Below, one piece after another: positions 1 to 64,000 of a stretch of DNA of 64,000 nt. The notes under the pieces were generated by a model. The model had not been told where the DNA came from. It saw only the letters and a list, made by a program, of their open reading frames with translations, and did no database searches. The stretch comes from a bacterium (GTDB taxonomy: Bacteria; Patescibacteriota; Gracilibacteria; UBA4473), in assembly GCA_009995455.1 (NCBI GenBank), contig JAACPJ010000002.1, forward strand, positions 62,001 to 126,000. Direction: 5' to 3'. The first letter of the stretch is position 1; the number at the start of each line of letters is the position of its first letter. The translations under genes and the position numbers were made by a program.

Positions 1-2120
1 TGATTTAACACCGAAGATGCGGAAACACCCGTTCTCAAAATTTTGTTGAGTCCTTCAAGCAACGCGCCTTCTTCGGCTTTAGCAAATAATGAACTTACTT
101 TTTCGTAGGCATGCTCATATACATCATGTACTTTTTCTTGTTTTTCTTTTTGAATATCAGCACTGAAATTAAGCATCTTGGATACTTGGTCTGTGTTGTT
201 AATCGCGTGGTGTTGCCTTGAATAATGACTAATAAATTGATTATAATTCTCCGAGTTTCTTGTTTGCTCAGATTCAATGTTCTGCATTATATCTCGCCGA
301 ACATCAAGGGTGACCGCATTAATAACCTGCCGTGCATCAAGTACTCCGGCTTTATCGAGTTGCTCAAAATTTTTAAGTAGTGGGCTTTCTTTACCGCTGG
401 TTTTAATCTTAGAAATGGTTTGCAAAACCCCTTCGTAACTTAAAAATTTGTCTACTTTTGCGAGTTCTGTTTCACTTAAATTATTCAGATCATTGATCTG
501 TAGTTCAGACGCTAAAGCTTCTTCTACCAAACTTCGCGTTTCGGTAATTAAACCTAAAACCTGATGCGCTTTACTCGGATCTCCATCTGAAATTAAATCT
601 GATAAACCCGGTTGATCGTTTTGATTCAACTGGGCCATTAAATCTAAATCTACGGCAAGTAAGCGTCCGGCTTTCAACCGAGCGTTAAAATATTTTTTAT
701 GGCTTTGCAGGGCTTTATCTGCTTCTTTACTGGGATTATCGTAAATCCCCATAGCTTTTTGCAGTTCGGCCAGTTCGGTTTCTAAATCTTTAACTGATTT
801 ATTCGCGTTATCGACGGCCTCCTGTTGTTCTGCTAAAGCTTCTTTTGAGGCCTCTGCATTTGATTCAGAAATTTCTTTTACCGTTGCCTCTCTCCACGCT
901 TTAAAGGCTTTTAATTCACTGTTTTCTGACTCCGAAGTTTCATCTGTTTCAGAATCTTTAATCTCTAAATTAAGCCAGTCATTATTAAAACTGTTTTTTT
1001 GAATTGAGGTTAACTTAGGATGTGACTTTAATTCTGCTGGTTTAGCTTTTTTAAGCGCTTCAATATCGGCTTTTGTTGCCGCTTGGGCTTTATCAAAATT
1101 TTCCTGAACTTTGGCTTGGTTGGCTTTAGCCGCCTCAAGCTGTTTTTTGGTTTCGCCGTTCGTATCTAAATTAAACTCCGTCGTACTTTTTTTAAAGTCC
1201 TGTAAGAACTGATATTCTTCAAAACTTAACAGCATCGGTACCTGCGCATCGGCAACTTCAGCGCCACCTGCATCTTTCGCTAAAAGGGCTTGTACACTTT
1301 CCACCTGAGCACTTCGCTTTAGCCAAGTAGCCATGACAGAAGTCGTGTCATCTAAGTCTGTAGGCACTAAGGTATCCCAATAGGTATATGCGTCTGCGGG
1401 AATATTACCCCCACTCTTGAGTGTTTGCGCCAGACTGGCTTCTATCTCTGAAGCTTGATTAAAGACGGTTTGATAAACCGCTTCGTTGCCCCAGTCATTA
1501 CGACTCGGGAAAATGTGTTTCAATTCAACAAAAAATAATTTATCAACCGGTTTAAGTTCTGACTTCTCTATAAGCCTTGCCGCATAAAGTTTTAAGTTAT
1601 CCCCCGTATTTTTAATCTTCGGGTTAATTCGTAAGTTCGCTGTGTTTAAACGGTTCCGCACAAATCGGTAACTTCTAGCGACTCGAATTGCTTCTTTACT
1701 ATCCCACTTTTCAACTGGGTTATCGCCTAACTTTTCAAGTTCTTTTCTTTCTTTGTTCAAAATTGACTCTACTTTTAGGCGTTGAGACTGACTTAGAAAT
1801 TGCGCCAAACTAGGCGACCTAAAAATCCCAAACAGCGTTCTAGAATGAGTACTTTTGTCATTTTCGTTTTCAACCCGTGCTAATTGGTAATTCACCAAAT
1901 TTAAAAACTGAGATTGTTCGACCGAATTTAATTTGTGGTCTTGTTGTTGGATTTTCTTTTCGAGGCGCGGAATATCTGACAGACTAAAACTCAAGGGCTG
2001 TTTGAGTAAAGACTCAATCCCCCGCTGTTTTTCGGCCGCATCGTCTACACTTCTATCTAAATAGACCACTCTCGGTTTTTCCCAGTTTTTTAAATCTTGA
2101 AAGTGAGTGATAAACTTCAT
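1..2120 (-). CDS. Large hypothetical protein next to the VirB6-like gene, 3' end outside the window
   Basis: The frame is open from an ATG at 2120 to the window edge, giving at least 706 residues with no stop. It starts MKFITHF, similar in style to the MKFLSQF start of the 1354-aa protein at 36078. The visible part is hydrophilic and rich in Lys, Glu, Ala and Leu. A strongly coiled-coil-like stretch lies around residues 300-480 (many AKA, KDLE and ELAEL runs). I see no signal peptide or membrane segment. A TATAAT box lies on the minus strand about 25 bases upstream, so it has its own promoter. It is on the same strand as the VirB6-like gene and next to it, so a cytoplasmic or scaffolding role around the secretion apparatus is possible, but that is inference. 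I do not recognise the family. Confidence 0.75.
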   Translation of the reverse strand, partial: MKFITHFQDLKNWEKPRVVYLDRSVDDAAEKQRGIESLLKQPLSFSLSDIPRLEKKIQQQDHKLNSVEQSQFLNLVNYQLARVENENDKSTHSRTLFGIFRSPSLAQFLSQSQRLKVESILNKERKELEKLGDNPVEKWDSKEAIRVARSYRFVRNRLNTANLRINPKIKNTGDNLKLYAARLIEKSELKPVDKLFFVELKHIFPSRNDWGNEAVYQTVFNQASEIEASLAQTLKSGGNIPADAYTYWDTLVPTDLDDTTSVMATWLKRSAQVESVQALLAKDAGGAEVADAQVPMLLSFEEYQFLQDFKKSTTEFNLDTNGETKKQLEAAKANQAKVQENFDKAQAATKADIEALKKAKPAELKSHPKLTSIQKNSFNNDWLNLEIKDSETDETSESENSELKAFKAWREATVKEISESNAEASKEALAEQQEAVDNANKSVKDLETELAELQKAMGIYDNPSKEADKALQSHKKYFNARLKAGRLLAVDLDLMAQLNQNDQPGLSDLISDGDPSKAHQVLGLITETRSLVEEALASELQINDLNNLSETELAKVDKFLSYEGVLQTISKIKTSGKESPLLKNFEQLDKAGVLDARQVINAVTLDVRRDIMQNIESEQTRNSENYNQFISHYSRQHHAINNTDQVSKMLNFSADIQKEKQEKVHDVYEHAYEKVSSLFAKAEEGALLEGLNKILRTGVSASSVLN

Positions 2121-2250
2121 TAAGCAGACATTTTTGTGTCCGATTATTATACCTTAAAGACAAGGTTTAAGCGATCATTCAAGGTTTACAAAAGCATTGT
2201 ATTGTTTTATTTTTATTTACTTAAAAAAGACCCCCTTATTGAGACACAAA

Positions 2251-2272
2251 AAAGCCCTCAATTGAGGGCTTT
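2251..2272 (-). terminator. Intrinsic terminator after the VirB6-like gene
   Basis: A perfect 22-base palindrome (AAAGCCCTC arms around AATT) is followed on the minus strand by a T run. It sits 28 bases after the stop of the 2300-4324 gene. Confidence 0.85.
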
Positions 2273-2299
2273 ATAAAGGCAAAATTTGCGTAAATATTA

Positions 2300-4324
2300 T
2301 TAAGTTCCGGCCGCAATATTGGCTAAATTTTGTCGAATTCTAGTAATTGCTGCTGGGTCAGTAATATTTGCCGCACCCGCAATTTGAGTTGCAATCGCTT
2401 GTAATCTAGCCGCATCTAGACCCGCTAAATTGGTTTGATTGAAGACCGTTGATAAAGCAGCCTGATCGACAACACTCCCACTTGCCAGTTCAAGCGTAAC
2501 ATCACCACCAGTAACATTAATCGTTTCATCTACAGCCGTAGTAGCTGCTGCAGCTGGAGGATTTGTATTAGCAGGATCTGGTGCGGTTGTAGGTGCTGGT
2601 GTTTGCTGAAATAATCCTGTTGCTGGCTGGCCTATTCTATCAATAGCATTTCTTAAATCAGTGCTATTATTAATGGTATCTGCATTAATTTGTGTCCCAG
2701 CTGGTAAAGCTAGATTCAAAACTCTCATAAACTCTTGCCTTTCAGCGGCACTTGCATTTTGAAAATCTGATAAAAAAGCGGCTTGATCTCTTCGCTCAAG
2801 ACTTCTTTGAGCCGCATCGCGGCTTCTCACATTTCTAAATTCGTTCGCAGCCCCAGAAGCAGATTGACCACCTCCCACTACGCTGGAAAAACTGGTATCA
2901 TTTCCCGCTTCAGCTCGAGCTCGGTTACTGTAAGTATTTAAAAATTGATTCGGATTGAGCCCTCCACCAGGCAATAAGCTGGCTAGCGTCATAGATTGAC
3001 CATTCCCCCCTGGAATCCCAATTGGAACTTGATCGGCCCCAAATGATAAGGCCGCGCTTCCGGCTTTTTCACCAAAGCCTTTAATGGCAGCGGCTCCTGG
3101 CATATCTTTAAGAGCAAAGTTAAACACCACTTGCCAGAAAAGTATCACCGTTAATATAGACCAAAGCATCCGCCATCCGCCAAACTCATCAGGTCCCCAT
3201 AAACTTCTAAGGGAAGCTCCGGGTTCAATTACCGATACAAAAAACTCACTCGGGATCGTCATCAGTTGCAATTGTGAAATCATCACAAAACCAAAAGCTA
3301 ATGCCGCCGCAGCTTTTACAGGCACCAACAAATATTTCCAAAACTGATCGCCGATTTCGGGCAGCTTAAATCCAAAAACCCAACTCGTCATTATAATTGG
3401 TGAAAATATGATAAACACCCACATCATTACGACTCTCACCAGTAACACAATCATCATGGCCGCTAAGGCCAATAAGTAAGCTAAACCAAATACGAGCGAG
3501 AAAATAGCACTATCAAGTACATCTAAAATTCCGCCGGTATCAGCAGAAAGCAATGGCAACGATTCAAGTTTCATAAAGAAACTTCCAAAGGCGAGCATTA
3601 TGTTTTTCTTCTCCGGGTTATTCATTAACTCAGCCTGCGCTCGAATTTCAGAAATTTCTCTAATCTGAAAGAGACAAGCTTCTTCTGAAGAACAGAATGT
3701 ATTGTTTACTAGCTCTCGCACCGTTTTACAATTCGGACCACCGGCCCCTCCTCCTGGCGCACTTGGCCCACAAGGTTCAAAGGTTTCAGTATCAATACTT
3801 CGCGCGTAATAATCGGCCACATTGTTGATGCCTTGAGCTTCAATCACCGGATCAGCAATACTCAGTAAAGCAATCGTGCCAACGTGTACTACATCTACCA
3901 TCACTCGAATAGCCAGCATCGAAAAATTAATCGCCACTAAACCCAGTAACACTGGGCCTAGTTTTGATTTAATGTTCCAATCATTAATCCCTTTTCCTGA
4001 AGTCACTAAGTTAGAAAAAGCCAAAAACAACATCATTCCTACGAACGCGATATTGGTTAAATTACGAATGTAAATCCACATCGGGCGTAACATATTGGTG
4101 ACTTGGTCACCCGTAATAAGTTCACTTCCCCAAAGTGGTGGAAAGAACTGTATCAAAAGCATAGCCGCCGCTGTAATCACGTGTACCAGTGTAGAAGCAA
4201 TTTCTGAAAAGTTTTTTAAAGCATCATTGCTTTGCGCAAAGGCCATATCTGGCATGAATAAAAAACTCAGCAGTAAAAAGCTGCTGAAACTCAAGGCTGT
4301 AAAACGCTTTAATAATTGACGCAT
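2300..4324 (-). CDS. VirB6/TrbL-like polytopic inner-membrane protein
   Basis: 674 residues. An N-terminal signal-like segment ends near AFAQS (about residue 31). It is followed by hydrophobic helices near residues 45-70, 85-115, 130-160, 265-300, 300-330, 335-365 and 385-410. The C-terminal ~220 residues are hydrophilic, low in complexity and rich in Ala, Asn, Thr and Pro. A periplasmic-type loop around residues 175-225 contains several Cys. This multi-helix core with a long soluble tail is the arrangement of VirB6/TrbL channel subunits in type IV secretion systems, and CPR genomes commonly carry such a gene with virB4, which occurs here at 12707. The assignment rests on topology and context; there is no catalytic motif to check. 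Whether it takes part in DNA uptake, conjugation or protein export cannot be read from the sequence. Confidence 0.6.
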   Translation of the reverse strand: MRQLLKRFTALSFSSFLLLSFLFMPDMAFAQSNDALKNFSEIASTLVHVITAAAMLLIQFFPPLWGSELITGDQVTNMLRPMWIYIRNLTNIAFVGMMLFLAFSNLVTSGKGINDWNIKSKLGPVLLGLVAINFSMLAIRVMVDVVHVGTIALLSIADPVIEAQGINNVADYYARSIDTETFEPCGPSAPGGGAGGPNCKTVRELVNNTFCSSEEACLFQIREISEIRAQAELMNNPEKKNIMLAFGSFFMKLESLPLLSADTGGILDVLDSAIFSLVFGLAYLLALAAMMIVLLVRVVMMWVFIIFSPIIMTSWVFGFKLPEIGDQFWKYLLVPVKAAAALAFGFVMISQLQLMTIPSEFFVSVIEPGASLRSLWGPDEFGGWRMLWSILTVILFWQVVFNFALKDMPGAAAIKGFGEKAGSAALSFGADQVPIGIPGGNGQSMTLASLLPGGGLNPNQFLNTYSNRARAEAGNDTSFSSVVGGGQSASGAANEFRNVRSRDAAQRSLERRDQAAFLSDFQNASAAERQEFMRVLNLALPAGTQINADTINNSTDLRNAIDRIGQPATGLFQQTPAPTTAPDPANTNPPAAAATTAVDETINVTGGDVTLELASGSVVDQAALSTVFNQTNLAGLDAARLQAIATQIAGAANITDPAAITRIRQNLANIAAGT

Positions 4325-4344
4325 AAATAGATTTAAATCTGATC

Positions 4345-4373
4345 ATTATACCAAATTTAAGCCGACTTTACAA
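4345..4373 (-). promoter_or_regulatory. Promoter of the VirB6-like gene
   Basis: On the minus strand: TTGTAA, 17-base spacer, TATAAT, with TGG directly before the -10 (extended -10). The -10 lies about 20 bases before the ATG at 4324. Confidence 0.75.
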
Positions 4374-4378
4374 GCTCT

Positions 4379-6535
4379 TTAGGTGGCCGTCGGGGCTTCA
4401 TCCGTTTCGGTTACGGTTCCAACTAAACTGTCTCTTAAATCGGTTAGTTTAAAGGTTTGCCACCCGGCGCCATCACGCGCATTAAACTCAAAATCAGTCC
4501 CGTTTCGTCGTAACTGTAAATACACATCGTTACCTTGTGGATTCTGCATCCGCAAAGTTCTCTCTTCACCGGTGTTGGTCATCCAACGATAAAAATTCCG
4601 CGGATTCCCAATTTGGGCCAATTGTTCAACGGTTGTGAATTGAAATTGTCCGCGTTCAGGGGTACCAATTGTAAACTCTTGGTCGCCCAATTTAAGTACT
4701 TTTGATTCACCACGACCCGCGAATTTATAAAATAAGTCGAGACGATTCAAAATATCGGCATACAAATAGTAATCTCGACGAGCTTTTAGGTTTTCTTGTT
4801 GTTCAGCATTCAAACTTCCGTTTGATGATTCAAGCATTGAGAAAAATGAATCACGTAAGGCTGCACGACTCGTGTTATCGTCGTTTGATAAAGTAATTAA
4901 CGCATCATAACTATCTTGGTCTAACTCTTCGAGTGTTAAATTTCGCACACTGCTATCAAAGTCACTACGACTGTCGAGCACCTCGGCTGCCACCAAAGCC
5001 GCGACCACGGCCCCCACTTTATTGGTTTTATCGGCCAACGAATTTCTAAGATTGGTTCGTTCTCCTCGGCTTAATGTCTTTTCGGCATCGGGTGTTCTTC
5101 GGCGCGCGGCGCGCGCTTCTCTCGCTTCTTTACCTTTGTTGTAAACGCCTTTAACCCCTTGCACCAGCATAATGGCGTAGGTTAAAGATAGATAGGCCGT
5201 TAAAGCTAAGCCCACAAAACCGTGCTTGGTTAAGTTTTCAAAATTAATTTCCATGCCGTTAACATTGCCTTCAAAATTAGCCATTTGTTGCGGACTCCAG
5301 CTAAAGTTAGCCGCATTAAGTTGATCTAATTCGGCTGGGCTGAGTGAAGCAAATGCTTGCTGCAAGCTTAAAGTCCCCGTTTCGTTTTCGTAAGCAGCCC
5401 GCACAATTGAGGCTTGAGGCTGAAGGGCGTTTTCACCAATAAAACTGTTGTTGATTAACATACAGTATTTACCCAAAATATATTTTTGTTTTTCTTCGTT
5501 GCTTAAAACTTCACCAGCACGACGTCTTTCGTCAATCGCGATAAATTCGTCTGGGCTAACTAAATCTTCAATTTGAGCGATAAACACTCCAGCAGTTTGT
5601 AATTCTTGGTGCGTTGGAATTCGAGTCAAAGGCCCGCCATTTCTAACTTCTAGCAAGTATTTCATCAGCGGCACCAATTCTTTAGGCGCAAAAGCTTCCC
5701 CTTGTCTTAAAAATTCTTCAAGTAAAACATTACTGTTCGGATTTGAACTGATATCAAAATCCCCATCAAAGGTATAGCCAATACTATTAATAACATCATT
5801 TCCTAAGCCGACCGCATTTGCTTGAATAGTATCGAGCAGTCCTGGTTGCCCGAGCCCAGCAATAATATCGGTTGTACGCATGGCGCCTCGAACGGGTAAA
5901 GCCGCCACTTGAACGGCTCCCCGGCCAACTCCACGCGCTAGATTTATAGTTGCATCTGTTAAATGAGGACTTTGAATCGCGGTGGCAATTCCCCCCAGTC
6001 CAACTCCCCAACCGGCACTGCCGGTAAGTACGAAGCCGCCTAAACCAGCCCCAACGATAGTCAAAATTCCTTGGGTATCGAGTTGCGATAAATCTTGAGT
6101 CGCCCCTTCTAGGTTATGGCCCGCACTTTGTACGGCACGGGTAATAGCGGCTCCTAATGAATTAGAATTAATGCCTTGGGCTTCAATAATTTCTGCCGCT
6201 CGGGCAATAGAAGCATTTAAAATTCTCACATAAGCTTGTTGATCGGCAGGATTTGTAGAAATTTGTAATTGATTCACGAAATCAATAATTTCGGCCTGTG
6301 TTTTTCCTTCTAGCTCTGGAAATTCCGCCACAGCCACTTCACGCAGGGCGGTTTGTTGTGCCTGCGCCATCGCGTCTAAAATTGGCGTGTCGACCGTTTC
6401 AGCATGAGCTGAAAGTTCCGCCCCTACGCCTAAATTTTCACGGTCGCGTTCCACAATAGCGTCAAAATCCAAATCTGGGTGTGGATCATGACCTTCAACT
6501 CTTTCATGGGCGCGCGTTCTATCGGCGTGACTCAT
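4379..6535 (-). CDS. 718-aa membrane protein of the secretion-associated block
   Basis: Not a family I recognise. The N-terminal ~150 residues are acidic and helical, with many AQAQQT and AEIIEAQG patterns. A Gly-rich hydrophobic stretch lies near residues 155-195 and a second clear transmembrane helix near residues 430-465. A charged, Arg-rich segment follows around residues 470-500, then a mixed soluble C-terminal domain. There is no signal peptide. It lies 10 bases downstream of the PH-like gene and 54 bases upstream of the VirB6-like gene, which has its own promoter. The neighbourhood suggests a structural or accessory component of the secretion apparatus. This is inference from position only. 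Confidence 0.7.
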   Translation of the reverse strand: MSHADRTRAHERVEGHDPHPDLDFDAIVERDRENLGVGAELSAHAETVDTPILDAMAQAQQTALREVAVAEFPELEGKTQAEIIDFVNQLQISTNPADQQAYVRILNASIARAAEIIEAQGINSNSLGAAITRAVQSAGHNLEGATQDLSQLDTQGILTIVGAGLGGFVLTGSAGWGVGLGGIATAIQSPHLTDATINLARGVGRGAVQVAALPVRGAMRTTDIIAGLGQPGLLDTIQANAVGLGNDVINSIGYTFDGDFDISSNPNSNVLLEEFLRQGEAFAPKELVPLMKYLLEVRNGGPLTRIPTHQELQTAGVFIAQIEDLVSPDEFIAIDERRRAGEVLSNEEKQKYILGKYCMLINNSFIGENALQPQASIVRAAYENETGTLSLQQAFASLSPAELDQLNAANFSWSPQQMANFEGNVNGMEINFENLTKHGFVGLALTAYLSLTYAIMLVQGVKGVYNKGKEAREARAARRRTPDAEKTLSRGERTNLRNSLADKTNKVGAVVAALVAAEVLDSRSDFDSSVRNLTLEELDQDSYDALITLSNDDNTSRAALRDSFFSMLESSNGSLNAEQQENLKARRDYYLYADILNRLDLFYKFAGRGESKVLKLGDQEFTIGTPERGQFQFTTVEQLAQIGNPRNFYRWMTNTGEERTLRMQNPQGNDVYLQLRRNGTDFEFNARDGAGWQTFKLTDLRDSLVGTVTETDEAPTAT

Positions 6536-6545
6536 GTTTTTTGGT

Positions 6546-7085
6546 TTATAAACGAAATACTCGACTCCATAGATCGAAACCGTTTTCTCTTTTGTCGGCT
6601 AAGTGTTTGAGTTCAATCTTCTCCATCGCTCGGATAATTTTATCGGTTTTGTTTTCACCCAATAAAACCCGAACCCGATCTTGGTTCCAACTTTCACTTT
6701 CAAGAACTAAAAGTCTTGAATGGTGATCTTGTAAAAACCAGTAACCATCAAAACGTTGCCACGGAATAATAGCTCGTTCGCCAATTTCAATTCCATTTTC
6801 GTAAATCGTTACTTCTTGTTGAGTTTCGCCTTCGCGGTGCACCCATAAGTAAAAAGCGGCCATTAAACAAATACAAGCCACGGGCACACTGCTTGATTCT
6901 GGATCCATTAAAAAAATAATCAGTGCACTACCAAAAGTGAGAAGCCCAAAGCTAATATACCAACCAATCCCTCGTTCGTAAGGGTGATAATCAAGCGCTT
7001 TCCAGCTCACTAATTTTTTGCCATAAAAGGTTTTATCAATGGCTGCTTTGTTAACCGGTTTGGTTTCGGCTTTCATGAGTGACAT
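6546..7085 (-). CDS. Small membrane protein with a PH-like/DUF5673-like soluble domain
   Basis: 179 residues. An N-terminal cytoplasmic motif of the type SW(K)A..YHPYERGIGWY comes first. This kind of motif is common in short CPR membrane proteins and precedes two adjacent transmembrane helices (about residues 43-62 and 68-85). The rest is a beta-rich soluble domain (TIYENGIEIGERAIIPWQRFDG) resembling bacterial PH-like or DUF5673-type domains. The start at 7085 is supported by a strong promoter whose -10 ends 14 bases upstream. It is the first gene of the minus-strand block leading into 4379-6535, with a 10-base gap. The family call is by pattern only. Confidence 0.65.
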   Translation of the reverse strand: MSLMKAETKPVNKAAIDKTFYGKKLVSWKALDYHPYERGIGWYISFGLLTFGSALIIFLMDPESSSVPVACICLMAAFYLWVHREGETQQEVTIYENGIEIGERAIIPWQRFDGYWFLQDHHSRLLVLESESWNQDRVRVLLGENKTDKIIRAMEKIELKHLADKRENGFDLWSRVFRL

Positions 7086-7099
7086 AAATTAATCTCACA

Positions 7100-7128
7100 A
7101 TTATACCAGAAATTAAAGCATTAAACAA
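7100..7128 (-). promoter_or_regulatory. Promoter of the 6546-7085 gene
   Basis: Minus strand: TTGTTT, 17-base spacer, TATAAT, with TGG before the -10. It gives a leader of only about 8-10 bases. Confidence 0.75.
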
Positions 7129-7152
7129 GTACGCCTCTATTCTGAATCTATT

Positions 7153-7184
7153 AAAAAAGACCGATGCCAAAAGCACCGATCTTT
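7153..7184 (-). terminator. Terminator of the P-type ATPase gene
   Basis: A 12-bp stem (arms AAAGATCGGTGC and GCATCGGTCTTT, two G-U pairs) is followed by a T run on the minus strand, just after the stop at 7211. Confidence 0.8.
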
Positions 7185-7210
7185 AGTAAAGCTATTTAAG
7201 TAAGAATCCT

Positions 7211-9850
7211 TTATTTAAGTTTCTGCCTTTGAATTGCTTTGTAACCTTCTACTCCAGCTACTGGCACAAGTGAAGCCACAAACACGATCATCCAATCGGT
7301 CGCATTTAGTGGATATGTTCCTAAGGCTTTATTCAGGAATGGCACATAAATCATCACTAAAACCATTAACACAGAAGTAAACACCGCCACGAGCAACATA
7401 TAATTACTAAATGGATTCATGGTAAAAACCGAACGCGTAAATGATCGAGCTGAGAACGCATTGAACAGCTGAACAATTACCAGCATAGCAAAGGCGACGG
7501 TTTGTGCTTGTAGTAACGCTGTTGGATCTACATCTAAACCTTGAGCAAAGGTCCAGCCATACTGATATAAAGTATACAGAAAACCGACTGTCATCACGGT
7601 CCCCGTCATAAACCCAGTCAGTAAAAAGTGTCGTACAAACGGCCATTGTAAAAGTTTTTCTTTCGGATCTCGTGGTTTCTTTTTCATTAAGCCTTTTTCC
7701 GCTTCATCCACCCCTAGGGCAATCGCCGGTAAAATATCGGTTCCTAAATCAATACACAAAATCAAAATAGCGGTGAGCGGCAACGGTAAACCAAATACAA
7801 TAGCCGCAAAAATCACAAACAATTCAGCAATATTACAACTGAAAATAAACCAGACAAACTTCTTAAGGTTCTCGTAAATACGCCGTCCTTCTTCAACGGC
7901 CGTTACAATAGAAGCAAAAGAGTCATCGGTTAAAATCATCGTGGCCGCTTCTTTACTCACTTCAGTTCCCGTAATTCCCATAGCTACACCAATGTCGGCT
8001 TTTTTAAGCGCCGGGGCATCATTCACACCGTCTCCTGTCATGGCAACCACTTCCCCTTGTTCTTGTAATAACCGAACAATCCGCATTTTTTGCTCGGGCA
8101 AACTTCGGGCAAAAATCAAAGGTTTACTGCGGTCTTGCAGCATTTTACTTAGTTTTACGTCTGAAATTTGAATCACTTCATCACCGGTTAAAACTTGCAC
8201 TTCGTGTCCTCGAACAATGCCTAGTTCACGTGCAATTGCTTCTGCGGTTACTCCGTAATCACCGGTAATTACTATCACTCGAATCCCCGCACTTCTACAA
8301 TTATGAACCGCTTCGCGAACTTCTGCCCGCGGTGGATCGATCATGCCCACTAACCCGAGAAAGACTAAACCAGATTCGGCTTCGGTTTCATTGGTCGGTA
8401 ATTTTTTATCGTTGAGTGCTTTTTCCGCACAAGCTAAAACTCTCAGGGCATTCTCAGCCATTCTTTGGTAATGGTTTTGAATTTGAGCGCGCTTTTCATC
8501 TGTCAGTTCATGGGTGGCATTCCCATCACTCCAGTGCGTACATTTATCAAGTAGTTGATCTGGTGATCCTTTAACCAGTAATTTGGATTTATCGGCCGTA
8601 ATCACCGACATCATTTTTCGGTCTGAATCAAACGGGAAGATTTCGTTTACTTCCACTTTATCTAGATCTTTTAATTTTTTTGCCTTGGCGTAGAGCGTTA
8701 ATAAGGCGCCTTCTGTTGGATCGCCTAGAATGGTGTAACGGTGATCTTTATGAACCAAGCTCGCTTCATTACAAACATAACAAGCTTCAAGCATTAAGTT
8801 TAGCAGGGCTTCGTTTTCTTTGTGTTTTGATTGTCCACCAACGTAATTCACACTTCCTGATTGCGGATCATAACCAACCCCAGAAACATGATGTACTGAG
8901 CGGTCAGGCAAATAGAGCTCTCGAACCGTCATTTGATTTTTGGTCAGCGTTCCCGTTTTATCGGAACATATAGTGGTTACCGCCCCAAGCGTTTCTACCG
9001 AAGACAGTTTTTTCACAATCGCTTTTTTACGCGCCAAAACGGTCGCCCCTAAAGCCAACGCAATAGTAATAGTGGTTGGCAGTCCTTCTGGGACGGCGGC
9101 AATTGCCACTGACACCGAAAACAAAATACTCTCTACCACGCCATAATCACGCCATAAACCAATTCCGAATAAAATTACACAAAGCACTCCAGTTACTTTA
9201 GTTACAAATACACCTAAACGATTGAGCTCAATTTGGAGAGGCGATTTCATTTTTTCAGTTTCGGTCGTGAGTCGAGCAATTTCACCAAACTTTGTATTCA
9301 TCCCCGTTAATGTCACTTCAAACACCCCTGAACCTTTAGCAATAGAGGTTCCCATAAAGACTTCATCTTCAAGCCTTTTTTCAATCGGTAAACTTTCTCC
9401 TGTTAAAGCCGATTCTTCAATTTTTAAAGAATGTGTTTCCAGCACTACTCCATCCGCTGGAACTTTGTCCCCTTCTCCTAAAATCACAATATCCCCCGGC
9501 ACTAAATCTTTAGTTTCGAGTAATTTCTCTTCGCCATCCCGCCAAACCCGAATCTCTGGGTGCACCATTTTCTTCAGGGCTTCTAAGGTTTTTTCCGTTC
9601 GAAATTCCTGCACAAAACCAATCAAGGCGTTCAAAATTACGATCCCTAAAATCACAAAACCTTCGGTTGGGTCATGGGCTAAGAAAAAAGACAAAATTGC
9701 TGCCACTAATAAGATGATCACCAATAAGTCGGTAAACTGCGAGAATAAAATTTTATACCAAGGATTTGACGCTTTTGCCGTTAAAACATTGGGGCCAAAT
9801 TTGGCTAAATTTTCTTGAGCTTGGGCTTGGGTGAGTCCTTTATGGGGCAT
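7211..9850 (-). CDS. Ca2+-type cation-transporting P-type ATPase (P2 family)
   Basis: 879 residues, the usual length for bacterial SERCA/PMCA-like pumps. Visible landmarks: N-terminal cation-ATPase domain (AQENLAKFGPN); two early helices; actuator motif TGES; the M4 ion-binding motif VPEGLP; phosphorylation site DKTGTLTKNQMT near residue 300; KGSPD in the nucleotide domain; hinge motif TGDGVNDAPALKKADIG near residue 605; and six C-terminal helices. The family couples ATP hydrolysis, through a phospho-Asp intermediate, to export of Ca2+ or a related cation. PEGLP in M4 points to Ca2+/Mn2+ rather than to heavy metals, which use CPC. The start MPHKGLTQ is supported by the promoter at 9876-9904. 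It is a single-gene unit bracketed by promoter and terminator. Exact ion specificity is not determinable here. Confidence 0.93.
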   Translation of the reverse strand: MPHKGLTQAQAQENLAKFGPNVLTAKASNPWYKILFSQFTDLLVIILLVAAILSFFLAHDPTEGFVILGIVILNALIGFVQEFRTEKTLEALKKMVHPEIRVWRDGEEKLLETKDLVPGDIVILGEGDKVPADGVVLETHSLKIEESALTGESLPIEKRLEDEVFMGTSIAKGSGVFEVTLTGMNTKFGEIARLTTETEKMKSPLQIELNRLGVFVTKVTGVLCVILFGIGLWRDYGVVESILFSVSVAIAAVPEGLPTTITIALALGATVLARKKAIVKKLSSVETLGAVTTICSDKTGTLTKNQMTVRELYLPDRSVHHVSGVGYDPQSGSVNYVGGQSKHKENEALLNLMLEACYVCNEASLVHKDHRYTILGDPTEGALLTLYAKAKKLKDLDKVEVNEIFPFDSDRKMMSVITADKSKLLVKGSPDQLLDKCTHWSDGNATHELTDEKRAQIQNHYQRMAENALRVLACAEKALNDKKLPTNETEAESGLVFLGLVGMIDPPRAEVREAVHNCRSAGIRVIVITGDYGVTAEAIARELGIVRGHEVQVLTGDEVIQISDVKLSKMLQDRSKPLIFARSLPEQKMRIVRLLQEQGEVVAMTGDGVNDAPALKKADIGVAMGITGTEVSKEAATMILTDDSFASIVTAVEEGRRIYENLKKFVWFIFSCNIAELFVIFAAIVFGLPLPLTAILILCIDLGTDILPAIALGVDEAEKGLMKKKPRDPKEKLLQWPFVRHFLLTGFMTGTVMTVGFLYTLYQYGWTFAQGLDVDPTALLQAQTVAFAMLVIVQLFNAFSARSFTRSVFTMNPFSNYMLLVAVFTSVLMVLVMIYVPFLNKALGTYPLNATDWMIVFVASLVPVAGVEGYKAIQRQKLK

Positions 9851-9875
9851 GGTGTTTTTGTTTTATTTTCCCCCC

Positions 9876-9904
9876 ATTATAACGTATTTTGAGCAATTTT
9901 ACAA
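9876..9904 (-). promoter_or_regulatory. Promoter of the P-type ATPase gene
   Basis: Minus strand: TTGTAA, 17-base spacer, TATAAT. The -35 starts only a few bases after the stop codon of the trmB-like gene, so the pump is transcribed independently. The leader contains a GGGGGG run but no AGGAGG. Confidence 0.8.
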
Positions 9905-9906
9905 CT

Positions 9907-10656
9907 CTATGAAGCCATTATTTCCCACATAATTTCAAAAATCTGCACTTGGGTTTCAAACACGGTTTTCGATTCGGTCAGAATGGCAAAAATTTCTGGC
10001 TCAAAAGAAACAATCAACATTCTTCCGTCATAAAGTTTAATTTCATTTTCAAATTTATGGGCTGAAAATTTGGCTTGGTTAATAAGTCTGATTTCACGAA
10101 AAAAATTAGCATCTTGAGATTGAACTTTTTTTCCCATCGCGTCTCTCGGCGCTAATCCACGAAAAAAAATCTTTTTTTCGGCTCGTTTGGCCACGTACTC
10201 TTCATCGTAATTTTCCCAATGATCACGAATATTTTTTGAATTCGCGTAACCCAAAATTTCTGTCTTAGATTTTAAAGTGTCAGCATAAGCTTTTTTTACG
10301 CCCTCTAAGCCTTCAAATAATTGCACCGTATGATGATGCATTTCAGCTGATTGCAATGAATTTAAATAAGGAACCGCTTGCTTTAAGGCCTCAAATCGGT
10401 TTTCAGTTGCGGCTAAAAGAGTGCTGGGGTCAATGGCACTGAAATGCTTGGTTTGCCCCACAATAGAAACATTTACTATCCCCTTTTCAAGCAGTTTTTT
10501 AAGCGTTTCATAGGCTGTAACGCGGTTAAGTCCCGATTGCCGGGCGAGTACGGAGGCCGGAACGGTCCCAAGTTCTAAAGCGGCTAAATAAACTCGGACT
10601 TCTTTTTCAGTATATCCTAAGGGCCGCAAAATACTTAAAACATAATCTTTATTCAT
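9907..10656 (-). CDS. TrmB-family transcriptional regulator
   Basis: 249 residues. The N-terminal winged helix-turn-helix (about residues 1-70; GYTEKEVRVYLAALELG, ASVLARQSGLNRVTAYETLKKLLEKG) is a textbook TrmB DNA-binding domain. A coiled linker follows (residues 80-105), then a C-terminal PLD-like regulatory domain (from about residue 110; FEGLEGVKKAYADTL), as in most TrmB proteins. These proteins are sugar- or metabolite-responsive repressors/activators, mostly archaeal but frequent in CPR. It is divergent from the glutamine synthetase gene, with 178 bases between the two starts containing palindromes that could be its operator. Ligand unknown. Confidence 0.88.
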   Translation of the reverse strand: MNKDYVLSILRPLGYTEKEVRVYLAALELGTVPASVLARQSGLNRVTAYETLKKLLEKGIVNVSIVGQTKHFSAIDPSTLLAATENRFEALKQAVPYLNSLQSAEMHHHTVQLFEGLEGVKKAYADTLKSKTEILGYANSKNIRDHWENYDEEYVAKRAEKKIFFRGLAPRDAMGKKVQSQDANFFREIRLINQAKFSAHKFENEIKLYDGRMLIVSFEPEIFAILTESKTVFETQVQIFEIMWEIMAS

Positions 10657-10678
10657 TATAGCAATATGTAAATATTAA

Positions 10679-10714
10679 AAACTATTAGAAATAGTATTCA
10701 TTCCTTAATAGTTT
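10679..10714. promoter_or_regulatory. Candidate operator between trmB-like gene and glutamine synthetase
   Basis: Inverted repeat AAACTATTA (10679-10687) and TAATAGTTT (10706-10714). It overlaps a perfect 15-base palindrome, ACTATT-AGA-AATAGT (10681-10695). The element sits 22 bases upstream of the trmB-like start, in the divergent spacer, as expected for autoregulation plus control of the neighbour. Confidence 0.55.
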
Positions 10715-10834
10715 ATAAAGGTATGTAATATTGATGTAAATTTTTTCTACAGAAAGATTTTGCACTTGAATTAGGTTTGTGAGGTTTAAAGAGAACCTTA
10801 AATTTCTAGTTAATTCTTAATCAACAGATTTACC

Positions 10835-12175
10835 ATGTCAGAGTTAAATGTTTCACAAATTGCGAAAGAAGACGCCCTCGTCAAAGCTTTAGTCACGGAT
10901 CTTGCTGGCGGATTTAAAGAAATTATTTTTCCGTCTAAACATTTACCTGAACTGATTAAACCAGGGATCGCTTATGACGGTTCAAGCTTTGCTGGAATTA
11001 ATCACATTAATGCGAGTGACGCAATTTTAGCCGGGGTTGAAGCGACCTTAGTGGCCGTTCCAGAAAGCATTGCTGAAAGCGAGAAACCCGAATACTGGAT
11101 TATTTGCAATATTCTAAATACCAAGCATGAACCTCACCCAAATTGTGGACGCGGCAAGCTGATTGAAATGCAAGAGGCCCTGGGTAAAACCTGGGATGGG
11201 GGGAAGCTTTTCATGGGCGCTGAACCAGAAGCTTTTTTTGTGGCTCAAGCCGATAAAGAAGCGGTCGGAAGCGCAGGCGGCGGCAACGGGAATTACTTTA
11301 ATCCTAAAGACCCAAAGAGTTTCATTATCGCAGAAATTTCAAACACACTTGATGATATGGAGTATCAAATTGAGCGCGCTCACACAGAAGTGGGTGATGA
11401 CCAATTTGAAATCAATTGGCGTTTTGATACCGCGGAAAGAACAGCTGATAAAATTCAAATTTTTAAACTCGTCGCTCATAAAATCGCTCGAAATTATGAT
11501 TTAGACGTTACTTTTTTACCGAAACCTTACCCTTCAAGAAATGGTTCTGGGATGCACTGCCATTTATCAGTGCAAAATGAATCTAAAAATTTATTTTTTG
11601 ATGACTCGGCTACTGATCAAAAACAATTTTCAAACACGTCACTACAGTTTTTAACGGGCATATTAAGCCATGCTCGTTCTATATGTGCTATCGCAAACTC
11701 TGCTGAAGTTTCATACGCTCGGCTCGTGCCAGGTTTTGAAGCGCCTTGTATTGTGGCGATTGGTGAAGGGAATCGAAGCGCGGCTTGTCGAATTCCAGCG
11801 ATTCCAAATGCAGAGTTGAAAAAATACGCCATGCGAACCGAAATGCGTTTCCCCGATCCTTTATGTAATCCGTACTTGCTGGCGGCTAGTTTTATTGCCG
11901 CTGGAATTATTGGCATTGAAGAAGAAATTGATTTTATAGGTTTTACCGAAGAGAACCTTTATGAGTATGGCGCCAAAGAAGTCGTAGAAAAAGGCTACAC
12001 TCTACTGCCACGTAATTTATGGGAGGCCTACCAAGCCTTTAGTTCCGACACAGCGTTAAAACAAAAATTAGGAGCATCAATTACTAATTCGTATGAAGAT
12101 TTACTGCTCGATGAAATTGATGGCTGCCAAGCGTTTGCAAATCCAGAGTCTGTCAGAAGGCACTATTTAGATTAA
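10835..12175 (+). CDS. glnA: Glutamine synthetase (GSI-like)
   Basis: 446 residues, a normal GSI size. Motifs in order: beta-grasp end YDGSS; MGAEPEAFF (metal-binding Glu); GDDQFEI (metal-binding Glu); NGSGMHCHLS (His for ATP/metal and glutamate); NSAEVSYARLVPGFEAP; NRSAACRIP (Arg for substrate); and RFPDPLCNPYL. The enzyme condenses glutamate and ammonia with ATP. C-terminally the NLYEYG segment keeps a Tyr near the adenylylation loop position, but no adenylyltransferase is visible here. The leader has no Shine-Dalgarno and ends in an A/T/C-rich stretch before ATG. Glutamine synthetase is not a constant part of reduced CPR genomes; its divergent pairing with a TrmB regulator suggests metabolite-controlled expression. 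Confidence 0.93.
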   Translation: MSELNVSQIAKEDALVKALVTDLAGGFKEIIFPSKHLPELIKPGIAYDGSSFAGINHINASDAILAGVEATLVAVPESIAESEKPEYWIICNILNTKHEPHPNCGRGKLIEMQEALGKTWDGGKLFMGAEPEAFFVAQADKEAVGSAGGGNGNYFNPKDPKSFIIAEISNTLDDMEYQIERAHTEVGDDQFEINWRFDTAERTADKIQIFKLVAHKIARNYDLDVTFLPKPYPSRNGSGMHCHLSVQNESKNLFFDDSATDQKQFSNTSLQFLTGILSHARSICAIANSAEVSYARLVPGFEAPCIVAIGEGNRSAACRIPAIPNAELKKYAMRTEMRFPDPLCNPYLLAASFIAAGIIGIEEEIDFIGFTEENLYEYGAKEVVEKGYTLLPRNLWEAYQAFSSDTALKQKLGASITNSYEDLLLDEIDGCQAFANPESVRRHYLD

Positions 12176-12256
12176 TACCAACTTAAATTCACCCCAGACT
12201 ATTTACCCGGTATAAATTCACTTTTATACCGGGATGTTTTTTAATAAAAATAATGT

Positions 12257-12285
12257 TTGAATTTTGGCTAAAACTATGATACAAT
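12257..12285 (+). promoter_or_regulatory. Promoter of the candidate structured RNA
   Basis: TTGAAT, 17-base spacer, TACAAT; predicted transcription start near 12292. No protein gene begins in the next 400 bases. Confidence 0.65.
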
Positions 12286-12291
12286 AGCCTA

Positions 12292-12646
12292 CTCTTTGAA
12301 ATTTCGTGGTGCTTTACCAAACCCCCCGGGAGAAATCTCGACTTAGCCCTTGTGTCCCCATTTTTGGACTCCACACAAGCGCCGCCGAGTCGAGGTTTCT
12401 CCCGGCCCTTCCTCATCTAAAACAGAAGAGGTTGAGCTATTAACTGCCTTGCGGCGAAATTTAGACCTCATCCCTTCAAATCTCACAAAAGTCGAACAAA
12501 AAACAAAACAAATACAAAGAGCGTTCTACCCGCTTTAAAAAAATCGGTAGGTGGAAGTAGGCATCACGGAGAACCAAACTTTCAAAAACCCAAATCTTTG
12601 CCCCTCTGTCTTTTAACACGGGAAAAATAAAGATTCGGGTTTTTGT
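12292..12646 (+). ncRNA. Candidate structured non-coding RNA, family not identified
   Basis: About 350 bases with a promoter at 12257-12285 and a terminator-like end at 12583-12645. Ends pair with each other: TTTGAAA (12295-12301) with TTTCAAA (12580-12586), and CGTGGTGC (12305-12312) with GCATCACG (12561-12568). Inside is a long hairpin at 12326-12405, whose outer arms run from CCGGGAGAAA to TTTCTCCCGG and whose inner arms are CTTGTGT/ACACAAG. A second local helix (GAGG 12428-12431 with CCTC) encloses GCC-TTGC-GGC. No open frame of consequence fits. I looked for RNase P, tmRNA, SRP and 6S signatures and did not find convincing ones. Confidence 0.6.
12583..12645 (+). terminator. Terminator-like hairpin with a large loop
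   Basis: Arms CAAAAACCCAAATCTTT (12583-12599) and AAAGATTCGGGTTTTTG (12629-12645) pair with one mismatch around a 29-base loop and end in a T-rich tract. It probably ends the RNA above. Confidence 0.55.
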
Positions 12647-12668
12647 TTATATCAGTGATTTATATGGC

Positions 12669-12697
12669 TTGTAAATGAAGTGATTTTCTGGTATAAT
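12669..12697 (+). promoter_or_regulatory. Promoter of virB4, near-leaderless
   Basis: TTGTAA, 17-base spacer, TATAAT, with TGG before the -10. Only nine bases separate the -10 from the ATG at 12707, so the transcript should begin within a few bases of the start codon. Confidence 0.75.
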
Positions 12698-12706
12698 CTT
12701 TTGAAT

Positions 12707-14968
12707 ATGACGAGTCAAAACAACCCACCTTCGGTTCAAGGCAGTACCAATGCGAAAATTTCGCAAAACGGTACCGGCACTGGTGTGGCAACGGTTCCAC
12801 CGCAAGTGACGCCCACGGGCAGTTTGCAACCGGTGAGTGATCGAACGGGGGCTAAAACTCTTACTAATCAAGAAGTAGTGGTAAGTCTTGAAAGCCTGCA
12901 GGCCAATCAAGCGCCCAACTCAAACACGGCACCAGTGGACGTCACAAATTCGGTTAATCAAACCGAGCCAAACGTGAGTGTACGGGTAACGCCAGAAAAT
13001 ACTGATGATGAAAAAACGGGTATTCTGGGGAGTTTCAAAAATAAATGGCAGCACCACATTGATAAAAACAAACAACACGCTCAGGCCCGTAAAAATTTAG
13101 AAAAAGATGGAAAGCTCGGGGAAAACGATGCCATTACTAAGGCCACTGATCCGATTGAAGAATTATTTGAAAATTATGATCCTAAGAAAGATCGGAAAAA
13201 ACTAACCCCTGAATTACGAAGAAAAATTATTGCGGCCGAAAAATTTTATCAAGAAGGAACCGTTAACGTTAAAGACTTAATCGCTCCGAGTTCTTTTGAA
13301 ATTAGTCCTAGAAATTTAAGACTTAATAATCTGCATGTGCGCAGTTACTACGTGTACAATTATCCGCGTTATTTAGAAACCAATTGGTTAAATCAACTGA
13401 TTAATTTTGATGCAACCTTTGATTTGTCATTGTTTGTATACCCAACCGATTCGGCAAGAATGATGCGAATTTTACGAAAAAAAGTAACGCAAATGCGAGC
13501 CAGTGCGCACATGAAAGCCAGCAAAGGGATTACCAATGATACAGCTCTTGATACAGCTCTAGAAGATGCCGAACAATTAAGAATTGATCTGCAACGAGGT
13601 AAAGAACGATTTTTCCAAGTAGGCGTTTATTTTAGTGTTTACGCTGAAACAAGTGAAAAACTCGATTTAATTACCAAACAACTCGAAACTATTTTAGGCG
13701 GACTTTTAGTGTTAACGCGGCCAGCTGAATTTCAAACCGAACGCGGTTTTAGTTCAACGCTTCCACAATGTACCGATGATTTAGATATTGTTCGTAATAT
13801 GAACACCGGTCCTCTGTCGACGACTTTTCCGTTTGTTTCGTCTTCTTTAACTTCAAATGAAGGGATTTTATACGGCCTGAATCGGCACAACAATTCACTG
13901 ATTATTTTTGACCGCTTTAAACTAGAAAATGCGAACTCGGTTATTTTTGCCAAATCTGGGGCGGGTAAATCTTATACCGTTAAACTGGAAGTACTGCGTT
14001 CGTTAATGATGAACACGGATGTGATTATTCTCGATCCAGAGAAAGAATACGAGACCTTAACTCATACGATTGGGGGTTCTTATATAAATATTTCACTCAA
14101 TTCACCACACCGGATTAATCCTTTTGATCTACCAAAAGCCTTAGATCCAGAAACCGATAACACGGCTTCATTATTACGCGAAAGCGTGATTACCTTGAGT
14201 GGTTTAATGAACTTGATGCTGGGGAAACTGACGCCAGAAGAATCCAGTTTAATGGATAAAGCTTTGTACCAAACCTACGCCATCAAAGGGATTACGGCCG
14301 AACTACAAGATCCAACCGCATACCAAATGCCGACCATGATTGATCTGCACAATGTGCTGCTTTCAATGCAAGGCGCTAAAAGTATGGCGATGAGACTCGA
14401 AAAATATACCACTGGAACTTTTGCTGGACTCTTCAGCCAACAAACCAATGTTGATTTAAGTTCTGGTTTACTGTGTTTTGGAATCCGCGATTTAGAAGAC
14501 CAACTGCGTCCGATTTCAATGCATATATTACTGAACTTTATTTGGAACCGAGTCCGTTCGGAAATGAAACGCCGAATGCTGGTGATAGATGAGGCCTGGA
14601 ATGTGGTTCAACATGAAGACTCAGGAAGGTTTCTGCATAATCTCTGTAAACGAGCTCGTAAATACTATCTTGGAATTACGACGATTACCCAAGATGTGGA
14701 AGATTTCATGCATTCTCCTTGGGGAAAACCAATTATTACCAATAGTTCCATGCAGGTATTGCTAAAACAAGCGCCCTCCGCGATGGAACTTTTGCAACCG
14801 GTTTTTAATCTGACCGAACAAGAGAAATATTTACTGCTCAATTCAAATGTGGGGCAAGGGTTATTCTTTGCGGGAAACCAACACGTAGCCATTCAAATTA
14901 TTGCGAGTTATGGGGAGGACAAAATTGTGACGACTAATCCACAGGAATTACTTGATCAGCAGAAATAG
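12707..14968 (+). CDS. virB4: VirB4/TraC-type conjugative ATPase
   Basis: 753 residues from MTSQNN. A start nine codons earlier would lie upstream of the -10 box, so it is unlikely. The first ~120 residues are low in complexity. A VirB4 N-terminal domain follows (residues ~165-400). The ATPase core has Walker A AKSGAGKSYT near residue 415, ILDPEKEYE after it, and Walker B RRMLVIDEAW near residue 625; TTITQDVEDF follows. VirB4 proteins energise assembly and substrate transfer in type IV secretion systems and work at the inner membrane with VirB6, here represented at 2300-4324. No relaxase, VirD4 or pilin gene is visible in the window, so mobilisation of DNA is not implied. Confidence 0.9.
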   Translation: MTSQNNPPSVQGSTNAKISQNGTGTGVATVPPQVTPTGSLQPVSDRTGAKTLTNQEVVVSLESLQANQAPNSNTAPVDVTNSVNQTEPNVSVRVTPENTDDEKTGILGSFKNKWQHHIDKNKQHAQARKNLEKDGKLGENDAITKATDPIEELFENYDPKKDRKKLTPELRRKIIAAEKFYQEGTVNVKDLIAPSSFEISPRNLRLNNLHVRSYYVYNYPRYLETNWLNQLINFDATFDLSLFVYPTDSARMMRILRKKVTQMRASAHMKASKGITNDTALDTALEDAEQLRIDLQRGKERFFQVGVYFSVYAETSEKLDLITKQLETILGGLLVLTRPAEFQTERGFSSTLPQCTDDLDIVRNMNTGPLSTTFPFVSSSLTSNEGILYGLNRHNNSLIIFDRFKLENANSVIFAKSGAGKSYTVKLEVLRSLMMNTDVIILDPEKEYETLTHTIGGSYINISLNSPHRINPFDLPKALDPETDNTASLLRESVITLSGLMNLMLGKLTPEESSLMDKALYQTYAIKGITAELQDPTAYQMPTMIDLHNVLLSMQGAKSMAMRLEKYTTGTFAGLFSQQTNVDLSSGLLCFGIRDLEDQLRPISMHILLNFIWNRVRSEMKRRMLVIDEAWNVVQHEDSGRFLHNLCKRARKYYLGITTITQDVEDFMHSPWGKPIITNSSMQVLLKQAPSAMELLQPVFNLTEQEKYLLLNSNVGQGLFFAGNQHVAIQIIASYGEDKIVTTNPQELLDQQK

Positions 14969-15033
14969 TCTTTAAAAAAAACTGAATTTAAAATCTTCGA
15001 CAGTTAAGGCTTAAATCCATAAAGTCAGTCGGC

Positions 15034-15582
15034 ATGAATATTGAACAACTTATCTGGCTTGGTTTATTTTTACTGACTTTTGTAACACTCGTTTCTTTTA
15101 TTTGGGTGTTTGCGCCTTATTTCCCAACGAGAAAAGGCCATTTAGAACTTATTAAAAAAGTAGCTGATTTAAAGCCTGGAGACGTTTTTTACGAACTGGG
15201 TTGTGGTGACGCTCGGGTGAGTATTGCCATTGCAAAGGCCTTTCCAAAGGCGCAAATTATTGGCTTAGAAATGGCTGGTCCGCTATTTTTTTGGGCCTGG
15301 ACGAAAGCAAAGTTGAGTGGTTGTAAAAATCTAAAAATAAAATGGAAAAATATTTTCTGGCAAAACCTAAACGACGCCGATGCAGTCTATGTTTTTGGGA
15401 TGACCGAGAGTTTAAATAAAAAACTAAAAGAGAAATTTATTGCTGAACTTAAACCAGAAAGCCGGATTATTTCATACGTCTTTACGATGAAAGATTGGTC
15501 TGGTAAAACCGAAACATTTAAAGGTAAAATCAACCAAAATGACCAAACAAAAATTAGCGTTTACACCGTTGTAAATAACTAA
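15034..15582 (+). CDS. Membrane-anchored class I SAM-dependent methyltransferase
   Basis: 182 residues. One N-terminal transmembrane helix (residues ~6-28) is followed by a Rossmann methyltransferase domain with motif I VFYELGCGDARVSI (SAM loop), acidic end of beta-2 (IGLEM) and a DADAVYVFG motif. Substrate unknown. This single-helix-plus-methyltransferase build is frequent in CPR and archaea. It lies 65 bases after virB4 and may be cotranscribed. It has no Shine-Dalgarno. Confidence 0.75.
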   Translation: MNIEQLIWLGLFLLTFVTLVSFIWVFAPYFPTRKGHLELIKKVADLKPGDVFYELGCGDARVSIAIAKAFPKAQIIGLEMAGPLFFWAWTKAKLSGCKNLKIKWKNIFWQNLNDADAVYVFGMTESLNKKLKEKFIAELKPESRIISYVFTMKDWSGKTETFKGKINQNDQTKISVYTVVNN

Positions 15583-15592
15583 ATTTCAAAAC

Positions 15593-16384
15593 CTAATTGG
15601 GATAAAACTTATTGATTTGCGGTTTAGATTCATAATAAAACCGTCCTTCAGAAGCTAATTTCAAGTCTTTAATGGTAACCGAAATTTGGTTATCTGCTTC
15701 TTGCTTGGTTCCATTTTCGGCTAAACCCTGAAACGACATTTTCACATCAAGCGGGGTGCCTAATTTAACCAATAATGGTTCGTCAAAACGAACCACCACA
15801 ATACCACTTTGGACATTTTCCCAAGCTAGCATCGCCTGCCCTAAACTTAATTGATTCGATTCTTGGGCAATTTTTACCCAAGTATTTTGCCCTCTTTCTA
15901 AGCCATTTAAAAGAACTTCAAAACGCAACTCGCTCACCCAAACATTTTCTACCGGAGCGATTAAACTGACGGCATAAAAAGGCAAGTAATCTTTTTCTTG
16001 AGCGATAATTTGGGTTGGTTGTTGGCTGGCGTGTTTGGCTTCTAGCATAATTGAGCCACGATCGGCACTGGGACAAGCCCCAGGCGCTAAATCACTTGAA
16101 GGCGTAAGGGCACAATCTATCAACTTATATTTGGGAAAATGGCCCGCATCATCACAAAAAAACTCTACGTATGATTTTTTACCCAGCCAATTTCGATCTC
16201 TAAAAGTACGCTCTAAAAGGACGGTTTCACCATTAGAAGCTTTTATGGTGACTTCTCCACTTTTCGCAATATTTATACCTCCATCACTGTCACTGCAACT
16301 CACATTAAGTTTAGCCGAAGCACTTGGCGCAAAGGCAAAAAAAACAACCGCCCAAATAACAAAACCTAAGCGGTGAAGAGTCAT
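15593..16384 (-). CDS. Secreted protein of unknown function
   Basis: 263 residues. A signal peptide is clear (hydrophobic VIWAVVFFAFAPSASA, cleavage near residue 25). The mature part is beta-rich with four Cys in its first half (SCSD, FFCDD, DCAL, GACPS), which may form two disulfides. The C-terminal half resembles an Ig/cohesin-like beta sandwich, but I cannot name the family. Its stop is only about 10 bases from that of the convergent methyltransferase gene. Confidence 0.7.
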   Translation of the reverse strand: MTLHRLGFVIWAVVFFAFAPSASAKLNVSCSDSDGGINIAKSGEVTIKASNGETVLLERTFRDRNWLGKKSYVEFFCDDAGHFPKYKLIDCALTPSSDLAPGACPSADRGSIMLEAKHASQQPTQIIAQEKDYLPFYAVSLIAPVENVWVSELRFEVLLNGLERGQNTWVKIAQESNQLSLGQAMLAWENVQSGIVVVRFDEPLLVKLGTPLDVKMSFQGLAENGTKQEADNQISVTIKDLKLASEGRFYYESKPQINKFYPN

Positions 16385-16436
16385 AATTTCAGTTTAGTAG
16401 ACTAAGACGGTTAGCGTCAACTTAAGGGAGATGAAA

Positions 16437-18233
16437 CTATACACTTTCTAGAGGGGTAATTTGTTCGGCTAGTTCGTCCCAGACTTTAAGCTTGGCTTCA
16501 AGTTCGATTTGTAAATCTTGGTATTCAATTCCCAGGGTTTCCATTTTGAGTTTATTGCCTTGCCGGTACGCTTTTGCAAAATGCTCTTTATTGGCCAGTT
16601 GCCCTTGTTCTAGTTTATCGATTTCTTTTTCAACCTCTTTCATTTGCCGCTTCAAAGGGCGCAATAATTTTTGTAACTCTTTGTTCGATTTTTGCCGAGT
16701 TTCGTTGGCCGAAGTCGCTTTTTCTAGAGGTGTTGATTTGGCTTCTTCTATTTCAGACACAAAGCCTACATTCTCCAAAAACTGATCATAAGTGCCTTCA
16801 TAAGTTTCCACTTTTCCGCCATCAAAAACAATTAAACGCTGGGCGATGGTTTGCAGAAATCTTTCGTCATGGGTGACAAAAACTACCGCTCCATCAAAAT
16901 CATGAACGGCATTAATGAGGGCTTGCACCGATTCATAATCCAAATGATTGGTGGGTTCATCGAGTAGCAAAACATTAACGGGGGTTAATAAAACTTTTCC
17001 TAAATTTACCCGGGCTTTTTCTCCTCCCGATAAAACTTCAATTCGTTTGTACGCTAAATCACCTGAAAAGAGTAAACTCCCCGCAATACTGCGCGCTTGT
17101 TGTTCGCCTACCTGATTGACGGTTAACAACTCTTCTACGATTGTCCGCTCCCCTTCTAGGCGATTTATATTTGATTGGCCTAAATACCCAAGGTGCGTGT
17201 TGAGATGTTTTTTATAGGTACCAGATTTGGTTTTTAACTCTCCTGCTAGTGCTCGTAAAAGCGTGGTTTTACCTTGGCCGTTAGCGCCAATAATGCCTAC
17301 ACGATCCCCTGGAAAAAGTTCTAGACTGATGCTTTTAAGTAAATCTTTGCCGCCTGGATAGGCAAACTGCAAGTTATGCGCTTCCATCATTTTAGCGCCG
17401 TTAAAAACCGTTTCGGTAAACTTAAATTTAATAGGGGGAATTGGCTGCAGGGCTTCTAAGGTTTCTCTCTTTTCCAGCATTTTTATTCGCGATTGCACTA
17501 GCCCCGCTGAACGAGCCCCAGACCGAAACTCACGAATAAATTTTTCTTGGCGGGCGCGTTCTTTGCTATCGTTTTTCATGGTGCGCTCATGAATCACTTC
17601 TTCAGACGCAATCGCTTTTAAACACTTGGTTGGACCTCCAGAATATTTTTTAATTTTTAAACGATGAATCGCTGCAGTATGCGTCATGGCTCTTTCTAAA
17701 AAAGCGTGATCGTGCGAAACACAAATCACCTCCCCTTTCCAGGTTTGCAAAAATCTTTCCAACCACCGAATCGCCAACACATCTAAATAATTCGTCGGTT
17801 CATCTAGTAGTAATAAATCCGGTTCTGACAGCAGCAAGGCCGCCAGTTTAATCCTGATTTGAAATCCCCCACTAAATTCACTGGCTGGTCGAGTAAAATC
17901 AGTGGGAGCAAAACCAAGACCTGACAGTAATTTTTCTGCGCGCCAGGCTTCGTGCTTTTCCGATTCGGGTAAAACTTGGGTTACTTCGTCCGCGATTGAG
18001 TTCAGGTGAAACTCCAAATGTTGGTCTAAAGCTCCGATTCGGTAGTTTTCGGGCTTCACAATTTCTCCATCATCTAAACTATCTTTCTCTTCGAGCAACC
18101 GAATAAGTGTCGATTTACCGTGACCATTGCGGCCAATAATACCGACTTTTTCACCGCGATTCATTTGAAAATCAGCGCCCTTAAAAAGCGGCTGAGCCCC
18201 AAAAGATTTATAAAGATTTTTCACAAATAACAT
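16437..18233 (-). CDS. ABC-F family ATPase
   Basis: 598 residues, two ABC domains and no membrane segments. Walker A motifs are GRNGHGKST (residues 34-42) and GANGQGKTT (near 315). Signature motifs are FSGGFQIRI and LSGGEKARV; Walker B motifs are LLLLDEPTNYLD and VLLLDEPTNHLD. A linker between the domains and a C-terminal Lys/Glu-rich coiled coil (about 525-598) match the Uup/YheS-like ABC-F layout. These proteins act on ribosomes, relieving stalls or aiding translation. Which ABC-F subgroup this is cannot be decided by eye. Confidence 0.9.
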   Translation of the reverse strand: MLFVKNLYKSFGAQPLFKGADFQMNRGEKVGIIGRNGHGKSTLIRLLEEKDSLDDGEIVKPENYRIGALDQHLEFHLNSIADEVTQVLPESEKHEAWRAEKLLSGLGFAPTDFTRPASEFSGGFQIRIKLAALLLSEPDLLLLDEPTNYLDVLAIRWLERFLQTWKGEVICVSHDHAFLERAMTHTAAIHRLKIKKYSGGPTKCLKAIASEEVIHERTMKNDSKERARQEKFIREFRSGARSAGLVQSRIKMLEKRETLEALQPIPPIKFKFTETVFNGAKMMEAHNLQFAYPGGKDLLKSISLELFPGDRVGIIGANGQGKTTLLRALAGELKTKSGTYKKHLNTHLGYLGQSNINRLEGERTIVEELLTVNQVGEQQARSIAGSLLFSGDLAYKRIEVLSGGEKARVNLGKVLLTPVNVLLLDEPTNHLDYESVQALINAVHDFDGAVVFVTHDERFLQTIAQRLIVFDGGKVETYEGTYDQFLENVGFVSEIEEAKSTPLEKATSANETRQKSNKELQKLLRPLKRQMKEVEKEIDKLEQGQLANKEHFAKAYRQGNKLKMETLGIEYQDLQIELEAKLKVWDELAEQITPLESV

Positions 18234-18498
18234 CAGAGAGAAACTTACTGATAAAGCCTTAAGAGTCTAATTTCAGTTTTAAAAAGAATTATAAAAATAG
18301 AATTTTTTGAAAGAAAAAATTTAGGCGTTCGTATTTACCCCCGAGACCTCTTACTAAGAGTTCCCTCATAAAGTTCTTTCTAAAAATACTTCAACCTTTT
18401 CAGTTGATCTCAAAAATCACTCTCACGCTATAGGCGTCAAATAGATCAAAAAGTAACGTTGAAATTTATTTAATAAGATCTGTTCGAAACTCCAACCA

Positions 18499-18511
18499 CC
18501 CAATTTCCTAA
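18499..18511 (+). promoter_or_regulatory. Leader motif shared by the two secreted repeat genes, copy 1
   Basis: CCCAATTTCCTAA, identical to 19193-19205. It lies 12 bases before the ATG at 18524 in a leader with no G in at least 30 bases. Confidence 0.4.
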
Positions 18512-18523
18512 ACCACTCTTACC

Positions 18524-18889
18524 ATGAATTCAAAATATTTATTACTGGCCACTATTCCCGCTTTCGCTTTTATGATTATGCCGGAAGCCAACGCCGCTGA
18601 GTTTGACCCAAAACGATATGTCTTCAGAAACGTAGACAGAAGCGTGACCGCGCTTGATAATGGCTACCAATTAGTTTTATCTTCTGAAAAAGAAGGCCTT
18701 TCAAATGCTCTGGTTAATAACGCTGACACTCGTGAATCTAAATCTAGACCTCGGGTCGACAAAACCGTTAACACCACAACCGATGGCATTACTGTGACCA
18801 AAACAACGGATGCCCAGTACCTAGGGAACCGCATGAGTCGTCGAGCGACTTATCCAAAAGCGACGGTTTATCGTTTTAGCCAACGTTAA
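18524..18889 (+). CDS. Small secreted repeat protein
   Basis: 121 residues. The signal peptide runs to about AEANA (residue 24). The mature part carries two copies of a ~35-residue unit with the pattern V(D)+(S/T)V....(D/N)G..(V/L)..(T/S)...., first at VDRSVTALDNGYQLVLSS and second at VDKTVNTTTDGITVTKTT. The same unit occurs four times in the next gene. Translation starts in a G-free leader with no Shine-Dalgarno, and a terminator follows at 18919-18950. Function unknown; a surface or matrix protein is plausible. It is not a family I recognise. Confidence 0.75.
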   Translation: MNSKYLLLATIPAFAFMIMPEANAAEFDPKRYVFRNVDRSVTALDNGYQLVLSSEKEGLSNALVNNADTRESKSRPRVDKTVNTTTDGITVTKTTDAQYLGNRMSRRATYPKATVYRFSQR

Positions 18890-18918
18890 AATTTCACCGT
18901 ATTTTCAGATAAACGTTA

Positions 18919-18950
18919 AAACCTCTTTGCCCTTGGCTAAGAGGTTTTTT
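18919..18950 (+). terminator. Terminator of the first secreted repeat gene
   Basis: AAACCTCTT / AAGAGGTTT stem with a T run. The remaining spacer to 19228 (about 280 bases) holds no gene; it contains the promoter region and leader of the next gene. Confidence 0.85.
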
Positions 18951-19192
18951 GTTTTCTAGGAGAAAATTTGTCTGTATTTATGAAAGAATTTTTTTCACCC
19001 AGCGTATTACTTCACGAGACCAAATGCCATTCGGAATTTTCTCTCACCCAGCTCTTACATTTTATTACAGCGGTACAACCTACAAGATTCACAAATTCAA
19101 AATACACAACGCTTCGAGCGTTTCACTAAATCTAAAAGGTTAAACCGAATATATAAAAAAAGAGCCACGGCTGAACAGAAGTTCAACCGCAA

Positions 19193-19205
19193 CCCAATTT
19201 CCTAA
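19193..19205 (+). promoter_or_regulatory. Leader motif shared by the two secreted repeat genes, copy 2
   Basis: CCCAATTTCCTAA, 23 bases before the ATG at 19229; identical to the copy at 18499-18511. Confidence 0.4.
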
Positions 19206-19228
19206 GTAACTTTTTAACACAACCAAAC

Positions 19229-19891
19229 ATGAAAACCAAATATTTTGCACTCGCTTTAACGCCAGCCTTAGCCTTAGTTATCGCTTCAGGCGCAAGCGCT
19301 AATTTTGATGGCGGCCAAAGAGGTGAAGGTCGAGGCATGGGGATGAAACTCATGGGAATGCATAAATTTATGCAAGATGTAAACAATAGCGTTGAAAAAA
19401 CGACTAATGGAATCGTCATGACCATGACTTCAGACGACGCCGACACCGTTACAAAATTGCAAGAAGGAGCTGCAAAACGAGCTGAAAAAGAACGTGCAAA
19501 CGTAACCGTTTCTGTGGCTAATATTAGCAATGGTGTGGTAGTAACAACGACTTCTGATGATGAAGAAATCGTGGCTAAATTGCACACTAGGGCTGATAAA
19601 AAAGCCGCTAAAGACAGTATCACTAAAACCGTTACCAACTTAGATAATGGCGTAAAAGTAACGATCACTTCTACTGATTCAGAAGTAGTGACTCAAATTC
19701 AAGAACGAGAAGAACGAGAACCAAAAAACGAAGAAATCAACCATACAAAAACCAACATCAGCAATGGCGTAGAGCTGACGATTACCACTGATAACGCAGA
19801 TTTGGTAGAGCGTATTCAAGCGCGAGCCGAAAAAGGCGGTAACGGTCGAGGTTTTGGAAAAGGACGAGGCGGAAAACGTGGTCAACGATAA
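19229..19891 (+). CDS. Secreted protein with four tandem ~35-40-residue repeats
   Basis: 220 residues. The signal peptide ends near ASGASA (residue 24); a Gly/Arg/Met-rich stretch follows. Four repeats begin near residues 50, 90, 130 and 168, each with the pattern (V/T)..V.N..NG(V/I).(V/M/L)T.TS.D...V..(L/I)Q.RA.+. The tail is basic and Gly-rich (GGNGRGFGKGRGGKRGQR). The periodic 'NGV-strand-TS-D-helix' design suggests small beta-hairpin plus helix units. It is paralogous to 18524-18889 by repeat sequence. Function unknown; secretion and the basic tail suggest a surface, polymer- or nucleic-acid-contacting role, which is inference. Confidence 0.75.
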   Translation: MKTKYFALALTPALALVIASGASANFDGGQRGEGRGMGMKLMGMHKFMQDVNNSVEKTTNGIVMTMTSDDADTVTKLQEGAAKRAEKERANVTVSVANISNGVVVTTTSDDEEIVAKLHTRADKKAAKDSITKTVTNLDNGVKVTITSTDSEVVTQIQEREEREPKNEEINHTKTNISNGVELTITTDNADLVERIQARAEKGGNGRGFGKGRGGKRGQR

Positions 19892-19902
19892 ACATTATAA
19901 CC

Positions 19903-20018
19903 GATCCCGGGATCTTTCTCGGGGAGTGTCACGCTCTTTAACTAAAGTTCGTTATAAAAGTGGTCACATTTAGGTGACCACTTACTCAAGTCTAGAATAA
20001 AGAAACTTTCACTTGAGT
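19903..20018 (+). repeat. String of successive inverted repeats
   Basis: Three palindromic elements lie in a row: GATCCCGGGATC (about 19903-19914); AAGTGGTCAC/GTGACCACTT (19958-19983); and ACTCAAGT/ACTTGAGT (19984-20018). A weaker GAGTG/CGCTC pair lies between the first two. No open reading frame is present. Confidence 0.6.
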
Positions 20019-20024
20019 TTCAAG

Positions 20025-20059
20025 GCCCTCCAGAAAATTTATCTGCAGGGCTTTTTTTT
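20025..20059 (+). terminator. Strong intrinsic terminator
   Basis: GCCCT-c-CAG / CTG-c-AGGGC stem followed by eight T. It ends the secreted-repeat transcript. Confidence 0.85.
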
Positions 20060-20072
20060 AATTTCGTTTGAC

Positions 20073-20086
20073 TTAGGTATGCCTAA
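20073..20086 (+). promoter_or_regulatory. DtxR/MntR-like metal-box palindrome
   Basis: TTAGGTATGCCTAA is near-palindromic (TTAGG and CCTAA arms) and resembles the half-sites of DtxR/IdeR-type boxes. It lies about 90 bases before the Cys-rich gene. A second perfect palindrome, GCAACT-T-AGTTGC, is at 20123-20135. Confidence 0.4.
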
Positions 20087-20176
20087 AAATAGATTTAAAG
20101 ATGATTAACTTCTTTTTTATTTGCAACTTAGTTGCGTTTAAGTAAAAGATTAATTGTACTCCTAACCAAATTTACC

Positions 20177-20485
20177 ATGAAATTACAACCAGACGCCTGC
20201 GCATGTTCTGAGCACTGTTGCTCAGTTGAGCACGAAGCTAATAACCAAAACAAATCAGCCATTGAGGCTGGTAATATGGCCTTGGATTCAGCAGTTATTA
20301 ATTTTGTTGCAAGATGTAGTGGAGCGCTTAATGGTGGCCCGTGTGTTACTGTTCAGGGAGCATACCATGCACAACAAGCACATGGATGTCCAAAAGCTTC
20401 GGAATGCGCCCTTAAAATTTCTAATGCTGGACGAAGCCAAGCTTCATCTGAAAAAACAGCTAAACGACGCCGAACTGTATCTTAA
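20177..20485 (+). CDS. Cys-rich small protein, possible metal binder
   Basis: 102 residues from the ATG at 20177, chosen because it follows the same G-poor 'CCTAACCAAATTTACC' style leader as neighbouring genes; an ATG 45 bases earlier overlaps the palindrome at 20123-20135. The N-terminus holds a CxCxxxCC cluster with nearby His residues (CACSEHCC, then VEHE). Four more Cys follow (RCSG, GPCV, GCPK, ECAL). The C-terminus is basic (KTAKRRR). There is no signal peptide or membrane helix. Eight Cys in 102 residues suggests metal or Fe-S binding, in keeping with the metal-box-like palindrome upstream. It is 12 bases upstream of the 1632-aa gene, so the two probably form an operon. Family unknown. 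Confidence 0.6.
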   Translation: MKLQPDACACSEHCCSVEHEANNQNKSAIEAGNMALDSAVINFVARCSGALNGGPCVTVQGAYHAQQAHGCPKASECALKISNAGRSQASSEKTAKRRRTVS

Positions 20486-20497
20486 TTTTAGGCTTCA

Positions 20498-23400
20498 ATG
20501 GACAAAGAGAAACTTGATAGCCTAGAGTTTCCATCGGTTGGACATCCTTTCATTAATGAAAATCACAAAGATGCTTTAAAAGACGCTTGTATTTTATTGC
20601 AAGAAAAATTTGGCAATGATTGGGATTGGAACAAAGTTAAAAGTAATCTTGAGAATTGGTCTAATGATGAAGAGGAGTTAAAAAGCCTTTTTGCTGAACT
20701 TGAGTTCGGAAAAGACCGATCCAGTTTACTTAATGCGCTAATAAGCTCTGTAAATCAATTTAAGGTGCAATTGGAAGAAAATTCTGAGTCCCCTTCTGAC
20801 TTAATTCAGGAATTTTACGACAGCGCAGAGTTTGAAGCCTTATATCAAAAAGCAGCAGCCTTAAAAAAAGGCGGTGAGCGTGTTACTTCGAAAGACATTG
20901 GGGAGCTACTTCAAAAAGGAAGTGATAAAGAGAAAGCACTTTACGCCCTTTTAGTGTCGGATGAACACAAAGATCTAAGTCGTACTTTATGGGAAAAATC
21001 AGAAGTTCGACGTAAGTTTAAAGAGTCTTTTGAAAGCCAAGAAGTAAATGATATTGCTGAGTTTTTTAAAGACTTATCAGATATTCCAGCCGAAGACCAA
21101 AACGACCCCAAGAAGTTAATTATTGCCTTTCAAAAAAAATTCCCAAATTACCAAAATAAAGAAAACGAAAAGTGGTACCTCGACAAATTCTCCGAACAAA
21201 TAAATAAACTTAAAGCGCCTGAATTAAAAACTCTGCAGGATTTTTATAACAGTGAAGACTTTAAGAAACTTTATAACCAAGTTAGTGCGAATTTGGGCCA
21301 AGCGCCCCTCTGGAGTGATATTCAAAAAGCATTAACGGCCAGTGGCTATGAAAAAATAGTTACTTTGTCAGTAAAACATAAACCCGAAAGCCACGCCATG
21401 TGGGACGCGGTTTGGAAAAAAGCCAAAGAAGAATTCGAATCATTTGAAGCCTCCGAATTCGATAAATTTACCGATAATCTGACCGCTAAAGATTTTGCTG
21501 ATATTGATAAAGTGGCGCTTGATTTTCAGAACACCCGTAAACGGTTTTCTGGTTCTAAAAGACTTGATTGGTACAAGCAAAAGTTAGAGTTTAAAAAGCG
21601 CTTAAAACAGTCTGAGTGGAAAGACCAGATGAACCAGTTTTACGCGAATCAATTGCCGGGTATTTACGCCGAAGTCGCCCGTGAAAAAAGTGGCGCGCCT
21701 GAGTGGCAAGATATTCGGGCGAAACTCATTCAACGCGGAGACACCGAAACCCTTTATATTTTAGAAAACCTGTTTAAGGGCGAAAGCGAAGGGAAATGGA
21801 AGGCTTATTGGCAGAACCAAAAAGAAACTTTCGATTCTGCGGAAAACAAAACGGCTGATGAGTTTTTGAAAAAATTAAGCGCTACAGCACTCGATAACCC
21901 GAGTGGCATTAAAGCAAAATTTAACAACGAAACAGAATTTAGCGCTGACAACCAATGGTTTGAAAATAAACTTTCCGCCTTTTTAGAAGCCAAGAAATCA
22001 GAGTTTGAAAACCGACACCAAGCGCTGGTGAGTTCCCTCCCCGATTCGGCTTTAGCCAATGCAATGCACGCCGGTTTCACCAACGCCAAAACCTTTGCCG
22101 AACGCGAAAAGTGGTTACAAGAAAACCAAGCCAAAGTAGCTGAGTACGCACCACTGATAAATCAAAACCTTGAGCAAGAAGCTCGCTTAACCGCCGAAGC
22201 CGAGCGACACTCTGATTTAAAGAAAAACCTAAGCAAAATCAGAGCCGATTACGCCGCTGGTAAAAATAATTATGCCGCCGGTTTTTATTCGCCCCGTAAA
22301 TATGCCGAGGCGCTCAACACCCTAAGCACGCAGTTGCAAGAACGTGAAGCGTTGGTCGATCGAACCATTGATTCGGTAAAACAAAAATCGCTGCGCGACG
22401 TGCCAGATTTGCCGAAAAAGAAAACTTCCTTTGAAGAATTTCGCGACGCTTTAAAAAAGAAAAAGTTTTATGCTTTGGATGAAAAAGCGCGCAAAGATGA
22501 ACGTGTGCGAGACCAAATCAAATCCAAAAACCAAGAACTTTATTCTCAGTGGCAAACGGCTCGTGAACAGCATTTAAATATCGATACCCGCACAAAAGTT
22601 GATAAAGCCAAGCAAACGATCAACCGAGTAAAACTGCCCAATAAATTACCCGACAATATTCAAACTCCGGCCGATTTCACAATGGCCCTGAAAGACGCCA
22701 AAGTTTACGCGGCTTTGTCGCCAGCGATGATGAAAAATGAAACCGTTCGGCAAAGTGCGCGCGAAAGAAATCAAGCCATGTGGGAACAATATCAGGCGCA
22801 ACAAGCCAAAAAACAAACCGCTGAAAAAGAATTAAACCCAGAAGCGAACCCTAAAATTGAAGCGGCAGAGCAGAAAATAAAATCGGTTAAACTTGATTCC
22901 GCCTTACAACTAAAACTAGTCGCTAAACTTGCGGGCAAAGACGCGACCGATAAAAACAACTTCACCGTGGCTTTGCGAGAACTAAATGTTTATGGCGGTA
23001 TTGATTCGAGTTTATGGCAAAACCCACAATTACGGGAACAAGCCTGGCAACAAAATATGGAACTGCAAAAGCAATTTTTAGCGAGAGTTGATAACGCCGA
23101 AGAAGCCACGAATAAGACACCGGAAAACGAAGCCGAGAATAACAATTTTGGCCTGCCGGGACATTACAAAATTAACTGGGACAGTTTAGACCGTCACGTT
23201 AATGAAAGCCAAAAAGCCACGGCCATTGAACGGTTTAAACAAATGCATAACCGGTCTGATATTGGATTACAAACCGTGATGCAACAGTTTCATCAGCCAC
23301 TGGGAACTTTTATTTTAGAGACCTTAGCGGTGATGCCAAAAGACAAATATGATAAAGCCCTAAACGCCTTAAAAGACGTGCGAGTAGAAGCGGGTAAACG

Positions 23401-25396
23401 CGAACAAGCCAGTAATTGGTTGAAAGTTTTATGTGAAAACGCGGGTCTAGGTTTCTTGGAAAAAGAAGCCAGTTCGGCTTTCAGCCAGTTAAAACAAAAC
23501 TTTAGTACGCACTTTGGCACTAGCCTCGATAAAGCCTGGGAAGATAAAGACGAAATAACCGAAGTGGAAAAAGAAGCTGAAACTTCAAGCGAAGTTCAAG
23601 CTGAAACTAATACTGAAGCCGACGATAAATCGGAGGAGGCTACGACGTCACAAACGCAGTCAGCTCTGTCAGATGAAGAGGAATTAGCAGAATTAGTCGA
23701 CTCGGCGTCAGAAGAAGAACTTGAAACCAGAGAAGATCCGCCAGATGAAAACCTAGAATCGAATGAGGATAATTTTGAAACACCTGACGAGGCAATTAAT
23801 TTAGATGAAAGCCTTGATAACTTAGACGCAGAAGCTGCTGAAGACGTTATCGAGGAGGCTTATGAGACTAATTTCGAAGCTGGGTTTGAGACCGATTTAC
23901 AAGAAGAATCCTATGAAGATTTTGAAGCGGAAGAATCTAATATTGAGGACGAATTTGAAGCCCCAGAAAATGATGAAGTTATAACTGAAAGTGAGACAAA
24001 TACCGGTTCAACTGAAACCATAACCCTTGATGAAGCAGATTTAACGATTAATGACACAAACCTAGATGACCCTGAAGATATTATTGAGGCGGGCTTGCTG
24101 GCCGAAGAAGAACCAGACGCAGCGCCAAATTTAGAAACTACAGAAGACTCCGAAACGAGAGATGAAAATTTGGATGTGGTTGATAACCATGTGTTGGATG
24201 ATACCGAAACTTCTCGTGATGATTTGGAGGATTCTGATTTTGAGGACTCCACAGAAACCCTAGACGATGATTTAGAAACCGAAGATGAAATTTTTGAAGA
24301 AACCGAAAATCCAGATCAGAATTCGAAAATTTTGGATGGTGAACCAAACCTAATAGAAGACAACGACGAAGAAGCTGAGATCACTGAGACCGAAGAAATA
24401 CTCGATCGAGACGAACCTGAAACCGAAGCGAGGGATGAAGAAATAGCCGGTGAAATTTTGGAAGACCCCGATACTCCAATAGAGATTAAAGCAGAAGCCC
24501 CAGTCATAGTGTTAGAAACGGATGATGAAAATGATTTAGATAAAACAGACACCAGTGATGAAAATTTAGAATTAATTCAAGAGAAGGCCGTAGATTCAGA
24601 AAATTTAGCAGTGGAATCACCTAAGCCAGATATTTTAGAAAATGAATCCATAGAAGGTGAAGGTGAAATAGAGCGTGAAGTAAATGAAGAAGATTCTGAA
24701 GAAGAAGTGAAAGAACCTGAAACTTTAGAGGTAGAAATTCAAGAGGATGAAAATAAACTTGAAGGGGTTGAAGAAATGCCAGAACCAGAAGTTATTCCAA
24801 TGGTAAAAATCGAACACAAAGAGCAAGAAGCTGGCGTTCATGAGGCTTTAGTGGCTTGGAAGAATTTTACTGAAACGAATTTGCCCTTGCCCGTGAGCCA
24901 AGAATCGGCCGATCTTAAAAAACAGTTTTCTGAAATTTTAAAAACTGGTTTAGATGAAGCCACGATTGAAAAACTCAAAGCTAGTGGTACGTGGGAAAAA
25001 CTTATGGCATCACCCTTGCATCAGCAATTGTTAAGAACCCACTTAAAACAACATCAGGCGCTGAGCAACGAAGGGCTCCACTTTTTTACTGTCCTGCAAC
25101 AAGAATTATTTTTTAGTAGCAGCCTGACTGTGAACAAATTTTTAGAACAACTTAAAAGTTATATACAGTTTACCAAGGAACTTAAGGCACAAATCACCAC
25201 TCCCCTTTCAAATACAGAACTCAGTAAAGAGTCCGCTCAAGCCCTGTTCAATGCTTTTACGAAAAAATTCCATAGCACTCCGCAGATTAAATCTATTAGT
25301 CTTGGATTTGAAAATGGTGAATTACGAGTAACCGTTTCTCAACCTAAAACCAAGTCCGTTTGGCATTTTACAAATCCCGAACTTGCGGAAGCCTAA
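20498..25396 (+). CDS. Giant modular acidic protein (1632 aa)
   Basis: Not a family I recognise, but its architecture is clear. Residues ~100-505 hold three tandem ~130-residue repeats, each with an FY.(S/N)..F..(L/I)Y module, then (W)..DI...L, then a long charged helix with W..... (starts near 99, 241 and 371). Residues ~640-865 hold three copies of a different ~50-residue module: F..AL+...(V/F)YA(L/G)...........(V/L)R...++.N...(W/Q) (starts near 643, 723 and 818). Residues ~1020-1435 are an extreme Asp/Glu-rich, probably disordered region. Residues ~1445-1632 form a compact helical C-terminal domain. No signal peptide or membrane helix is visible. It follows the Cys-rich gene by 12 bases. 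Role unknown. Confidence 0.8.
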   Translation: MDKEKLDSLEFPSVGHPFINENHKDALKDACILLQEKFGNDWDWNKVKSNLENWSNDEEELKSLFAELEFGKDRSSLLNALISSVNQFKVQLEENSESPSDLIQEFYDSAEFEALYQKAAALKKGGERVTSKDIGELLQKGSDKEKALYALLVSDEHKDLSRTLWEKSEVRRKFKESFESQEVNDIAEFFKDLSDIPAEDQNDPKKLIIAFQKKFPNYQNKENEKWYLDKFSEQINKLKAPELKTLQDFYNSEDFKKLYNQVSANLGQAPLWSDIQKALTASGYEKIVTLSVKHKPESHAMWDAVWKKAKEEFESFEASEFDKFTDNLTAKDFADIDKVALDFQNTRKRFSGSKRLDWYKQKLEFKKRLKQSEWKDQMNQFYANQLPGIYAEVAREKSGAPEWQDIRAKLIQRGDTETLYILENLFKGESEGKWKAYWQNQKETFDSAENKTADEFLKKLSATALDNPSGIKAKFNNETEFSADNQWFENKLSAFLEAKKSEFENRHQALVSSLPDSALANAMHAGFTNAKTFAEREKWLQENQAKVAEYAPLINQNLEQEARLTAEAERHSDLKKNLSKIRADYAAGKNNYAAGFYSPRKYAEALNTLSTQLQEREALVDRTIDSVKQKSLRDVPDLPKKKTSFEEFRDALKKKKFYALDEKARKDERVRDQIKSKNQELYSQWQTAREQHLNIDTRTKVDKAKQTINRVKLPNKLPDNIQTPADFTMALKDAKVYAALSPAMMKNETVRQSARERNQAMWEQYQAQQAKKQTAEKELNPEANPKIEAAEQKIKSVKLDSALQLKLVAKLAGKDATDKNNFTVALRELNVYGGIDSSLWQNPQLREQAWQQNMELQKQFLARVDNAEEATNKTPENEAENNNFGLPGHYKINWDSLDRHVNESQKATAIERFKQMHNRSDIGLQTVMQQFHQPLGTFILETLAVMPKDKYDKALNALKDVRVEAGKREQASNWLKVLCENAGLGFLEKEASSAFSQLKQNFSTHFGTSLDKAWEDKDEITEVEKEAETSSEVQAETNTEADDKSEEATTSQTQSALSDEEELAELVDSASEEELETREDPPDENLESNEDNFETPDEAINLDESLDNLDAEAAEDVIEEAYETNFEAGFETDLQEESYEDFEAEESNIEDEFEAPENDEVITESETNTGSTETITLDEADLTINDTNLDDPEDIIEAGLLAEEEPDAAPNLETTEDSETRDENLDVVDNHVLDDTETSRDDLEDSDFEDSTETLDDDLETEDEIFEETENPDQNSKILDGEPNLIEDNDEEAEITETEEILDRDEPETEARDEEIAGEILEDPDTPIEIKAEAPVIVLETDDENDLDKTDTSDENLELIQEKAVDSENLAVESPKPDILENESIEGEGEIEREVNEEDSEEEVKEPETLEVEIQEDENKLEGVEEMPEPEVIPMVKIEHKEQEAGVHEALVAWKNFTETNLPLPVSQESADLKKQFSEILKTGLDEATIEKLKASGTWEKLMASPLHQQLLRTHLKQHQALSNEGLHFFTVLQQELFFSSSLTVNKFLEQLKSYIQFTKELKAQITTPLSNTELSKESAQALFNAFTKKFHSTPQIKSISLGFENGELRVTVSQPKTKSVWHFTNPELAEA

Positions 25397-25550
25397 ATTA
25401 ATTTGCCAGTCTTCAATTTTTTTCTAAACTCCTTTGGCTCTTACCAAGCAAACTCTCGCTTAAGCCTTAACGGGCTTTAAGAAGAGTGATGTCCAGAAAT
25501 TGCGAGTGACGTTTTGCATCGCAGAAATTAACCAACAAATTTTGGACGAC

Positions 25551-25640
25551 GGAGGGATGGCAGAGTGGTCGAATGCACTAGTCTTGAAAACTAGCAGGGT
25601 GGCAACATCCTCCAGGGTTCGAATCCCTGTCCCTCCGCCA
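25551..25640 (+). tRNA. tRNA-Ser (anticodon TGA)
   Basis: 90 bases. The acceptor stem is GGAGGGA/TCCCTCC with discriminator G and encoded CCA. The anticodon stem is CTAGT/ACTAG with loop CTTGAAA. A long class II variable arm is present, and the T arm contains GGTTCGAATCC. Confidence 0.95.
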
Positions 25641-25721
25641 TAAAACGCACTAATGGCAGCCAATTCCTTTTCACTATGGTGTACGAGGCATTGGTACATT
25701 TGGCGTATTTAGGTTTGAAAA

Positions 25722-25756
25722 AGCCCTTGGAATCGTCTCAAGGGTAGGAGTTTTTA
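25722..25756 (+). terminator. Hairpin downstream of tRNA-Ser
   Basis: GCCCTTG / CAAGGGT arms with a short T-rich tail; a possible end of the tRNA transcript. Confidence 0.4.
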
Positions 25757-25791
25757 GTTCCTATCTTAAGGAGGCAGTAAGGGCGATTGTT

Positions 25792-26721
25792 TTAATCAAA
25801 CAAATTTAGATTTTCTACAGAAGGAAATTTTAGAAAATCAGTGCTTAAATCCGTAAAATTCCATTCACCATTAATGATTTCGGCAGATGAGAATGTACCA
25901 AATCGATTAAACCGACTATTATTCATTCTTGCCCCCCCTTTATTTAAACGTTGCATTAATGTTTTGAGATTGTAACAAAGGGGATGTTTCTTCTTCTCTT
26001 TATCACTGCAAAACTTTTCTTGTGGTTTTAATATTCCCAATCGGAATGTCCCAAGAAACAAATCGGCCAAATCTAAAAACACTTGATCATCGTCATTTAT
26101 TGAATTTCCAGAGATCGTACATTCATTTTTTAACGAACAGTATGTACGAAAATTTCGATTGAGCCTTGATAAAACTGTATTTTTATCAAAGTCTCTTCCA
26201 TGAGCAATTTGATAATGATCTTCTCTGTCTAGAATTATTTGTGCAATTTCTAAGGGATTCTCTTGGTTGAAAAGATAGCTGCAAGCTCCTTGAAGCCCCA
26301 TTCTAAACGTTGTTTCTATATTGATTAAATTATCAAAGCCTTCCATGTCTTCATGGTTGTTTTTCTGTTGAAAAACAGCTATTTTAAGCTTTGGAGAGGT
26401 TGTGAAATTATTGTGATTAGGTTTTTTCCGTCTTTGGACAGGGCAATGTATGGAGTCTTTACCTAGATAGTATGGCTCCATTTCATTTTTGTCATCTTGC
26501 TGGAGGGCGGCACAAAGAATTGAAAGCCAAATCCTTGTGCACTCAATAGAATTATTACTCCCAATATTTTTAAAACTAAAATCTGTTAAATTTAAGCAAG
26601 TAACTTCTTTTGCAGCTCTAAGTTCCTTTAAAACAATGGATTTTGATTCATTAGGAACAAACAGGAACACGTGCCAAAAAGCATCTTCTTTTGATTCATC
26701 ATGATAAACTGAATATTCCAT
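25792..26721 (-). CDS. DUF3800-like protein, copy A
   Basis: 309 residues. N-terminal SVYHDES followed by a strand (FLFVP) matches the DUF3800 start, where the Asp-Glu-Ser belongs to an RNase H-like catalytic centre. IILDREDH in the middle and DQVFLDLADLFLGTFRLG near residues 215-235 match the later conserved Asp and LAD..(A/G) helix. A small Cys/Lys-rich segment (FCSDKEKKKHPLC) is unusual. DUF3800 proteins are of unknown activity and often lie near phage or defence genes. It sits alone between tRNA-Ser and a tRNA-like 3' remnant. It is distinct in sequence from copy B at 32107. Confidence 0.6.
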   Translation of the reverse strand: MEYSVYHDESKEDAFWHVFLFVPNESKSIVLKELRAAKEVTCLNLTDFSFKNIGSNNSIECTRIWLSILCAALQQDDKNEMEPYYLGKDSIHCPVQRRKKPNHNNFTTSPKLKIAVFQQKNNHEDMEGFDNLINIETTFRMGLQGACSYLFNQENPLEIAQIILDREDHYQIAHGRDFDKNTVLSRLNRNFRTYCSLKNECTISGNSINDDDQVFLDLADLFLGTFRLGILKPQEKFCSDKEKKKHPLCYNLKTLMQRLNKGGARMNNSRFNRFGTFSSAEIINGEWNFTDLSTDFLKFPSVENLNLFD

Positions 26722-26793
26722 TATTTTGTTTGAAAAACTACTAAAATCTTGTGTAATTCTTATAGCATTAAGCTAATTAATATACTACTTAAG

Positions 26794-26818
26794 ATCGGAG
26801 ACCTACACTCTCCGCCAG
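26794..26818 (+). pseudogene. Possible remnant of a tRNA-Ser 3' end
   Basis: The segment ends CTCTCCGCCA, matching the last ten bases of the tRNA-Ser at 25551 in nine positions. The upstream bases (GATCGGAGACC) loosely resemble a T arm. A strong terminator follows four bases later, as it would a real tRNA. Alternatively it is just a CGGAG/CTCCG hairpin. Confidence 0.3.
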
Positions 26819-26821
26819 TTT

Positions 26822-26864
26822 AAAAAATTTGGATAGCCCCTCCAGGGGTTGTCCAAATTTTTTA
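26822..26864. terminator. Strong bidirectional-type terminator hairpin
   Basis: AAAAAATTTGGA / TCCAAATTTTTT arms (26822-26833, 26852-26863) with CCCC/GGGG inside. It sits between a minus-strand gene start and no plus-strand gene. Confidence 0.75.
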
Positions 26865-27040
26865 TTAGCACGAAGTGCTGGATACGAAACAAACCAGATT
26901 CGACTGTAAGCCCAAATCTTTGATTTGGTGCTGAAAGCTTCGGTGAAGCGTAGCGAGCAAGAAGTATCACTGTCCCCCCTCCAATGAACCAGAAAACGAT
27001 TTCAAGAGCCAGTGGACTAAGTCACACTGGCTCAGTTTTT
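26865..27040 (+). other. Gene-free spacer with successive hairpins
   Basis: No open frame. Hairpins: AGCAC/GTGCT (about 26867), CCAAATC/GATTTGG (about 26913-26929), GCTTC/GAAGC (about 26936-26949). A clear terminator ends it: GAGCCAGTG/CACTGGCTC (27006-27033) with a T run. A terminator on the plus strand with no plus-strand gene before it suggests a small RNA or a lost gene. Confidence 0.45.
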
Positions 27041-27046
27041 AACTCC

Positions 27047-28753
27047 TTACTCAATACCAACTACGATAGATACCATTTTAGCCGTCTCTGCACCGGTCAC
27101 ATTATTGCCAGGCCTAAACAAGCCATCTGCATAACCACTTACTACCGCATTCGCCTGAGCGTAAGCCACGTACGATTCATACCAGCTTGCCGGCGTCGTA
27201 TCTGGGAAATCCATGTTGCCACCACTTATTTCAAGTTTCCCTAAAGTTTGAGCGGTTTCTAAAATAATTTTTAGGGCCTCAACTCGCGTTATAGTTTGTG
27301 TTGGACGAAACGTTTTGTCTTCATAACCTTCAATTATTTTTAATTCCTTTGCCTTTGCGGCGTAAGGAGCAAAACTGTCATCGTTTGAAACATCAATAAA
27401 CGGTGACTCTGTAACAGATTCTGAGGGTGCAATACCAAACGCTTTTAGAATAATTTTAGTAAAGGCTCTTCGATTTAAAGCCTCGTTAGCCTGAAATAAA
27501 TCTCGGTCACTTTGAGCAATCACATCCGCTTGCGCTAAAGCTTCAACATAAGCGACACCCCAATGCTTTTGGTCTAACCCATAAACAGAAAGATCTACTT
27601 CTGTCTCTACCTCGGCCGTAGCGTTTACGGACGTTGAGTCTTCTTCAACTTCGGTCTCAACCATCGTTTCAAGAACTGTTTCTATTTTATTAACACTTGA
27701 TTTTGAATCAGTAATGGCAGGTTTAATGGCATAAGATTTTAACTGGGAAATTGATTCATTAGTAGACGTAACTACTTTTGCACCAAAATTTGTTCCAATT
27801 TCTAAACCGACAATATTGTTCAGATTTTCAATTTCTAATTTAATGAAATCGCCCATTTCAGCAGAGTCAATATCGGCTTTTACGATGAAGTCCATTTTAA
27901 CACCTTCTTCAATTATGACCCCTCCAGTCACCCCATTATCAAGATAGAAAGTTATATCATTCCCCTCAATATAGGTTTCAGCAGAAACTATTTGGTCGGA
28001 AACATAAAGAGCGGTATTTGTAAGAGACTCTTTTAAACTGGCGGTACCAATATTTTTAAAAGTAATAAATCTAAGTTCTAAGTCCTTATTCGTATCCGTA
28101 GAATTCATTAAACTAAAAGCACCAATTTCAGATTGTTTATCTCCTACATTAATTTCTGAGTTATTTCCAGACGTTGAAAACTTCAATAAAGTTGTTTCAT
28201 ACTCTGAAATTAGCATTTCTTCTCCTTTTATAGGGAAATTACTATTAATAATTGAAGCCGTAGTAGCTATGTCTTTAGGCTCTAGCAATCCGAAGATACT
28301 CTTGTTTCCTATATTCTTACTTGTCTCTGACAATGAGGCTACAACCTCCGCAATAATGGTTTGACCAGCCGGAATTTTCAATGGCAAACTGAAGGTTATT
28401 CTCGCAATATTATCATTATTAACTGTGACTTTATCGCTCTCAATTACTCCAAAAACTTCAAGCCAAACATTTTTAAAATCAATATTACTTCCTTCACCAA
28501 GGCGGGTAAAAGTTATAGACGAAATTTCAACGTCAGAACTATCCCCTGCCGTTAATTCTACAGAAGTAAAAGGTACAGAAGAAGCGTTAAATGGAATGTT
28601 AGTGCCTCGTGCAGTTTCATTTGAAAGTGTCACTTGGAGTGTTCCATCTGACATACTTTGAGCCAAACTAACATTAAAACTTAAAAGTAAAAATGCGGGA
28701 AGCGCGAGTAAAAGCCTTTTCCAAATAAATATTCGATTTTTTTTATTTAACAT
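27047..28753 (-). CDS. Secreted protein with C-terminal SLH domains
   Basis: 568 residues. The signal peptide is RLLLALPAFLLLSFNVSLAQS (to about residue 32, shown in part). The middle (35-360) is beta-rich and contains cohesin- or Ig-like strand patterns (VELTAGDSSDVEISSITF). An acidic Thr/Val linker lies at ~365-390. Three SLH modules occupy ~395-568, visible as AYVEALAQADVI..., YAAKAKELKIIEGYEDKTFRP and YVAYAQANAVVSGYADGLFRPG, with R.E/AL+I..(T) segments. SLH modules anchor proteins to cell-wall polymers, so it is probably an S-layer or surface protein. A TATAAT box lies about 30 bases upstream of the start. The leader has no Shine-Dalgarno. Confidence 0.85.
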   Translation of the reverse strand: MLNKKNRIFIWKRLLLALPAFLLLSFNVSLAQSMSDGTLQVTLSNETARGTNIPFNASSVPFTSVELTAGDSSDVEISSITFTRLGEGSNIDFKNVWLEVFGVIESDKVTVNNDNIARITFSLPLKIPAGQTIIAEVVASLSETSKNIGNKSIFGLLEPKDIATTASIINSNFPIKGEEMLISEYETTLLKFSTSGNNSEINVGDKQSEIGAFSLMNSTDTNKDLELRFITFKNIGTASLKESLTNTALYVSDQIVSAETYIEGNDITFYLDNGVTGGVIIEEGVKMDFIVKADIDSAEMGDFIKLEIENLNNIVGLEIGTNFGAKVVTSTNESISQLKSYAIKPAITDSKSSVNKIETVLETMVETEVEEDSTSVNATAEVETEVDLSVYGLDQKHWGVAYVEALAQADVIAQSDRDLFQANEALNRRAFTKIILKAFGIAPSESVTESPFIDVSNDDSFAPYAAKAKELKIIEGYEDKTFRPTQTITRVEALKIILETAQTLGKLEISGGNMDFPDTTPASWYESYVAYAQANAVVSGYADGLFRPGNNVTGAETAKMVSIVVGIE

Positions 28754-28888
28754 AAAAAGAGGGTTTAAAGAGTATTATAAGAAACTTTAATAGATTATTT
28801 TTTATTTCGAAAACTTAAATTTAATCTCTTGTTCATATTCAGACGTTCGAAATAGCAAAGTTTTTAAAAAATCTTTAATATATCAAAC

Positions 28889-29239
28889 ATGGAAAACCAC
28901 AAAATATTTTCTATGGCGTTTGGGAAAGTTTACTCGCTGTACGTACAAAAAGCCGAAAAGAAACATCGTACTAAAGCAGAAGTCGATCAGATAATTTGTT
29001 GGCTAACGGGCTACTCACAAAAAGAGTTAGAAACGCAGATAAATAAAAAAGTCGATTTTGAAACCTTCTTTGCCCAAGCCCCGAAACTGAACCCAAATGT
29101 ATCAAAAATAACGGGCGTGATTTGTGGCTGGCGGGTCGAACAAATGGAGGAAGGCTTAATGAAAAAAATTCGTTATATGGATAAACTCATAGACGAATTA
29201 GCCAAAGGCAAAGCTATGGAAAGAATTTTACGATCGTAA
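28889..29239 (+). CDS. DUF2200 family protein
   Basis: 116 residues, the full family length. Typical segments: [55 protein letters not shown], and a C-terminal [18 protein letters not shown] that is nearly invariant in this family. It is a small cytoplasmic alpha/beta protein, scattered among bacteria, with unknown biochemistry. It is a single gene with its own terminator at 29284-29314. The strong conservation with distant bacteria suggests transfer. Confidence 0.88.
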
Positions 29240-29283
29240 GTTTTTGCGCTTTACCCTTTAAAACCCTAAATCTATTTTCTATG

Positions 29284-29314
29284 AAAAAAAGCCTGCAAAC
29301 TGCAGGCTTTTTTT
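29284..29314. terminator. Bidirectional terminator between convergent genes
   Basis: GCCTGCA-AAC-TGCAGGC stem flanked by A7 and T7, serving both the DUF2200 gene and the SLH protease gene. Confidence 0.9.
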
Positions 29315-29341
29315 ATAACTCTATTCAAACTTTTTTTTTAC

Positions 29342-30931
29342 TTACTGCAAGCTCGCTCGAATTTTAGTTCGCAGTTGCACTAATACCGGGAACTCATAAA
29401 AGAACTGTACTTTTTTATCTTTAACGGCGCTGCCGGTTGGCTTATCTTTCATCACAAAGTAACTAAAAGATTCAGCAATATCTTCGGCAATACTCGTGGC
29501 TGCGTAATCGGTTACGAAGGCCTCTGCATTATTTTCATAAAAGGCATCAGACTCTTGGGCAACCGCGGCTCTGGCTTCTTGCATCATTTTTTTGCCCCAG
29601 AATTTTTTAAAGTAAATATTTACAAAAGCGTCATCCTTCGCACAACCTTCGCTTAAGGTTACGTTTGGCGCACAAAAATCGTCATCGGTTTCATCATCTA
29701 CCATCACGCCTGGCTGCATTTGGTCGATGTTTAACGTCAAAATGTGCGCAAACTCGTGCACCAAAACCAATGAGAATGGACCGTCTTCTTGGGTACTGCC
29801 TTGTTCGGCATCTAAAATATCAACCGCTACCGCCCACTCACCATTTTCTGGGTCACCAACGGGAACCACAAACGCGTCTACTTCACTTTCACCATCGGTG
29901 AATAATCGGTACTCCACAATCCGGTTTCTTAGTTCGGCAGGAATCACCTTCTTCACGCGTTCCCACGTTTTTTGGTGAACCTCGGTGTTTTCCCATAAAT
30001 CCCCCACTTTTATCGTGGGGATGCCAGTGGTTTCTTTGTAAGTAATTTGGTCACCTTCAACGCTGTAGATAACATTTTGATCTTCGTTTGAAGCCTCTCC
30101 TTCAGCGTGATCACTTGGGTTTTCATCCCAATTATCGTACCAGCTATCAAATTCATCTTGGTCGGCTTCACAGCTGTCATCCCCTTCTTCACACGTTAAA
30201 TAACACATTTGATCTTCTTCATCAAAGTACTCATCTTCATAACATTCATCGGCCGTCATCGGCTCGAAACCAAAAGTGTCGTTGCTGTAATCGGCTTCAC
30301 CGGTAAAATCTTCGTACGCAATTTGGTCTTCTAATTCGTCGTCCAGATTCCAGGCGACAAAGTACGCCATTTCACCCCGAGTGACTTCGTGAGCGGCCGC
30401 GTTTTCGGCTTCAAAATAAAACATCCCTTGGTAATCGGCTTCATCTAAAAAGGTTTGGTACCAAGCTTCGTCGTCACCAGAGGTCGGAATATCATCGTAA
30501 AATGAATTCAACACAATTTTTAAAGCTTCCGCCTGATTGATAGCATTTGCCGGTTTAAAAGTTCCATCTGGATTGCCTTCCACAATGCCTTCTGATTTGG
30601 CAAAACAAACATATTTCGCAAACCAATCGGTGGCTTGAACATCCGAAAAACAATTTTCGGCGGCCTCGGCAAATTCCTCTTCATCGTAAATACTTTCAAT
30701 CACAATTTTTGTCAGTTCGGCTCTATTTAAAACTTTATCGGGTTGATAAGTTCCGTCTTCGTACCCTGCCACGACGCCCGCATTTTGCAAAACCTCAATT
30801 GATTTTTCCCACGGGTAAACCGCTGTATCGGGGAAAGCGGCCAAACTTAAGGGCGCAAACAGAAACGCACCCAACGTAAGCGACAAGTGAGAAGCTAATT
30901 TAGCCACCGACTCGAAAGACAATTTTTTCAT
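29342..30931 (-). CDS. SLH-anchored putative zinc metalloprotease
   Basis: 529 residues. A signal-like segment leads to AFPDTAVYPW. SLH modules cover ~32-200 (LQNAGVVAGYEDGTYQPDKVLNRAELTKIV, here as two overlapping motifs; then FAKSEGIVEGNPDGTFKP). A very acidic Cys-containing linker spans ~200-275. The C-terminal domain carries LVLVHEFAHILTLN near residue 390, a HExxH zinc motif, with downstream acidic residues and FVTDYA..SIAEDIAESF as candidate third-ligand region. This looks like a cell-wall-anchored peptidase. Substrate unknown. It starts in a CCCTC-containing, G-poor leader. Confidence 0.8.
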   Translation of the reverse strand: MKKLSFESVAKLASHLSLTLGAFLFAPLSLAAFPDTAVYPWEKSIEVLQNAGVVAGYEDGTYQPDKVLNRAELTKIVIESIYDEEEFAEAAENCFSDVQATDWFAKYVCFAKSEGIVEGNPDGTFKPANAINQAEALKIVLNSFYDDIPTSGDDEAWYQTFLDEADYQGMFYFEAENAAAHEVTRGEMAYFVAWNLDDELEDQIAYEDFTGEADYSNDTFGFEPMTADECYEDEYFDEEDQMCYLTCEEGDDSCEADQDEFDSWYDNWDENPSDHAEGEASNEDQNVIYSVEGDQITYKETTGIPTIKVGDLWENTEVHQKTWERVKKVIPAELRNRIVEYRLFTDGESEVDAFVVPVGDPENGEWAVAVDILDAEQGSTQEDGPFSLVLVHEFAHILTLNIDQMQPGVMVDDETDDDFCAPNVTLSEGCAKDDAFVNIYFKKFWGKKMMQEARAAVAQESDAFYENNAEAFVTDYAATSIAEDIAESFSYFVMKDKPTGSAVKDKKVQFFYEFPVLVQLRTKIRASLQ

Positions 30932-31136
30932 TAAAAAATGAGGGAATTAAATATGGGCGAATGTTACTTATTTTCTTTAAATAAGAACCACCTAAACATC
31001 TTTAATTACAGCGTTTCACCTTTAATATTTTAAGAAATATTTAATTTATATTTTCTTCATAAATCTGGCTAATTCTTAAACCGATACTTTTTTGGTTCGG
31101 GTTTACACACTCAGTTCTTAAGCGTAGCTTTAAATT

Positions 31137-31403
31137 ATGAACACAACCCAAACGTTTACGTTAGAACAGGCGCAAGAAGTAGCTCAAAGTTTTGGCATTA
31201 ATTGGCAGAACGTTGAGTTTAGCCCAGAGGAATTTTTAAAAGGGATGCTGGTAGAACTAGAACATGGCTCAAAAGACCCCGAAACCGATGTAACCCATGA
31301 TGACCCTATTTTAACCGGAAAAATCGCCTGGGCGCATTTAAAAGAATTTAGTGATTATTATACCCGTTTAGCTATAATGGAGGCCGAAGCTGAAAGACAA
31401 TAA
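31137..31403 (+). CDS. Small DUF5661-like protein
   Basis: 88 residues, cytoplasmic. Segments FTLEQAQEVAQSFGINW, GMLVELEHGS and DVTHDDPILTGKIAWAHLKEF followed by YYTRL resemble the DUF5661 family of short proteins. Function unknown. It is the first of three closely spaced plus-strand genes (14 and 3 bases apart), probably an operon with the membrane protein and the OmdA-like protein. Confidence 0.75.
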   Translation: MNTTQTFTLEQAQEVAQSFGINWQNVEFSPEEFLKGMLVELEHGSKDPETDVTHDDPILTGKIAWAHLKEFSDYYTRLAIMEAEAERQ

Positions 31404-31416
31404 ATTACTTACTACG

Positions 31417-31707
31417 ATGCTCAACCCTTACCTTGAATACCTAAAAGACAATCCCAATAACTATTGGTTCAAAGCCAAACTTTACGGTTGGGGTTGGATG
31501 CCCGCCAAATGGCAAGGCTGGTTGGTTTTACTGGTTTACACGGCTGCCGTTTTGTTTCTAGCCTTTCGGGTGGAGGATAATTTAACCGAAGAAAATGTTT
31601 TATCGGAATTTATTTTACCCCTCCTGGGGTTAACGCTTATTTTGGTTTTAATTTGTTATAAAACGGGGGAATCCCCTAAATGGCAGTGGGGACTAAAAAA
31701 GAAATAA
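31417..31707 (+). CDS. Small two-helix membrane protein
   Basis: 96 residues with an amphipathic N-terminal part (YLEYLKDNPNNYWFKAKLYGWGW). Transmembrane helices lie at ~32-50 and ~66-84, with a basic C-terminal tail. Not assigned to a named family. It lies in the middle of a three-gene operon. Confidence 0.65.
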   Translation: MLNPYLEYLKDNPNNYWFKAKLYGWGWMPAKWQGWLVLLVYTAAVLFLAFRVEDNLTEENVLSEFILPLLGLTLILVLICYKTGESPKWQWGLKKK

Positions 31708-31710
31708 AAC

Positions 31711-32001
31711 ATGTCGAAAATTAAAATTGAACCGGGCGTTGAAGAAGTTCACGAAATTCCACAAGACATTAAAGATGTCTTAGTTTCAAACGCGGATGTA
31801 CTAGAGAAATGGAACGCCATTACTCCCCTGGCCCGCAACGAGTGGATTTGTTGGACGACGATTGTGAAAAAGGCCGAAACTCGCGCCGAACATATTGAAC
31901 GATTACAGGAAGATTTATTGGCAGGAAAAAAGCGACCGTGTTGTTGGCCGGGGTGCCCGCATAGAAGGGAAAGTGCGAAGAAGTATTTTAAAAATTTTTG
32001 A
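31711..32001 (+). CDS. YdeI/OmpD-associated (OmdA) family protein
   Basis: 96 residues. The core (LEKWNAITPLARNEWICWTTIVKKAETRAEHIERL) is the OmdA signature. The C-terminus CCWPGCPHR supplies Cys and His that could bind a metal. Related proteins are linked to stress or bacteriocin resistance, but the biochemical role is unknown. It ends with TGA, one of four TGA stops in the window. A long inverted repeat follows at 32026. Confidence 0.8.
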   Translation: MSKIKIEPGVEEVHEIPQDIKDVLVSNADVLEKWNAITPLARNEWICWTTIVKKAETRAEHIERLQEDLLAGKKRPCCWPGCPHRRESAKKYFKNF

Positions 32002-32025
32002 GTTTTTGGGGCTGATGGCAAACAC

Positions 32026-32067
32026 ATCCCGGGATCTAATTTCTAATACATTTGTAGATCCCGGGAT
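32026..32067. terminator. Long CCCGGG inverted repeat between convergent genes
   Basis: Arms ATCCCGGGATCTA (32026-32038) and TAGATCCCGGGAT (32055-32067), 13 bp perfect, with no T run. Similar GATCCCGGG-bearing elements lie at 19903 and 34485. Confidence 0.6.
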
Positions 32068-32106
32068 GGATTTGCAATTTAAGAGAAACGAATCTTAAAA
32101 ATTTAA

Positions 32107-33027
32107 CTAATCAAAAGTTCCAAAAGCCTGTATTGATTCTTCGATTTTAAAATCTTTATTTTTGTAAAACTGACTATTAGCAAAATGAGTCTCTTTATTT
32201 AAATTTTCTTTTGGGAATAAAGAATAATTATATTTTCTATAATAACCATAAGAACTATTGTTATTAAAGGGTTTATCTCGTATTCTCTTAAATAAAGGTA
32301 ATAAACTTAATGCTAAAGATTTTCGAGCATCATTAAGCTCAGTTGGATTATTAAAACATGCTCGTAACGCCCCACCTAGCAAATCACAAATTTGAACAAA
32401 ATGACTACAATTTTTGTAGTTAGATTCTTTGTTATGATCTGAGTTTATAAGTAATACATTGTTGCAATTAAAATCAATATTCTCAGACTCTAAGTCTAAT
32501 TTAAAAATTATATGCCAATAGAAAAGCTGATGTTTCTCTAAAGTTGTGGAGTGGTCATGAAAAATATTATCGACAACAATTTTTTGGTTTGGGAAAAAAT
32601 TTTTAACTGCGTTTTTAATTGTTGTGCGGAAAAAACGATTATAAAAATTAGTATACTGTTCTTTTTTTGTTTCCCCAAAAACTGAATAATCTAAATTATC
32701 TCTATTTATACCCAAAATATTGAAATAAAAATTTTTTGAATCTTTGTCACTTAACAAACTATTTATTACTCTTTCTGCAAACATGAACTTTGTACTGTTC
32801 AGACTCTTTTTTATTGTCGAAAAACTAAACTCATGATGAAATTTGGTTTCTACTCTAATTTGATTTAACAAGCTTATAACCGTGGTGATTTTATTTGTTG
32901 GCACTATTAAAAGTGAGATATAAGTGAAACTTTCATTCTCCGTACAATGTGTCTCATCTGCAAATATTGTTATGTGTAAACGCTCTTCTGGTAAGAACTC
33001 GTTAAAAAGGTTTATTTTGGAATTCAT
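32107..33027 (-). CDS. DUF3800-like protein, copy B
   Basis: 306 residues. N-terminal ITIFADETHC (DUF3800 D-E motif), KIVVDNIFHDHS mid-protein, and FVQICDLLGGALRA near residue 215 (the conserved Asp in the helix) match the DUF3800 layout. The nucleotide sequence is visibly poorer in GC than its neighbours and the protein is rich in Asn, Phe, Lys and Ile, suggesting transfer. It sits alone between convergent and divergent neighbours, bordered by an inverted repeat on each side (32026-32067 and 33037-33054). No partner gene is visible. Confidence 0.6.
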   Translation of the reverse strand: MNSKINLFNEFLPEERLHITIFADETHCTENESFTYISLLIVPTNKITTVISLLNQIRVETKFHHEFSFSTIKKSLNSTKFMFAERVINSLLSDKDSKNFYFNILGINRDNLDYSVFGETKKEQYTNFYNRFFRTTIKNAVKNFFPNQKIVVDNIFHDHSTTLEKHQLFYWHIIFKLDLESENIDFNCNNVLLINSDHNKESNYKNCSHFVQICDLLGGALRACFNNPTELNDARKSLALSLLPLFKRIRDKPFNNNSSYGYYRKYNYSLFPKENLNKETHFANSQFYKNKDFKIEESIQAFGTFD

Positions 33028-33036
33028 TATTAATTA

Positions 33037-33054
33037 ACTTTAGAACTCTAAAGT
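33037..33054. promoter_or_regulatory. Perfect palindrome before DUF3800 copy B
   Basis: ACTTTAGA-AC-TCTAAAGT, ten bases upstream of the start at 33027 and 76 bases upstream of the divergent SRPBCC gene; a candidate operator or exchange site. Confidence 0.5.
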
Positions 33055-33130
33055 ATATTTTTTAATGTAATTTTCAATCTCAGCAAACTTATTACCCTAT
33101 TCCCCTTCAAACTATGCTACACTCACCTCA

Positions 33131-33535
33131 ATGAGTATTAAAGTAGCGATTACGGTGAAAGATTCCCTCGAACACGTGTGGGAATGCTGGACGCAACCCG
33201 ACCACATTAAAGAGTGGTATCACGCCGCCGACACTTGGTATGTACCCAGTGCGGAGAGTGATTTTAAAGAAGGGGGCGCGTTTAAAACCCGTATGGCCGC
33301 CATGGATAAAAGCGGCGCTTTTGATTTTGCTGGCACGTTTACCAGCATTGTGAAGCACGAACGCATCGCCTTTACCTTAGACGATGGCCGCAAGGTCTTA
33401 GTTAAATTTGAAGAAGATGAAGACGGTATAAATATTACCGAAGAATTTGATGCCGCTCCCGGGCAAGCGCCCGACGCCCAACAAATGGGCTGGCAGTTAA
33501 TTCTGCGCAGTTTTAAAAGCTACGTCGAAAACTAA
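33131..33535 (+). CDS. SRPBCC/AHSA1-type ligand-binding protein
   Basis: 134 residues, full length for the family. The pattern V.DSLEHVWECWTQPDHIKEWY, GGAFKTRM..(D), F.G.F..I...ERIAFTLDDGR and the C-terminal helix QQMGWQLILRSFKSYVE are typical of activator-of-Hsp90-ATPase-like START domains. Ligand unknown; cytoplasmic. It is one base from the next gene, so translation is probably coupled. Confidence 0.85.
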   Translation: MSIKVAITVKDSLEHVWECWTQPDHIKEWYHAADTWYVPSAESDFKEGGAFKTRMAAMDKSGAFDFAGTFTSIVKHERIAFTLDDGRKVLVKFEEDEDGINITEEFDAAPGQAPDAQQMGWQLILRSFKSYVEN

Positions 33536-33536
33536 T

Positions 33537-33833
33537 ATGGCCAATATCATTAGTGAAGAACGATTTCTCAGTCAGGCGCGTAAAGCCAAAGAACAGTATT
33601 TGTTTTTGCGTGAGAAATTCCCCGATGACAAAGATTTTAAAAGACTAAACCGAGTGATTCGGGCTTTTCACGGTTTATATGGCCGCGATAAAGTTTATGC
33701 CGTTAAACAACTAAACTATTTAGAAAACGTACAAATTAGTTTTCAAGAAGAACGTCGCGCCTTAGTGGTGCAAATGATCGAGTTATTACAAAAATTGATT
33801 CTGCATAAAAAACTAAGTAAAGATTTTAGTTAG
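33537..33833 (+). CDS. Small helical hypothetical protein
   Basis: 98 residues, strongly charged, four predicted helices and no membrane segment. It starts one base after the stop of the SRPBCC gene and is therefore likely cotranslated with it. Not a family I recognise. Confidence 0.6.
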   Translation: MANIISEERFLSQARKAKEQYLFLREKFPDDKDFKRLNRVIRAFHGLYGRDKVYAVKQLNYLENVQISFQEERRALVVQMIELLQKLILHKKLSKDFS

Positions 33834-33882
33834 ATTTTTAAGGCGATTCCCTTAACCTTATTAAAATATAGTCCTTTTAGAC

Positions 33883-34134
33883 ATGGAAACCGCAAATATT
33901 TTTGTACAAAACCCCGCTTTTCTCGATTTATATGTTTTCAATAGCAACGCCATTATTTTAATTGGCTTTACGCTGCTGGGCTTTTTTGTGATTCAAGGCG
34001 GCCTGCTTTACGCTTTTGCTAAATACAAAAGCTGGTGGAGTTTGTTTTTCACCAACCTTGTGACCGCGGGTTTTGTGTGGATGACGACTATTTATTTTTT
34101 GTACGCGCCTTATATTCTAGATTTCTTGTTTTAA
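33883..34134 (+). CDS. Small two-helix membrane protein
   Basis: 83 residues. Two hydrophobic helices lie at ~23-47 and ~54-76, separated by FAKYKSWWS. No recognised family. It ends just before a shared terminator. Confidence 0.6.
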   Translation: METANIFVQNPAFLDLYVFNSNAIILIGFTLLGFFVIQGGLLYAFAKYKSWWSLFFTNLVTAGFVWMTTIYFLYAPYILDFLF

Positions 34135-34136
34135 AA

Positions 34137-34156
34137 AAAGCCCCGTTTGGGGCTTT
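34137..34156. terminator. Bidirectional terminator
   Basis: AAAGCCCC-GTTT-GGGGCTTT between the convergent genes ending at 34134 and 34181. Confidence 0.85.
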
Positions 34157-34180
34157 AAATTAAGATTTAGTTTTGAATTA

Positions 34181-34408
34181 TTACTTAGTGAACCGTTCTA
34201 GCATTTGCGTGACGGTTTTTTCGGCTTGAACAATCATTGAAAGGGGCTTGTTGACATAGTGAATCGTAAGATCGGTTAAATCATTCACTTTTTTTAAAAG
34301 TTGAGTCGCAATATAAATGGCTCGAACCACAAAGAAAACCAAAACCAAAAATCCAAAGCCCAAGCAGAGCCACATAATTTCGAGTGCGTTTTCGATGAGG
34401 TAATCCAT
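34181..34408 (-). CDS. Single-helix membrane protein
   Basis: 75 residues. One transmembrane helix (IMWLCLGFGFLVLVFFVVRAI, here ~12-32) precedes an amphipathic, coiled-coil-like cytoplasmic tail. The layout is similar to small DUF948-like membrane proteins, but too short for a firm call. Confidence 0.55.
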   Translation of the reverse strand: MDYLIENALEIMWLCLGFGFLVLVFFVVRAIYIATQLLKKVNDLTDLTIHYVNKPLSMIVQAEKTVTQMLERFTK

Positions 34409-34484
34409 TTTTTATTTTTTTATCAATTCACTTCCGACTATAGCAAAGATTTTTAAAAGAACAAAATATTTATTCGTTCCTAAA

Positions 34485-34527
34485 GCCCCCGGGAGCAAAG
34501 ATCAAATGAACTGATAGATCCCGGGGT
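34485..34527 (-). terminator. CCCGGG inverted repeat after gatB
   Basis: GCCCCCGGGA paired with TCCCGGGGTC across a 23-base loop, 12 bases after the gatB stop and with no real T run; third member of the GATCCCGGG set. Confidence 0.5.
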
Positions 34528-34538
34528 CTGTAACCGCA

Positions 34539-35957
34539 CTAAGTGTTTAGCTTTTTATTAATCGCCTGCATAACCAGTGGTGGATTGGCAGAACCGCGAG
34601 ACATTTTCATAACTTGTCCCATTAAAAATTGAATCCCTTTATCTTTTCCGGCTTTAATATCGGCCACTACTTCTGGGTTTTCCTTCATTACTTGGTCTAC
34701 CCAAGCGTCAATTTCACCACTGTCAGATTTTTGCTCTAACCCTCTTTCTTCCATAATTTCTTTGGCGGTTTTTTCTGAATCTTCCATTAAAGCGTTCAGA
34801 ATTTCTTTGGCGGCTGAAGCTGAAATCTTGCCTTCGGTTTGAAGAATTAAAGTATCAGAAACGTGTTGGGGCGTGATGCCGGTTTTTTGCCAATCGGTTC
34901 TGGCTAAAACCACTGATAAGAATAAACCCGCAATTTTTCGGGCTTCACCCCCTTTATCAACCGCTGATTCAAAAAAGTCATACAACTCAGGTGATTCAGC
35001 AATTTTTAAAGCTTCAGCGTCGGTTAATTTTAAGTCGTTAATATACCGATGTTTTTTGGCTAAAGGCAGCTCTGGAATGCGCGCTAAAATGTCTTTAATT
35101 TCTTTTTCGGTAAAAGTAACGGGTGGCAAATCCGGCTCGGGGAAATACCGATAATCCATCGCTGATTCTTTGTCTCGGAGTAACTTTGTTTCTTCTTTAT
35201 CGTCTAACCAACCAACGGTTACTTCTTGGGTAGAAGGACTTCCCGCTTCCCAGGCTTTACGTTGTTTTTTAACTTCGTATTTCAGAGCTTTAAGCAAAGC
35301 CGAGAACGAATTTAGGTTTTTGATTTCGGTTCGTGGATATAGTTTTTCATCGCCCACCGGACGCATTGAAATCGAAGCATCAAACCGCATCATCCCCTTC
35401 TCCATATCGGCGGTTGAGGCCCCAACCGTTCGGAGGATTTTTTGGATTTCTTTAGCCAACGTTTGTGCTTCTTCGGGGCTGCGCATATCGGGCTCGGTGA
35501 CAATTTCTACTAATGGTGTTCCGGCTCGGTTATAGTCACATAAAGTGCCGTTCACCGTGTGGGTTAATTTCCCGGCATCGTTTTCAAGATGAACCCGAGT
35601 AATACCAATAATTTTATTCCCGCCTTCCAGTTCGATTTCGACTTCGCCGTGTTCAGAGATTGGTTGGTCAAATTGAGAAATTTGGTAACCCGTTGGTAAA
35701 TCGGGGTAGAAATAATTTTTTCGATCAAATTTAGAAAAAGGTTTAATCGTGCACCCCAAAGCGGCCGCGCCTTCAACGCCCTTTCGAAGTGCTTCGGCAT
35801 TCAGCACCGGCAACATGCCCGGGAAGCCCATACAAACGGGGCAAACTCGAGTGTTTGGCTGCACGCCAAAGGCATCATTATCACAGCTACAAAATAGTTT
35901 GGTTTTGGTGCTGAGTTGCGCGTGAATTTCAAGACCGATAATGACTTCCAGTTCCAT
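34539..35957 (-). CDS. gatB: Aspartyl/glutamyl-tRNA(Asn/Gln) amidotransferase subunit B
   Basis: 472 residues from the ATG at 35957; a GTG lies directly before it. The catalytic/kinase domain begins LEVIIGLEIHAQL and carries the zinc-type Cys pairs CSCD and CPVCMGFPG. DFDRKNYFYPDLPTGYQISQ is seen here as SKFDRKNYFYPDLP, followed by RVHLENDAGK, DYNRAGTPLVEIV and DYRYFPEPDLPP. The C-terminal YqeY-like domain (~330-472) ends with GQVMKMSRGSANP. GatB activates Glu/Asp on mischarged tRNA for amidation with GatA and GatC, neither of which is in the window. Divergent from the 1354-aa gene. Confidence 0.96.
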   Translation of the reverse strand: MELEVIIGLEIHAQLSTKTKLFCSCDNDAFGVQPNTRVCPVCMGFPGMLPVLNAEALRKGVEGAAALGCTIKPFSKFDRKNYFYPDLPTGYQISQFDQPISEHGEVEIELEGGNKIIGITRVHLENDAGKLTHTVNGTLCDYNRAGTPLVEIVTEPDMRSPEEAQTLAKEIQKILRTVGASTADMEKGMMRFDASISMRPVGDEKLYPRTEIKNLNSFSALLKALKYEVKKQRKAWEAGSPSTQEVTVGWLDDKEETKLLRDKESAMDYRYFPEPDLPPVTFTEKEIKDILARIPELPLAKKHRYINDLKLTDAEALKIAESPELYDFFESAVDKGGEARKIAGLFLSVVLARTDWQKTGITPQHVSDTLILQTEGKISASAAKEILNALMEDSEKTAKEIMEERGLEQKSDSGEIDAWVDQVMKENPEVVADIKAGKDKGIQFLMGQVMKMSRGSANPPLVMQAINKKLNT

Positions 35958-35981
35958 CACAAAAGTTAGTTTTCGAAAGGT

Positions 35982-36010
35982 ATTTTAGACGTAATTGTTC
36001 CAGGGCTCAA
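35982..36010 (-). promoter_or_regulatory. gatB promoter
   Basis: Minus strand: TTGAGC, 17-base spacer, TAAAAT. Confidence 0.65.
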
Positions 36011-36017
36011 CCTTGGT

Positions 36018-36046
36018 TTGTAGAAAAGTGGTTTTTGTGGTAAAAT
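36018..36046 (+). promoter_or_regulatory. Promoter of the 1354-aa gene
   Basis: TTGTAG, 17-base spacer, TAAAAT, with TGG before the -10; back to back with the gatB promoter. Confidence 0.7.
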
Positions 36047-36077
36047 ATTTAGATTTTTATTTATCGCGCCCAAGTCT

Positions 36078-39000
36078 ATGAAGTTCCTCTCTCAGTTTTC
36101 AAACACCAAGACCCGCTCAAAATATATTTATAATGCTGAATCACCTAGTGTTGATCCCGCGGAAGCGGCCCGACTCGCCTTAGCCGCCGAAAGTTCGGCC
36201 GAGCGAAACGAGATTTCGGCAGAACTAATAGAAGAAGCGATGGGTATTGCACGAGCGGTTGATGGAATTAACGTTGATGCCACAACTGGAGAATTTGTTC
36301 TGGCGGATCCTTTTACTGGAAGCAGCGAAGGCATAACAGTACGACTTCCAATAGGACTTATTGCAAATGCGGGTCTAGCCAGACAAGTGGTTGATCGATA
36401 CGTTTTTCTATCAAATAACGGGAATATCGATATCGACGGAGCTGATATTTATTATATGGCAGACGTGGATAATGATGATGAAACGGTTATAGACTCTGAA
36501 CGACTCGAAGCCATTTTATTTGATGATAATACGCCCCAAAATTTTTCAGAGTACCAAGACTTTGTCGCGAATCCTGTCGCTTTAGGCAACGTGGCGCCAG
36601 CGGTTGCGCCAGAACCAGAAGTTGAAATTGGCCCAGCGGTAGTGGCGGTTTCTCCGGGAGGTTTACCAATGGTTCAAGCCGAAGCGCCAGTCATGCTTCC
36701 GGCCGATGATCCCTTTCACCCAAATGAAGTGGCTCTTGCTCCGGGAATGGATACGGGCACTCCTCTGGACGCCAATGCAGCCGATTTATTACCGCCAGCG
36801 CCAGAAAGAGCCGAAGTAACCGCCGAGCAATTGATTGACCCAAGTTTTACCATTTCTGAAGCCGAAATTCAGTATTTAGCTCGACCCGAAATAGCCGAAA
36901 GACTGATTCTTTTTCCTGAAGAGAACGCCAACATTGCCGTACAATTAAGACAAGCTCTGATAAATGAATTTGGCGGAACCCTTACTGCCGACGACTATGA
37001 ACAGCTAACCGATGAAGTCATAATGTTATCGGAAGGCAGCAGACGCCCGACTCCAAGCGCGGCTGAAATACAGTCCAGACTTGAGGCCGCTATTATCGGT
37101 ACAACGGCCCCTGAAGCGGTAGAATCAGGGACTTTAAACGAATCACAAATTGCACAAATTACGACTATATTAGGTGCGGACGCGGAATCTTTTTTAGCCT
37201 CAAGACCCGCTAACGAAACCCCAACTGAAACCATGGCTTTAGTTCGAGCTTTGAGCGTATTAAAAGGTGCTGCCGCCGAAGTGGACGCACAACTAGATGA
37301 TATTCAGAACCAAATTGATAACATTGGCAATACGGTTATTACCGATGACCAATATGCTATGGGAATGAGTCTTAATGGTTTGCTAATGGGCCTAGAAGCC
37401 CAGCAAGTAAATTTAATGGGGACACAAGAAACCTTTCTTGAAGGGTACCAAGATTTACTCAGTGGTGAGGCCCTAGCAACCGATCGCTCTATCCGTAATT
37501 TACTCGACGCGGCACGAGCCGTTGATAGCGGTTTAACAATTTCGGCTCAAGCCCATGATGATGGAATTGAAGCCCAAGAAGCGACTCCAGAAGTATTAGC
37601 CCAACTACAACAGGCCAAAATATTTATTGACGCTTTTGCGCAATTTCGCCCTGGCAGCGATTTACCAACGCGAGCCTATCAACTGATTAACAACAACGAT
37701 TTAGCAAACACGACCGCCGTGGTTGAAGAAATGCTCGATGGAAGTGTTCGACACTGGTGGCATAACATGTGGGGCAATGAAACGTATCAAACCGCTCGAA
37801 CCGATCAAGGCTTAGAAGAGGCCCCAAGCCTAACCGCCGAAGCCATTATGACTGACCCGAGCGCTTTAGCTCAAGCACTTCGAGAAATTGAAGCGTTTGA
37901 AGCCGCTGAAGGCGTAATGCTGCAAACTACTCAAGCGGAATTGACCGCTGAAGGCGCAGAGCTTTCCGAAGGTGAAACGGCCATTGCCAATGATTTACAC
38001 GCCCAACTTTTTGATGAAAGTGGAAATTTTGACTTTAGCAGTTCAGCGGCAACTTCGGCCGAAACAGAAATCAATAATCTTATTGAACATTTACGAACGG
38101 TTGATCCTTTAGCGGTTGAAGCCGTTGAAGCACAAAAAGATGAACTTATTATGAGCCGAGCAACCAGTACGGTCTTTACGAATGTGATAAACTCGTATCT
38201 TGAAAACAATGGCTCTGAAGATTTAAGTCATTTAATGAGTGTGTACGAAGATATGACCGGAATCAGTAATGATTGGCGCGACTTATCAGATGAAACGCTC
38301 AATAGCGCGCGCGATGTAGCCTTATTTATTGGGGGATCTTTAATTCCTGTAGGGGCCATTGTGGGTTTTATGGCACGGGCTGGAAAAGCGGTTAACTTTG
38401 TGGCACGAGGCACTGCCGCCGTAGTCAGAACACCAGTGGACGAAGTTGCTCGAGTTGCGGCCGGGGGCGCAAACTTTATCGATGATGCGGCACGAATTGG
38501 AGCGGGATCACTCGATGATGTCGCCGAAAGAGTGGTTTTACGTTTAGATGATTTAGATGATATAACTCGTGGCACCCTAAATGAGCTTAAAAATTTACAA
38601 GGCCGAACTAGCTTAAGAGCGCAAGAAGCCTTTACCGCAAGACGATCTAGTATCGCTCGAACGTTAAATGTTGGCGATGATGCGATTGATGATTTATTAC
38701 GTCAACTAGATGAAGTACCTGGATTTGCCAGTGTTGCGCCGGTGGTTGCCGATGATCTCGGTTCTTTAGCCCTAAGATCGGCCGATGATATAGCCGTTCA
38801 TGCCGATGACGCCTTGCCAGTTATCAGACCGAGTGTGGTTGATGATGTGGTTATTCGTCCACCACAAGCCCTTGCTCGACCAGTATTAGGTTTAGGAGAT
38901 GATGCACTCCGTCTGGCCGATAATGTAACCCCGCAAAGCCTCAGTTTTGAAGTAGGGGGACGAACATTTACGCGTGGCGAACGGGTTCTTTACCAAACAG

Positions 39001-40142
39001 CAGATGGTCAAACCATTGAAAGATATATAGTCGGTCAGTCGGCTGATGGGGGCGTTATGTTACGTCACACACCGTTAGATGATGCCTTAATGAGTGCCGA
39101 TACTGCCGTTGATGATTTATACCGGGCTTCGCAAATGAGCGTGGTTCGACCTGATGCCTTGGCTCGAATTACTCGATTCGACGATATTCCAGTACCTCAA
39201 GTGGCTAGTGCGCTGTATGTACCACAAGGCTTTGTACCTCGAATTGTGGGAGGGACTGACACCTTACCGCCGCTAACAGTTGTTAGACCTCCAGCGGTTC
39301 CGGCGGCTAGAAACCTCCCTCCTCTGCGCGTAGTTGGGGAAGCTGACCGATTACCTTCCGTTATTCCAGCCGCTGTCGCCAGACCTTCTTTTGCGGCCAT
39401 GGTGGTTCCACCAGCGGTGCTCGGAAGCGTTGCTGCGGCCGAAATATCCTTGGATGACCCAGTTATTGTTCCAAGTGCCGCAGATACCACCATTCCAGAT
39501 CAAATTCGACCAGATTTAATTTCACCAAATTTAGAGGCTCCGTTTACGCTGCCTGACGTAACGGTTGAAGCCCCAGCACCTGAGCCAACTTTAGCGGAAC
39601 AAATCGAGGCGATCGGGTCTCACGAAATTCGAGCAAAAGCCAACGAAATTCGAGCCATCTTGGCCGAACACCAAAATTACACCCCCGGGGATTGGCAGAA
39701 TATTTCAAACGAAATCGCGCAATTATTTGAGCTTGAACTTACGACTGAAGAAGAACGAATCAGTTTTGGAAATCGAATTCAAGGCCAAGTACGAGACATT
39801 CTAGGGATTGATACGACTGTTGAAAATTTGAACGATGGTAAAATTGGTCGTGAAACCATGAGTCGTTTAGACACCGCTTTAATAAGCGTAAATCAAACTG
39901 AAATCACCAATCGAACCGACGCGCTTCAAACCTTTGAAGCCCAAGCGACTGGCGGTTGGCGTGCCAATAATCGGGCTATGGCTGAACTTTTTGGCATTAA
40001 TTTTGCCGAAGACGCGACCGACGCACAACTCATCACCTTTGGACGATCTATTCAAGCTTTTGCTGGTGGAACCGATGGCCAAATTGGACCTCGAACCATT
40101 GCCCGCTTGAAAGAACGTTTAGCTGCGCTTGATACCGCTTAA
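36078..40142 (+). CDS. Large Ala/Asp-rich protein with C-terminal peptidoglycan-binding-like repeats
   Basis: 1354 residues, no signal peptide. The N-terminal ~200 residues are acidic, followed by a Pro/Val/Ala linker (~175-255). A long helical region runs to about 740. A hydrophobic stretch at ~750-790 (FIGGSLIPVGAIVGFMARAG) could insert in a membrane. A central region carries many DD(A/V/I) runs, then a Pro-rich linker (~1070-1175). Two C-terminal repeats (~1185-1268 and ~1280-1353) each end in an NDGKIGRETMSRL or TDGQIGPRTIARL motif, the signature of PG_binding_1-like domains. The style resembles the other very large proteins of this window. A wall- or secretion-associated role is possible; function is unknown. 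Confidence 0.75.
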   Translation: MKFLSQFSNTKTRSKYIYNAESPSVDPAEAARLALAAESSAERNEISAELIEEAMGIARAVDGINVDATTGEFVLADPFTGSSEGITVRLPIGLIANAGLARQVVDRYVFLSNNGNIDIDGADIYYMADVDNDDETVIDSERLEAILFDDNTPQNFSEYQDFVANPVALGNVAPAVAPEPEVEIGPAVVAVSPGGLPMVQAEAPVMLPADDPFHPNEVALAPGMDTGTPLDANAADLLPPAPERAEVTAEQLIDPSFTISEAEIQYLARPEIAERLILFPEENANIAVQLRQALINEFGGTLTADDYEQLTDEVIMLSEGSRRPTPSAAEIQSRLEAAIIGTTAPEAVESGTLNESQIAQITTILGADAESFLASRPANETPTETMALVRALSVLKGAAAEVDAQLDDIQNQIDNIGNTVITDDQYAMGMSLNGLLMGLEAQQVNLMGTQETFLEGYQDLLSGEALATDRSIRNLLDAARAVDSGLTISAQAHDDGIEAQEATPEVLAQLQQAKIFIDAFAQFRPGSDLPTRAYQLINNNDLANTTAVVEEMLDGSVRHWWHNMWGNETYQTARTDQGLEEAPSLTAEAIMTDPSALAQALREIEAFEAAEGVMLQTTQAELTAEGAELSEGETAIANDLHAQLFDESGNFDFSSSAATSAETEINNLIEHLRTVDPLAVEAVEAQKDELIMSRATSTVFTNVINSYLENNGSEDLSHLMSVYEDMTGISNDWRDLSDETLNSARDVALFIGGSLIPVGAIVGFMARAGKAVNFVARGTAAVVRTPVDEVARVAAGGANFIDDAARIGAGSLDDVAERVVLRLDDLDDITRGTLNELKNLQGRTSLRAQEAFTARRSSIARTLNVGDDAIDDLLRQLDEVPGFASVAPVVADDLGSLALRSADDIAVHADDALPVIRPSVVDDVVIRPPQALARPVLGLGDDALRLADNVTPQSLSFEVGGRTFTRGERVLYQTADGQTIERYIVGQSADGGVMLRHTPLDDALMSADTAVDDLYRASQMSVVRPDALARITRFDDIPVPQVASALYVPQGFVPRIVGGTDTLPPLTVVRPPAVPAARNLPPLRVVGEADRLPSVIPAAVARPSFAAMVVPPAVLGSVAAAEISLDDPVIVPSAADTTIPDQIRPDLISPNLEAPFTLPDVTVEAPAPEPTLAEQIEAIGSHEIRAKANEIRAILAEHQNYTPGDWQNISNEIAQLFELELTTEEERISFGNRIQGQVRDILGIDTTVENLNDGKIGRETMSRLDTALISVNQTEITNRTDALQTFEAQATGGWRANNRAMAELFGINFAEDATDAQLITFGRSIQAFAGGTDGQIGPRTIARLKERLAALDTA

Positions 40143-40176
40143 AATTAATTTTTAACCCAATAAGTCTTTATTTGCT

Positions 40177-40205
40177 TTGACCCATAGGCAAGGGGTTTTT
40201 AGAAT
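40177..40205 (+). promoter_or_regulatory. pgk promoter
   Basis: TTGACC, 17-base spacer, TAGAAT. The leader to the ATG at 40239 is pyrimidine-rich, with a CCTCCCCCCTC run. Confidence 0.65.
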
Positions 40206-40238
40206 AACCGCGATTTCATTTATTCCTCCCCCCTCTTC

Positions 40239-41399
40239 ATGGAAACGCAAAAACTTACGGCCGGGCACGTTAAAGACAAAATAGTCGCGATTCGAGTCGA
40301 CTTTAATGTCCCGCTTAAAAACGGAAAAGTCTCTGAAAACACGCGTATTGTAGAATCAATTCCCACCCTTAAGTTCTTACTAGAAAGTGGTGCTAAAAGA
40401 ATTCATATTTTATCGCATTTAGGCCGCCCAAAAGGAATTAACGATCCGCAACTTTCACTCGCATTGGTGCAACCAGAGCTAGAAAAACAACTCGGACAGA
40501 CGGTTGAGTTTCGAGGTGATTTCACTCCAGGTGAAGGGCGAATTCAGTTACATGAAAACGTACGTTTTTATGATGGAGAAAAGAAAAACGATCCCCAGTT
40601 TATTCAATCTTTACTGGGCCTAGGAGCCGAAGTTTTTGTGAATGATGGCTTTGCGGTTTCACACCGTGGTCACGCTTCGGTGATTGGTTTAGCCAGTTAT
40701 TTACCGGCTTACCCGGGTTTTTTACTGCAAAAAGAAATCGACCATTTAACGCCTTTTTTATCCAACAAAAAAATGGCTGGGTTAACCGTTGTGGTTGGCG
40801 GCGCTAAAATTGAAACAAAAGTTAAAGTGCTCGAACATTTTTCTAAAACCGCTGAAAACATTCTTATCGGCGGCGCGCTGGCGAACACTTTTTTAGCCGC
40901 TAAAGGTTTTAACGTTGGGGGGAGTTTTTACGAAGAGGATCAATTAGAAGTGGCTCGGCGTATTATCGCCGCTGCTGAAAAAAACAATACCGTTATTCAT
41001 TTGCCCGTTGATGTGGTTTGTGGGGACACTATGGAAAGCGAAGAAACTTCCACCACTACTATAGAAAAGGTCGAAGGCGATATGAAAATTTTTGATATTG
41101 GACCAAAGAGTATTAAAAACTACCAAGACGTTTTAAATCAAAGCCAAACTATTATTTGGAATGGCCCACTCGGTTGTTTTGAATACCCGGCTTTTGCCGC
41201 TGGAACCAAACAAATTTTAAAAACTATTGCCGCCTTAAAATCGAGTCAAACCATTCTCGGTGGAGGCGACACGCTTGATGCACTTAAGAAATTTGGCGTT
41301 AACAAATCAGCTTTCACCCATGTTTCAACGGGTGGTGGCGCTATGCTCGAATTTTTGGAAGGCAAAGAACTTCCAGGAATTGAAGTTTTAAAATCTTAA
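40239..41399 (+). CDS. pgk: Phosphoglycerate kinase
   Basis: 386 residues. RVDFNVPLKNGKVSENTRI near residue 21 and HLGRPKG near residue 60 bind 3-phosphoglycerate. FVNDGFAVSHRGHAS, GGAKIETK and the C-terminal GGGDTLDAL and STGGGAMLEFLEG loops form the nucleotide side. The enzyme makes ATP from 1,3-bisphosphoglycerate in glycolysis. It is slightly shorter than the ~395-residue norm, without loss of a motif. It is 13 bases upstream of ppaC, a likely operon. Confidence 0.97.
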   Translation: METQKLTAGHVKDKIVAIRVDFNVPLKNGKVSENTRIVESIPTLKFLLESGAKRIHILSHLGRPKGINDPQLSLALVQPELEKQLGQTVEFRGDFTPGEGRIQLHENVRFYDGEKKNDPQFIQSLLGLGAEVFVNDGFAVSHRGHASVIGLASYLPAYPGFLLQKEIDHLTPFLSNKKMAGLTVVVGGAKIETKVKVLEHFSKTAENILIGGALANTFLAAKGFNVGGSFYEEDQLEVARRIIAAAEKNNTVIHLPVDVVCGDTMESEETSTTTIEKVEGDMKIFDIGPKSIKNYQDVLNQSQTIIWNGPLGCFEYPAFAAGTKQILKTIAALKSSQTILGGGDTLDALKKFGVNKSAFTHVSTGGGAMLEFLEGKELPGIEVLKS

Positions 41400-41412
41400 T
41401 TAAAAAAGAATC

Positions 41413-42333
41413 ATGATTAAAGTATTTGGACACTACTCACCCGACACCGATTGTACTGGCAGCGCCATTATCGCCGCTTGGTATTACAGTGAAATTTTAG
41501 GGAAACACGCTGCGCCTTACCTATTGGGTGAACTTAACCCTGAAACGAAGTTTGTTTTGGATTACTGGAAAGTACCAGCCCTACCAATACTAGAAGACGT
41601 TGAAGCGGATGACGAAGTCGTGATTGTGGATACCAACAATGCCGAAGAATTAGTGGCCAACCTTGGCAATGCACAAATTTTACAAATCATTGATCACCAT
41701 CGTTTAATGGGCAATATCACTACGGCTTACGTCGTCGATACCACTATTAAACCGCTCGCTTCAACGGCGAGTGTACTATTAAGTCTTATGTCAGATTCAG
41801 ACCGAGAACAAATGCCCGAAGCGATTAAAGGTTTGATGCTTTCGTGTATTTTATCTGACACACTTGAGTTCCGGAGCCCAACCACGACGGATTATGACCG
41901 AGCGATTGCCGAAGAACTCGCGGCCGAACTTAATTTGGATATGCCCCAGTACGCCGCCCAAATGTTTGAAGCTAAATCAGATGTATCAGATTACAGCGCT
42001 AAAGAACTCGTAAAAATGGATAGCAAAATCGCTGAGTTTAATGGCAAAAAATATCGAGTGGGCGTGCTTGAAACCGCGAGCCCTAAAGTTATTTTAGAGC
42101 GTAAAACTGAACTTATGGAAGCCCAAATTGAGGTTTGTAAAGAAGAAGGTTTAGCCGAAGCGTTTTTATTCATCATTGATATTTTAAATGAAGAAGCCAC
42201 ACTGCTAGTACCAAACACGGCCACTCAACTAATGGCCGAGAAATCTTTTAACATAGAAGTTGCCGGCGACACCGTGGTATTGCCGGGAATTGTGAGCCGA
42301 AAAAAACAAATTATTCCTCAGTTACAGGTTTAA
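41413..42333 (+). CDS. ppaC: Manganese-dependent inorganic pyrophosphatase (DHH family)
   Basis: 306 residues, the usual size. Metal ligands are visible in GHYSPDTD (H7, D11, D13), VDTNN and IDHHR; PLASTASVL follows. The DHHA2 domain ends with the phosphate-binding SRKKQIIP. It hydrolyses pyrophosphate from biosynthesis. It is cotranscribed with pgk and terminated at 42356-42389. Confidence 0.95.
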   Translation: MIKVFGHYSPDTDCTGSAIIAAWYYSEILGKHAAPYLLGELNPETKFVLDYWKVPALPILEDVEADDEVVIVDTNNAEELVANLGNAQILQIIDHHRLMGNITTAYVVDTTIKPLASTASVLLSLMSDSDREQMPEAIKGLMLSCILSDTLEFRSPTTTDYDRAIAEELAAELNLDMPQYAAQMFEAKSDVSDYSAKELVKMDSKIAEFNGKKYRVGVLETASPKVILERKTELMEAQIEVCKEEGLAEAFLFIIDILNEEATLLVPNTATQLMAEKSFNIEVAGDTVVLPGIVSRKKQIIPQLQV

Positions 42334-42355
42334 TTTTTTAAAACCGATAAGACTA

Positions 42356-42389
42356 TAAAACGCTTCATCAAAAGATTGAGCGTTTTTTT
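42356..42389 (+). terminator. Terminator of pgk-ppaC
   Basis: AAAACGCT / AGCGTTTT stem with seven T. Confidence 0.8.
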
Positions 42390-42390
42390 A

Positions 42391-43284
42391 CTATTCCCCC
42401 CAACCCAGTTTATTACGCAGGGTTCTAAAGTAATGCGACTTTTTAAGCCGAATGAATTTAGCCGTTCTGGTGGCTCGTTGCAGCGTGATTTCGTCGGTTG
42501 ATTTAAGAGAAAAATGAATCTGTCCATCAATCGTCATCGAAATCGTGTCGACTCGGGCGTCAAAGTTCAGGTGCATCAAACTGTCCCCGGGTAACACAAT
42601 CGGTCGATGGGTTAATTTATGCGGTGCGACCGGCGTAATCGAAACACATTCTAACCGAGGCGACATAATCGGGCCTCCGGCACTCATGCTGTAAGCCGTT
42701 GACCCCGTTGGAGTCGAAAAAATCAAACCATCACTCCTATAGGTCGACAAATAACGACGATTAATTTTAACATTAAAGTTAGTAAGCCTGGCCTGACCAC
42801 CATGGCCAAAAACGATTTCATTTAAACCATAGGCTCGGTAAACTTTTTGTTTTTTCCCAGCTTCGTTTTTTCTTTGCACAAACGCTTTAATCAACATTCT
42901 TTCATCAACAGTAAACTCACCAGCAAAAATTTTTGGTAAAGCGTCTAATGCATTATGAGGCGTGACTTCAGATAAAAATCCAAGCGTCCCAAAATTCACG
43001 CCTAGAAATAAGCCGTCATTTTTTTGCAGCGTTCGCATCATCTTCAGCAAGGTTCCATCGCCGCCAATCCCAATTTTTAAATCGTAACTTTTTTCGTCAT
43101 CAATTAAAGGGACCGCGTTTCTCAGCATAGAGACGGTGCGCACATCACCGTGAATGTGCGCGACGCCTTGCTGATGAAAAAACCGCAACATATCGCGCAT
43201 AAAGCCCGCCTCTGCTTTTTCTTTTGCCGGTTTGTGGTGGCAATAGATCGCGACTGATTTGAATTTTGGAACGGCTACTTTCAT
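42391..43284 (-). CDS. nadK: NAD kinase
   Basis: 297 residues from the ATG at 43284. A start 27 codons upstream is in frame but lies inside yggS and adds residues without NAD-kinase character, so the internal ATG is preferred. Motifs: GGDGTLLKMMR, VNFGTLGFLSEV, LNEIVFGHG, SDGLIFSTPTGSTAYSMSAGGPI and the C-terminal hydrophobic core with TIDGQ. It phosphorylates NAD to NADP. The gene starts 28 bases after yggS ends and is probably cotranscribed with it. Confidence 0.94.
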   Translation of the reverse strand: MKVAVPKFKSVAIYCHHKPAKEKAEAGFMRDMLRFFHQQGVAHIHGDVRTVSMLRNAVPLIDDEKSYDLKIGIGGDGTLLKMMRTLQKNDGLFLGVNFGTLGFLSEVTPHNALDALPKIFAGEFTVDERMLIKAFVQRKNEAGKKQKVYRAYGLNEIVFGHGGQARLTNFNVKINRRYLSTYRSDGLIFSTPTGSTAYSMSAGGPIMSPRLECVSITPVAPHKLTHRPIVLPGDSLMHLNFDARVDTISMTIDGQIHFSLKSTDEITLQRATRTAKFIRLKKSHYFRTLRNKLGWGE

Positions 43285-43312
43285 TCGCGTATGCTTATAA
43301 CAGATTTGAGGG

Positions 43313-43957
43313 CTAAACGTCAAAAGGTTCGGCCACAATCCCCTTTCCAACCCGGACGATATCAATGCCAGCGTCTAAAGCGATTTGATAGTCTCGACTC
43401 GTGCCAGCAGAAGTTAAGCCCTGTGGAATAAACTTATTTCGAAGTTTAATGAGGCTCTCAAATTCTTGTCGTTTTTGGCTTTCGGTAAATTCGCCCCAGC
43501 CCATACTCGATACACCAACAACCGCCAAATTTTTCAGTGGGGCTAAAGCCTGCAAAAAATCAGGTAAATCAATCGGCGCAATCCCCTCTTTGGCAGGATC
43601 TGCCGCCACATTAACTTGGATAAAAACTTTTAATTTTGAATAACTATTTTGTTCAATAATTTTGTTTAATTTCTCTGCATGTTTTAATAAAGCTAAACTA
43701 TGAATCGTTTCACAATGCGCCGCAATTACGGGCAACTGCCGTGATTGTAAACGCCCAATAAAATGAGTCTCACTTCGCTCTAAACTTTTTTCTTCTAAGG
43801 ACTTAACCCGATTTTCTCCCCAACCATAAATACACGATTCATTTCTGAGCGCGGCTATAATTTTTTCGGTTTCTCCTTTGCCCCAGTATTTAGTCACTAC
43901 TAACAATTTTGCATTCGCTTTTTCTACAGCCGCTAAAACATCCAGATTGATTTTCAT
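43313..43957 (-). CDS. YggS-type PLP homeostasis protein
   Basis: 214 residues, a little short for the family. LLVVTKYW contains the PLP-binding Lys (K23). GENRVKSL, HFIGRLQSRQ, VNVAADPAKEG and the phosphate-loop region AGTSRDYQIALDAGIDIVRVGKGI follow in order. It is a PLP-binding TIM-barrel protein that controls PLP and amino-acid pools. The GENRVK and SRDYQIA motifs are intact. Confidence 0.9.
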   Translation of the reverse strand: MKINLDVLAAVEKANAKLLVVTKYWGKGETEKIIAALRNESCIYGWGENRVKSLEEKSLERSETHFIGRLQSRQLPVIAAHCETIHSLALLKHAEKLNKIIEQNSYSKLKVFIQVNVAADPAKEGIAPIDLPDFLQALAPLKNLAVVGVSSMGWGEFTESQKRQEFESLIKLRNKFIPQGLTSAGTSRDYQIALDAGIDIVRVGKGIVAEPFDV

Positions 43958-44045
43958 AAGTACCGCTATGCTACGAAAATTTATTAAATGAGCTATGTCT
44001 TAACTAAGTTTTGGAATTGGTCTCAATACCTTTAATATAAAGTCG

Positions 44046-44933
44046 ATGAAGAAAAAAATTATGTTTTTTGGAACCCCAGAAATTGCCGTTCCAAGCCTAC
44101 AAGCTATTGCCCAACTAAACGAGTACGAAATTGTGGGCGTGGGCGTTTTTCCAGACCGGAAAGTGGGACGAAAACAAATTCTAACCCCCTGCCCCGTAAA
44201 AGTGGCCGCCCTCAAATTAAAACTCCCAATTTTTGAAATTGATTCTAAAGCAGAACTTAAAGCCTTATTTAAAAACGTTGAATGTGATTTAGCAATTGTG
44301 ATTGCCTTTGGCCTTATATTCCCAAAATCAGTTTTAGAAACGCCTCCCTTGGGCGTGGTCAACGTTCACTTCTCGCTTTTGCCTAAGTACCGCGGAGCTT
44401 CACCGGTCCAGACCGCTATTTTAGACGGCCTCACAGAAAGCGGAATTACTTGGCAGCGCATGGTAAAAGCCTTAGATGCCGGAGATGTTTTATGGCAAAC
44501 AACCCATAACATTGAACACCAAAATACGGTTCAGATCTGGCAAAATTTTTCACATTTCACGGCCCAAGCGTTCCCAGAATTTTTGGCGGCTTACACGCAA
44601 AGTAAAATAAAACCCACCGTGCAAATAGAAGAGTCCGCCAGCTTTTGTGGCAAGTTTGAGAAAACAGATGGTCATTTGAATTACAAAGAACTTGAAGCGG
44701 CAAAAATTTACAACACTTGGCGCGCCTTTTCCCCTTGGCCAGGGGTAAATTTAAAAACCAAAAACGGGCTGATTAAATTAATTGATATTTCTTTAACCCC
44801 GGAAGAAATAACTGTGCCCATTGTTTGCGCTAATAACACAAAACTTTGGATCAACACCGTTCAAATTCCTGGTAAAACGCCGCAAAATTTCAAGGAAATA
44901 TTAGAGCGTGACCCGCAATTTTTAGAGATTTAA
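44046..44933 (+). CDS. fmt: Methionyl-tRNA formyltransferase
   Basis: 295 residues. FGTPEIAVPSL at the N-terminus; VHFSLLPKYRGASPVQ with the formyl-transfer His; an ITWQRMVKALDAGDVL segment; the OB-like C-terminal domain begins about residue 205 (WRAFSPWPGV). It formylates initiator Met-tRNA. The expected Asn of the NxH motif precedes the His (VVNVH). No def gene lies next to it. Confidence 0.94.
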   Translation: MKKKIMFFGTPEIAVPSLQAIAQLNEYEIVGVGVFPDRKVGRKQILTPCPVKVAALKLKLPIFEIDSKAELKALFKNVECDLAIVIAFGLIFPKSVLETPPLGVVNVHFSLLPKYRGASPVQTAILDGLTESGITWQRMVKALDAGDVLWQTTHNIEHQNTVQIWQNFSHFTAQAFPEFLAAYTQSKIKPTVQIEESASFCGKFEKTDGHLNYKELEAAKIYNTWRAFSPWPGVNLKTKNGLIKLIDISLTPEEITVPIVCANNTKLWINTVQIPGKTPQNFKEILERDPQFLEI

Positions 44934-44994
44934 AAACTTTCTGTATTAGATTCGTATTTTAGTTTAAACTTTTGCTGAAAATAACCTCTTTCTA

Positions 44995-47079
44995 ATGGAA
45001 TTATTGTGGATTGCTTCAACTTTTGGCATGGCTTTTTGGATTTACAAGCTGCAAGAAAGAGTGAAGCACCTTGAAGATCCATTAGAAAATTCTTTTTCCA
45101 CTCCCGTCCCTCAAACAAAGGTTAAAGAGATTAACCAAGAAGAAGACGATGGCGTTGACCGATCAAAGTGGCCGAGTCATCTGCAACAAACTGTTAGTAA
45201 ATCAGCCGCAATAAAAAGCAAAACGGTTGAAAAAGCACTCCCCTTTGATCTGGAAAATTTTCTGGGGCAAAAGCTATTCCCTATTTTAGGAGCCACTTCA
45301 ATTGTGGTCGCGATTGGATTTTTTGCGGTTTGGGCGTTCTCAAATGGTTGGATTGGCCCCATGGGAAGAATCGCTTTGGGCATTCTGGTTTCACTTTCTT
45401 TAATTGGACTCGGTGAATACTTAAAAAACAAATACCCCGACTTCTTTTGTTATTTAGTCGCGGCCGGTTTAGCCGGACTCATTGTCACCACTTTGCTCGC
45501 GCACTATGTTTACGATTTCATTTCTGCCACCCAAAGCTTAGTTATGCTCGCCCTGCAAGCGGGGGTTGGAGTCATGCTGGCTTTACGCTACAATTCTAGA
45601 ATTCTGGCGAATTTCAGTATTGCAGCGGGTTTACTTGCGCCATGGTTTTCAGGACAGCTAGAGCCTATGCTCGTTTTGCCATTCGTGCTGGTGTTAGCCG
45701 TGGCTGGTTTCGTGCTGGCGTTAAACAAAAAATGGCCCGAGATTTTCGTCTCTCTGATTGTTTTCTCGAGCAGCTATATATTTGCGGCCTTAGAACAATT
45801 AGGTCGTGAACTTTTAGATCACAACTACAACCTCAACAAACTCGAAGTGGTCAGTAGTATCAACCCAATTCAGTTATTGCTTTTTGCCTTCATTATTTAC
45901 GCCCTGATTGGTTCGGCCGGTGTAGTCCGGCTCATACTTAATTATAAATCGAGTGAACCACCGAAAGAAGAAGTGCATGAAATTGTCTTGTTCACCATCG
46001 CACTTTTACTCTTTAATTTGTGCGCCTCTGGTGCATTTTACGCCCAATCGTGGGAACACATTGGGTTTTTAGTGGGGGCTCAGGCACTGGGTTTACTGGC
46101 CTTAGCTGATTGGTTTAAAAGCAAAAATTGGTCTGTTTTTCACCTTATCACCCTAAGTTCTAGTTTACTGTTTGTGGTTATTGCCACCGCTTGGGAACTC
46201 CGAAATTACAGCTCGCTTATTCTGACGCTGACATTGATCTTTGAAGGGGTCTTTATGTGTGGTGTGGGTCAACTGTCAAAACAAAAAATTTATGAATGGT
46301 TTGGTCGGGGCACCTTGATTTTGGCCCTGCTTTATTCACTAGCAAATAATATTTCCGAATTCGCCTTAGAGGCCGTTCTCACCTGCACCTTTGTGACGGC
46401 CTTTGTTTATTCAATTGGAAATGTTAAACAGGTGGCTGAAAAAATCTGGCTCGGTTTCAGTATTTTTCTTAGCACGGTACTGCTGTTTGGTTTTTCTTTT
46501 GAAGCGAACGAAATTCCAGATTCGTTAAAAAGCTTACTGCCAGCGCTTTGGACACTGGGCTTGCTTTACTTTGCTTACCAGCAAAAATCATTTTTTATGC
46601 GAGTCTCTACGCTGCTCGTTTATGCCATTTTTTCATTAGTCGTCATTAATCAGTTTGTGGCGAATGATTATCTTTTTGTGGCCACGTGGTTACCAATCGC
46701 CTTAATTGGTTCGCTTTATTACTACGTCTCACTTTCGTTTAAAGAAACTTCAAAAGCCGATGAAGTGATGGCTTATGGTTCCATATTAATCCTTTCAATA
46801 AGCTGGATTTATCAAACCGGACAATCTTTTGCAGAACCTTTGCTGACGGTTTGTTGGCTCGCTTTGATTGGGATTCTAATGACGCTTGGGCTTATGTATA
46901 AACCCCTTAAAGAGCTTCGTTACATCGGCCTTGGTATTACCTTATTTATTATTGCGAAGCTTTATTTAGTCGATATTTGGCAGTGGGATATTCCGGTGCG
47001 CGTGATGGCTTTCACCGCTCTTGGAGTCGCCTTACTTAGTATTGGATTCTTCTATCAAAAAACATGGCTCAAAAAATAA
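44995..47079 (+). CDS. DUF2339 polytopic membrane protein
   Basis: 694 residues. A short N-terminal helix and coiled coil (LQERVKHLEDPLEN) precede about 18-20 hydrophobic helices. The block beginning NFLGQKLFPILGATSIVVAIGFF is the DUF2339 hallmark. The function is unknown. In many bacteria DUF2339 genes are adjacent to DUF3999 genes; here the next gene looks like that partner and overlaps it by 16 bases, so they probably act together at the envelope. Confidence 0.85.
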   Translation: MELLWIASTFGMAFWIYKLQERVKHLEDPLENSFSTPVPQTKVKEINQEEDDGVDRSKWPSHLQQTVSKSAAIKSKTVEKALPFDLENFLGQKLFPILGATSIVVAIGFFAVWAFSNGWIGPMGRIALGILVSLSLIGLGEYLKNKYPDFFCYLVAAGLAGLIVTTLLAHYVYDFISATQSLVMLALQAGVGVMLALRYNSRILANFSIAAGLLAPWFSGQLEPMLVLPFVLVLAVAGFVLALNKKWPEIFVSLIVFSSSYIFAALEQLGRELLDHNYNLNKLEVVSSINPIQLLLFAFIIYALIGSAGVVRLILNYKSSEPPKEEVHEIVLFTIALLLFNLCASGAFYAQSWEHIGFLVGAQALGLLALADWFKSKNWSVFHLITLSSSLLFVVIATAWELRNYSSLILTLTLIFEGVFMCGVGQLSKQKIYEWFGRGTLILALLYSLANNISEFALEAVLTCTFVTAFVYSIGNVKQVAEKIWLGFSIFLSTVLLFGFSFEANEIPDSLKSLLPALWTLGLLYFAYQQKSFFMRVSTLLVYAIFSLVVINQFVANDYLFVATWLPIALIGSLYYYVSLSFKETSKADEVMAYGSILILSISWIYQTGQSFAEPLLTVCWLALIGILMTLGLMYKPLKELRYIGLGITLFIIAKLYLVDIWQWDIPVRVMAFTALGVALLSIGFFYQKTWLKK

Positions 47080-48221
47080 CCCGCTTTCTGCTTACGCTTT
47101 CGATCGTTTTTGGCACTTCTGCACACGCCCTTGTGATGCAGTATCCACCAGAGCAAGATCTCAGTCGTTTTCAACAAAAAATTAATTTTACGGTTGAAGG
47201 TATTACGACCCCTAAAGTGGTGACGTTTAAAACCCTACAAACATTAGGAGATTTTGTAGCGCTACAAAACAGCTTTACCAAAGAATTTATTCCGTACCGT
47301 CTAGACCAGGTAACCGAGTCTAATTTTTGGACGCTTCCAATCAGTGGGACGTCTCTGTTAACTGACGGCAATGTGCGTTTTGTGCAAGACCAAAACCAGC
47401 AAACCTATATTACTTTTAGTAACCAAGAAGCTACCTCTAAAACCCTTAACTTTAATAATCCAGGGTTACTCAGACCTTCAGTACTTAAAATGACCCTTGC
47501 CCCGGAGACTCAGACGCCTAAAAGCGTGACCATTAGAGCCATTTTACCAGGAGAAAGCCAATGGAGTACGATTCTTAATAAAGTGCCTTTTAGAAACACT
47601 CTGAGTTTCCCCCAAATTCAACCGAAACAACTAGAAATTGAATTTGAAACCAATAATCTTTTACGACTCGCCGAACTTGAATGGACGACCACAAACCCAG
47701 CCCTCGTCAAAAGCCAACAAATTAGTTTTTACGCGGCAGAAGGTGATAGTTTTATTTTGTTTACCCAACCAAGTTTCGGACAAAACAGAATCACAAGCGC
47801 GGTTGATTCTCCAACCAGAAAAGAATTAAACACCCCCGTTTTTAATCTTCCGCCAGCGATGGAAAATCCGATTTATGACAGAGATTTTGATAAAGACGGA
47901 ATTTTTGACAGCCAAGATTTATGCCCAAGAGTAACAGATCCTAGTAATGCTGACACCGATAAAAATGGAAAAGGCGATGCCTGTGAAGATCCAGATCAAG
48001 ATGGCTATAATTCAATTGAAGACAACTGTCCTTATGTATCAAACCGAGACCAACTAGACAGCGATAGGGATGGACTGGGCGACAAATGTGACGACACAGA
48101 AGGTCGACTCAGTGAACAATCTGATTGGTGGATTAATCTCAGCTTTGGGGTTATGATTATAGCGCTTTTGTTTTTAATGGGACGCAGTGCTTGGCCAAAA
48201 GTTAAACCTAAAAATAAATAA
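47064..48221 (+). CDS. DUF3999-like secreted/membrane protein with thrombospondin type 3 repeats
   Basis: 385 residues. The signal peptide ends near SAHALV (residue 24). A beta-rich region (~25-260) has the pattern of DUF3999 partners of DUF2339 proteins. At ~275-345, repeats rich in DxDxDG (DFDKDGIFDSQDLCPRV, DTDKNGKGDAC, DPDQDGYNSIEDNCPYV, DSDRDGLGDKC) are Ca2+-binding thrombospondin type 3 motifs with paired Cys. A C-terminal helix (NLSFGVMIIALLFLMGRSAW, here ~355-375) anchors it. The layout implies a calcium-stiffened stalk outside the membrane. Confidence 0.8.
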   Translation: MAQKITRFLLTLSIVFGTSAHALVMQYPPEQDLSRFQQKINFTVEGITTPKVVTFKTLQTLGDFVALQNSFTKEFIPYRLDQVTESNFWTLPISGTSLLTDGNVRFVQDQNQQTYITFSNQEATSKTLNFNNPGLLRPSVLKMTLAPETQTPKSVTIRAILPGESQWSTILNKVPFRNTLSFPQIQPKQLEIEFETNNLLRLAELEWTTTNPALVKSQQISFYAAEGDSFILFTQPSFGQNRITSAVDSPTRKELNTPVFNLPPAMENPIYDRDFDKDGIFDSQDLCPRVTDPSNADTDKNGKGDACEDPDQDGYNSIEDNCPYVSNRDQLDSDRDGLGDKCDDTEGRLSEQSDWWINLSFGVMIIALLFLMGRSAWPKVKPKNK

Positions 48222-48224
48222 ACT

Positions 48225-48476
48225 ATGAAACTTGATATTCAGACAAAAACCGAAAAAACTAATTTCCTTGGTTTGTTACTCTTTATGAATTTTGTACTTG
48301 GAGGCATTCTATTTTTCTTGTTAATGATTCAATTCTTTTACGCGCCTAAATATTACGCGGTTACCTGGACTTTTATGCTGCTTATAAGCTTAGTCGTTTC
48401 CTATTTTAATCTCCGATACTTTAGAGCTCAGTTTAAAGTAAAACATCTATGGCAATGGCTGAAAAAACACCAATAG
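48225..48476 (+). CDS. Small two-helix membrane protein
   Basis: 83 residues with helices at ~13-38 and ~44-66. It starts three bases after the preceding stop and overlaps the next start by 28 bases, so it is part of the same operon. No recognised family. Confidence 0.65.
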   Translation: MKLDIQTKTEKTNFLGLLLFMNFVLGGILFFLLMIQFFYAPKYYAVTWTFMLLISLVVSYFNLRYFRAQFKVKHLWQWLKKHQ

Positions 48477-48979
48477 ACGAAACCATTTTAAGCGACCTGA
48501 AAGCCCAAGATATAGATTTTGAGCTCTATGAACATCCGGCTTTTAACAGCTGCGAAATTTCTGCTCTTTGGCATAAAGAAAGTGGCCACACAGGGCAAAG
48601 GGTAAAAAATTTGTTTCTTCGTAATAAAAATGGAAAACAACATTTTCTTTTAATGTTACCCCATGAATATGATTTCGATAAAGCTCGCTTTAAAGAGTTA
48701 TCACAACAAAAGTGTGGACTCGCCTCTGACGATCGTCTGTGGGAATTCTTGAAAACTAAACCGGGCGCGGTTTCTCCCCTTTCTCTTTTATACGATGAAA
48801 CTAAAAACGTAGAAATTTTTATAGAGGCTTCTCTGCTTCAGGCGGAACAACTGCACGTCCATCCTGGGACCTCACAGGCCAGTGTAGCTTTAACCCCCGA
48901 CGCTTTACTTCGTGTCTTGAAAGCTTGGGGCTATCTTCCACACTTGATTGTTTGGCAGACTTCCAACTCTGCCGATTGA
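48449..48979 (+). CDS. YbaK/ProX-type aminoacyl-tRNA deacylase
   Basis: 176 residues (174 if the ATG at 48455 is used). RVKNLFLRNKNGKQHFLLMLPHE, KCGLASDDRLWEFLKTKPGAVSPLSL and the C-terminal HPGTSQASVALTPDALLRVLKAW match the PrdX/ProXp-ala branch, with the catalytic Lys in the RVKNLFL strand. These enzymes hydrolyse mischarged Ala-tRNA(Pro) or similar. It ends with TGA and overlaps the convergent polymer-ligase-like gene by 161 bases. Confidence 0.88.
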   Translation: MAMAEKTPIDETILSDLKAQDIDFELYEHPAFNSCEISALWHKESGHTGQRVKNLFLRNKNGKQHFLLMLPHEYDFDKARFKELSQQKCGLASDDRLWEFLKTKPGAVSPLSLLYDETKNVEIFIEASLLQAEQLHVHPGTSQASVALTPDALLRVLKAWGYLPHLIVWQTSNSAD

Positions 48980-50063
48980 AGAACCAAAAAGCCCCTAATA
49001 TAATACCCCCGGGACTTAGCCATAAATTGGGAGCCAGTACGACAATACCCCAGAAGAGTAAAGTTCGGTATTGAAAGTTTTGACCATGCCCAAGGGTTAA
49101 AAGCCAGAGAGTCGGAATTAAGACGCCCATTAACCCCCCTGCTTCAAACCACCACCGGCTTAAAAGTGGCGTATTGGTAACCACACTGCTTGGACTTTGA
49201 AAATTTGTCTGTGCCTGAAATTGAGCCCATTCAAATTGCCCAATCCCCACACCATGCCACCAAGAAAATAGGTCTCCTAAATATGGGGTTGCGCTCAAAG
49301 TCTTTAAGTAAAGATTCAAATTAGGAATTAAATCTAAGCCAATAAACGTAATAATCCCGGCCACTACAAGCCCCCAGAGCCAAAAAAGTTTTCGACGGTA
49401 AAGACGGTAATCTTTCCACAGTAAAAAGAGCCAGGCCAAAACCAGAAGCCATTTAAGACCTAATGAAATACCCAATACCGCGCCTCCACCAAGGGTTAAA
49501 ATAATTAAAGCTAATTTAACCCATAAATGATTTGATTGCTGCCAAACATGCAACCCTCCCAAAAAAGTGCTCATCAGTAATAAATCAACGTTTATAAAAG
49601 GCGGATACAAATACCAAGATACAAAACTAAGCGTGATTCCGGCTGCGTAAGCATACCAAACCCACCGCTGTTTAAATTCGCGTTCAAGTTGTAAACTAAG
49701 GGCTAAGCTCGCCGTTAGCCAAATACTTAAATACCCGAGTGAGCTTTCTGGATGTACTGAAAAAAGCACATTAAGCATCAAAACGCTTACAAAAACCAAC
49801 AGATAAAACCAACGCGTTACGTGAATTCGTCGTAGTTCACCCAAGGCCCATTGTGAGAAAAAAAGTCCCCATAAAGCCAGTCCAGAAAAAGGAAAAACGA
49901 GTTCTAGCCATGGTAAAAACGGCCCTAAAGAGTACGGATCTCCAACCACATTCCAGCCTGCATTCCAAGAAAAACTAATCACTAAAAAAACGAGTGAGAC
50001 GTAGAAAACAACTTTCAACCCGAAGGTTAAAAAGAAATTAGCAGATTGGTTTAAACCAGACAT
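48819..50063 (-). CDS. O-antigen ligase/Wzy-like polytopic membrane protein
   Basis: 414 residues and about 10-11 transmembrane helices. The periplasmic loop near residue 265 with WWHGVGIGQFEW matches the G(V)G.G.F feature of the Wzy/RfaL (O-antigen ligase/polymerase) superfamily. It presumably joins or polymerises surface sugars on a lipid carrier at the outer face of the membrane. Its ATG shares a base with the TAA of the lipoprotein gene upstream (TAATG), implying coupled translation. The last ~54 residues are encoded opposite the end of the YbaK-like gene and look like non-conserved tail. Confidence 0.7.
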   Translation of the reverse strand: MSGLNQSANFFLTFGLKVVFYVSLVFLVISFSWNAGWNVVGDPYSLGPFLPWLELVFPFSGLALWGLFFSQWALGELRRIHVTRWFYLLVFVSVLMLNVLFSVHPESSLGYLSIWLTASLALSLQLEREFKQRWVWYAYAAGITLSFVSWYLYPPFINVDLLLMSTFLGGLHVWQQSNHLWVKLALIILTLGGGAVLGISLGLKWLLVLAWLFLLWKDYRLYRRKLFWLWGLVVAGIITFIGLDLIPNLNLYLKTLSATPYLGDLFSWWHGVGIGQFEWAQFQAQTNFQSPSSVVTNTPLLSRWWFEAGGLMGVLIPTLWLLTLGHGQNFQYRTLLFWGIVVLAPNLWLSPGGIILGAFWFFNRQSWKSAKQSSVEDSPKLSRHEVKRRGLKLHWPVRSQDGRAVVPPEAEKPL

Positions 50064-51481
50064 TAGCGTTCAATAGATTTAGCGCGACTAATTTCTTGCT
50101 GCAAAATTTTACTGACCGTAAAGGCGGAAGTCTCAAGAGCTCGTTCGCTCGACATACGCCCGGCATTAATCGCCTCAACCCCAGGTTTAAGAGCTTCGTA
50201 AAAATAAGCTTTTGGAATCGGCATTAAATTCGCTCTGGCAAATTTGGCTTGTCGAACATAAATACCCACTAACGGCACTTGCTCTTGCTCCAAGAGCAAA
50301 TCGAGCCTAGGCGATGGCATCAACGTTTCTTCGTGCCATTTTTGCAGATTATCTTTTTGGATCGCAAATTTTAGAAATCTCCAAGCGGTGTCAGGAAATT
50401 TAGAATCTCGGGTAACGGCTAAAGCTTTCACGTCTCCAACCACTTTTCGGTTTGGGCTAATTTGTGGATCTTCAACCTGCGGTAAAAAAGCCACTCGAAT
50501 ATTATCATCGTCAATGGGGTCTTCGTTAGTGGCCTCAAGATCATCAATAATAGCTTGAAGTCTTGGCAGGTCTTGGGCTTTGGCGAAAACCATAGAAGTT
50601 TTTCCTTTGGCAAAAGTTCGAAGATCTTTATCGGTAGTACTACTATCGGCTAAGGCGGCATTCCAGCTATGATTTTTATAGCGTTCATCGGCAAAACTAG
50701 TATAAAAATTAACCGCTTCGACGCCTGCGTTTACTTTTCTTCCACCAGCCGCCACCGCTTCTGTTTTATCAAAAGTCGCTAGGGTTTGGCTGGCATCAAA
50801 AAACTCAACGCCAGATTGAAGCATTATATTTTCAATTATTTCGGCCCCATAATTTATATTATCGGTTCGACCTAAAGCCACACCAGAAACAGTAAAACGC
50901 TCAAATGAATTATCTTTTTTTGAAAGCACCGCTGCGTCTTCTCTTAATCCTTCCCAGGTAGTAGACGGTGTATTTCGATCCGGGAGACGATCGGTAAGAT
51001 GCTCATCATTAAAAAGCAGTGCTAAACTATCAACCGCCATTGGAACGCCTAAAATACCGGTTTCACCAACCAGTAGAGCGTCATTAGCCGATTGAACAAA
51101 AGTGTTTCTAAAATTATCAGGGGTAAAACCAGACTCAACTTTCGCCATCGTTAGTTTCCGAGGGTTCCCGGCAATCCACTCGCCATCAGTAAAGATAATA
51201 TCTGGACCTAAGCCTTCCGATAAAGAATTAACAATTACTTGCTGCATTTCTATATCTTCTTCAAAGGTGACGACTTTAAACCTTAAGTTTGCCGCGCCTA
51301 TCTGACTTGCAAACTCACGCCCGAGGGACTCAAAAAAACGGGGTTCATCGGTGGTCCAGATGGTCAGTTCGGTAATACCATTCCCAGCCGTTTCGCCTGG
51401 GGCGGTTGGGGTTGGACGACGTTCACATCCACTCATAAATAGAACGGCCAAACTTAGAATCAGAATCCATAATTTTTTCAT
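50063..51481 (-). CDS. Extracellular solute-binding lipoprotein (ABC family 1-like)
   Basis: 472 residues from MKKLWIL at 51481; six extra codons upstream (ATG at 51499) would spoil the signal peptide. A lipoprotein signal, ILILSLAVLFMSGC, gives the acylated Cys near residue 18. The mature protein shows ELTIWTTDEP, DIIFTDGEWIAG, GVPMAVDSLALLFND and AWRFLKFAIQ, all typical of sugar-type binding proteins. No permease or ATPase gene is next to it, so transport partners would have to be elsewhere, or it has another role. Confidence 0.85.
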   Translation of the reverse strand: MKKLWILILSLAVLFMSGCERRPTPTAPGETAGNGITELTIWTTDEPRFFESLGREFASQIGAANLRFKVVTFEEDIEMQQVIVNSLSEGLGPDIIFTDGEWIAGNPRKLTMAKVESGFTPDNFRNTFVQSANDALLVGETGILGVPMAVDSLALLFNDEHLTDRLPDRNTPSTTWEGLREDAAVLSKKDNSFERFTVSGVALGRTDNINYGAEIIENIMLQSGVEFFDASQTLATFDKTEAVAAGGRKVNAGVEAVNFYTSFADERYKNHSWNAALADSSTTDKDLRTFAKGKTSMVFAKAQDLPRLQAIIDDLEATNEDPIDDDNIRVAFLPQVEDPQISPNRKVVGDVKALAVTRDSKFPDTAWRFLKFAIQKDNLQKWHEETLMPSPRLDLLLEQEQVPLVGIYVRQAKFARANLMPIPKAYFYEALKPGVEAINAGRMSSERALETSAFTVSKILQQEISRAKSIER

Positions 51482-51505
51482 ACTGTTTAATGGTAGCAAA
51501 AAAAA

Positions 51506-51796
51506 TTAAACCTTCACAATTTTAATGTGCTCTACCTTTTCTGGTAAATCTAGCGCTTGAATTTTTAACAGCAAAGTTTGGGTTTGCATAAAGAGCTCTG
51601 CCCCGCTACTGCCTTGAGCTCTAATCGTCAAACTCCCTGACTTAAATTTTAACGGTGCCCAAAGGGCAGAAAAATTTGGATAATCCGCTGCAATCAGTCG
51701 ACGAGTTCTTTCACATATTAAGGCACCCATAGCCACATCATCTAGTTTATATTTAGAAGTGGCGGTAAACATGAAGTTTTTGGCGGGTTCAAACAT
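51506..51796 (-). CDS. DUF721/DciA-like small protein
   Basis: 96 residues. Alternating strand-helix pattern with RLIAADYPNFSALWAPLKFKSGSLTIRAQGSSGAELFMQTQTLLLKI, shown here in part, resembles DUF721 (DciA), which loads the replicative helicase in many bacteria. It is shorter than typical DciA and the similarity is to the fold pattern only. Its ATG lies 5 bases before the TGA of the upstream DUF1653 gene, i.e. the two genes overlap. Confidence 0.45.
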   Translation of the reverse strand: MFEPAKNFMFTATSKYKLDDVAMGALICERTRRLIAADYPNFSALWAPLKFKSGSLTIRAQGSSGAELFMQTQTLLLKIQALDLPEKVEHIKIVKV

Positions 51797-52037
51797 TTGT
51801 TTCTTGAAGAAAGCTAAAGCGTTCTAAAGTTATACCGTTTACCTTTACCTTTTCAAGCCACATTTTTAATGGACGCACAAAGGTTATTTTTTCTCCATAC
51901 AAATTTTTATCAAAATTTTTTATTTCATACAGGGCTTGATAATGCACCATCGCCTCTCGGGTTTCGGTATGCAAGACCACGCCTAAGACCTCGTATTCTT
52001 TCCCCTTATAATGTAGATATTTGCCTCGCTTTAGCAT
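51789..52037 (-). CDS. DUF1653 family protein
   Basis: 82 residues. GKYLHYKGKEYEVLGVVLHTETREAMVHY followed by FVRPLKMWLEKVKVNG is a full DUF1653 domain (shown in part). It is a small beta-barrel-like cytoplasmic protein of unknown role. Overlaps the following gene by eight bases and ends in TGA. Confidence 0.85.
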   Translation of the reverse strand: MLKRGKYLHYKGKEYEVLGVVLHTETREAMVHYQALYEIKNFDKNLYGEKITFVRPLKMWLEKVKVNGITLERFSFLQETNV

Positions 52038-52090
52038 GTACTCTAGAATTTAAACCGTATTCCCCTTGGGGGCAACTTCACCAAAAAATA

Positions 52091-52417
52091 ATGAGCGATC
52101 AAATTACGCCTTTACTAGAACAACTCAAAAAAAATGAAGTCTTACTGCAACAAATTGCCACCACGCAAGTTGAAGCCTTAGAGCTCAGTAAAAAATCACT
52201 TCTTACTGAACGTTACCGCGTGGCTATTATGGGAGCTAAACTGCTCTTTATAGTTATTTTAACCTGGGTGTCTTTTGTGTTTCTCGATGATATGATTAAA
52301 GGCTTAATGACCAGTATGGGCGGCAGTGGTGGAGCGCTTGAACTTGGCGGAGCCAATGAATTAGCCGATCAGCTTAAAAGCTCTCAAGATTTGATGAAAG
52401 AAATCATGGGGCGCTAG
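52091..52417 (+). CDS. Single-helix membrane protein with coiled coil
   Basis: 108 residues from the ATG at 52091; an in-frame ATG far upstream would overlap the divergent DUF1653 gene and has no support. An N-terminal helix/coiled coil (LLEQLKKNEVLLQQIATTQ) is followed by a transmembrane helix (~50-72) and a Gly-rich, amphipathic C-terminal segment. Family unknown. Confidence 0.6.
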   Translation: MSDQITPLLEQLKKNEVLLQQIATTQVEALELSKKSLLTERYRVAIMGAKLLFIVILTWVSFVFLDDMIKGLMTSMGGSGGALELGGANELADQLKSSQDLMKEIMGR

Positions 52418-52419
52418 AT

Positions 52420-53037
52420 TTATTGAGTGGGCCTGAGTAACCCCAACCAACTAACTCCGAGTTCTGTTTTTAGTTTTCTGCCAATTTCCATAACTGGCAC
52501 GCCAATTATGTTTTGAAAGTCGCCATCTATAAAATCAAGAAAGAAAATACCAGGGCCCAAAATTGAGTACGCGCCGCATTTTCCCTGCCAGTCACCAAAA
52601 CTCAAATAGTGCTGTATTTCTTCCTTAGAAACATCACTTCTAAAATGAGCTCCAGTGGCTTGATGAGCAATGATTTTAAAAGTTTTGCCCTGGTATCGCC
52701 CGATCAGCGCAAACCCAGAAACAATTCGCTGTGACTCTCCGACAAAACTTTCAAGCATGGTTTGGGCTTCTTCCACGCTGTGCGCTTTGCCTAAACTCCC
52801 CCCTTTAAATTCAATCATGGAATCAAATCCCATCACCATAAAGTCTTGTTCGCCTAAATCTAGTTGATCTAAAACCGATTGCGCCTTTCCTTCTGCAAAG
52901 GCTTCCACTTGAGCAAATGGCTCAAGTGCATGATCAATAATTTCTTCGTAATCTGGGGCCAACGCTTCATAGGCAACGCCCATGCGGTCAAACAGTTCAC
53001 GACGATTTGGAGACGTAGAGGCGAGGATAAGTTTCAT
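52420..53037 (-). CDS. maf: Maf-like nucleoside-triphosphate pyrophosphatase
   Basis: 205 residues. LILASTSPNRRELFDRMGV, a core with GFDSMIEFKG and LGKAHSVEEAQTML, then a YLSFGDWQGKCGAYSI segment and a C-terminal IIGVPVMEIGRKL match the Maf family, which hydrolyses modified or canonical NTPs. The LASTSPNRR start is diagnostic. It is 4 bases downstream of uppP and likely cotranscribed. Confidence 0.92.
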   Translation of the reverse strand: MKLILASTSPNRRELFDRMGVAYEALAPDYEEIIDHALEPFAQVEAFAEGKAQSVLDQLDLGEQDFMVMGFDSMIEFKGGSLGKAHSVEEAQTMLESFVGESQRIVSGFALIGRYQGKTFKIIAHQATGAHFRSDVSKEEIQHYLSFGDWQGKCGAYSILGPGIFFLDFIDGDFQNIIGVPVMEIGRKLKTELGVSWLGLLRPTQ

Positions 53038-53041
53038 ATTA

Positions 53042-53830
53042 TTAAAATTTTAAGGTCCACAATAAAATCCCGCCGCCCAGTAACAAACAATAAGGGGCAA
53101 ACCAAATCCAGCGTTTTTCAACCAGACTTTTCATGGTGTAAATGGCCAGCCAGGCGGTTAAAAATGAGGCCACAAAACCAATCAGAGTGGCAGCCGTAAA
53201 ACTCAAACTCCCCCATTCATCTTTGAGCATAAAGACTAAAGCGCCTAAAATTGTGGGGATTGATAGTAAAAACGACAACTTAACGGCCAGCTGACGATTA
53301 AGTCCTATCAATATTAAAAACGCAATCGTTAACCCAGAGCGAGAAATGCCCGGTACGACGGCTAAACCCTGTACTAAACCCAAAGTTATGGCCAGCCCCC
53401 AGCTAAAATTTATTTCTTTTGAACGTCTGAATTTTTCAGCGATCAAAATTAAAAGCCCCGTAATAATTAAGGTACCAGCCACCCACTTTAAGCTTAAGAG
53501 GGTTTCAAAGTAAGGTTCAATAAGCAACGCGACTCCCACGGTAAAAACGGTCGCTAAAACTAATTGCCACGCCAAAACGCCATCGGGGGCTAATTTTTGA
53601 GCTTGCAAAGCTTTAATATCAAAACCAGATTTTATTAAATTCCAGACTTCTTGTCGATAAACCAGTATAACCGCCAGTAAACTGGCCACGTGGAGTAAAA
53701 TGGTGAAATTAATATCGGGCACCAGCCCGAGCCAAACTTCAGCGAGAAATAAATGACCGCTCGACGAGACCGGAAAAAACTCCGTCACGCCCTGCACCAT
53801 TCCTAAAATCAAACTCTGCCAAATTTCCAT
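53042..53830 (-). CDS. uppP: Undecaprenyl-diphosphatase
   Basis: 262 residues, eight hydrophobic helices. Catalytic region GVTEFFPVSSSGH (residues ~14-26) and GISRSGLT near residue 165 are both intact. It dephosphorylates undecaprenyl-PP after peptidoglycan or polymer transfer, which fits the nearby ligase-like gene. Small leader with no Shine-Dalgarno. Confidence 0.95.
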   Translation of the reverse strand: MEIWQSLILGMVQGVTEFFPVSSSGHLFLAEVWLGLVPDINFTILLHVASLLAVILVYRQEVWNLIKSGFDIKALQAQKLAPDGVLAWQLVLATVFTVGVALLIEPYFETLLSLKWVAGTLIITGLLILIAEKFRRSKEINFSWGLAITLGLVQGLAVVPGISRSGLTIAFLILIGLNRQLAVKLSFLLSIPTILGALVFMLKDEWGSLSFTAATLIGFVASFLTAWLAIYTMKSLVEKRWIWFAPYCLLLGGGILLWTLKF

Positions 53831-54005
53831 AACTTCAATTTATTCAACTGGTTTTTTATTTCCATTATTCTAAATTTTTTGTATAAAGAATCTCCCACAA
53901 AAAACGGGCAAAAGCTTTGGAAAAGAGGGTTCATTTAAGAACCGAAATATATAAATTCATAAGCTCTGCAAACATCGCAATTATTTCTTTAGAAAATATT
54001 TGCCC

Positions 54006-54051
54006 ACACTACATATTGTGCCATACTACTTTTTGCACCCTAGATGTTGGG
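54006..54051 (+). promoter_or_regulatory. Two NrdR-type boxes upstream of nrdB
   Basis: Box 1 ACACTACATATTGTG (54006-54020) matches the NrdR consensus closely. Box 2 ACCCTAGATGTTGGG (54037-54051) is a weaker copy. Their equivalent positions are 31 bases apart, three helical turns, the spacing known for NrdR box pairs. The rest of the 53831-54205 spacer shows nothing else I can support. A -35-like TTGCCC lies directly before box 1. Confidence 0.75.
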
Positions 54052-54205
54052 TAAAATGCCATTTATGGCTTAAGCAAGTTTTAATAAAAACCTATTTAAA
54101 AAATACGGTTTTACGGGGTTTCTGGCCTTTAAAATATTAAAACTTTAATACGAACTTAATTACTGTTTATTTTACTCTAATTTTCTAACTCCCCTCTTTG
54201 CGCCC

Positions 54206-55480
54206 ATGCCGATCACTCACATTCAAAAACGAGACGAAACCATCAAAAAATTTGATATGTCTAAAATTGTTCAGGCTATCTCAAAGGCCATGGACGCGGC
54301 CAACGATGGAAATGCAAAAGACGCGCAAAGAATTGCCGAAGAAGTGATTCAAACTTTAGAAGATATTAAACTAAAAGATAAACGCTATATTCCTTCGGTT
54401 GAAGGGGTACAAAATATTGTGGAAGACGCGCTCATGAACAGTGAATTTCATGATGCAGCCAAGGGCTACATTCTCTACCGAGCTAAACAAGCCGAAGATC
54501 GAAAACTCGATATTTTCAAAAAACGAATCAATCTAAAGCCTTACGAATACCCAGAATTGCTCGAATATACAGATGCGATTCGTCATTCTTACTGGATTCA
54601 TACGGAATTCAATTTTACCAGTGATATTCAAGATTTTAAAGTGGGTATGAACGACCACGAGCGCGAAGCTATTAGCCGAACGATGCTGGCTATTTCCCAA
54701 ATCGAAGTCGCGGTAAAAAGCTTCTGGGGGAACCTAAGCGATAAACTGCCAAAACCAGAAATTGGCGCGGTTGGAGCCACCTTTGCCGAAAGTGAAGTGC
54801 GTCATCACGATGCTTATTCACACTTACTTGAAATTTTAGGTTTGAACGAAGAGTTCGAAAATCTGAAAAACAACCCGGTTATGATGGAGCGAGTTGAATA
54901 CCTTGAAACGGCCCTTAAACACTCTCGTAGTGAAGATAAAAAAGACTACTCCGAATCTATTTTACTCTTTTCGCTCTTTATTGAACACGTGTCGTTGTTT
55001 TCACAGTTCCTCATTATGATGGCCTTCAACAAACACAAAAGTAAACTTAAAGGCGTTTCAAATGTGGTTGAAGCCACTTCAAAAGAAGAGCAAATTCACG
55101 GTAACTTTGGCATCGATATCATCCAAATTATCAAAAAAGAAAACCCGCAATGGTTTGATGACGCACACAGCAAAATGGTGCAAGATATGTGTTTACAAGC
55201 TTATGCCTCTGAGAAAAAAATTGTTGATTGGATTTTTGAGCAAGGCGAACTCGATTTCTTACCAAAAGTAACGATTGAAGAATTTATTAAAGATCGATTC
55301 AACCGATCGCTCAAAAGCCTCGATATTGAACCCGTATTTAAAACCGATGATTTCTTGCTCGAACAAACCGAATGGTTTGATGAAGAAATTATTGGAACGA
55401 AGCACATCGACTTCTTTGTGAAGCGTTCGGTGAACTACAATAAGAAAAGTAAAAGTATTACAGCCGACGACTTGTTCTAA
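54206..55480 (+). CDS. nrdB: Ribonucleotide reductase beta subunit with N-terminal ATP-cone
   Basis: 424 residues. Residues 1-95 form an ATP-cone (ITHIQKRDETIKKFDMSKIVQAISKA ... AAKGYILYRAKQ, shown in part), normally found on NrdA. The diiron/dimanganese core has candidate ligands E167, E197, H200, E260, E295 and H298. Y204 stands at the E-x-x-H-x-x-x-Y radical-tyrosine position. The first ligand is Glu where E. coli has Asp. NrdB generates the radical used by NrdA. The C-terminus ends ADDLF, as in subunit-interaction tails. Transcription is likely repressed by NrdR through the boxes at 54006-54051. nrdA follows 90 bases later. Confidence 0.93.
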   Translation: MPITHIQKRDETIKKFDMSKIVQAISKAMDAANDGNAKDAQRIAEEVIQTLEDIKLKDKRYIPSVEGVQNIVEDALMNSEFHDAAKGYILYRAKQAEDRKLDIFKKRINLKPYEYPELLEYTDAIRHSYWIHTEFNFTSDIQDFKVGMNDHEREAISRTMLAISQIEVAVKSFWGNLSDKLPKPEIGAVGATFAESEVRHHDAYSHLLEILGLNEEFENLKNNPVMMERVEYLETALKHSRSEDKKDYSESILLFSLFIEHVSLFSQFLIMMAFNKHKSKLKGVSNVVEATSKEEQIHGNFGIDIIQIIKKENPQWFDDAHSKMVQDMCLQAYASEKKIVDWIFEQGELDFLPKVTIEEFIKDRFNRSLKSLDIEPVFKTDDFLLEQTEWFDEEIIGTKHIDFFVKRSVNYNKKSKSITADDLF

Positions 55481-55570
55481 ACGTTTTAATTCTTTGATTT
55501 TATACCTCGTGTTGCTGCGAAAAAACTTGGCAGTGTCACTTTAAACTAACACTTAATACCCCTCCAAAAC

Positions 55571-57241
55571 ATGAAATGGTTAACAGACAACAGTCGTCAA
55601 TTCCTCGAACGAGGCTACTTGCTTCCAGGCGTAACGCCGGAAGATCGTATTCGCCAAATTGCGGATAGAGCGCAAGAAATCAATGGCATTGATGGCTTTG
55701 CAGACAAATTCTATAAATATATGTCTGAAGGATACTATTCACTCGCTTCTCCGGTTTGGTCTAACTTTGGTCAAAAACGAGGGTTGCCGATTAGCTGTTT
55801 TGGTTCTTTTGTGGGCGATGACATGGGAGAAATTTTATTCACTCAAGCCGAAGTGGGCATGATGTCTAAAATGGGAGGCGGAACGTCTGGTTACTTTGGG
55901 AATTTACGTCACCGAGGCGCGCCTATTACCAACAATGGTAAATCATCTGGAGCGGTTCATTTCATGCAACTGTTTGATAAAATGGTAGATATCGTTTCTC
56001 AAGGCGCCACGCGTCGAGGTCAATTTGCCCCATACCTGCCTTTAAGCCACCCAGATGCCAACGAGTTCTTAGACTTAGGAACCGAAGGGAACCCAATTCA
56101 AAAATTAACGCATGGCGTTACGGCCAGTGACGAATGGATGCAATCAATGATTGATGGTGACGCCGATAAACGAAAACTATGGGCCAAAGTGATTCAACGA
56201 CGAGGGGAAATTGGTTACCCTTACATTTTCTTTGAAGACAACGTCAACAAAAACACAGTGGATGTGTATGCCAAAGAAAATCGTCGAATTTGGGCGAGTA
56301 ACTTGTGTACTGAAATCATGTTGCCGAGTAAAAATGATGAATCATTTGTGTGTTGTTTATCTTCTATCAACATTTTGCACTATGATGCTTGGAAAGATAC
56401 TGATGCGGTGGAAACCTTAACGTACTTCCTCGACACAGTGATGACCGAGTTTATTGAAAAACTTGAAGTGTACCGTGATAGCGAAGACCCGCACGATAAT
56501 AAAGTTTTCATGTTCATGGAACGAGCTTACAACTTTGCTCGTCGACACCGAGCCCTTGGGTTAGGCGTTCTGGGGTGGCACTCGTACCTACAAAAAAATA
56601 TGCTCAGCTTTGAAAGTCGAGAAGCCGCTAAACTGAACCACGATATTTTCAAACTGGTACAAGAGCGAACCTACAAAGCTTCACAAGAAATGGGGGAAAA
56701 ATTCGGAGAACCAGAAGTGCTTAAAGGTTACGGCCGACGAAACACCACCACAATGGCGGTGGCCCCAACCACTTCATCGGCCTTTATTTTGGGGCAAGTT
56801 TCGCAAGGAATTGAACCGATTTGGTCTAACTGTTACGTAAAAGATATTCAGAAAATTAAGACTACGATTAAAAATCCACTTCTAGTTGAACTGCTAGAAA
56901 CTAAAGGCAAAAACGACACAGAAACGTGGCGCCACATTCGCGATCATGACGGTTCAGTTCAGTTACTCGATTGTTTAACCGACGATGAAAAAGCGGTTTT
57001 CAAAACCTACCCAGAGATTGACCAAATGGCCATTATCTACCAAGCCTCAACCCGTCAGAAATTTATCGATCAAGGTCAATCACTCAACGTAATTATTCAC
57101 CCAGACACGCCGATTAAAGATATTAATAATCTTTACATCGAAGCCTGGAAACTAGGCATCAAAACCCTTTACTACCAACACAGTATGAATGCGGCCCAAC
57201 AGCTAAATCAGAAAAAAGTGTGTGCGGCTTGTGAAGGCTAA
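55571..57241 (+). CDS. nrdA: Ribonucleotide reductase alpha subunit lacking an ATP-cone
   Basis: 556 residues, short because the N-terminal ATP-cone is absent; the protein starts just before the NrdA barrel (NSRQFLERGYLLPG). Catalytic residues: C76 (PISCFG), NLCTE with the thiyl C246 and E248, C261/C262 (FVCCLSS), the radical-path pair Y534-Y535 (TLYYQH) and C-terminal C551 and C554. PTTSSAFILGQ..QGIEP is the typical late loop. It reduces ribonucleotides to deoxyribonucleotides. Allosteric overall activity control has presumably moved to NrdB. The leader is G-free and contains CCCCTCC. Confidence 0.95.
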   Translation: MKWLTDNSRQFLERGYLLPGVTPEDRIRQIADRAQEINGIDGFADKFYKYMSEGYYSLASPVWSNFGQKRGLPISCFGSFVGDDMGEILFTQAEVGMMSKMGGGTSGYFGNLRHRGAPITNNGKSSGAVHFMQLFDKMVDIVSQGATRRGQFAPYLPLSHPDANEFLDLGTEGNPIQKLTHGVTASDEWMQSMIDGDADKRKLWAKVIQRRGEIGYPYIFFEDNVNKNTVDVYAKENRRIWASNLCTEIMLPSKNDESFVCCLSSINILHYDAWKDTDAVETLTYFLDTVMTEFIEKLEVYRDSEDPHDNKVFMFMERAYNFARRHRALGLGVLGWHSYLQKNMLSFESREAAKLNHDIFKLVQERTYKASQEMGEKFGEPEVLKGYGRRNTTTMAVAPTTSSAFILGQVSQGIEPIWSNCYVKDIQKIKTTIKNPLLVELLETKGKNDTETWRHIRDHDGSVQLLDCLTDDEKAVFKTYPEIDQMAIIYQASTRQKFIDQGQSLNVIIHPDTPIKDINNLYIEAWKLGIKTLYYQHSMNAAQQLNQKKVCAACEG

Positions 57242-57284
57242 ATTGTTCGATCGATAGTGGCTCATTTAATTCTAATACTATTAC

Positions 57285-57434
57285 ATGAAAAAAAATCACG
57301 AAGAACCGGCAACGCCTATCAACGAAGTGATTCTAAACGATACGCCCGAAACCACGCAGAAAACCAACCTTACAATCAAAGTCTATTTATACGGGGAAGA
57401 TACCCCAACGGACACCTACCAATTTGATGCTTAA
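57285..57434 (+). CDS. Small ORF downstream of nrdA (49 aa)
   Basis: 49 residues, acidic and Thr-rich: MKKNHEEPATPINEV then a possible two-strand part (NLTIKVYLYGE). It lies 43 bases after nrdA and directly before the operon terminator, so it would be translated from the nrd transcript. Codon usage resembles its neighbours. No family recognised; coding status is uncertain because of its size. Confidence 0.5.
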   Translation: MKKNHEEPATPINEVILNDTPETTQKTNLTIKVYLYGEDTPTDTYQFDA

Positions 57435-57440
57435 AAAAAC

Positions 57441-57464
57441 AAGGCTCCACAAGGAGCCTTTTTT
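57441..57464 (+). terminator. Terminator of the nrd operon
   Basis: AAGGCTCC-ACAA-GGAGCCTT stem followed by T run. Confidence 0.9.
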
Positions 57465-57507
57465 AAAACTCAAAAAAACTAAATCATCAATTTTTAGATT
57501 TAGGAAG

Positions 57508-57531
57508 GAGGGGCGTCCGAAGACGCCCTCA
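57508..57531 (-). terminator. TTCG-capped hairpin at the end of the GC-rich cassette
   Basis: Minus strand: GGGCGTC-TTCG-GACGCCC, a UUCG tetraloop stem, following the 63-aa gene. T-poor tail, so termination is inferred. Confidence 0.6.
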
Positions 57532-57561
57532 CGTTTTCACGTGGTTCTCTCCAGTGGATGG

Positions 57562-57753
57562 TTATGCGGTTTCAAACAAAACGTTCGGACCATAGTCCAA
57601 ATCAATCCAAGAGTCTGCCGCCGTTGCCGGGACAATTGGGCTATTCGCCATCAGCTCTCTAAGCCACTCAGGCTCTTTTACTCTGCCAACCGAACCGTAA
57701 GTTGGGATGCTCGAGCCGCCGTTGCCGGCGGCGGGGTTGCTTGCCTGAGACAT
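57562..57753 (-). CDS. Small protein of the GC-rich cassette (63 aa)
   Basis: 63 residues. It is Gly/Ser/Pro/Ala-rich at the start, with SWIDLDYGPNVLFETA at the end and no hydrophobic helix. A clean GGAGG Shine-Dalgarno lies 8 bases before the ATG, inside the end of the preceding gene, with which it has a 3-base gap. Codon use is GC-rich. No family recognised; a short, soluble, possibly precursor-like peptide. Confidence 0.6.
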   Translation of the reverse strand: MSQASNPAAGNGGSSIPTYGSVGRVKEPEWLRELMANSPIVPATAADSWIDLDYGPNVLFETA

Positions 57754-57756
57754 GCC

Positions 57757-58167
57757 TCACGCCTCCATCATCAGTTCCGCGGGCGGAACTTCAGTCAGGA
57801 AGCCTTGGAAAGCCTCCGGTACCTGCGCACGTTGTGCGTAGGTCAATCCAGCCTGAACCCGAAGTTCAACCAGGGCCGCATCAACAGCCTGGCGAATTTG
57901 CGAGTGCGGAAAGGGCCCCATCTCGGAGTGATCAACAACAAGCAGGGCCTCATCTTCACGGCCAACAGCCGTGAGCGCATCGAGCGCTTTCAGGCGAACT
58001 GCCTCGTTCATGGCGGTAAAATCACCGCCGTTCATAGCCAGTTCACTGCGAAAGGGCTCCTCCCAGGCACCGTAACGCGTGGAGAGCGCGGCTTGCACTG
58101 CCTCGCAGATGGCGGTAAACGAAAGGGTAACTTTGCCAGCCTTCAGGCCTCTTACTTTATCAAACAA
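57757..58167 (-). CDS. GC-rich cassette protein 1 (136 aa)
   Basis: 136 residues from a TTG start at 58167, supported by an AGAGGA Shine-Dalgarno 7-9 bases upstream. KVTLSFTAICEAVQAAL near the N-terminus resembles a segment of the 98-aa protein 360 bases upstream, so the two may be distant paralogues. It is helical, acidic and lacks membrane segments. Codon use (CTG, GCC, CGC) is unlike the rest of the window. It has a promoter at about 58426-58452 (TTGAAA, 15-base spacer, TATAAT) and a ~250-base leader. Function unknown. Confidence 0.7.
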   Translation of the reverse strand: MFDKVRGLKAGKVTLSFTAICEAVQAALSTRYGAWEEPFRSELAMNGGDFTAMNEAVRLKALDALTAVGREDEALLVVDHSEMGPFPHSQIRQAVDAALVELRVQAGLTYAQRAQVPEAFQGFLTEVPPAELMMEA

Positions 58168-58425
58168 TGTGTAGTCCTCTTCTTTTTATAAGCCCCCACC
58201 CTGGGGACTTTTGATTTGCTTCCTCCCTGTCAGGAAAAAGCGCCAAATTATTAACCTTAATAACTCAGCGCTTTCTCCGTTTAGAAAAAAGAAATTAAAA
58301 GAGAAACATTAAAACAAAACAAAATTGATTTAACTTTATAACCAACGTGAAAGAACAACGAGGCTAAAGACTTTTGTTTCGCGTTGCGTACAGCAAACAA
58401 ACCAAAAAATGAATTTAGCGTTTCT
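58168..58425 (-). promoter_or_regulatory. Long structured leader of cassette gene 1
   Basis: Holds an interrupted palindrome at 58237-58274 (AAAGCGC, 4, TTATTAA, 2, TTAATAA, 4, GCGCTTT). It also holds a hairpin (AAGTCCCC/GGGGGCTT on the minus strand, near 58190-58212) immediately before the A-rich tract and the Shine-Dalgarno. Confidence 0.55.
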
Positions 58426-58452
58426 ATTATACACTATTTGACTTTTTTTCAA
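58426..58452 (-). promoter_or_regulatory. Promoter-like site of cassette gene 1
   Basis: TTGAAA and TATAAT with a short 15-base spacer on the minus strand. Confidence 0.45.
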
Positions 58453-58477
58453 ATTATTTTTACCAGCTTTGATTAAA

Positions 58478-58500
58478 GGGGCGCCGGTGAAGGCGCCCAC
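58478..58500 (-). terminator. GC hairpin after cassette gene 2
   Basis: Minus strand: GGGCGCC-TTCACC-GGCGCCC followed by CTTT. It mirrors the GGGCGTC hairpin that ends cassette unit 1. Confidence 0.6.
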
Positions 58501-58529
58501 TTAGTTAGTTTGTTCTTCAGTCAGAAGCT

Positions 58530-58826
58530 TTAGGCGTCAGCGAGCGCAGAATGCCGTTCGCGGTAATACTGAACGCACAAGGCCAAAAAAGCCATGAGCA
58601 CTTCATCCTCCGAGTCTTCAATCACGCCCAAGGCGTGTTGATAGGTTTCGGTTACTCTTGAATCGAGTTTACTGCGAACCGTTCTTTCAAGCGATTCATC
58701 ATCAGCAAGACTCTCTGGAAGCGCTTCACAAAGTGCTGTACACTCGAAATGCAGTTGCTTCCCCCCTCCAAAAGTGATGACCAATTGACCTGTTGAAGGA
58801 GTGGCAAAATTAATCGTTTCTGGCAT
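58530..58826 (-). CDS. GC-rich cassette protein 2 (98 aa)
   Basis: 98 residues with an AGGAGAG Shine-Dalgarno nine bases before the ATG. LHFECTALCEALPESL resembles the CEA segment of cassette protein 1. Acidic, helical, three Cys, no membrane segment. The leader carries two hairpins (TCTCTTACA/TGTAAGAGA at 58875-58896, and GCCC/GGGC next to an A-rich tract), the same plan as unit 1. Function unknown. Confidence 0.7.
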   Translation of the reverse strand: MPETINFATPSTGQLVITFGGGKQLHFECTALCEALPESLADDESLERTVRSKLDSRVTETYQHALGVIEDSEDEVLMAFLALCVQYYRERHSALADA

Positions 58827-58874
58827 TTAGACTTCTCTCCTGTATTTTTTTGTGCCCACTAAGGGGCATTAAAA

Positions 58875-58896
58875 TCTCTTACAGGAATGTAAGAGA
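58875..58896 (-). promoter_or_regulatory. Leader hairpin of cassette gene 2
   Basis: TCTCTTACA-GGAA-TGTAAGAGA, nine perfect pairs, about 50 bases upstream of the 58826 start. Confidence 0.5.
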
Positions 58897-59077
58897 CAAA
58901 CAAGGTTCTTTATATTTAAACCCTCTTCGCCTCTTACATAAATTTCAACCAAAAGTACCCAAAGAACAAACGCTAGAAATCGCCATCACAGTTTTGCCAA
59001 TTTCGCACTCTGAGATAAAAATATTTTTAGCGCCCTGTATTTATTCTAATTATTTTTTTCCGCAAATTTTTTCAATA

Positions 59078-59887
59078 TTAATCATCTAAATCAATATCTA
59101 TTCCGCCAGTGTCATCTAAATCTTTTTCTACTTCCATATCAGGCATATTGTCATAATTTTTTTTGTGGAACTCTTTTTTACGAGTCTCTTGTGGAGCCGT
59201 AGCTGGGTGAGAACGGGCACTACTGGGAGTCGATCTCTGCAAAGCCACTTCTAGCACGTTTGGATCAAACGTGGTTTCATAACGTGATCCGCGTTGTTCT
59301 CGCATTGGTTGGCCGGTTTCACCAACGTGTCTTTGCACTAAACCACTGAGTAATCCTTTCAAGGCCGATTCTTCAGTAAAATTTTTCTTATCTAAAAACC
59401 ATTCGCGATAATCTTCAATAATTCTCGCTGTTTTAGTGGGCCGACCAATCCCCTTCACGCTGTGCATTTCTCCCCCATTAATTTTCCCGAGTATTAAGTT
59501 TCCGTAGTTCAACATAAACGACTTCACGCCATTTCTTTCCACGGTAATTTCATCTAAATTATGAAAATCAATTCTGGTAGAACGTCGTTCCCATAGTTTA
59601 GGCCAATCGACAATTATTAAACTTTCGTTCGTCATCACCAATGAATTGAAATACCACTTCCACATCGGGGCAAACGTGTGCACAAAACCAACAACCGCTA
59701 GACCTTGCCAAATATAACTGACATTAAATTGATTATAAGCGGGATAAAAAAACCAAACCGCCGCGACTAAACCAAGCCATAGAAGGGCTCTGATGGTAAA
59801 TCCAGGAATCGAAAATAAAATTGGACGACGAAAAACACGCAGTACATTTTCATCTTCTTCCAGAAAAGCTCTAAAACCCCATCTCAT
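59078..59887 (-). CDS. PH-like membrane protein with acidic tail
   Basis: 269 residues. Short N-terminal cytoplasmic part with EDENVLRVFRRP; two helices (~28-50 and ~57-75); then a bacterial PH-like domain (LIIVDWPKLWERRSTRIDFHNLDEITVERNG, here ~85-170, shown in part). A basic, low-complexity stretch and an acidic tail (DDTGGIDIDLDD) follow. It is the same general type as the protein at 6546. Function unknown. Divergent from signal peptidase I. Confidence 0.7.
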   Translation of the reverse strand: MRWGFRAFLEEDENVLRVFRRPILFSIPGFTIRALLWLGLVAAVWFFYPAYNQFNVSYIWQGLAVVGFVHTFAPMWKWYFNSLVMTNESLIIVDWPKLWERRSTRIDFHNLDEITVERNGVKSFMLNYGNLILGKINGGEMHSVKGIGRPTKTARIIEDYREWFLDKKNFTEESALKGLLSGLVQRHVGETGQPMREQRGSRYETTFDPNVLEVALQRSTPSSARSHPATAPQETRKKEFHKKNYDNMPDMEVEKDLDDTGGIDIDLDD

Positions 59888-59990
59888 AGGTTAATTATGG
59901 CAGGTTCTATTCTTAATTTAAAGCCGATTTTAAGTCTCCCTAAAAAGAGCAGTCTTTTGAATAATAATTGATAATTATCGGGGGCTTAAT

Positions 59991-60629
59991 ATGGTGCTCT
60001 CGATGATAAAAGACGATGAACAATCTTGGGGCTCGTTTGTGCTAGAAATGGTTATATTGCTGGCCATTGTACTGTGCGTCAGGTTTTATGTTTTTCAATT
60101 TTTCAGAGTTTCTGGCCCGTCAATGTGCCCAACCCTAAATCAACTTGATGGTGAATGTGAAAGTGGCAAGGGCGAGTTTGTATTTGTAAACGAGTTTTTA
60201 TATCACTTTATTAAAGACCCTCAGCGGGGTGAAGTGGTTGTTTTTAGACCCCCAACCGAAAAAACTTATTATATCAAAAGAGTGATTGGAGTTCCGGGTG
60301 ACACCATTACGATTAATGATGGTAAAGTCTATTTAACCAACGACCAATACGACGAACTTGAATTACCAGAAGAATACTTATCGGCCGTAAACCAAGGCCG
60401 AACGATTACTCAGCAGAAAGTATTCACCATCCCGGAAGACCACGTGCTGCTGTTTGGAGATAACCGAAATCAAAGCTTAGACGCCCGGCAATGCTTCAAA
60501 AGTTGTTATGGTGATGTGAATGAAAACACCCCTTTTGTACACGAAGACAAAGTTAAAGGGCGAGCGGAGTTTGTTATTTGGCCTTTCTGGACGGCTCGAT
60601 GGATAGAGCAAGCAAATGCCGATCTATAG
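59991..60629 (+). CDS. lepB: Signal peptidase I
   Basis: 212 residues (208 if the ATG at 60003 is the start). A single transmembrane helix at ~17-38 precedes the catalytic Ser motif SGPSMCPTL (S44). The Lys motif YYIKRVIGVPGD (K96) and the GDNRNQSLDAR box follow. It cleaves signal peptides of the exported proteins that are numerous in this window. A CxxxC pair (ARQCFKSCYGD) lies after the last box, an unusual extra loop. Confidence 0.94.
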   Translation: MVLSMIKDDEQSWGSFVLEMVILLAIVLCVRFYVFQFFRVSGPSMCPTLNQLDGECESGKGEFVFVNEFLYHFIKDPQRGEVVVFRPPTEKTYYIKRVIGVPGDTITINDGKVYLTNDQYDELELPEEYLSAVNQGRTITQQKVFTIPEDHVLLFGDNRNQSLDARQCFKSCYGDVNENTPFVHEDKVKGRAEFVIWPFWTARWIEQANADL

Positions 60630-60711
60630 GAGAAAACTCAACTCATTTAATTTTTTGAAACCAGTTGTCACAAAAGTTATTTATGACACGTTTTTATTAG
60701 ACGCGTGCTTT

Positions 60712-60758
60712 GTAATGTCAGTCGGCTTGACCGACTTTAATCTAGAGATTAGCATTAC
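60712..60758 (+). promoter_or_regulatory. Structured leader of the FN3 gene (three-way junction)
   Basis: GTAATG (60712-60717) pairs with CATTAC (60753-60758) around two hairpins: AGTCGG/CCGACT (60720-60736) and AATCT/AGATT (60739-60750). It is 35 bases before the start of the secreted gene. Confidence 0.5.
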
Positions 60759-60792
60759 GCTCGCAAACAAAAATTTTTAACCTTTAATTCCC

Positions 60793-61947
60793 ATGAAATT
60801 CAAACATTTAGGCCTCGCGCTAATGCTTGGTATGTTTTTGCCGTTCCTTACGACTAACGCGGCCAAAATTGCAAACGTAACCGTTAACGCCGATAGAGAT
60901 AATTTAAATCTACTTTGGGATCCATTATCAAGTTCAGACTTTGGTGATGCAGACGGATACGCGATTCAATTTAGCGAGAAACAAGGAGACGTTCAGATTA
61001 CAAAATCGGTCACCAGCTACCAATCAGCTGATGATGTGTCTTTAAGACGAAATAGTTTCGAAAATAATACGTATTACTTTGCTCGAATTTACACCTACAA
61101 AATCGATGATGAAAATGATCGAGTTTTAGGGAACGGTTCTGACATGCTTAGATTCAGAGTTGATTTCAACGATCAAGTTGAAACCAATACTATTTCGGTA
61201 ACCGATCCAGTCATTTCGTCTTCTAGTGGAGAAGAACAAGATAATAGTGATTACGAGTTCGGAGTATTGAGAAAATATCCTTACGACACTTTTACGGACT
61301 TATTTTGGTCTCAACCTCGTTTATTAACGAGCAGTGACTTTGATGGTTTTTTAATCAAAATTTCAAAAAGCTCTGATTTAGAGGATCCAATTTTAGAAGC
61401 CACAGTAGACTCTGATACTTCAAGTGTTCGAATTACAGGACTCTCCCCAAATACAACTTATTACGCTCAAGGCTTCTTTTACAAAGAACAAGGTGGTGAA
61501 AACAAAACCTTTGGTGATAGCCCGGTTAGATCTTTTGAAACTATCGTGGCTATCCCACGTGATAACGGCACACGTGAAGCTCGAAACATTACTAAAGTAG
61601 AAAACAGAGCGATTCGAAAAATAGATATTAATTCAACGAGTTCTAGCACGACTTCATCTTCAAGCTCAAGTACAAGTTCCTCTTCATCAAGTAGCTCGAG
61701 CTCTAATTCAAGCAGCACGAGCATTTCAACTAGCTCTCAAGCTGAAATCAATAGTGCCAGCCAAGCTGAAATTAAAACTAAAATCGCAGAGATTAAAAAA
61801 CAAATTAATACGCTTCAAAGCGAACTTCGAAAATGGGAAGCGAAAGTGGAAGGATCATCAACGACAACCGCTAAACCAAGCTACAATTTAGGACTTTCAA
61901 TCCGTGAACGTCTAAAATTAATTTTAGAAGCGAAACGAAACCAATAA
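60793..61947 (+). CDS. Secreted fibronectin type III-like protein with Ser-rich linker
   Basis: 384 residues. The signal peptide ends near TNAAKI (~24). Two Fn3-like modules follow (~25-118 and ~150-250), each ending with NTYYFARIYTY or NTTYYAQGFFY and F(R/E)..F type strands. A linker at ~278-318 is almost entirely Ser with some Thr and Asn. The C-terminus is a coiled coil (IAEIKKQINTLQSELRKWEAKV). It resembles an extended cell-surface protein. The next gene, 20 bases downstream, is also secreted and probably part of the same transcript. Confidence 0.8.
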   Translation: MKFKHLGLALMLGMFLPFLTTNAAKIANVTVNADRDNLNLLWDPLSSSDFGDADGYAIQFSEKQGDVQITKSVTSYQSADDVSLRRNSFENNTYYFARIYTYKIDDENDRVLGNGSDMLRFRVDFNDQVETNTISVTDPVISSSSGEEQDNSDYEFGVLRKYPYDTFTDLFWSQPRLLTSSDFDGFLIKISKSSDLEDPILEATVDSDTSSVRITGLSPNTTYYAQGFFYKEQGGENKTFGDSPVRSFETIVAIPRDNGTREARNITKVENRAIRKIDINSTSSSTTSSSSSSTSSSSSSSSSSNSSSTSISTSSQAEINSASQAEIKTKIAEIKKQINTLQSELRKWEAKVEGSSTTTAKPSYNLGLSIRERLKLILEAKRNQ

Positions 61948-61967
61948 TTTTTAATCTCAAAATCAAT

Positions 61968-62783
61968 ATGAACTTCCGACCTCTCCTCATTCTTTCACTC
62001 TTAGTTCTTCCTTCAATAAGTGCTCTAAGCGCGCAGGAATCGTGCATTCAAATCATTCAACCAGCCGTGAGTCCAAATGGCGTATGCCAAGAGTTTGCGA
62101 ACCCTTGTATTGTTCCAAACGATTGGAAATCAGTTCCTAGCTGTGACCTAATAGGAACTTCTGAAAGCCAAAAAACAACTCTTGAAAACAGAATGGATGA
62201 TCGTATTGCTAAGATGCGGGCCTACTGGGATAAGAAGAAAGCCGCACAAGAAGCGGAAGAAAAAAAAGTCACCAGTACAAATTTTAACCGGATCGGATCT
62301 GGAAGCTTTACCCGTCAAGCGTCAGCCCCACGGCAAGCCACCAGTACGGCGCCTTCTACCGTTGGTATTAGAGCCTTTACGGAGAAAGATTACAGTTCTG
62401 ATATTGCCGAACGATACAGCCAACGAGGCGGTTATGAACGTGAAGGTGACACGACGAGTGAAGAACGTCAAGCACGACGCGCATATACACCACCACGAAT
62501 TAGTAGTTCAGACGCCGTTCGTGAAGGAAATCTAAATACAACGGTTAACTGGAATGTAATGTCTCGTCAGTTTACAACGAAGAAAAGTTACGGACCAAAT
62601 CCTTATACCGTTCGATCTCAATATCTAGCGGATCAAAAAGCTAAAAGAGACGCTTCAAATCAAGAAATTGATGTATACGAAAGAATGATGAGTCGTTCTC
62701 GCGTTTACCGAGGCGAAAGAATGGACGGGAATTTAGATGGCTCAAGTTTACTTGAAAAAGGCTTAATTCCGGGTCAAGAGTAG
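61968..62783 (+). CDS. Secreted Cys-containing protein of unknown family
   Basis: 271 residues. The signal peptide ends near ALSAQE (~24). Four Cys in the first ~45 mature residues suggest a small disulfide-bonded domain (SCIQII, GVCQEF, NPCIVP, PSCDLI). A Kazal- or knottin-like fold is possible but unproven. The rest is hydrophilic, Arg/Ser-rich and probably unstructured. It is 20 bases after the Fn3 gene and ends before a clear terminator. Confidence 0.7.
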   Translation: MNFRPLLILSLLVLPSISALSAQESCIQIIQPAVSPNGVCQEFANPCIVPNDWKSVPSCDLIGTSESQKTTLENRMDDRIAKMRAYWDKKKAAQEAEEKKVTSTNFNRIGSGSFTRQASAPRQATSTAPSTVGIRAFTEKDYSSDIAERYSQRGGYEREGDTTSEERQARRAYTPPRISSSDAVREGNLNTTVNWNVMSRQFTTKKSYGPNPYTVRSQYLADQKAKRDASNQEIDVYERMMSRSRVYRGERMDGNLDGSSLLEKGLIPGQE

Positions 62784-62810
62784 AAAAATTCTTAAATTTA
62801 AATCCCATTA

Positions 62811-62836
62811 AAGCCTCAAGAAAATCATCTTGGGGC
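62811..62836 (+). terminator. Terminator of the secreted-protein pair
   Basis: AAGCCTCAAG / CTTGGGGCTT stem followed by T run. Confidence 0.85.
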
Positions 62837-62905
62837 TTTTTCTTTTTACAAACCCTTGCAGGGTTATTTTTTTTAATTAATGTGCGTTAGCTCTGTTTAA
62901 ATTAC

Positions 62906-62990
62906 GCGCGAGTGGTGGAATTGGTAGACACGCTGGTCTTAGGAACCAGTGACGAAAGTCGTGAAGGTTCGAGTCCTTTCTCGCGCACCA
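62906..62990 (+). tRNA. tRNA-Leu (anticodon TAG)
   Basis: 85 bases. Acceptor GCGCGAG/CTCGCGC, discriminator A and encoded CCA. Anticodon loop CTTAGGA in CTGGT/ACCAG. Long variable arm (GACGAAAGTC), T arm with GGTTCGAGTCC. Confidence 0.96.
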
Positions 62991-62991
62991 T

Positions 62992-63037
62992 AAAAAAATC
63001 TTTTAAACTTCATTATTGAGGCTTAAAAGATTTTTTT
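62992..63037. terminator. Terminator after tRNA-Leu
   Basis: AAAAAAATCTTTTAA and TTAAAAGATTTTTTT pair perfectly; usable on both strands (the gene at 63056 ends towards it). Confidence 0.85.
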
Positions 63038-63055
63038 GTTATTAAGTTATATTTC

Positions 63056-63607
63056 TTAGGCTTCAAACACTTTCTTCAAATTTTTACGTAAATTCCCCCA
63101 ATCATAAGGAAACTTAAAGTTTTCGTAGGCTCTAATGATAGTCGCTAAACATTCCCACTGGTTTTCGGGGTTATAAAGAAAACAGTTTCCCTGCTCTTGT
63201 TGAACATCAAAACTGGCAAACTCGATTAAAGCATCATCATAAGGCATAATCGGCACCACGCCCTTTCGTGAAAGCTCCTTAATTACTTTTTTATCTGGAC
63301 TGCTCGTAAACAGAACAACCTGCGATTTTTGTACCACTTTGTCTCGATTAGCGGGAATAGACTCAAGTAGCTCGAAATTATCCGGAAACTTTTGAGAAAG
63401 ATCAAAACACTTTTCCTGAGACGCTTGATCGCCTACAGCGAGAACCGAAAAGGTAAAACCAAGATCACATAAAGGTTCAACCGTTTGAAAAAACAGTTCA
63501 GACCTATTCGTTTCGGTTAAGGGGAGAATTACCCCAATGGTAAATTTTTTCTGAACAAACTGAGTTGTCAGTTCTTCTAAGTATTCGGGAGCTGTTTTAG
63601 TTTTCAT
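63056..63607 (-). CDS. Hypothetical protein with glycosyltransferase-like fold pattern
   Basis: 183 residues from the ATG at 63607. A farther-upstream start (63658) lies upstream of the -10 of the promoter at 63626-63654 and so cannot be transcribed from it. Alternating strands and helices (TIGVILPLTET, FSVLAVGDQA, SQVVLFTSS, KGVVPIMPYDDAL) recall the C-terminal half of a glycosyltransferase GT-B or a starch-synthase-like domain, with GVVPIMP as the donor-site-like turn. It is too short to be a whole enzyme of that kind, so this is only a possibility. Confidence 0.6.
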   Translation of the reverse strand: MKTKTAPEYLEELTTQFVQKKFTIGVILPLTETNRSELFFQTVEPLCDLGFTFSVLAVGDQASQEKCFDLSQKFPDNFELLESIPANRDKVVQKSQVVLFTSSPDKKVIKELSRKGVVPIMPYDDALIEFASFDVQQEQGNCFLYNPENQWECLATIIRAYENFKFPYDWGNLRKNLKKVFEA

Positions 63608-63625
63608 GTTTAAGTGAATCTGACT

Positions 63626-63654
63626 ATTATACCAAAAAATAAAGGCTAAGTCGA
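63626..63654 (-). promoter_or_regulatory. Promoter of the 63056-63607 gene
   Basis: Minus strand: TCGACT, 17-base spacer, TATAAT, with TGG before the -10. Confidence 0.65.
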
Positions 63655-63701
63655 TCATTAAGAATTGCCGAAATCACTAAAAAGTTAAAATATAGTAAAA
63701 A

Positions 63702-64000
63702 TGAAAAACTTCCTTCTCATAGACGGATTCGCCATGATGTTTCGAAGTTATTACGCGGTTCGGTTCGCCCCTCAACATGAAGGCAAGAATATTAATGCGG
63801 TTTACGGGTGCGCTACGACTATTATGCAAGCCTTAGAACAGTTTAAACCTGAAAAAGTGCTAGTGGCCTTTGATGCTCCCGAAAAGACCTTCAGACACGA
63901 ATTAGACCCAGAATATAAAGCCCAAAGAACCGCCGCCCCAGATGAATTTATTGCCCAAATTGATCTGGTTAAAGAACTCATTGAAGCCTTTAATATCCCT
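63702..64000 (+). CDS. polA: DNA polymerase I, N-terminal 5'-nuclease part (truncated by window end)
   Basis: The frame is open to the edge, 99 residues visible. MKNFLLIDGFAMMFRSYYA, VYGCATTIMQAL, VLVAFDAPEKTFRHEL and the YKAQR segment are the opening of a PolA 5'-3' exonuclease domain, with metal-binding Asp residues D8 and D59 region present. The rest of the gene, including any polymerase domain, lies outside the window, so a stand-alone 5'-nuclease is not excluded. Confidence 0.85.

Follow-up and report, generated by a model that had tools for sequence, protein, structure and literature searches.

A structured RNA, apparently of a new family, with a conserved pseudoknot and a doubly complementary strand in the Gracilibacteria

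Between a glutamine synthetase gene and virB4, a Gracilibacteria contig (GenBank assembly GCA_009995455.1, contig JAACPJ010000002.1) carries some 350 bases without an evident gene, which a preliminary description had read as a possible new structured RNA with its own promoter, end-to-end pairing, an 80-base internal hairpin and a terminator. This raises the question of whether the segment is an RNA in its own right and, if so, whether it belongs to any known family or answers to the gene behind it. The analysis took as its window the 64,000 nucleotides from position 62,001 to 126,000 of the contig, and the features discussed below are collected in Table 1. The segment folds at -112.5 kcal/mol (z -6.45), a stability equalled by none of 100 shuffles, and its minus strand folds with a z of -3.42. 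G.U outnumbers A.C by 13 to 3 among the 504 tabulated pair cells, which points to the plus strand as the RNA. The MFE structure contains the P1 helix, the 80-nt hairpin P2 and the 3' terminal hairpin with its closing U5; the last was not reported by a simple terminator scan, probably because its loop exceeds the length that the scan allows. Promoter-like sites precede both the segment and virB4, as had been proposed, and are weak evidence on their own, shuffled sequence being expected to yield about 1.2 of them in the same scan. In most of 17 members of the family described below, the equivalent position holds a -10-like box and a YTCTTT-type start. The absence of a protein gene is likewise borne out, since no conserved ORF was found across the relatives of the RNA, and the translated stretches common to close pairs are spread over many frames and both strands, as nucleotide similarity rather than a gene would produce. 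That a structured RNA exists at this locus seems to us scarcely open to doubt.

Table 1. Features of the RNA locus and its surroundings (window coordinates).
Feature	Position	Strand	Basis or remarks
Upstream neighbour, glutamine synthetase gene	10835-12175		Pfam
Promoter-like site TTGAAT-17-TACAAT	12257-12285	+	Promoter scan
Non-coding RNA gene	12292-12646	+	5' end inferred from -10 box
P1, 5' strand	12302-12314	+	Pairs with 12559-12571; MFE; p=0.005 for the window member
P2, long hairpin (outer 5' strand a, ~12326-12343)	12326-12405	+	MFE; a-type strands in relatives
Strand b, complementary to a (in P2) and to c	12398-12412	+	Pairing versus shuffles; class-wide b:c
Hairpin P3 remnant (CUUCCUC..GAG of relatives), divergent in the window	12411-12431	+	Alignment
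A-rich linker (AAACAAAAAC-type in f1 and f18 members)	12490-12518	+	Alignment
H-type pseudoknot	12519-12551	+	S1 12519-12523/12531-12535; S2 12525-12530/12546-12551; A-rich third loop 12536-12545
Strand c, right after the pseudoknot	12553-12572	+	12553-12557 and 12560-12562 pair with b; overlaps P1 3' strand 12559-12571
3' terminal hairpin, ends in U5, intrinsic-terminator-like	12584-12644	+	CCC-CUCU..GGG-AAAAA; most relatives CAC-CUCU..GUG-AAAAA
Separate virB4 promoter-like site TTGTAA-17-TATAAT	12669-12697	+	Promoter scan
Downstream neighbour, VirB4/TraG-type ATPase gene (outside the RNA)	12707-14968	+	Pfam

No known family accounts for this RNA. An Rfam scan of the window returned nothing at gathering score except two tRNAs elsewhere in it, the permissive matches inside the locus lie far below threshold, and an Rfam 15 scan of 38 sources from five families (the window, 12 loci of its own family, here termed f1, 13 of family f18 and 12 of f32, f4 and f23) yielded tRNAs only. 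The RNase P RNA type A model (RF00010) does not match the locus, and the RNase P RNA of the same genome lies elsewhere (G000:C13:213927-214299); neither a tmRNA model match (RF00023) nor a tRNA-like end was found at the locus, and the genome's tmRNA falls outside the window (G000:C9:187573-187999). The 6S RNA model (RF00013) matches neither the window nor 37 homologous loci. Both bacterial SRP RNA models (RF00169 and RF01854) are silent at the locus and in all 20 f1 genomes, a silence that proves little because the same models also miss some control genomes. Since SRP RNA is thus unaccounted for in f1, and since the candidate is usually single-copy and widespread in its class, it might be argued that the locus encodes a universal RNA, such as SRP or 6S RNA, that has diverged in this lineage beyond the reach of the Rfam models. 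Nevertheless, SRP RNA carries a GGAA/AGCA motif in helix 8, which was not seen on reading the sequences, and 6S RNA is a long bulged hairpin without a pseudoknot, unlike the candidate. RNase P RNA and tmRNA, moreover, are located elsewhere in all 20 f1 genomes at E<=0.001 (over the cut-off in 15 and 19 of them, respectively), and the lack of an Rfam match extends to all 38 sources, so that we regard a divergent universal RNA as improbable.

A mobile palindromic element (MITE, REP or transposon end) might also fold well through the accident of its inverted repeats, and nested inverted repeats of such length can indeed form element ends. A DNA similarity search covering 60 relatives, however, recovered the locus itself and pieces of at most 41 nt, with no full relative outside its own genome and a single copy within it. 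A single locus per genome is also the rule across the class, and the compensatory changes reported below, together with promoter-like and terminator-like signals of its own, reduce the probability of such an element to almost nil.

The relatives of the RNA were sought in the 20 genomes of f1 with R1, a covariance model of the middle part of the RNA built from this family, which recovers the held-out members L020, L009 and L018. The RNA is present in 16 of these genomes, 15 of them detected by R1 at E<1e-3 and the remaining one (G008) through a divergent member upstream of virB4 (L013) that scores 17 bits with R1 and is among the seed members of R2, a model of the 3' hairpin. An R1 match in G008 that lies within apparent coding sequence (L065) was left out of the count, and the search found no RNA in G006 and G015. 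Contigs break inside virB4 in the two genomes of the window's own genus (G001 and G002), and the contigs of L008, L024 and L027 end within virB4, leaving no upstream sequence. The members share a common order that runs from the -10-like box and the YTCTTT-type start through a long hairpin, GCCTTCCTC..GAGAAAGAC around a small hairpin, the A-rich linker and the pseudoknot to a 3' hairpin with a CACCUCU..GUGAAAAA core, although some of them lack single elements of this plan.

In 13 of the 20 f1 genomes, the window and 12 relatives, the RNA lies immediately upstream of virB4 and ends in a terminator-like hairpin, as might be expected of a cis-acting, riboswitch-like leader or attenuator whose terminator controls read-through into that gene. 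Several observations speak against such a role. The virB4 gene has its own promoter-like site past the hairpin, the RNA lies away from virB4 in G003 and G007 and is separated from it by one gene in G005, no such RNA was recognised upstream of virB4 at 29 loci of other families, and in other families the RNA detected by R3, the f18 model introduced below, sits between gmk and ssb. Hence, the RNA was not found to occupy a fixed place in the 5' leader of any one gene and no neighbour is constant, with ATPase and virB4 here and gmk and ssb in two other families, and the leader hypothesis appears very improbable. The preliminary description was thus well founded in proposing an independent RNA rather than a leader. 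Its placement of the RNA between glutamine synthetase and virB4 holds for the window, but the glutamine synthetase side is not conserved: neither this gene nor the TrmB-type regulator that lies further upstream in the window, together with a cation-transport P-type ATPase, adjoins the RNA in any f1 relative tested. The same P-type ATPase does flank the RNA in five f1 relatives (G005, G010, G012, G013 and G019), so that the order ATPase-RNA-virB4 looks ancestral in f1.

The conservation of pairing among relatives provides the main argument for the structure. For the 3' hairpin, alignment A5 (15 members) places 96.2% of 209 cells in pairs, a figure biased towards this structure because the alignment was fitted to it, against at most 52.6% when the strands are slid by one to three columns. 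Double changes occur in 10 of its 14 pairs, with 63 cells altered on both sides, and the inner CAC:GUG alternates with CCC:GGG among members. The R2 model scores six held-out members at 44.8-50.2 bits and the window, also held out, at only 25.5 bits. The loop of this hairpin reads CCCCUCU in the window (12601-12607) and CACCUCU in most relatives, while the CACCUCU hairpin is missing from most f32 members read. The anti-Shine-Dalgarno end of 16S rRNA is CACCUCC, and the resemblance makes a contact of the loop with mRNA or the ribosome possible.

The H-type pseudoknot, absent from the preliminary description, is likewise conserved. In alignment A6, made by MAFFT alone from eight f1 members with similar loop length, all cells are paired (100%; at most 42% when slid) and 8 of 11 pairs are doubly changed. 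Stem S1 is 98.7% paired over 15 f1 members, in which a count by hand finds all S2 pairs and 74 of 75 S1 pairs formed; the exception among the 16 f1 members is L020, in which S1 is missing and which is not in the hand table. A blind pseudoknot scan detects the element in 14 of 17 members (16 from f1 and one from f18) and in 53 of 850 shuffles, and the f18 members, analysed independently, have 96.2% of their cells paired and 6 of 9 pairs doubly changed. At several f18 loci (L136, L137 and L143 among them) the 5' strand of S1, AGAACGG, is repeated right after S2 (AGAACGGUAGGG), giving the 3' strand of S1 two possible partners. The evidence for P1 is weaker, with 8 of 17 members at p<=0.05 in a test of the longest run of pairs and 3 of 17 at p<0.05 in a duplex-energy test. 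A pairing between leader and P3 (GUUCUUU/AAAGAC), picked out by eye, was dropped as inconsistent.

These results agree for the most part with the preliminary description. The claim of a new structured RNA is supported by the lack of an Rfam match and by pairing conserved in relatives, with compensatory changes in the 3' hairpin and the pseudoknot; the 80-base hairpin is present in the MFE structure and the terminator corresponds to the conserved 3' hairpin, whereas the end-to-end pairing stands as a helix of the MFE structure with moderate comparative support. The best conserved elements are the pseudoknot, the 3' hairpin and the pairing of strands b and c considered below.

The distribution of the RNA was then followed through the class, in 353 genomes. 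At E<=1e-4, R1 matches 13 genomes of f1 and a single genome of another family, G286 (f18), whose RNA (E 8.5e-6) has the same element order and the CACCUCU hairpin. Used as a DNA query, the G286 locus matches 21 of 30 f18 genomes, best in the A-rich and pseudoknot part and in the 3' hairpin, and the f18 RNAs measure about 500-690 nt as cut by script (excluding L149, which was miscut). R3, a covariance model built from f18 only, matches 71 of the 353 genomes at E<=0.01; under the stricter limit of E<=1e-4, 52 genomes remain, with one match each and from 12 families besides f1. Twenty-five of its loci were read (13 of f18, nine of f32, two of f4 and one of f23), the other eight families being assigned by score alone, and the matches in f14 at E 1e-4 to 1e-2 being candidates. 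In whole f1 genomes R3 finds nothing at E<=0.01. Applied to the 16 f1 loci, it scores best in the window, at 12491-12558 (28.1 bits, E 5e-4), and its match coincides with the RNA at 14 loci, with none in L016, an ambiguous result in L064 and a placement in L020 that is not the best match. Conversely, R1 gives modest scores at many loci within and outside f18, where its matches coincide with the pseudoknot region. R2 transfers poorly beyond f1, and its matches in five other families (E 0.005-0.05) proved on reading to be unlike this RNA. A search of public contigs with the f1 pattern gave six matches, four in Candidatus Gracilibacteria, one in a contig labelled only 'bacterium' and one, in a Spirochaetaceae contig (L131), that lies inside apparent coding sequence and is attributed to chance; the exact c-box pattern was not found in viral contigs. 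In the window, an A-rich linker is followed by an H-type pseudoknot and then by c, complementary to b, the succession by which the family is recognised, and the RNAs of the different families are very probably homologous across the class.

The examples from f18 and f32 place the RNA gene between gmk (guanylate kinase) and ssb, oriented divergently to one of them and convergently to the other; Pfam identifies gmk at five loci (L146, L149, L181, L188 and L192) and ssb at three (L146, L181 and L188). Parts of the G286 RNA (L080, query 75-124 and 494-547) recur with 80-96% identity at several other places of that genome, which looks as though a dispersed repeat had been inserted into variable loops of the RNA. 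The virB4 frames of other-family loci (L103-L107 and L109) contain 2 to 33 in-frame TGA in several families, which would fit a decoding of TGA as an amino acid in these lineages.

Strand b stands out because it is complementary to two partners. It reads CUCYCUACUUUUCG in most members of other families, and in all 26 tabulated members (L149 and L013 left out, members of the L059 type with no clear single c kept) it can pair with both a and c, 6-11 of its 14-16 bases being used twice. The b:c helix (b around CCUUCC) beats shuffles in 13 of 17 members. Tested by strand at p<0.05, c pairs better than shuffles in 13 of 15 f1 and 12 of 12 f18 members, and a does so in 7 of 15 and 12 of 12, respectively. 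For 24 members of f32, f4, f23 and f18, with strands picked by hand (L188, L190 and L080 included, L189 excluded for its irregular b), 187 of 192 b:c cells are paired, compared with 96-111 when slid, and C-G to U-A changes separate f18 from f32. A C/U difference in b between the sister species L015 and L016 is matched by a G/A difference at the facing position in both a and c. Beside b at f18 loci such as L137 and L143 lies a hairpin, GGCAG-CCAAC-CUGCC, whose apparent covariation is strong, and a conserved downstream GUUGG in f18 could kiss the CCAAC loop of this hairpin.

From these comparisons we hold b:c to be a putative core helix, and an exchange between a:b and b:c is plausible but unproven; the chances that the alternative pairing of b is functional seem to us about even. 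Only slightly less probable is that the two pairings form no switch at all: function may belong to only one of them, the other arising because a resembles c, or they may be partial helices that exist side by side. In nested folding, which ignores pseudoknot stacking, a is the main partner of b in 24 of 25 members, L190 being the single one in which c prevails, and a spontaneous switch is therefore not predicted. The RNA of L183 begins at b, without a, which would make b:c the core helix, and L189 has no clear a, so that a switch cannot be universal. In f18, b and c are largely invariant and little covariation is visible, and in the MFE structure of the window P2 and a short P5 (b:c) occur together. 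The absence of a switch is harder to reconcile with the fact that both partners beat shuffles in all 12 f18 members and with the concerted change of a, b and c that separates L015 from L016.

If the exchange does take place, P2 (a:b) would fold first, during transcription, and a docking domain would be made up of the A-rich linker and the pseudoknot, including the A-rich third loop of the latter. Once c has been transcribed, it may capture b as P5, closing the pseudoknot domain and freeing a, with the state presumably selected by the binding of a protein or ligand. Likely points of contact with protein or mRNA would be the single-stranded A-rich linkers and, in the 3' hairpin, the CU-rich loop.

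Promoter-like and terminator-like signals, conserved pairing, the pseudoknot, kinship across the class, about one locus per genome and the lack of a constant target gene lead us to favour, with some reserve, a new family of structured RNAs across the Gracilibacteria that are free-standing and act in trans. Loci of this RNA were read in five families of the class, to which model scores add eight further ones, and its occurrence usually once per genome in many families of a single class makes it probably a shared cellular RNA. A role as a global regulator, or within a stable RNP as its RNA component, is a tentative proposal. Distinctly more speculative, and in our view unlikely, is a class-wide and probably essential RNA machine, an RNP core that passes b between two conserved partners and perhaps replaces functions of 6S or SRP RNA, for which standard models give no match in this lineage. 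None of the Rfam families corresponds to the candidate, even if orphan structured bacterial RNAs are a kind already known. An RNA kept across many families without a known relative is a candidate for core machinery, and its retention in tiny, mostly uncultivated genomes suggests importance. It offers a concrete candidate for RNA functions yet to be assigned in this branch of the Candidate Phyla Radiation, and the family can be tested directly with its core elements, its loci and three covariance-model seeds.

A description of this RNA was not found in the literature covered, which excludes most subscription journals, and its closest analogies lie with systems of other kinds. RNase P RNA and tmRNA are single-copy, free-standing and pseudoknotted RNAs closed by a long-range helix, a plan like that of the candidate, but both are located elsewhere in the same genome and their models find no match here. 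Riboswitches that combine an H-type pseudoknot with a terminator resemble it in the alternative pairing of one strand and in the terminator-like hairpin; the candidate, however, has no constant downstream gene, and its hairpin closes a free-standing transcript. The raiA motif RNA occurs in other phyla and differs from the candidate, which has no Rfam match, in size and helix plan. This RNA, also termed ModT, is likewise described as a conserved structured bacterial non-coding RNA with a complex tertiary structure (PMC11706538). In a similar vein, the ornate large RNAs OLE, ROOL and GOLLD are described as large, structured bacterial RNAs restricted to certain lineages (PMC12286853). The candidate differs from them in its lack of an Rfam match, in a smaller core (~300 nt in f1), in its free-standing position between housekeeping genes and in a b strand with two partners.

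Follow-up and report, generated by a model that had tools for sequence, protein, structure and literature searches.

How a streamlined bacterium that is poor in Shine-Dalgarno (SD) sites expresses genes from unrelated bacteria is the question raised by a small group of minus-strand ORFs in the window, i.e., the whole 64,000-nucleotide stretch analyzed here (bases 62001 to 126000 of the 386-kb contig C9, from a 1.32-Mb genome of the class Gracilibacteria that is 93% complete). A first-pass annotation had described three such ORFs, together with SD sites and hairpins, as two units of foreign-type composition that share a plan and carry their own expression signals, and this description was confirmed in the sequence. 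According to the ORF list, unit 1 contains a 98-amino-acid (aa) ORF (58530..58826, minus strand) with an ATG start and the SD sequence AGGAGAGA at 58841-58834. Unit 2 contains a 136-aa ORF with a TTG start (57757..58167, minus strand), followed by a 63-aa ORF (57562..57753, minus strand) that carries the conserved motif P(A/S)TAADSWID..YGP. We compared the window genome (G000) with two genomes of the same genus, G001 and G002, and with G010, which belongs to a different genus. The 136- and 63-aa proteins have orthologues in the sister species G002 (46% and 40% identical, respectively), and the codon-position differences between the two species (0.41/0.32/0.61) and a pN/pS of 0.50 to 0.54 both support coding of this pair. 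Since the two genes are conserved jointly as an operon, their products may act together, as this arrangement suggests. The putative coding status of the 98-aa ORF rests on its SD, boxA, and terminator context; its orthologue is absent at the G002 locus, and no database relatives were found.

The standard code reads the genes of the window genome. As a UGA separates the 136- and 63-aa frames, which lie in register on its two sides, a code in which UGA specifies glycine was also weighed. It was rejected, since the RNR gene and other genes run without interruption under the standard code and since the two frames do not share a register in the sister species. Elsewhere in the same class, a PH-like gene with seven in-frame TGA codons (G030, locus L072) points to a lineage that, unlike the window genome, reads UGA as sense.

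When GC3 was compared with that of 708 native genes (0.36 ± 0.047, maximum 0.519), the 136- and 63-aa ORFs were strong outliers (0.58 each), whereas the 98-aa ORF exhibited a mild shift that does not make it a clear outlier (0.43, z of 1.6). The claim that all three genes are GC rich thus held for the operon of unit 2 and failed for unit 1. The cassette as a whole is one of only two islands exceeding 0.58 GC in the 386-kb contig. All three ORFs are preceded by strong SD sites, with duplex energies of -7.9 (136 aa), -14.0 (63 aa), and -8.3 (98 aa) kcal/mol, relative to a native median of -0.3 kcal/mol; energies of -6 or below occur in 2.4% of 615 native genes at their called starts. A variant in which the best SD was picked from several start codons was dropped, as most of the resulting sites were spurious. 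Because the 16S rRNA tail reads ATCCCTCCTCATCC, anti-SD pairing is possible in this genome.

The feature reaches further upstream than had been stated, to about position 58970, where the boxA of the 98-aa unit lies. In unit 1 (all coordinates on the minus strand), a motif scan placed the boxA core GTTCTTT at 58961..58967, and the sequence then contains a leader hairpin (TCTCTTACATTCCTGTAAGAGA, 58875..58896) and a second small hairpin (TGCCCCTTAGTGGGCA, 58868-58853) ahead of the SD. Downstream of the ORF are the trailer AAGAACAAAC (58508..58517), which is the exact complement (10/10) of GTTTGTTCTT at the unit 1 boxA, and a terminator-like hairpin of the GGGCG type (GGGCGCCTTCACCGGCGCCC, 58479..58498). 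Unit 2 begins with a putative sigma70-like promoter (TTGAAA ... TATAAT, 58426..58452) that was recognized as a leader pattern match. Its boxA core, GTTCTTT (58350..58356), lies within AGCCTCGTTGTTCTTTCACGTTGGTTATA, a segment that is nearly invariant in the sister species by alignment and motif. There follow a long hairpin (GGAGAAAGCGC...GCGCTTTTTCC, 58233..58278) that is conserved in the two-species alignment and its consensus fold, the sequence GGGAGGA (58227-58221), a second leader hairpin (AAGTCCCC-AGGG-TGGGGGCTT, 58190..58210), an A-rich tract, and the SD sequence AGAGGA of the 136-aa ORF (58180-58175). The unit ends with a trailer strand (ATAACC ... AACCACGTGAAA, 57535..57566) complementary to the unit 2 boxA segment (score of 9.5) and with a second GGGCG-type terminator-like hairpin (GGGCGTCTTCGGACGCCC, 57511..57528). 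Between species, the boxA segment and the 46-nucleotide (nt) hairpin are the best conserved leader parts of the window unit. Likeness of the leader DNA to genomes outside the genus was dismissed as AT-rich noise, and Rfam contained no known RNA family for the region (the lowest E value, 0.13, belonged to a tmRNA fragment with 10.5 bits against a cutoff of 47).

A census of the genome for further units of this plan revealed 12 dispersed one- or two-gene units with 13 ORFs, two of the units being those of the window region. Units were found through the pattern GGGCG...CGCCC and then through a GC scan; the hairpin pattern alone is not enriched (16 occurrences versus 15 for the reversed control) and served only as a way in. 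On C9 (293.6 to 295.1 kb), the GC-rich, SD-led ORFs encode two small lipoproteins and HisI; contig C13 carries units for a putative zinc-binding protein of 121 aa, a 74-aa membrane protein, a 98-aa protein, NhaA, and a helix-turn-helix (HTH) regulator; and contig C11 has units for two secreted proteins. GC3 ranges from 0.54 to 0.75 in 12 of the 13 ORFs, the exception being the 98-aa gene of the window (0.43), and strong SD pairing is found in 12/13, versus 2.4% of the 615 native genes. The unit leaders are AT rich, at about 35% GC in the window, unlike the ORFs. The proposed search for this layout elsewhere was productive, with about ten more units in this genome and others in related genomes; a further 454 kb of the genome contained no additional clear units. 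At C9:293580-295059 (L097), the HisI gene, which has a boxA and an SD, lies beside the two small lipoprotein units and is surrounded by an imperfect inverted repeat; sequences complementary to the SD are present behind the terminators of these lipoprotein units.

Two features beyond those described by the first-pass annotation, a boxA and a 5'-3' complementarity, characterize the units. When all 6- to 8-mers were enumerated in the 12 unit leaders and in 346 native intergenic leaders, the top words were SD words and GTTCTTT/TGTTCTTT. GTTCTTT was present in 6 of the 12 unit leaders; the native leaders, 61 kb in total, contain it 10 times. The boxA core GHTCTTT occurred in all 12 unit leaders and in 30/346 native leaders (antisense strand, 4/12); since this expression was set after inspection of the leaders, the computed P value of 1e-12 overstates the evidence. 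GHTCTTT agrees with the known boxA consensus and with the rRNA leaders of the window genome, whose own 23S boxA (GGTTCTTTCACAAATCGG) resembles that of the window (TTGTTCTTTCACGTTGG), and the genome carries a nusB gene. boxA elements in mRNA leaders are known from suhB and other genes (PMC5725501).

Most units have, between the stop codon and the GC-rich hairpin, a stretch of 3' untranslated region complementary to their own boxA segment. The pairing partners are GTTTGTTCTT and AAGAACAAAC in the window 98-aa unit and ACATTTGGGTTCA and TGAACCCAAATGT in the HTH unit; the boxA-trailer match reads CAGATGGTTC in the 98-aa unit of C13, CGAGATCTT in the 74-aa unit, and TTTCACG(T)TGGTT in the 136- and 63-aa unit, whose G002 counterpart scores 11.5 over 27 columns. 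Across 15 units, scores of at least 8 were reached by 61% of own pairs versus 4.8% of swapped pairs, and permutation gave a P value of 5e-5 both by alignment and when the analysis was repeated with duplex energies. Native genes exhibited no excess complementarity (mean of 8.19 with their own versus 8.20 with a swapped partner). Four to five units had no convincing boxA-trailer pairing, namely, those for the 141-aa, 99-aa, NhaA, and 161-aa proteins and, within the strict search range, G010_113; downstream of the lipoprotein units, it is the SD, not the boxA, that has a complement. A blind scan of most of the genome for a boxA, its complement, and a GC hairpin returned six matches, only three of which were units. 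With respect to conservation of the pairing, the HTH orthologues of G000 and G002 are identical across the pairing segments, and the 136- and 63-aa orthologues and the G010 pair keep the pairing with changed sequence, although these events are few.

The same arrangement flanks the genome's own rRNAs. Immediately ahead of its terminator, the 16S unit has a trailer that complements AAGTTCTTTTTCATTTCGGACGCAA at 23/25 positions (1 of 300 shuffles was as good); in the 23S unit, the 23S-5S spacer pairs with the boxA segment along about 33 nt (score of 22, null maximum of 13). Formation of 30S subunits in Escherichia coli requires the leader-trailer helix, and boxA tethering has been proposed to aid assembly of this helix (PMC10250234). 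The units thus resemble pre-rRNA units, including those of their own genome, in having a boxA at the 5' edge of the leader strand and a complementary trailer before the unit end; in contrast to pre-rRNA, they are protein-coding mRNAs with SD sites, their complementary stretches are short (8 to 27 nt), and a GC-rich hairpin follows directly. With suhB-type mRNAs they share a boxA core in the leader, where NusB/S10 binding is expected. However, that study reported 0 to 7 putative targets per genome, near the start codon, and repression of suhB by the Nus complex (PMC5725501), whereas here 12 leaders of foreign-type genes carry the element, in most cases together with a 3' segment that matches it. 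Lambdoid nut sites (boxA/boxB) likewise lie in leaders of genes of foreign character, but in the present units no N-like protein or boxB was recognized and no phage genes were seen, and they comprise one or two genes with their own terminators. Integron gene cassettes are similar in that a recurring frame holds individual small genes of various origins, yet no attC-type site was seen here, each unit has its own leader, and the units lie alone or in twos in the chromosome with no array around them. We found no named system with such a layout, in agreement with the first-pass annotation, and no earlier report of the boxA and leader-trailer arrangement on mRNAs in the literature searched, which included few subscription papers.

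Taken together, these observations slightly favor a reading in which the window region comprises two of about a dozen autonomous units that place foreign-type genes on transcripts built to the pre-rRNA plan, with boxA antitermination and trailer pairing. From the sequence, we infer antitermination by NusB/S10, its end via trailer pairing, and stabilization or processing through closed ends. NusB and S10 would load on the boxA of the emerging leader and turn RNA polymerase into a fast form resistant to Rho, which could transcribe a GC-rich gene that fits the native expression pattern poorly. The SD would recruit ribosomes independently of the native start mode. Once made, the trailer would pair with the boxA segment, thereby stripping or closing off the antitermination complex and tying the 5' end to the 3' end; the intrinsic terminator would act after this pairing, and the closed ends may, as in pre-rRNA, stabilize the mRNA or guide how it is processed. 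If this reading is correct, bacteria would have in antitermination and leader-trailer pairing a general means of expressing horizontally acquired genes, and a boxA with a matching trailer could serve as a search signature.

The strongest competing explanation, which we consider unlikely though worth serious weight, is ordinary horizontal transfer of single genes from GC-rich donors with their own SD sites and terminators, the boxA-like words and the 5'-3' complementarity being coincidental or incidental. In its favor, the GC-rich codons, SD sites, and GGGCG hairpins look like those of a donor, a Leisingera (Roseobacteraceae) protein shares 68% identity with the HTH protein, and among plasmid sequences NhaA matches Paracoccus/Paracoccaceae best, at about 40%. 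Against transfer as the whole account stand the AT-rich leaders, the boxA in 12/12 units, the permutation result for the pairing, and the better conservation of the window leader blocks than of the coding part. Furthermore, the 320 bases upstream of the related HTH genes at the Leisingera and Phaeobacter loci contain no boxA core, and their flanks are unlike those of the unit, whereas the leader and trailer of the HTH unit are nearly identical in G000 and G002. Since the Leisingera and Phaeobacter loci lack the leader that G000 and G002 share, the unit frame seems, judging from this one gene, to have been acquired or to have evolved in the recipient lineage. Donor taxonomy is firm for the HTH gene only (Alphaproteobacteria) and does not extend to the window genes.

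The time of arrival also bears on these readings. In G002, the 136- and 63-aa orthologues adjoin the same PH-like protein and a signal peptidase, and the 98-aa gene is absent; in G001, the pair is absent beside the PH-like gene. The pS of the pair is near saturation (0.71 to 0.74), yet its GC3 is about 0.58 in both species. One lipoprotein unit likewise has a GC3 of 0.57/0.63 in two species, with proteins that align at 43%, and the HTH unit has one of 0.58/0.55, so that three units have counterparts in the sister species whose GC3 is still high with synonymous sites near saturation. The cassette had been regarded as recently acquired, a view contradicted by orthologues of matching composition beside the same neighbor, an outcome that the first-pass annotation had itself named as refuting. 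Such kept composition would be predicted by selection on composition or by repeated replacement from similar donors, not by amelioration after one recent transfer, and it would warn against taking GC-rich islands as recent arrivals.

These same values could mean that the units consist of native, fast-evolving genes whose origin is hardly foreign or not foreign at all; selection for a special mode of expression would then maintain their GC-rich codons and SD sites. This improbable explanation draws on a GC3 of 0.55 to 0.63 in both species despite a pS of 0.66 to 0.74, near saturation, and on the lack of relatives of the window proteins outside the genus in the collections searched; it is opposed by the HTH protein, which clearly belongs to an alphaproteobacterial family. 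An extension of the antitermination and pairing reading, to which we give equally little credence, is that the units form a system with which an SD-poor bacterium can express genes of foreign type through rRNA-like transcripts, selection maintaining the GC-rich codons and SD sites of these genes; at its far end, the closed transcripts could suit the ribosomes of a different cell, the bacterial host of a presumed epibiont.

Given that G001 and G010 carry different units beside the PH-like gene, the junction at this gene is a recurrent site for such units. G001 has a different GC-rich ORF there (listed at 224 aa, or about 201 aa when counted from the likely ATG) with its own GGGGCG hairpin, and in G010 the PH-like and RNR genes enclose two small units, in which the boxA flank and the 3' segment differ together. 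In the G010 pair (L077:3330-4490), 71-nt leader stretches are 90% identical and the ORFs (66 and 113 aa) are unrelated. Genes for a PhdYefM-like antitoxin (below the Pfam cutoff) and a ParE-type toxin adjoin the GC-rich unit of G001 at the same junction (L076:3249-3755). A genome with a cassette-capture system, in which the complementary 5' and 3' segments are ends recognized as folded DNA and the boxA is part of a recombination site, would fit the similar frames around unrelated ORFs in G010 and the finding that the window genome, G001, and G010 have different units next to the same PH-like gene. It is the least probable of these explanations, and against it, end sequences differ between units within one genome, no linked recombinase gene was seen, units occupy the same place in the sister species, and the 16S and 23S rRNAs are flanked by the same arrangement.

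Internal duplication, with the 98- and 136-aa proteins as paralogues, found no support in a single-pair BLAST comparison (E value of 0.049) or in hhalign (probability of 0.8%), and the predicted folds, albeit of low confidence, differ (all-alpha versus alpha/beta). A phage origin fared no better: PHROGs, IMG/VR contigs, phage records, and BFVD contained no significant match, and the donor of one other unit points to the Alphaproteobacteria. The three window proteins had nothing usable in Pfam, PHROGs, NCBIfam, PADLOC, or PDB sequences, for the 98-aa protein, searches of families, the PDB, viral proteins, and PADLOC gave no relative that could be used, and neither the window proteins nor the other orphan proteins tested had relatives in the collections searched, where none was detectable beyond the genus for the window proteins. 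A PADLOC match of the 98-aa protein (E value of 0.0099, 13 bits) and a Pfam match of the 63-aa protein (E value of 0.13) were weak and were treated as chance. AlphaFold2 models were weak (pLDDT of 62 and 74; mean of 62 for the 136-aa protein, which is predicted with low confidence to be all-helical), and Foldseek searches with them returned no significant match. The TAADSWID motif of the 63-aa protein (57562-57753) resembles GATAADSWIDIDGG in a PaaZ-like dehydrogenase stretch on an Acidimicrobiales contig, a match taken as probable chance. Elsewhere on C9 (339927-341084), an ORF with high GC3 and a boxA-like leader, whose sequence partly reads as N, is possibly a further unit.
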